From a bacterium (lineage in GTDB: Bacteria > CG2-30-53-67 > CG2-30-70-394), in the NCBI GenBank assembly GCA_024278555.1, contig JAJRSX010000160.1:1-14469 (forward strand): DNA of 14,469 nucleotides, read 5' to 3'. The position numbers and the translations under genes are program-made. Under the pieces are notes generated by a model. That model was not told where the DNA came from, searched no databases, and worked only from the letters and a program-made list of their open reading frames with translations. Shown one piece after another: positions 1-14,469 of this stretch (position 1 is its first letter; each line of letters starts with the position of its first letter).

Positions 1-1198
1 AGCCCTTCGCAGTGTTGGCGCCGACGGCCACCAGGGATCCGGCGGAGTCGGCCACCGTGGAGCTCACCGAGAAGGATTTCTCCGATGCCAGGGTGACCGT
101 ACCCCCGACCACCGCGCTGTCCGTGCTGGTGGCGCCACCGAGGGTCTGGCCCGAGTCACCGGAGTTGTCGCCGGTGAACTTGAGAGTACCGGTGCCGGCG
201 ATGAGGACGTCCTGGATGGCGATGTTCGCGCCGTTGGAGTTGGTGAGGGTGATGTTGTTGCCGCTCCGCTCGGCCACGATGCCGGTGGTCGAGGATGCGT
301 CGTTGATCGCCTGGACCAGGGGATCGAGGCCGGTGCCGCTGCCGGTGGTGGCGGCGGAGATGGAGACCAGGGTGCCGCTGTCGCCGGCGATCTTGAAGGT
401 GGTGGCGCCGGTGGAGATGGAGGACAGAGTCGCGACCGTCGTGGCGGTGGCGGTGACCCCGGTGGTCGAGGTCTTGTCGTTGATCCCCGTAGCGATGGCC
501 GACGCCGTCTCGCCGGCAGTAACCACCACCGTGTCCTGGCCGAGGGATCCGGAGATGGTGAGGGTCTGGGCGGTGATGCGGTTGTCGGTGGTCACCGTGG
601 AGCCGGAGCCGCCGTTGACGTTGGCGGCGGCCGCGGTCGCGGCGTTGATGCCTGAGGAGTTGTTGGAGTCGCCGGTCACCGAGTTGTTGCCGATGGTGTT
701 GGCGGCGGTGTTGCCGATCGAGATGTTGATCGTCTGGTTCGCCCGGAACCCCACCTGGAACTTGGCGTTGGTGAAGGTGCCGTCGAGGACCTTGGTGCCG
801 TTGAACTCGGTGGTGGAGGAGATGCGGGTGATCTCGTTCTGGAGCTGCGAGACCTCGGCCTGGAGGGAGGCGCGGTCGGAGGAGGAGTTGGTGTCGTTGG
901 CCGACTGGACCGCCAGTTCACGCATGCGCTGGAGGGAGTTGGTCACCTCCTGGAGCGCCCCCTCTGCCACCTGCGCCACGGAGATGCCGTCGTTCGCATT
1001 CCGGATCGCCTGGTTGAGGCCGCGGACCTGGGAGGTCATGCGCGAGGAGATCGCCAGACCTGCGGCGTCGTCCTTGGCGGAGTTGATCCGCAGACCCGAC
1101 GAGAGCCGCTGGAGGGCCGAGCTTACCCCGTGGGCCGACCGGTTGAGGTTGCGCTGACCGTTGAGGGCCAGCAGGTTGGTGTTGACTGCAAGTGCCAT
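1..1198 (-). CDS. fliC: Flagellin (filament protein), 3' end outside the window
   Basis: This gene encodes the subunit of the flagellar filament, exported by the flagellar type III apparatus. 399 codons are visible from the ATG at 1198, preceded 8 nt upstream by GGAGG (1207-1211). The N-terminal D0/D1 helices are classic: [12 protein letters not shown] at residues 2-13, [20 protein letters not shown] at 31-50, and the [10 protein letters not shown] helix at 92-101, which is the segment TLR5 recognises in enterobacterial flagellins. Residues about 160-399 are a Ser/Thr/Gly/Ala-rich variable region. It holds two Flagellin_IN-like units, about 210-255 ([15 protein letters not shown]) and about 268-330 ([14 protein letters not shown]). 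The C-terminal D1/D0 helices, about 90-100 residues by family norm, lie beyond base 1. There is no frameshift and no internal stop. A sigma-28 promoter lies upstream and flgM is divergent. The family call is certain; the symbol is generic because paralogues may exist. Confidence 0.97.
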
Positions 1199-1301
1199 GG
1201 GACTTTCCTCCGTGGAAAGTGCGGGTCCATCCGAACCCTAGGGGTTTGGGCGGGCCTCCTGCACCGCCGCGAGTCTCGCCGGATCATTCCGGTACCCGCC
1301 G

Positions 1302-1329
1302 TTATCGGTCCTCCCACGGCTCGCCTTTA
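1302..1329 (-). promoter_or_regulatory. Sigma-28 (FliA) promoter of flagellin
   Basis: Read on the minus strand, TAAA (1326-1329) is followed after 16 nt by ACCGATAA (1302-1309). The sigma-28 consensus is TAAA-N15-GCCGATAA, so the -10 matches 7 of 8 bases and the spacer is one base long. Transcription should start near 1294, giving a leader of about 95 nt before the flagellin ATG. Its position upstream of a flagellin gene is exactly where a class III promoter is expected. Confidence 0.75.
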
Positions 1330-1412
1330 GGGGCAGGTCGGACATGGTGATGGGTAGTAACTGCTTATTTTTGTTACGTGCGGCCGCCAGCCTCGGATCG
1401 CCGCATGGTGCC

Positions 1413-1439
1413 TAAAGTTTTCCCTGCGGTGGCCGATCA
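1413..1439 (+). promoter_or_regulatory. Sigma-28 (FliA) promoter of flgM
   Basis: TAAAGTTT (1413-1420), an 11-nt spacer, then GCCGATCA (1432-1439). The -35 and spacer match the enterobacterial consensus TAAAGTTT-N11-GCCGATAA exactly, and the -10 differs at one base. The start site should fall near 1446, about 25 nt before the flgM ATG. FlgM would thus be made under the sigma factor it inhibits, a known autoregulatory loop. Confidence 0.85.
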
Positions 1440-1470
1440 GTGGCCGAGGCGAAGCCACTGGAGAAGACCC

Positions 1471-1791
1471 ATGAAGATCGGATCGGGAAACAACAAGAAT
1501 GTTCGGACCGGCAACACCGGCAAGGCGGGGAGCGCTGGCAAGGTGGGGAAGGGTGGTAAGGCGGGGGGGGCCGCCTCGAGCGGGCGTTCGCGCTCCGGTG
1601 GCGACCACGTGGAGATCTCCGGCCACGCCCGGGATGTCCAGCAGGCGCTGGATCTCGCCACCACGGCGCCGGAGGTGCGTGCCGCGAAGGTGGAGCCGCT
1701 GAAGCAGGCGGTGGAGGACGGGACCTACCACCGCCCCAGCGACGAGATCGCCGAGCGGATCGTCGACGAGATGAAGCACGGCCCGGGGTGA
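1471..1791 (+). CDS. flgM: Anti-sigma-28 factor FlgM
   Basis: FlgM binds and inhibits FliA (sigma-28) until the hook is complete and FlgM is exported. The 106-residue product has the FlgM C-terminal half: VEISGHARDVQQAL (47-60), then VRAAKVEPLKQAVEDGTYH (69-87) and IAERIVDEM (93-101). This is the helical pattern that wraps sigma-28, with the typical GTY turn. Residues 1-45 are an unusual Gly/Lys/Ser-rich, probably disordered stretch with repeated GKxG steps; FlgM N-termini are normally disordered and serve in export. The ATG at 1471 is chosen because GGAG lies about 8 nt upstream and the sigma-28 promoter ends just before it, so in-frame codons from 1378 lie at or before the promoter. It is divergent from flagellin and convergent with tpiA. 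A run of eight G (1563-1570) lies within the linker codons. Confidence 0.88.
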   Translation: MKIGSGNNKNVRTGNTGKAGSAGKVGKGGKAGGAASSGRSRSGGDHVEISGHARDVQQALDLATTAPEVRAAKVEPLKQAVEDGTYHRPSDEIAERIVDEMKHGPG

Positions 1792-1860
1792 CCAGAGCCC
1801 GGTTCTTCACCGACCAGTCCGTCGTCGTCCCAAGAGATCGCCACTCGCGACGGCGACGCT

Positions 1861-1893
1861 CTTACGGGTCCAAAGGTCCCGTGAGCGTTTTTT
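1861..1893 (+). terminator. Rho-independent terminator of flgM, inside the tpiA 3' end
   Basis: Arms CTTACGGGTCC (1861-1871) and GGTCCCGTGAG (1875-1885) pair over 11 positions with one T-T mismatch and one G-U pair around an AAA loop. They are followed by CG and six T (1888-1893). The T run is on the plus strand only, so it terminates rightward transcripts coming from flgM, about 70 nt after its stop. It overlaps the stop codon and last codons of tpiA on the other strand. Confidence 0.75.
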
Positions 1894-2668
1894 CGCGAGC
1901 CCTTGAGATTCGTCCCGCCGTGATGATCCGCGAGAAGGTGGCCGCATCGAGGGAGGCGCCGCCCACGAGCACGCCGTCCACGTCCGGGGCGGCAAGGAGC
2001 TCGGCGGCGTTGGCGTCGTTCACCGAGCCGCCGTAGAGGATGGGGACCCGGTTGGCGGTATCGTCGTCGCAGTGGTTCGCCATCCAGGCGCGGATCGCCG
2101 CATGGACCTCCTGGGCCTGCTCGACGGTCGCGGTCTCGCCGGTGCCGATCGCCCACACCGGCTCATAGGCGACGACGATCTGCGCCCGTCGCTCCGGCTT
2201 GCAGCCGCCCAACCCGGCGGCGAGCTGACGCTCTACCACCGCCTCGGTCTGGCCGGCCTGCCGCTCCGCCTGGGTCTCTCCGACACAGAGGACCGCGACC
2301 AGCCCTGCCTCAACCGCCGCGGTCACCTTCTTGCCGGTCGCCTCGTCGGTCTCGCCGAAGATGTGACGACGCTCCGAGTGGCCCACGAGGCAGTGGCGGC
2401 AGCCGCAATCGACGAGCTGGGTCGCCGAGACCTCACCGGTGTAGGCACCGCCCTCCTCCCAGTAGAGGTCCTGACCGCCGATGAAGAGGTTTGCCGGGCC
2501 GAGGCGGGCGACCTTGCCCGTCCGCTCAAGGGCGGTGAAGGAGGGGAAGAGGACGACCTGCCGGTGGGGGGCGTCCAGGGCCGCGTCCATCACCCCACGG
2601 GCGAGACGCTCGGCCTCATCGAGGGTGCAGTTGAGCTTCCAGTTTCCGGCGATGATCGTGGCACGCAT
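1862..2668 (-). CDS. tpiA: Triosephosphate isomerase
   Basis: This cytosolic enzyme interconverts dihydroxyacetone phosphate and glyceraldehyde 3-phosphate in glycolysis and gluconeogenesis. All landmarks are present in 268 residues: AGNWKLN (7-13, with N9 and K11), GHSERR (96-101, catalytic His97), AYEPVWAIGTG (167-177, catalytic Glu169 plus flexible loop 6), YGGSV (212-216) and VGGASL (235-240) in the phosphate-binding region. The ATG at 2668 gives the canonical N-terminus and has GGGGA about 8 nt upstream. Typical family members end soon after the FSRII-like helix. Here about 15 extra residues follow (252-268), and their codons form the flgM terminator on the opposite strand. It is convergent with flgM and has no obvious terminator of its own. 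The strong mrp terminator upstream implies a separate promoter within 2669-2819, but I see no convincing -35/-10 there. Confidence 0.98.
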   Translation of the reverse strand: MRATIIAGNWKLNCTLDEAERLARGVMDAALDAPHRQVVLFPSFTALERTGKVARLGPANLFIGGQDLYWEEGGAYTGEVSATQLVDCGCRHCLVGHSERRHIFGETDEATGKKVTAAVEAGLVAVLCVGETQAERQAGQTEAVVERQLAAGLGGCKPERRAQIVVAYEPVWAIGTGETATVEQAQEVHAAIRAWMANHCDDDTANRVPILYGGSVNDANAAELLAAPDVDGVLVGGASLDAATFSRIITAGRISRAREKTLTGPLDP

Positions 2669-2819
2669 GGCAGATCCCCAAGAGATTCGAAAGAAGAGTG
2701 GGTCGATTCCGTGGCGGGTCCGCGACGGGTGCTCCCTCCCGTGACACCGGGTCTCCCGTCCGGAATTCCAATGAACGACCTACTTTTACTCCTTGCCGCG
2801 GCGATTTTTAAGGGGGCGC

Positions 2820-2855
2820 AAAAAGGGGGGCCCGGCGGGATGCCGGGGCCCCCTT
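2820..2855 (-). terminator. Rho-independent terminator downstream of mrp
   Basis: On the minus strand a G+C-rich stem of about 12 bp (2842-2855 with 2825-2836, one bulged base, 5-nt loop 2837-2841) is followed by five T (2824-2820). It starts about 20 nt after the mrp stop codon and should insulate tpiA from mrp transcription. Confidence 0.88.
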
Positions 2856-2875
2856 GGAGCCACACTGGCAGGCCT

Positions 2876-3958
2876 CTACGCCTGGTTGAGGGTGAAGACC
2901 GGCTTTACGTGGGTGAGCCGCTTTTTCAGGTTGCGCTGGGTGACCTGCTCGGAGAGGGCCTGGGCGAGCTCGAGGAAGCGTTTCGCCTGTGGCGAGTCGG
3001 GTTGGGCGGCGACGATCGGCTGACCCGTGTCGCCCCCCTCGCGCACCACCGGGTCGAGCGGCACCTTGCCGAGGAAGGGCACCTTGTACTCGCTGGCGAG
3101 CATGGTGCCGCCGCCCTCGCTGAAGATCGCCGTCTCCGTGCCGCACGATGGGCAGACGAAGGAGGACATGTTCTCGATGACCCCAAGGATGGGGACCTCC
3201 ACCTTCTGAAACATCCCCATGCCCTTCTTCACGTCGGCGACCGCCACGTCCTGTGGGGTGGTCACCGCGATCGCCCCGTCGAGCTTGGCAAGCTGCGACA
3301 GGGAGAGCTGGGCGTCGCCGGTGCCCGGGGGGAGGTCGACGAGGATGTAGTCGAGATCACGCCACTCCACGTCACCGAGGAGCTGGCGCATCATCCCGTC
3401 GATCATCGGCCCGCGCCAGATCACCGGATCCTTGTCCTTCACGAAGAAGCCGAAGGAGATGTAGTAGACGCCGTGGCTGAGCGCCGGGATGAGCCGCTTG
3501 CCGAACATCTCCAGGGGCCGCTCCACCCCCATCATCGTGGGGATCGAGGGGCCGAGGATGTCGGCGTCGAGGATCCCCACCTTGTTGCCCATCTGGGTGA
3601 GGGCGATGGCGAGGTTGGCGGTGACCGTGGACTTGCCGACCCCCCCCTTACCCGAGGAGACCGCCACCACGCAGCGGACCTCCGGGATCAGATTCCGCTC
3701 CCCGTACTCCAGCGACAGGGTCTCCTCCACCACCTTCAGGTCGACCCGCTCGACCCCCTCAACCTGCTCCATCGCCTGGCGGACCTGGGCCTCCAGCTCC
3801 GGGCGCAGGCGGCTGCCTACCGCCGGCATCGCCAGGGTGGCCGAGGCGGTCCCGTCGGCGACGGTGACGTCCTTCACCACCTTGAGTTGGATGAGGTCCT
3901 CCTCCATCCCGGGATACGGGATCGCCTCCAGTGCCTCGATGACTTTTGCGGTGCTCAT
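2876..3958 (-). CDS. mrp: Mrp/ApbC-type Fe-S cluster carrier P-loop ATPase
   Basis: Mrp/ApbC (NBP35 family) is a soluble ATPase that binds a Fe-S cluster at its dimer interface and delivers it to apoproteins. The 360 residues show an N-terminal MIP18/DUF59-like domain (about 1-80) and the ATPase: deviant Walker A SGKGGVGKST (102-111), DADILGPS (131-138), DLPPGTGD (208-215), TTPQDVAV (233-240) and the cluster-binding CPSC (Cys269, Cys272). The N-terminal domain lacks the usual DPE motif; the equivalent stretch reads YPGMEED. The ATG at 3958 is chosen over upstream in-frame codons because AGGAG sits 5 nt before it and the product then begins at the domain boundary. A strong terminator follows. 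The next gene upstream ends in its own terminator, so mrp is probably a single-gene transcript. Confidence 0.96.
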   Translation of the reverse strand: MSTAKVIEALEAIPYPGMEEDLIQLKVVKDVTVADGTASATLAMPAVGSRLRPELEAQVRQAMEQVEGVERVDLKVVEETLSLEYGERNLIPEVRCVVAVSSGKGGVGKSTVTANLAIALTQMGNKVGILDADILGPSIPTMMGVERPLEMFGKRLIPALSHGVYYISFGFFVKDKDPVIWRGPMIDGMMRQLLGDVEWRDLDYILVDLPPGTGDAQLSLSQLAKLDGAIAVTTPQDVAVADVKKGMGMFQKVEVPILGVIENMSSFVCPSCGTETAIFSEGGGTMLASEYKVPFLGKVPLDPVVREGGDTGQPIVAAQPDSPQAKRFLELAQALSEQVTQRNLKKRLTHVKPVFTLNQA

Positions 3959-4076
3959 GGTCTCTCCTGTTGAACAAGCTCTTTGGTTTTCGTTGCCGCC
4001 GCGATCACGACGAGGGGGGATTGTCGGTAGCGAAGCCCCTTCTACGCAATTCGCCGGCCCAATTTGTGGGTCGCGA

Positions 4077-4117
4077 CAATAAAAGAGGGGCGCCCCCACC
4101 GGTGGTGGGGACGCCCC
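4077..4117 (-). terminator. Rho-independent terminator of the Rrf2/zinc-ribbon unit
   Basis: The arms at 4104-4117 and 4087-4100 pair over 14 positions with a single A-C mismatch around a 3-nt loop. On the minus strand they are followed by TCTTTTATT (4086-4078). It begins 30 nt after the stop of the zinc-ribbon gene and separates it from mrp. Confidence 0.9.
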
Positions 4118-4147
4118 GGGTGTCGCCGTGCGACCGTGCGACCGTGG

Positions 4148-4369
4148 CTACTCTTCCACTTCGTGGCTCACCACCTTGTGGCGGAAACGGCTCCCCTTGC
4201 GGGGGCCGGGCGGCTCCAGGCGCGGGCCGGAGTGGAAGAAGACGTAGTTCCCGCAGATGTAGCAGCGGTAGTAGTTGGAGTCCATCGAGTCGCTCTGCAG
4301 ATTGCTCGCGCTGTCGACGCACACCATCTTTTCCATTTGCATGGGGGATGAGCACTTGGGGCATTTCAT
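4148..4369 (-). CDS. Small zinc-ribbon protein of unknown function
   Basis: The predicted product is 73 residues, starting at the ATG at 4369 with GGAGG 7 nt upstream (4377-4381). Upstream in-frame codons run back into the preceding gene and lack this site. Two CxxC knuckles, CPKC (3-6) and CYIC (36-39) followed by GNY, are separated by 29 residues and predict one zinc ribbon. A further Cys17 lies between them. The C-terminal 25 or so residues are basic and proline-rich, ending in acidic residues. No catalytic motif is visible. It lies 38 nt behind the Rrf2-family gene, is followed at once by a strong terminator, and is therefore probably co-transcribed with that regulator. It could bind nucleic acid or a protein partner, or act as a metal-binding accessory protein. 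The gene is well supported; the function is not known. Confidence 0.82.
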   Translation of the reverse strand: MKCPKCSSPMQMEKMVCVDSASNLQSDSMDSNYYRCYICGNYVFFHSGPRLEPPGPRKGSRFRHKVVSHEVEE

Positions 4370-4407
4370 TGTCGGGCCTCCAGGGTAGGGAATGGTAATA
4401 CTATACG

Positions 4408-4824
4408 TTATGGGTGAGCGGCGGCTCGGTTGGGTGATGCTTCTCGGGCCATCTCCGCGAGGTTGGCAGCGTCCAGTTCCGCGAGGATCGCTCGCTCGAC
4501 CCGTTCCCACACGGGTCGGGTGAAGGAGGTGGCGCCGTTGCTCCCTCCCTCTCGAACCAGTCGAATCGGCCCTTCGACCGCCTCGACCACGTCGCGCATG
4601 GAGATCTCCGATGGGTCGCGGGCGAGGGAGACGCCACCGCCGGTGCCGCGCTGGGTGAAGACCAGGCCGGCACGGGCAAGACGACGCACCACTGCGGCAA
4701 AGGCGTGGCCCGGCAGGTCACGACTCCGGGCGATCTCTTCCACAGGCTCCACCGCCCCGGGGGGCAAGGTCGCCAGGTGGATGATCCCCGCCACCGCGTA
4801 GTCGACACTCCGGTTGATGACCAT
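4408..4824 (-). CDS. Rrf2-family transcriptional regulator without cysteines
   Basis: A winged-helix repressor-type protein of the Rrf2 superfamily (relatives IscR, NsrR, CymR). The 138 residues show the family pattern: NRSVDYAVAGIIHLA (4-18), a helix-turn-helix with VEEIARSRDLPG (28-39) and AAVVRRLARAGLV (43-55), the wing TQRGTGGGVSLARDP (57-71), then ISMRDVVEAVEGP (74-86). The entire protein has no cysteine, including the 90-104 segment where IscR and NsrR carry their Fe-S ligands. It therefore cannot hold a three-Cys Fe-S cluster and may sense a small molecule, sense another metal, or need no ligand. The ATG at 4824 gives the canonical MVINRSVDYA start; the Shine-Dalgarno is weak. The leader contains an 8-bp direct repeat that could be its own operator. 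It is the first gene of a probable pair with the zinc-ribbon gene, and mrp lies beyond the terminator. Confidence 0.9.
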   Translation of the reverse strand: MVINRSVDYAVAGIIHLATLPPGAVEPVEEIARSRDLPGHAFAAVVRRLARAGLVFTQRGTGGGVSLARDPSEISMRDVVEAVEGPIRLVREGGSNGATSFTRPVWERVERAILAELDAANLAEMAREASPNRAAAHP

Positions 4825-4836
4825 GATTTGTCCGTA

Positions 4837-4855
4837 AAACTATTAATAAACTATT
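4837..4855. repeat. Direct repeat AAACTATT x2, candidate operator
   Basis: AAACTATT at 4837-4844 and 4848-4855 are separated by AAT, giving an 11-bp period, about one helical turn. This is the most AT-rich patch of a GC-rich window and lies 12-31 nt upstream of the Rrf2-family start codon. It could be an autoregulatory site. Known Rrf2 operators are usually inverted repeats, so the assignment is inference. Confidence 0.45.
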
Positions 4856-4862
4856 CTTTGGA

Positions 4863-4891
4863 AGCTTAGCCACCAGAACGCACCCCGTCAA
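4863..4891 (-). promoter_or_regulatory. Possible sigma-70 promoter of the Rrf2-family gene
   Basis: On the minus strand, TTGACG (4886-4891, 5 of 6 to consensus) is followed after 17 nt by TAAGCT (4863-4868, 3 of 6). Transcription would begin near 4857, placing the AAACTATT repeats across the initial transcribed region. The -10 is poor, and a different -10 within the repeat region is possible. Confidence 0.3.
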
Positions 4892-4963
4892 GGCGGTGTG
4901 GATGGCCCAGGGGGGGGCTGCCGCTTCCCTCCCTCGCTCGCGGCGGCGGGGCGGCGTCACCGT

Positions 4964-4985
4964 TGACCGCGCCGGGCGGCGGTCA
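4964..4985 (-). other. Short hairpin at the glrR stop codon
   Basis: TGACCGC (4964-4970) and GCGGTCA (4979-4985) form a perfect 7-bp inverted repeat with an 8-nt loop. It includes the TGA stop of the response-regulator gene. No T run follows on the minus strand, so it is at best a weak or Rho-assisted end signal. The flanking sequence 4860-4963 holds nothing else recognisable beyond a run of eight G (4910-4917). Confidence 0.3.
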
Positions 4986-6338
4986 GCAGAAGTCGGAGCG
5001 CTTCAGGCTGTGGCGTTTCATCAGGGCGTAGAAGTCGGTGCGGTGCTTGCCGGCCATCTCCGCCGCCCGGGTGACATTGCCGCCCGAGGCGCGTAGGACG
5101 CGGATCAGGTAGTCGCGGTCGAAGTGTGCCCGCGCGTCGCGCATCGGCATGAGGGTGAGGTCGCCGGTGGCGGGCCCCTCCAGGGAAGACGCCTTCAGGG
5201 CGAAGTCATCCGCCTCCAGCCGGTCACCGTCGGAGAGGGCGACCGCCACCTCGACGCGGTTTCTGAGCTCGCGCACGTTGCCCGGCCACGGGTACTGCTC
5301 CAGCCGCCTGATGGCCGGTGGGCTGAGCTCCAGGGAGCGCCCACCGGCCAGCTCGGTGAGGAAGTGGCGGACCAGGGGGATGATGTCCTCGCGTCGCTCG
5401 CGGAGGGGGAGGAGGTGGAGGGGGAGGACGTCGATGCGGTAGTAGAGGTCCTCGCGGAAGTCCCCTTCGGCGACCTTGCGCCGCAAGTTTTGGTGGGTGG
5501 CGGCGATTACCCGGACGTCCACCGCCACCGGTTCCACTCCGCCCACCGGGACCACCTCGCGCTCCTGCAGAACCCGGAGGAGCTTGACCTGGGTCTCGAT
5601 CGGGGCGTCGCCGATCTCGTCGAGGAGTAGGGTGCCGCCGTGGGCGGCGCGAAAGAGGCCGCGGCGGGCGGCATGGGCGCCGGTGAAGGCGCCCCGCTCG
5701 TGGCCGAAGAGCTCGCTCTCCAGGAGCTCCGAGGGGATGGCGCCGCAGTTGATCGCCCGAAACGGGCCTCGCCGCCGGCCGCTCAGATTGTGCAGGGCGC
5801 GGGCCACCACCTCCTTGCCGGTGCCGGTGTCGCCGGTGATCAGGACCGTGGAGTCGACCCGCGCGAGCCTGTTGATCCGCCTCCATACCTCACGCATCGC
5901 CGGGCTGACGGCGACGAACGGTGCCGTCGCGGGTGTCGCCCCGGCGGGGGGGGCGGCGCTCCGGCCGCGCAGGGCCGCGCGAATCCGGCCGACGAGCTTC
6001 ATCCCGTCGTACGGCTTCTCCAGAAAGTCGAAGGCGCCGTTGCGGATGGCCTTGACCGCGCTGGTGATGTCGCCGTGGGCGGTGAGGATGATCACCGGTA
6101 CCGCGGGCCACCGCCGGTGGACCGCCTCCAGGAGGTCGAGGCCGCTCACCTCGGCCATCCGCAGGTCGCTCACCACCGCGTCGGGCGGGGTGGTGGCGAT
6201 CAGGCCGAGGGCCTCTTCACCGCTGCTGGCGGTGACCACCGTGTACCCCTCGCTGGCGAGGCGCATGGCGAGGACCTCGAGGATGGCCGGATCGTCATCG
6301 ACGAGGAGAATCCTGGGGTTGGCGCCCGGGTCACTCAC
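4983..6338 (-). CDS. glrR: GlrR/QseF-like sigma-54-dependent response regulator
   Basis: An NtrC-class activator that drives sigma-54 promoters after phosphorylation by its partner kinase. In 451 residues: a receiver domain (about 8-122, acidic pair D14/D15, phospho-acceptor D58 in VVSDLRM, T87, K108); an Ala/Pro linker (125-140); an AAA+ domain (about 142-375) with Walker A GDTGTGKE (169-176), GAFTGA (216-221, sigma-54 contact) and Walker B LLLDE (237-241); and a Fis-type helix-turn-helix (NVTRAAEMAGKHRTDFYALM, 421-440). The C-terminus closely recalls E. coli GlrR (GNVTHAARMAGRNRTEFYKLL). The start is GTG at 6338 with GGAGGG 5 nt upstream, overlapping the preceding QseG-like gene by 8 nt. 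In enterobacteria GlrR activates the glmY small RNA; no target promoter was found in this window. The symbol rests on gene order plus domain similarity. Confidence 0.93.
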   Translation of the reverse strand: MSDPGANPRILLVDDDPAILEVLAMRLASEGYTVVTASSGEEALGLIATTPPDAVVSDLRMAEVSGLDLLEAVHRRWPAVPVIILTAHGDITSAVKAIRNGAFDFLEKPYDGMKLVGRIRAALRGRSAAPPAGATPATAPFVAVSPAMREVWRRINRLARVDSTVLITGDTGTGKEVVARALHNLSGRRRGPFRAINCGAIPSELLESELFGHERGAFTGAHAARRGLFRAAHGGTLLLDEIGDAPIETQVKLLRVLQEREVVPVGGVEPVAVDVRVIAATHQNLRRKVAEGDFREDLYYRIDVLPLHLLPLRERREDIIPLVRHFLTELAGGRSLELSPPAIRRLEQYPWPGNVRELRNRVEVAVALSDGDRLEADDFALKASSLEGPATGDLTLMPMRDARAHFDRDYLIRVLRASGGNVTRAAEMAGKHRTDFYALMKRHSLKRSDFC

Positions 6339-6822
6339 CGCTGCCCTCCGCCGGGAGGGGGGCGAGGTCGATCGCCTTCAGCCGCTCCATCTCATGTTCG
6401 AGGGTGCGGACCTTGTGGGTCAGGCGGGTCTGCGCCGCCGTTGCCTTGGCGGCAGCGCGGGTGGCGCTCTGCTGGGCCTCGTGCTCCGCCTCCCAGGAGG
6501 TGAGGAGGGCGAGGAGGGTTCGCGCCACCGCCCCGGCACCGCCCCCCTGCGGCTCCAGCTCGCTGGCGCGGGTCAGCCAGGTGCGCGCCTCCGGTGACGG
6601 GGTGGTCACCGCCGGCGGCAGGTAGGCGAGGGCGCCGTGCAGCCAGGCGGCGGCGCGCAGGTGAGGATCGGCGGTGGGGTCCTCGCGCAGGCGGCGTGCC
6701 TCTTCGGGCGCCTGGGTGTGGAGCCCGTTGGCCGGCGCCGACGGCGCCGTGCGCAGCCATGGCCACGGTGCGCAGCCGATGGCGGTGGCGAGGATGAGGG
6801 CCGTGCAGGCCGACCTAAGCAT
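6331..6822 (-). CDS. qseG: QseG-like lipoprotein between kinase and regulator
   Basis: A 163-residue predicted lipoprotein: hydrophobic segment LRSACTALILATAIGC with the lipidated Cys17 (AIGC lipobox), a helical region (about 50-110), then an Ala/Arg/Glu-rich coiled coil (about 110-150, ending LEHEMERLKAIDLAPLP). E. coli QseG has the same plan, with a short lipoprotein signal, an alpha-helical body and a C-terminal coiled coil ending in LENLTDIERQLS, and is encoded in the same place between glrK and glrR. There it is an outer-membrane lipoprotein that contacts the GlrK periplasmic domain and promotes signalling. This copy is shorter. The ATG at 6822 has GAGGGGG about 6 nt upstream and overlaps the kinase stop by 8 nt (ATGCTTAG). 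Sequence identity to QseG is probably low, so the call depends on architecture and synteny. Confidence 0.8.
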   Translation of the reverse strand: MLRSACTALILATAIGCAPWPWLRTAPSAPANGLHTQAPEEARRLREDPTADPHLRAAAWLHGALAYLPPAVTTPSPEARTWLTRASELEPQGGGAGAVARTLLALLTSWEAEHEAQQSATRAAAKATAAQTRLTHKVRTLEHEMERLKAIDLAPLPAEGSGE

Positions 6823-8281
6823 GTGCCGCCCCCTCGGTCGTGGACGGGATGCGGGCGACGAAGCGCGAGCCGTGGTCCGGGGTGGAGGCCACCCGCAGCT
6901 CGCCGCCGTGGTCCTCGACGATGAACCGGGCGATCGCAAGGCCGAGGCCGGTCCCCGGCAGGGAGGCGTCGGCGTGGCCGCGCTCGAACCGCTCAAAGAT
7001 CCGTCCGAGCTCCGCCTCGGGGATGCCGATCCCGCTGTCGCACACGGCGATATCGACCGCCGGGGTCTCCCCGTCGTCGTGGCGCTCGACCTCGAACCAG
7101 ACCCGCCCCCCGGGGCGGTTGAACTTGACCGCGTTGGCGATGAGGTTGGTGAAGACCTGGCACAGCCGCTCCTCGTCACCGTGGACGGTGGCGTCGGGGA
7201 AATCCGGCGGCACAATCTCGATCCCCTGGCGGGCGGCCAGCAGGTCGGTCCCCTGGATGGAGCGGTGGAGGAGGGCATCAACAGGCACGGTGCGAAAATG
7301 GTACCCCATCTGCCCCGCCCTAATCCTGGAGAGGTCGAGGATCTGGGCGGTGCGCCGCTGCATCCGGTCGAGCTCGTGGCGGCTGATCTCCAGGAGCTTG
7401 CGCTGTCCGTCGCTGGTCGGGCCGGCGGCCCCTTCGAGCATCAGGGCGTTGGCTTCCCGCAGGGAGGTGAGTGGGGTCTTGAGCTCGTGTGAGCAGTTGG
7501 CGAGGAACTCCTCCTTGAGAGCGTCGAGCTCGGCGAGGCGGCGGGCCATCTGGTTCGCCGAGCGCGCCAGGTCGCCGATCTCGTCGTCACGCTCCATGGT
7601 GACCTGGTAGGTGAGCTCCCCCTGGGCCCAGCGGCGGGTGGCGGTGCGGATCTCGTGCAGCGGCCCGGTGACGTGGCGGGCCGTCCAATAGGCGAGGAGG
7701 CCGCCCACCCCCATCGCCACCACCCAGCCCAGGAGGCCCATGTGGAAGGTGTGGCGCACGGCCCGGTCGCTCTCCTGGAGGCGTGCCTCCATCCGCTCCT
7801 GGAGGCCGTCACGCACGGCATTGAGGAGGTCGGAGACAATATTGAAGGTGGCGCCGAGCTCGTCGACGCGGTGGACCTTCAGGGTCGCGTGGTCCCCCTG
7901 CCGCTGCCAGAGGCCGCGATGGGCCTCCTCCGCCGTGGCCATTGCCCGCCGCCACTCCCCCTCCGGGAGGTTGGCGGCGAGGGCGGTCAGGGCCGCCACG
8001 AGCTGTTGTCCTACCTCATCGGTGCGCTTGATGAAGGCCGGGTCACCGGTGACCAGGCTCTTCTTGGCCAGGCTCTCCTCGGCGCGGGCGAGCTGCAAAC
8101 AGCGTCCCGCCTCCATGTGCAGGGGCAGGTCATCGTGGAGGAGCTGGTCGACACCCCGACCGAGGGCGGCGAGGTAGCCGAGGATATAGACGCCGAGGCA
8201 GGCGACCACCACCCCGAGGAGGAGGTAGCTGACCAGGAACTTCAGGTAGAGACGGCGGGAGAGGAAGGAGACGAACGCCAT
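6815..8281 (-). CDS. glrK: GlrK/QseE-like sensor histidine kinase
   Basis: Inner-membrane kinase that should phosphorylate the GlrR-like regulator two genes downstream. From the ATG at 8281 the product has 488 residues: TM1 (about 15-38), a helical periplasmic sensor (about 39-178), TM2 (about 180-199), HAMP (about 200-252), a dimerisation domain with SHELKTPLTSLREANALM (phospho-acceptor His265), and an ATPase domain with the N box NLIANAVKFN (379-388), DSGIGI (415-420) and GTGLGL (443-448). LTSLRE after the His box is typical of GlrK. A TTG five codons upstream (8296) is in frame, but the ATG gives a normal kinase N-terminus. No clear Shine-Dalgarno precedes either. The stop TAG overlaps the QseG-like ATG. 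All kinase motifs are intact, so it should be active. Confidence 0.93.
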   Translation of the reverse strand: MAFVSFLSRRLYLKFLVSYLLLGVVVACLGVYILGYLAALGRGVDQLLHDDLPLHMEAGRCLQLARAEESLAKKSLVTGDPAFIKRTDEVGQQLVAALTALAANLPEGEWRRAMATAEEAHRGLWQRQGDHATLKVHRVDELGATFNIVSDLLNAVRDGLQERMEARLQESDRAVRHTFHMGLLGWVVAMGVGGLLAYWTARHVTGPLHEIRTATRRWAQGELTYQVTMERDDEIGDLARSANQMARRLAELDALKEEFLANCSHELKTPLTSLREANALMLEGAAGPTSDGQRKLLEISRHELDRMQRRTAQILDLSRIRAGQMGYHFRTVPVDALLHRSIQGTDLLAARQGIEIVPPDFPDATVHGDEERLCQVFTNLIANAVKFNRPGGRVWFEVERHDDGETPAVDIAVCDSGIGIPEAELGRIFERFERGHADASLPGTGLGLAIARFIVEDHGGELRVASTPDHGSRFVARIPSTTEGAAHA

Positions 8282-8295
8282 GGGTGTGTCGTGCA

Positions 8296-8324
8296 ATCAT
8301 CGGGGCGGGCCGAGAGGGGGTCAA
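8296..8324 (-). promoter_or_regulatory. Candidate sigma-70 promoter of the glrK operon
   Basis: On the minus strand, TTGACC (8319-8324, 5 of 6) and GATGAT (8296-8301, 4 of 6) are separated by exactly 17 nt. The start site would lie near 8289, only about 8 nt before the glrK ATG, so the mRNA would be nearly leaderless. That agrees with the absence of a Shine-Dalgarno. No sigma-54 signature (GG-N10-GC) was found here. Confidence 0.4.
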
Positions 8325-8407
8325 CGCGCCCTGCCGACCCGCCGAAGCATCGTCTTATGTTGGCTAACCCATTGCCGCCTCCCGAGCACGTCACTAATGT
8401 CCGGCCC

Positions 8408-11221
8408 ATGGATCGTCGCCCCAGCGTGACCGGAACCCGCCCGGCGGTGCGCCTCGCCGCTCTCCTCCTCCTCCTCCTCTGCTGTCTCATCGCCCCGGCC
8501 TGCCACCACGACAAGGGCGGCGAGGCGGAGCTGCGTTACAAGCGCGCCACCCGGCTGCTCGACGAGGGCAAGGTGAAGGCGGCGGTGGTGGAGCTCAAGC
8601 AGGCCACCGCGGCGCGGGAGGGGTGGGCGCCGGCGCACCGCAAGCTGGGCCACGCCTACCTCACCCTCGGGCGGTATGAGAATGCCCGGCGCTCCCTCGC
8701 CCGTGCCGCCAGCCTCGCCCCGGAGGACCTGGAGATCCTCCTCGATCTCGCCGAGGCGGAGATCCACCTCGACCAGCTCGAGCGAGCGAAGGGGTACCTC
8801 GAGCGGTACACCCAGGGGGTGGGAAAGACGCCGCGGGTGGAACGCCTCCTCGGGGCCCTTGCCCAGCGCCAGGGGGATCCGGCCGCGGCGCGAACCCACC
8901 TGGAGGCGGCCCTGGCGGCGAACCCGGACTCTCCGGCCACCCGCATGGAGCTCGCCCGTCTGGCGGTCGGCGAGGACGACCTCGAGGAGGCGGCGCGTCA
9001 GCTCAACGAGGCGGTCAAGGACCACCCCGAGGACCTGGAGATCCAGTACGGTCTCGCCGAGGTGGCGATCCGCCAGGGGGATCTCGGCGAGGCCAATGAG
9101 ATCCTCGACCGGATCGGCAGGATCGACGACCAGCAGGTCCTCAACCGCCTCCTCAAGGTGGATAACCTCATGCGCCTCGGCCGCGACAAGGACGCCCTCG
9201 CCGAGGCGACCGCCCTCGCCGGCGCCTACCCGGCACTCGGCCGCGCCCACCTCCTGCAGGGTGTCCTGTTGCTCAAGGCGAACCGGCTCAACGACGCGGT
9301 GGAGGCGCTCACCCACGCCACCTCCGCCGATGACAAGGACGCCGCCGCCTACTTCTACCTCGGCTCGGCCCTCCTCGCCATGGGCAAGGGGGAGCAGGCG
9401 CGCGCCCACCTCACCCGCGCCGTCGAGCTCCGCCCCGGCTACCCGATCGCCCAGGCCCTGCTCGCCGAGGCCCACCTCTTGGTGGGGGACACCGGCGCCG
9501 CCCGGCGGGTCGCCCAGGCGCTGATTGCGGACCACCCGGACCTTCCCATGGCGCGTCTGGTCGACGCCGATGCCGACGCGGTGGCCGGCCACCTCGACGC
9601 GGCGGCGGAGAAGCTGGAAAGGCTGGTGAGGGATCTGCCCGACTGGCGGGAGGGTCGCCTCCATCTCGCCCGGGTGGAGGCGAAGGCGGGCCATCCGGAG
9701 GCGGCGGGCGCGGCCTACGCGGCCCTCGCCCAGGGCGATGTGCCGGTGCCGCTCTATCTCGAATACGGCCGGCTGCTGGCGAAGGGGTCGGACTGGACAC
9801 CGCTCTTGCAGGTGGCCGAGGCGGCCCTTGCCGTCCACCCGGGCCGTGCCGTCCTGCTGAACCTCAAGGGGGTCGCCCTCGCCGGTCTCGGCCGTGGCGA
9901 GGAGGCGAAGGCGGCTCTCCGCGCGGCCCTGACGGCGACACCGGGCCACGGCGCCGCTGCCGCCAACCTCGCCAAGCTCCTGGCCAAGGAGGGGAGGGGA
10001 GCCGACGCCGTCGCCACCCTGCGCGCGGCGGTCGCCGCCAACCCCCAGGCCGGGTCACCGAGACGGCTGCTCGCCGAGCTCCTCCTCAAGGAGGGCAAGA
10101 CGGAGGAGGCGATCGGCCTCTACGAGGCGGCGGTCAAGGAGGCGGCGAGCCCCCGCGACCTCGCCCGCCTGACCCTGCTATATCTGAAGGGGGGGCGAGG
10201 GGAGGGGGCGGTGCGCGCCGCCCGGCGGCTGGTCACCGACCACCCGAAGCTCCCCGCGGCCCACCTCCTCCTGGTCCAGACCCTCGCCGCCTCCGGCCAC
10301 CCGGAGGAGGCCCTGGCCGAGGCGCAGACCCTGGTGGAGATGAAGCCCGCCTGGCCCCCCGCCCTCAATCAGGAGGCGGCGCTTCTCGCCCAGGCGAGGC
10401 GGGTCGACGACGCCGTCGTCACCTGGAAGCGATCGCTTGCGGCGCAGCCCGACCAGGCGGCGGTGGAGATCGATCTGGCCCGCGTCCTCCTGAGCGTTCA
10501 AAGGGGTAGGGAGGCGGTTGGCCACGCCCGCAAGGTGGTGGCCGCGCGTCCTGAAGATCCCACCGCGTACCTCATCCTCGGGCGAAGCCTGGAGGTGGCG
10601 GGCGAGGGGGAGGAGGCGGAGGGCGCCTTCAGGCGGGCCCAAAGCCTCGCCGCCGGCGCGCCGGCGGTCCTCGCCGAGATCGCCGAGTACCGCCTGCGCC
10701 GTGGGGATCCCGCCGCTGCCGAGACCCTCTACCGGGAGGTCTTGAAGGGGGAGTCGCGGCACCCCGGGGCGCTTCTGCGCCTGGCGATGATTGCCGAGCA
10801 CCAGGGCCGGTACGACGAGGCGGCGCGGCGTTACCAGCGGCTGCTGACCGTCCATCCGGAAGATGTCGTCGGCCTGAATAACCTGGCGTGGATCCTCGCC
10901 GACAAGCTCGGCAGGGCCGAGGAGGCGGTGGCGCGGGCGGCGGAGGCGAACCGCTTGCGGCCCGACCAGTGGTGGCTCCTCGACACCTGGGCGTGGGCCC
11001 TGGGCAAGGCGGGTGATCCGGACCAGGCCCTGCGGCGCCTCTCCGTGGCGCTGGCCCAGCGTCCCGACAATCCGACCCTCCACTACCACCGCGCGGTCCT
11101 GCTTTCGGCGCGCGGTGACCGGGTGGGGGCGGTGGTGGAGGCAAAGCGGGCGCTGGAGATCACCTCCGAGTTTCCCGAGGCGAAGCAGACCCGCACCCTC
11201 CTCGCCGGGTTGCAACGGTAG
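8408..11221 (+). CDS. Large TPR-repeat lipoprotein (PrsT-like)
   Basis: A 937-residue exported protein built almost wholly of tetratricopeptide repeats, which act as protein-protein scaffolds. An Arg-rich n-region, a core of six Leu (19-24) and IAPAC (28-32) suggest lipidation at Cys32, although Pro at -2 makes the lipobox imperfect. From about residue 40 to 930 the roughly 34-residue TPR pattern repeats, room for up to about 25 units (for example AHRKLGHAYLTLGRYENARR and LARAASLAPEDLEILL). The C-terminal units are NNLAWILADKLGRAEEAV then LDTWAWALGKAGDPDQAL. Length, signal and this C-terminus resemble the PEP-CTERM/exosortase-associated PrsT family, but no exosortase gene is in the window, so no symbol is given. 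The ATG at 8408 is chosen because it places the signal peptide at the N-terminus; ATG 8357 is also in frame. It is divergent from glrK, and the DHH gene starts 91 nt after its stop. Confidence 0.88.
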   Translation: MDRRPSVTGTRPAVRLAALLLLLLCCLIAPACHHDKGGEAELRYKRATRLLDEGKVKAAVVELKQATAAREGWAPAHRKLGHAYLTLGRYENARRSLARAASLAPEDLEILLDLAEAEIHLDQLERAKGYLERYTQGVGKTPRVERLLGALAQRQGDPAAARTHLEAALAANPDSPATRMELARLAVGEDDLEEAARQLNEAVKDHPEDLEIQYGLAEVAIRQGDLGEANEILDRIGRIDDQQVLNRLLKVDNLMRLGRDKDALAEATALAGAYPALGRAHLLQGVLLLKANRLNDAVEALTHATSADDKDAAAYFYLGSALLAMGKGEQARAHLTRAVELRPGYPIAQALLAEAHLLVGDTGAARRVAQALIADHPDLPMARLVDADADAVAGHLDAAAEKLERLVRDLPDWREGRLHLARVEAKAGHPEAAGAAYAALAQGDVPVPLYLEYGRLLAKGSDWTPLLQVAEAALAVHPGRAVLLNLKGVALAGLGRGEEAKAALRAALTATPGHGAAAANLAKLLAKEGRGADAVATLRAAVAANPQAGSPRRLLAELLLKEGKTEEAIGLYEAAVKEAASPRDLARLTLLYLKGGRGEGAVRAARRLVTDHPKLPAAHLLLVQTLAASGHPEEALAEAQTLVEMKPAWPPALNQEAALLAQARRVDDAVVTWKRSLAAQPDQAAVEIDLARVLLSVQRGREAVGHARKVVAARPEDPTAYLILGRSLEVAGEGEEAEGAFRRAQSLAAGAPAVLAEIAEYRLRRGDPAAAETLYREVLKGESRHPGALLRLAMIAEHQGRYDEAARRYQRLLTVHPEDVVGLNNLAWILADKLGRAEEAVARAAEANRLRPDQWWLLDTWAWALGKAGDPDQALRRLSVALAQRPDNPTLHYHRAVLLSARGDRVGAVVEAKRALEITSEFPEAKQTRTLLAGLQR
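8462..8479 (+). repeat. Trinucleotide repeat (CTC)6 in the signal-peptide core
   Basis: Six tandem CTC codons encode Leu19-Leu24, the hydrophobic core of the TPR lipoprotein signal. Slippage would add or remove whole Leu residues without a frameshift. CTC is the favoured Leu codon throughout this window, so the repeat may simply reflect composition. Confidence 0.7.
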
Positions 11222-11312
11222 ACCCCATCTCCGACCCTCGTCGCGGCATCGAGAGGGCGCCGGGCGATCCCCTCCCTGTCTGACCCCCAGAGCCATCCGA
11301 GTCCCACCGCCG

Positions 11313-12707
11313 ATGAAGTACATCGCTGTCTGTCAGGACGACGTCCTCCACGGGTTTCTCATCGCCCAGGCGCACGGGGGTGAGCAGATCCGTTTCCTCG
11401 TCACCTCCGGCAAGGCGCGGGCGCGCATGGCGGAGGTCGGCCTCGACGTCCACAAGGTGAGCCTCGCCGGACGCACCTGGCTGGCGGCGGCGGAGGCGGA
11501 GGCGGGCGACGTCTTCATCCTCTATCTCCACGACGATCGCCAGGTGAAGCGGCTGGTGGAGATGATCGCCGAGCGGGAGCCCGAGTGCTCGGTCATCCCC
11601 ATCCTCCACTCGCACCTCGCCTACGATCTCCCCGAGAGTCCGCGGGTGCGGCCCATCTTTACCCACGACCTCTTCTCCGAGCACGGCACCCAGATCCTCC
11701 ACCTGCAGACGACGCGTAACCGGGTGCAGGCGATCCGCGACCACTTCGCGGACAAGGAGCGGGTCCTCGTCCTGCTCCACGATGACCCCGATCCCGACGG
11801 CATCGCCGCGGGTCTGGCGCTGCGGGCCCTGCTCGGGCGCACCGCCCGTACCTGCCCGATGGCGAGCTACAAGCCGGTGACCCGGCCGGAAAATCTGGAG
11901 ATGCTGGAGCGTCTGGCCATCGACATTCTGCCGATGGAGGAGGTCGATCTGGCGCGCTACCCGGCGATCGCCACCGTCGACGTCCAGCCCGCCTACTTCG
12001 GGGATCGCCACCCGAAGGTCGACCTGGTCATCGACCACCACCCGGAGCTCAAGGGGTACCAGGCGAGCTTCCGCGAGATCCACACCTCCTACGGCTCGTC
12101 GTCGACGATGATGACCGAGTTTCTGCGCGCCGCCGATGTGGAGATCACCCAGCGGCTCGCCACCGCCCTCTTTTACGCGGTGAAGACCGATACCCAGTTC
12201 CTCCAGGGGACCCACCACCACGCCGACCTCGACTCCTTCTTATACCTCTATGCGCGCGCCAACCGGCGGGCCATCAGCCAGATGGAGCGGGCCCAACTTC
12301 CGGCCGCCGATCTCGATCGGATCGGTCGGGCGCTGCTCGCCCGCCACCAGATGGAGGACACCCTCTTCGTCCACCTCGGGCCGGTGCAGCGGGACGACGT
12401 GATCACCCAGTTCGCCGACATCTGTCTCCGCTTTGAGGGGGTCTCCTGGGTCTTCTGCTCGGGGGTCCTCGACAAGAACCTGGTGGTGGCGATCCGCAAC
12501 GTCGGCTACCTCAAGAACGCCGGCGAGGTGGCCGCAAAGGCATTCGGCGACGTGGGTAATGCGGGCGGTCGCCGTACCATGGCCAAGGCGATCATCCCAT
12601 TTGCCGCCCTCCGTCCTCTCCTCGGCTCCTGCGGGGAGTCGAAGCTCCGTGGCTTTATCGAGGAGCGTGTTCTGGCCCATCACAAGGCGCTCCTCTCCAC
12701 CTCCTGA
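11313..12707 (+). CDS. DHH-family phosphoesterase with an extra N-terminal domain
   Basis: DHH/DHHA1 proteins are metal-dependent phosphodiesterases or phosphatases acting on short oligonucleotides, pAp or cyclic dinucleotides. The 464 residues comprise an N-terminal alpha/beta domain (about 1-130) reminiscent of a TrkA-N/RCK fold but without GxGxxG. A DHH domain follows: motif I HDDPDPDG (156-163, canonical HxxPDxD), D223 in TVDVQ, IDHHPE (240-245) and TDT (292-294). The DHHA1 domain covers about 350-455. Where relatives usually have a GGH-type substrate motif, this protein reads NAGGRRTMAKA (416-426), with Arg420 in the His position. The metal-binding residues look complete. The ATG at 11313 gives a domain-like start (MKYIAVCQDD) but the Shine-Dalgarno is weak. 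It lies 91 nt after the TPR gene with no terminator between, and 12 nt before the transglycosylase gene. The substrate is unknown; an NrnA-like nanoRNase/pAp phosphatase is the nearest comparison. Confidence 0.88.
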   Translation: MKYIAVCQDDVLHGFLIAQAHGGEQIRFLVTSGKARARMAEVGLDVHKVSLAGRTWLAAAEAEAGDVFILYLHDDRQVKRLVEMIAEREPECSVIPILHSHLAYDLPESPRVRPIFTHDLFSEHGTQILHLQTTRNRVQAIRDHFADKERVLVLLHDDPDPDGIAAGLALRALLGRTARTCPMASYKPVTRPENLEMLERLAIDILPMEEVDLARYPAIATVDVQPAYFGDRHPKVDLVIDHHPELKGYQASFREIHTSYGSSSTMMTEFLRAADVEITQRLATALFYAVKTDTQFLQGTHHHADLDSFLYLYARANRRAISQMERAQLPAADLDRIGRALLARHQMEDTLFVHLGPVQRDDVITQFADICLRFEGVSWVFCSGVLDKNLVVAIRNVGYLKNAGEVAAKAFGDVGNAGGRRTMAKAIIPFAALRPLLGSCGESKLRGFIEERVLAHHKALLSTS

Positions 12708-12719
12708 TCTGAGTTCGCC

Positions 12720-14469
12720 ATGGCCCGCCGCCGCCCACCCCTGCTTTGGCTGGTCGCCCTGCTCCTGGCGGTGCCGGCGGCGGCGCTCCCGCCCCCGCCG
12801 CCCGGTCTCGGTCCGGCGGTGAGCGCGGTGCGGGAGGAGCGGTTCTCCGACGCGGCCGACGTCCTCGCCGCCCTCGATCCGGCCACCCTGGGAGAGGCGA
12901 GTCGCGCTGCCCACGCCCTCCTTCTTGGGTACTGCCTCGGCGAGGCGGGGGAGGGGGACGCCGCGTATGGTCGCCTGGAGGCGGCGGCCGCCGCCTTCCC
13001 GTCGATCGGGGACATCCTCCACTACCGTGCCGCCCTCGCCGCCCTCGACGCGGGCAGGCCGCAGCGGGCACAAGAGAGCCTCGACCGTCTCCTCGCCCAG
13101 CCCACCTCGCGCCTGGTGCCGGCGGCGTTGCGCCTCAGCGCGCGCGCCGCCGAGGAGGCGGGAGACCGCCCCACCGCCCTCGTCGCCCTCGACCGCTACC
13201 TGGCCACCGACGCGGGCAAGCGCGATGTCGAGGCGCTGTTCGACAAGGCACGGTTGCAGGAGGCGCAGGGGGCGTATCGCGCGGCCCAGACGACCTACCA
13301 GCGGGTGTGGGAGGACCACCCGAGCGACGATCTCGCCAACGAGGCGGTGCGCGCCCAGCGCCGCATGGCGCGTCACGCCCCGATCCCCCGGGCTGGCGGC
13401 GAGGCCCTCTACGCCCGCGCCCGTCGCGCCGCCCGCGGCTACCACCACGAGGAGGTGATCCGTTCCGTCCACCTCCTCGCCCGCCGCGCCCCCGATTTTC
13501 CGAAGATGGACCGGGCCGAGCTCCTCCTCGGTCGCGCCGAGTTCCACTTGCGGCGGTACGCCCGCGCCGCCGCCACCTTCCGCCGGGCGGCGGCGCGCTT
13601 TCCCAACTCGTCCTTGGTGTCCGAGTACCGCTTTCGCGAGGCCGAGGCGCGGCTGCGGCTGCGCGAGGTGAGCCGCGCGACTCGCCTCACCGAGACCCTC
13701 GTGCACGACGATCCGAATGGCCGCTACACCGGTCGGGCCCTCTACATGATCGGCAAACACCACCACCTGCGCGGCCGGCCCGAGGCGGCGCGCCGATGGC
13801 TCGGCCGTCTCGTCCGGCTCCAGCCGAAGGGGGAGCGGACCGACGCCGCCTGCTGGCGCCTCGGCTGGATCGCCTACCAGGAGGGGGAGTGGGAGGCGGC
13901 ACGTCGATGGTTCACCACCCTGGTGGAGCGCTTCGGCCATACCTCCCACCGGCGGGTCGAGGCCCTCTACTGGGCCGGCCGGTGCGCCGAGCGCCTCGGG
14001 GATACGGCGGGCGCCATCAACCTCTACCGGCGCACCGTGGCTCCGAACCGGTGGGACTACTTCGCGCAGGCGGCGATGGCGCGCCTCGCCGGCCTCGGGA
14101 CGACGCCGGCGGCCCCCTTTCGCCTGATCGCCCGGGATGTCCCGTTGGCCGAGCCGCTCCCCACCCCGGCCCTCGCCCGGGCGCGCCTCCTCGCCTCCCT
14201 CGGTCTCGACCGGCTTGCCCGCGATGAGCTCGCCGACCTCCTACGTCACGGCAGCCTCAAACGCGCGGAGCGCCTGCCGTACATCGTCTTGCTGAGCGAG
14301 CTCGGCGACCACCAGGTCTCTCTCCGGGAGCTGCACCGTAACTACGGGGGCGCCCTCATCCGCGGTGAGCAGGACCTGCCCCTCGCCTTCTGGCGAGCCG
14401 CCTACCCGATGCCCAGGCGCGACCTGCTGGAGACGGAGGCCAAGCAGTACCACCTCGACCCCTACCTCC
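12720..14469 (+). CDS. slt: Slt-type soluble lytic murein transglycosylase, 3' end outside the window
   Basis: Periplasmic enzyme that cleaves the MurNAc-GlcNAc bond of peptidoglycan, forming 1,6-anhydro ends. 583 codons are open to the window edge. A signal peptide (MARRRPPLLWLVALLLAVPAAA, likely cut after Ala22) is followed by a short Pro run and a long alpha-solenoid of TPR-like hairpins (about 30-560), the ring domain of Slt70. The last residues, FWRAAYPMPRRDLL (about 557-570) and YHLDPYL (577-583), match the junction into the Slt catalytic domain, where the sequence normally continues to the catalytic Glu in an IRQES-type motif. That motif lies just beyond base 14469, so activity cannot be judged here. 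The ATG at 12720 follows the DHH stop by 12 nt, giving a probable operon; the Shine-Dalgarno is poor. The product resembles the long Slt70 class; the exact paralogue is uncertain. Confidence 0.88.
   Translation, partial: MARRRPPLLWLVALLLAVPAAALPPPPPGLGPAVSAVREERFSDAADVLAALDPATLGEASRAAHALLLGYCLGEAGEGDAAYGRLEAAAAAFPSIGDILHYRAALAALDAGRPQRAQESLDRLLAQPTSRLVPAALRLSARAAEEAGDRPTALVALDRYLATDAGKRDVEALFDKARLQEAQGAYRAAQTTYQRVWEDHPSDDLANEAVRAQRRMARHAPIPRAGGEALYARARRAARGYHHEEVIRSVHLLARRAPDFPKMDRAELLLGRAEFHLRRYARAAATFRRAAARFPNSSLVSEYRFREAEARLRLREVSRATRLTETLVHDDPNGRYTGRALYMIGKHHHLRGRPEAARRWLGRLVRLQPKGERTDAACWRLGWIAYQEGEWEAARRWFTTLVERFGHTSHRRVEALYWAGRCAERLGDTAGAINLYRRTVAPNRWDYFAQAAMARLAGLGTTPAAPFRLIARDVPLAEPLPTPALARARLLASLGLDRLARDELADLLRHGSLKRAERLPYIVLLSELGDHQVSLRELHRNYGGALIRGEQDLPLAFWRAAYPMPRRDLLETEAKQYHLDPYL

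Follow-up and report, generated by a model that had tools for sequence, protein, structure and literature searches.

The window, that is, the whole 14,469-nt stretch of bacterial DNA analysed here, carries on its minus strand a two-gene unit consisting of an Rrf2-family regulator, a 38-nt gap between its stop codon and the next ATG, a 73-aa C4 protein and a terminator (Table 1). We interpret this unit, from its sequence and with moderate confidence, as an ordinary bicistronic operon that would repress itself, with a cysteine-free Rrf2 protein as the repressor and a zinc ribbon as the regulated product. The pair is real and is maintained within its genus. In the one further congeneric genome examined, Nitrospirae bacterium CG2_30_70_394 (hereafter the sister genome; GTDB uses CG2-30-70-394 as a candidate-phylum name, PMC8728215), the whole block is preserved, including a counterpart of the terminator, likewise with a 14-bp stem; protein identity across the block is 81-83%. 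Between the two genomes, dN/dS is 0.154 for rrf2 and 0.149 for the zinc-ribbon gene, compared with 0.137 for mrp and 0.141 for tpi in the neighbourhood, and both genes of the pair are under purifying selection. Because of this conservation and these dN/dS values, a chance pair of open reading frames is excluded. The preliminary description of this DNA was accurate on the layout: the 38-nt spacing and the 73-residue protein with its CPKC and CYIC motifs were all confirmed on the minus strand, and the strong terminator said to close the pair was found just beyond the interval 4148-4824 that it had quoted.

The regulator is assigned to the Rrf2 family by Pfam PF02082 (95.5 bits, cut-off 30, residues 3-127) and NCBIfam TIGR00738 (83.7 bits, cut-off 73.3). 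Its fold model (mean pLDDT 69) has helices at residues 5-19, 28-34 and 39-51, wing strands at 55-67 and further helices at 76-96 and 103-129. Structures matched by this model using Foldseek (7zpn, 2y75, 4cic) comprise IscR and CymR, with CymR chains among the best matches; at the sequence level, too, the regulator matches CymR and IscR structures. The DNA-binding half is intact and Arg59 of the wing, a position whose importance in Rrf2 proteins has been described (PMC9973013), is invariant. Over its whole length the protein has no cysteine, in the window as in the sister species; the three conserved cluster-loop cysteines by which regulators of the IscR/NsrR/RirA/RisR type are tested are absent, and the loop where the Fe-S ligands sit is shortened. 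Since there is no cysteine and the cluster loop is shortened, cysteine-ligated Fe-S sensing or a thiol switch is impossible, in agreement with the earlier conclusion that a regulator with zero cysteines cannot use Fe-S ligation of the IscR/NsrR type. A tree that includes 36 further Rrf2 proteins places it nearest, beyond its own orthologue, to a pair of five-cysteine paralogues from the same two genomes (moderate support, 94/74). Because these nearest relatives are five-cysteine paralogues of the same genus, the tree suggests that the Fe-S ligands were lost secondarily, after an old duplication.

IscR, NsrR, RirA and RisR share with the window regulator the family, the DNA-binding half and the dimer helices, but they ligate Fe-S clusters through cysteines, which the window regulator cannot do. 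Cysteine-free Rrf2 regulators are already known (PMC9218516; locus L056; 3lwf). CymR of B. subtilis and S. aureus (2y75, 3t8r) and the Listeria protein 3lwf have the same Rrf2 fold and the same shortened loop, and the aligned part of 3lwf is without cysteine, as is the window regulator. However, the window regulator is only about 27% identical to CymR and 3lwf, it scores 60.4 bits against the CymR equivalog model NF047409 (cut-off 195), and it is paired with a zinc ribbon rather than with cysK; no cysK gene was seen next to the window locus. At L056, a cysteine-free Rrf2 gene adjoins a cysK-like gene. Two large, uncharacterised Rrf2 similarity clusters (5 and 20), of mycobacterial and cyanobacterial proteins, have no conserved Cys or His and are like the window regulator in having no conserved metal ligands (PMC9218516). 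The window protein adds a clean example of an Rrf2 protein that lacks Fe-S ligands.

In the operon that we favour, a single promoter (TTGACG-17-TAAGCT) would drive both genes and the transcript would end at the terminator. The candidate promoter boxes lie at -67/-44 relative to the regulator start in the window and at -70/-47 in the sister genome. Directly 3' of the -10 box the sequence reads AAAGAAYAGTYTATT, and an AT-rich element falls where transcription is expected to start. In the sister genome this element forms one arm of an inverted repeat (9-7-9; AAAGAACAG-N7-CTATTCTTT), the arm length of which was reached by 18 of 500 shuffled sequences; the window keeps one arm but not the second. 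A binding site at this location would correspond to a repressor position on the operon's own promoter, where the Rrf2 dimer probably binds and represses its own operon. A pattern scan found no exact copies of the element elsewhere in either genome, and inexact matches with 2 mismatches were about as many as in a reversed-pattern control. Because the element is mismatch-free only at its own locus in both genomes, the regulator appears to have a local target, and its own operon is perhaps the sole one; the scan would overlook a wider regulon if its operator were degenerate. The ribosome site of the regulator is much weaker than the GGAGG of the zinc ribbon, and this combination would give the unit the look of an autorepressed operon delivering a second product, the zinc ribbon, via the far better ribosome site. 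The repressor itself would have to respond to a small molecule, to another protein, in the way that CymR responds to CysK, or to its own level alone. With this autoregulation-like promoter and strong ribosome site, the preliminary description's alternative, in which the zinc ribbon is the regulated product, seems the better fit.

Table 1. Features of the two-gene unit and its control region, in order of transcription (window coordinates).
Feature	Position	Strand	Basis
Candidate -35 box TTGACG, 67 nt 5' of the Rrf2 start codon	4886..4891	-	Consensus match; identical in sister genome
Candidate -10 box TAAGCT (TAACTT in sister genome), 17-nt spacer in both	4863..4868	-	Consensus match; conservation
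AT-rich element AAAGAATAGTTTATT, candidate operator at expected transcription start	4845..4859	-	Sequence comparison
Rrf2-family regulator, 138 aa, no cysteine	4408..4824	-	Winged HTH; wing Arg59 kept
Conserved gap stretch CGTATA-n-T-n-TTACCAT, just 3' of the Rrf2 stop	4389..4407	-	Conservation
Shine-Dalgarno GGAGG, 7 nt 5' of the zinc-ribbon start codon, also present in sister genome	4377..4381	-	Read directly
Putative C4 zinc-ribbon protein, 73 aa, CPKC-x29-CYIC plus Cys17	4148..4369	-	Motifs; fold model
Intrinsic terminator, 14-bp GC-rich stem plus T-run	4087..4117	-	Folding z = -4.35

The small protein has five cysteines, four of them in two CxxC pairs that are invariant across eight aligned family members. 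Its AlphaFold model, of low confidence (mean pLDDT 55.5; 71-76 around the motifs), places three strands around the two pairs and aligns weakly with the zinc ribbons of Rpb9, TFIIS and NrdR (Z about 3). Small stand-alone C4 zinc ribbons (Rpb9/TFIIS/NrdR-type; PF0385, 2k5c) likewise have two CxxC pairs, with a spacing of ~29 residues, and the family profile matches 2k5c at E 3e-4. Unlike these known proteins, the window protein on its own reaches no Pfam or NCBIfam cut-off and ends in a clade-specific C-terminal tail. It probably binds Zn (or Fe) as a C4 protein and serves a housekeeping or a metal/redox function.

A profile built from eight class members was searched against 241 genomes (E up to 1e-4) and identified 26 copies of the zinc-ribbon family, present in 8/8 genomes of the class and in 0/233 genomes outside it. 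More distant relatives elsewhere are possible since the profile was made from class members only. The family is undescribed and clade-specific; within the 241 genomes searched it occurs in a single candidate-phylum lineage only, where it has multiplied. Both genomes of the genus have a single copy, and the other 24 copies are distributed over six class relatives. With a two-sequence profile, the sister genome was the only match in the genome collection and nothing was found in viral contigs, nor did tblastn find the zinc ribbon in plasmids. Outside the genus, the genes next to the copies encode CDF efflux transporters, rubrerythrin-like proteins, DHH proteins, rubredoxin and response regulators. 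Copies L061-L063, L067 and L068 stand beside rubrerythrin-like and DHH genes, and L057-L060, L064 and L066 beside CDF cation-efflux genes; the recurrence of these two contexts hints that the family has a metal or redox role. A divergent subgroup (L072-L074, L077-L080) has the form CGSKM-RDDTRFLPLNRDEGGAIFF-YYKCPICSKVVFLGL and is nearly invariant between genomes; an AbiEii-like gene lies near L072 and L074/L078.

To survey adjacency to Rrf2 genes, profile searches in all six frames were combined with a scan for CxxC pairs downstream of Rrf2 genes. The survey recovered the pair and no other homologous one. Several candidates were rejected as not homologous to the window protein: a ferredoxin-like frame with a CxxC pair after an Rrf2 gene (L036), the long frames after three Rrf2 genes (L092, L094, L095), which by eye look like threonine synthase, and an 80-aa C4 protein encoded two genes downstream of a four-cysteine Rrf2 (L041). 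The last of these loci (1477-3214 in an unrelated genome) encodes the Rrf2 protein, a 99-aa protein, the 80-aa C4 protein (CPHC-CYKC) and a ferredoxin-like protein, and is an independent Rrf2/small-C4 neighbourhood.

The preliminary description had raised the possibility that the zinc ribbon supplies metal-sensing cysteines in trans, as an obligate co-regulator that binds the cysteine-free Rrf2 to make a split metal/redox sensor. CymR, itself cysteine-free, acts through a partner protein, CysK, and provides a precedent. The tight 38-nt pairing is kept in both genus genomes with their single-copy zinc ribbon, and of the seven full-length Rrf2 proteins encoded in its genome the regulator alone is cysteine-free. 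Nevertheless, we regard an obligate co-regulator as improbable. Around the pair, the window and the sister genome are collinear throughout 10 kb, so that adjacency, conserved within one syntenic block that two congeners share, says little in favour of a functional link; only two species carry the pair, and its adjacency may be inherited rather than functional. In the six relatives, no Rrf2 gene is found within ~1.5 kb of any of the 24 family copies; among the about 24 Rrf2 proteins of these relatives, all 19 examined have three or more cysteines. Since zinc ribbons occur away from Rrf2 and Rrf2 proteins keep their cysteines, neither gene needs the other outside the genus, and the independent occurrence of zinc-ribbon homologues is the very outcome that the preliminary description had named as counting against its proposal. 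The idea of trans ligands is not supported, as nothing positive beyond adjacency speaks for it. No publication combining 'Rrf2' and 'zinc ribbon' was present in the literature searched; the pairing accordingly stands as undescribed there, as had been claimed, while the cysteine-free Rrf2 itself is not new. It is very improbable that, in one genus of a candidate phylum, a cysteine-bearing Rrf2 paralogue and a free-standing zinc-ribbon family gave rise to a split metal/redox sensor with its metal binding outsourced to the small protein of the same operon. A genuine partnership of the two proteins would illustrate how a sensor domain can become a separate protein.

Two further readings, each of which we consider unlikely, concern what the small protein does and whether the two genes are linked at all. 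As a rubredoxin-like iron electron carrier, the small protein would serve peroxide or oxygen reduction and be stress-induced via the Rrf2 repressor. Its second motif, CxxCG, recalls the rubredoxin knuckle, family copies adjoin rubrerythrin-like genes and in one case a true rubredoxin, and sub-threshold Pfam matches to Desulfoferrod_N (4/8 members) and RUBY_RBDX (3/8) point the same way. The first motif, however, is CPKC-S and not CxxC-G; no rubredoxin cut-off is reached, rubredoxin PF00301 gives no match to the small protein at E up to 1, and the fold alignment favours, weakly, transcription-type C4 zinc ribbons. The two genes could also be mere neighbours, with the Rrf2 target elsewhere and the zinc ribbon having its own gap promoter and an unrelated job. 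The family copies found apart from Rrf2 genes would fit this, as would the conserved gap (CGTATAnTnTTACCAT), which contains a TATAGT/TATATT box; the conserved gap stretch listed in Table 1 is possibly an internal -10 or control site, with no convincing -35 box. Yet the gap measures only 38 nt and holds no terminator, a gap promoter would be without a -35 box, and the candidate operator has no other exact copies.

Beyond the terminator lies mrp/apbC (3958-2876, minus strand), which scores 335 bits with the ApbC model, just below the cut-off of 348. Upstream of mrp, a 31-nt block (ATTGCGTAGAAGGGGCTTCGCTACCGACAAT; 4020-4050, minus strand) is nearly unchanged in the sister genome, although the surrounding DNA has diverged. 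The block is probably an mrp promoter or operator; a dispersed repeat was ruled out, there being a single copy per genome. No Rfam family was found in the window. At 8402-11218 (plus strand), an XrtA/PEP-CTERM TPR protein PrsT is encoded (358 bits, cut-off 312), and no exosortase was recognised within the window. Upstream of the pair, the minus strand (4983-8296) carries a histidine kinase, a small lipoprotein-like gene and a GlrR-like sigma-54 response regulator, in the gene order of the enterobacterial glrK-qseG-glrR cluster.
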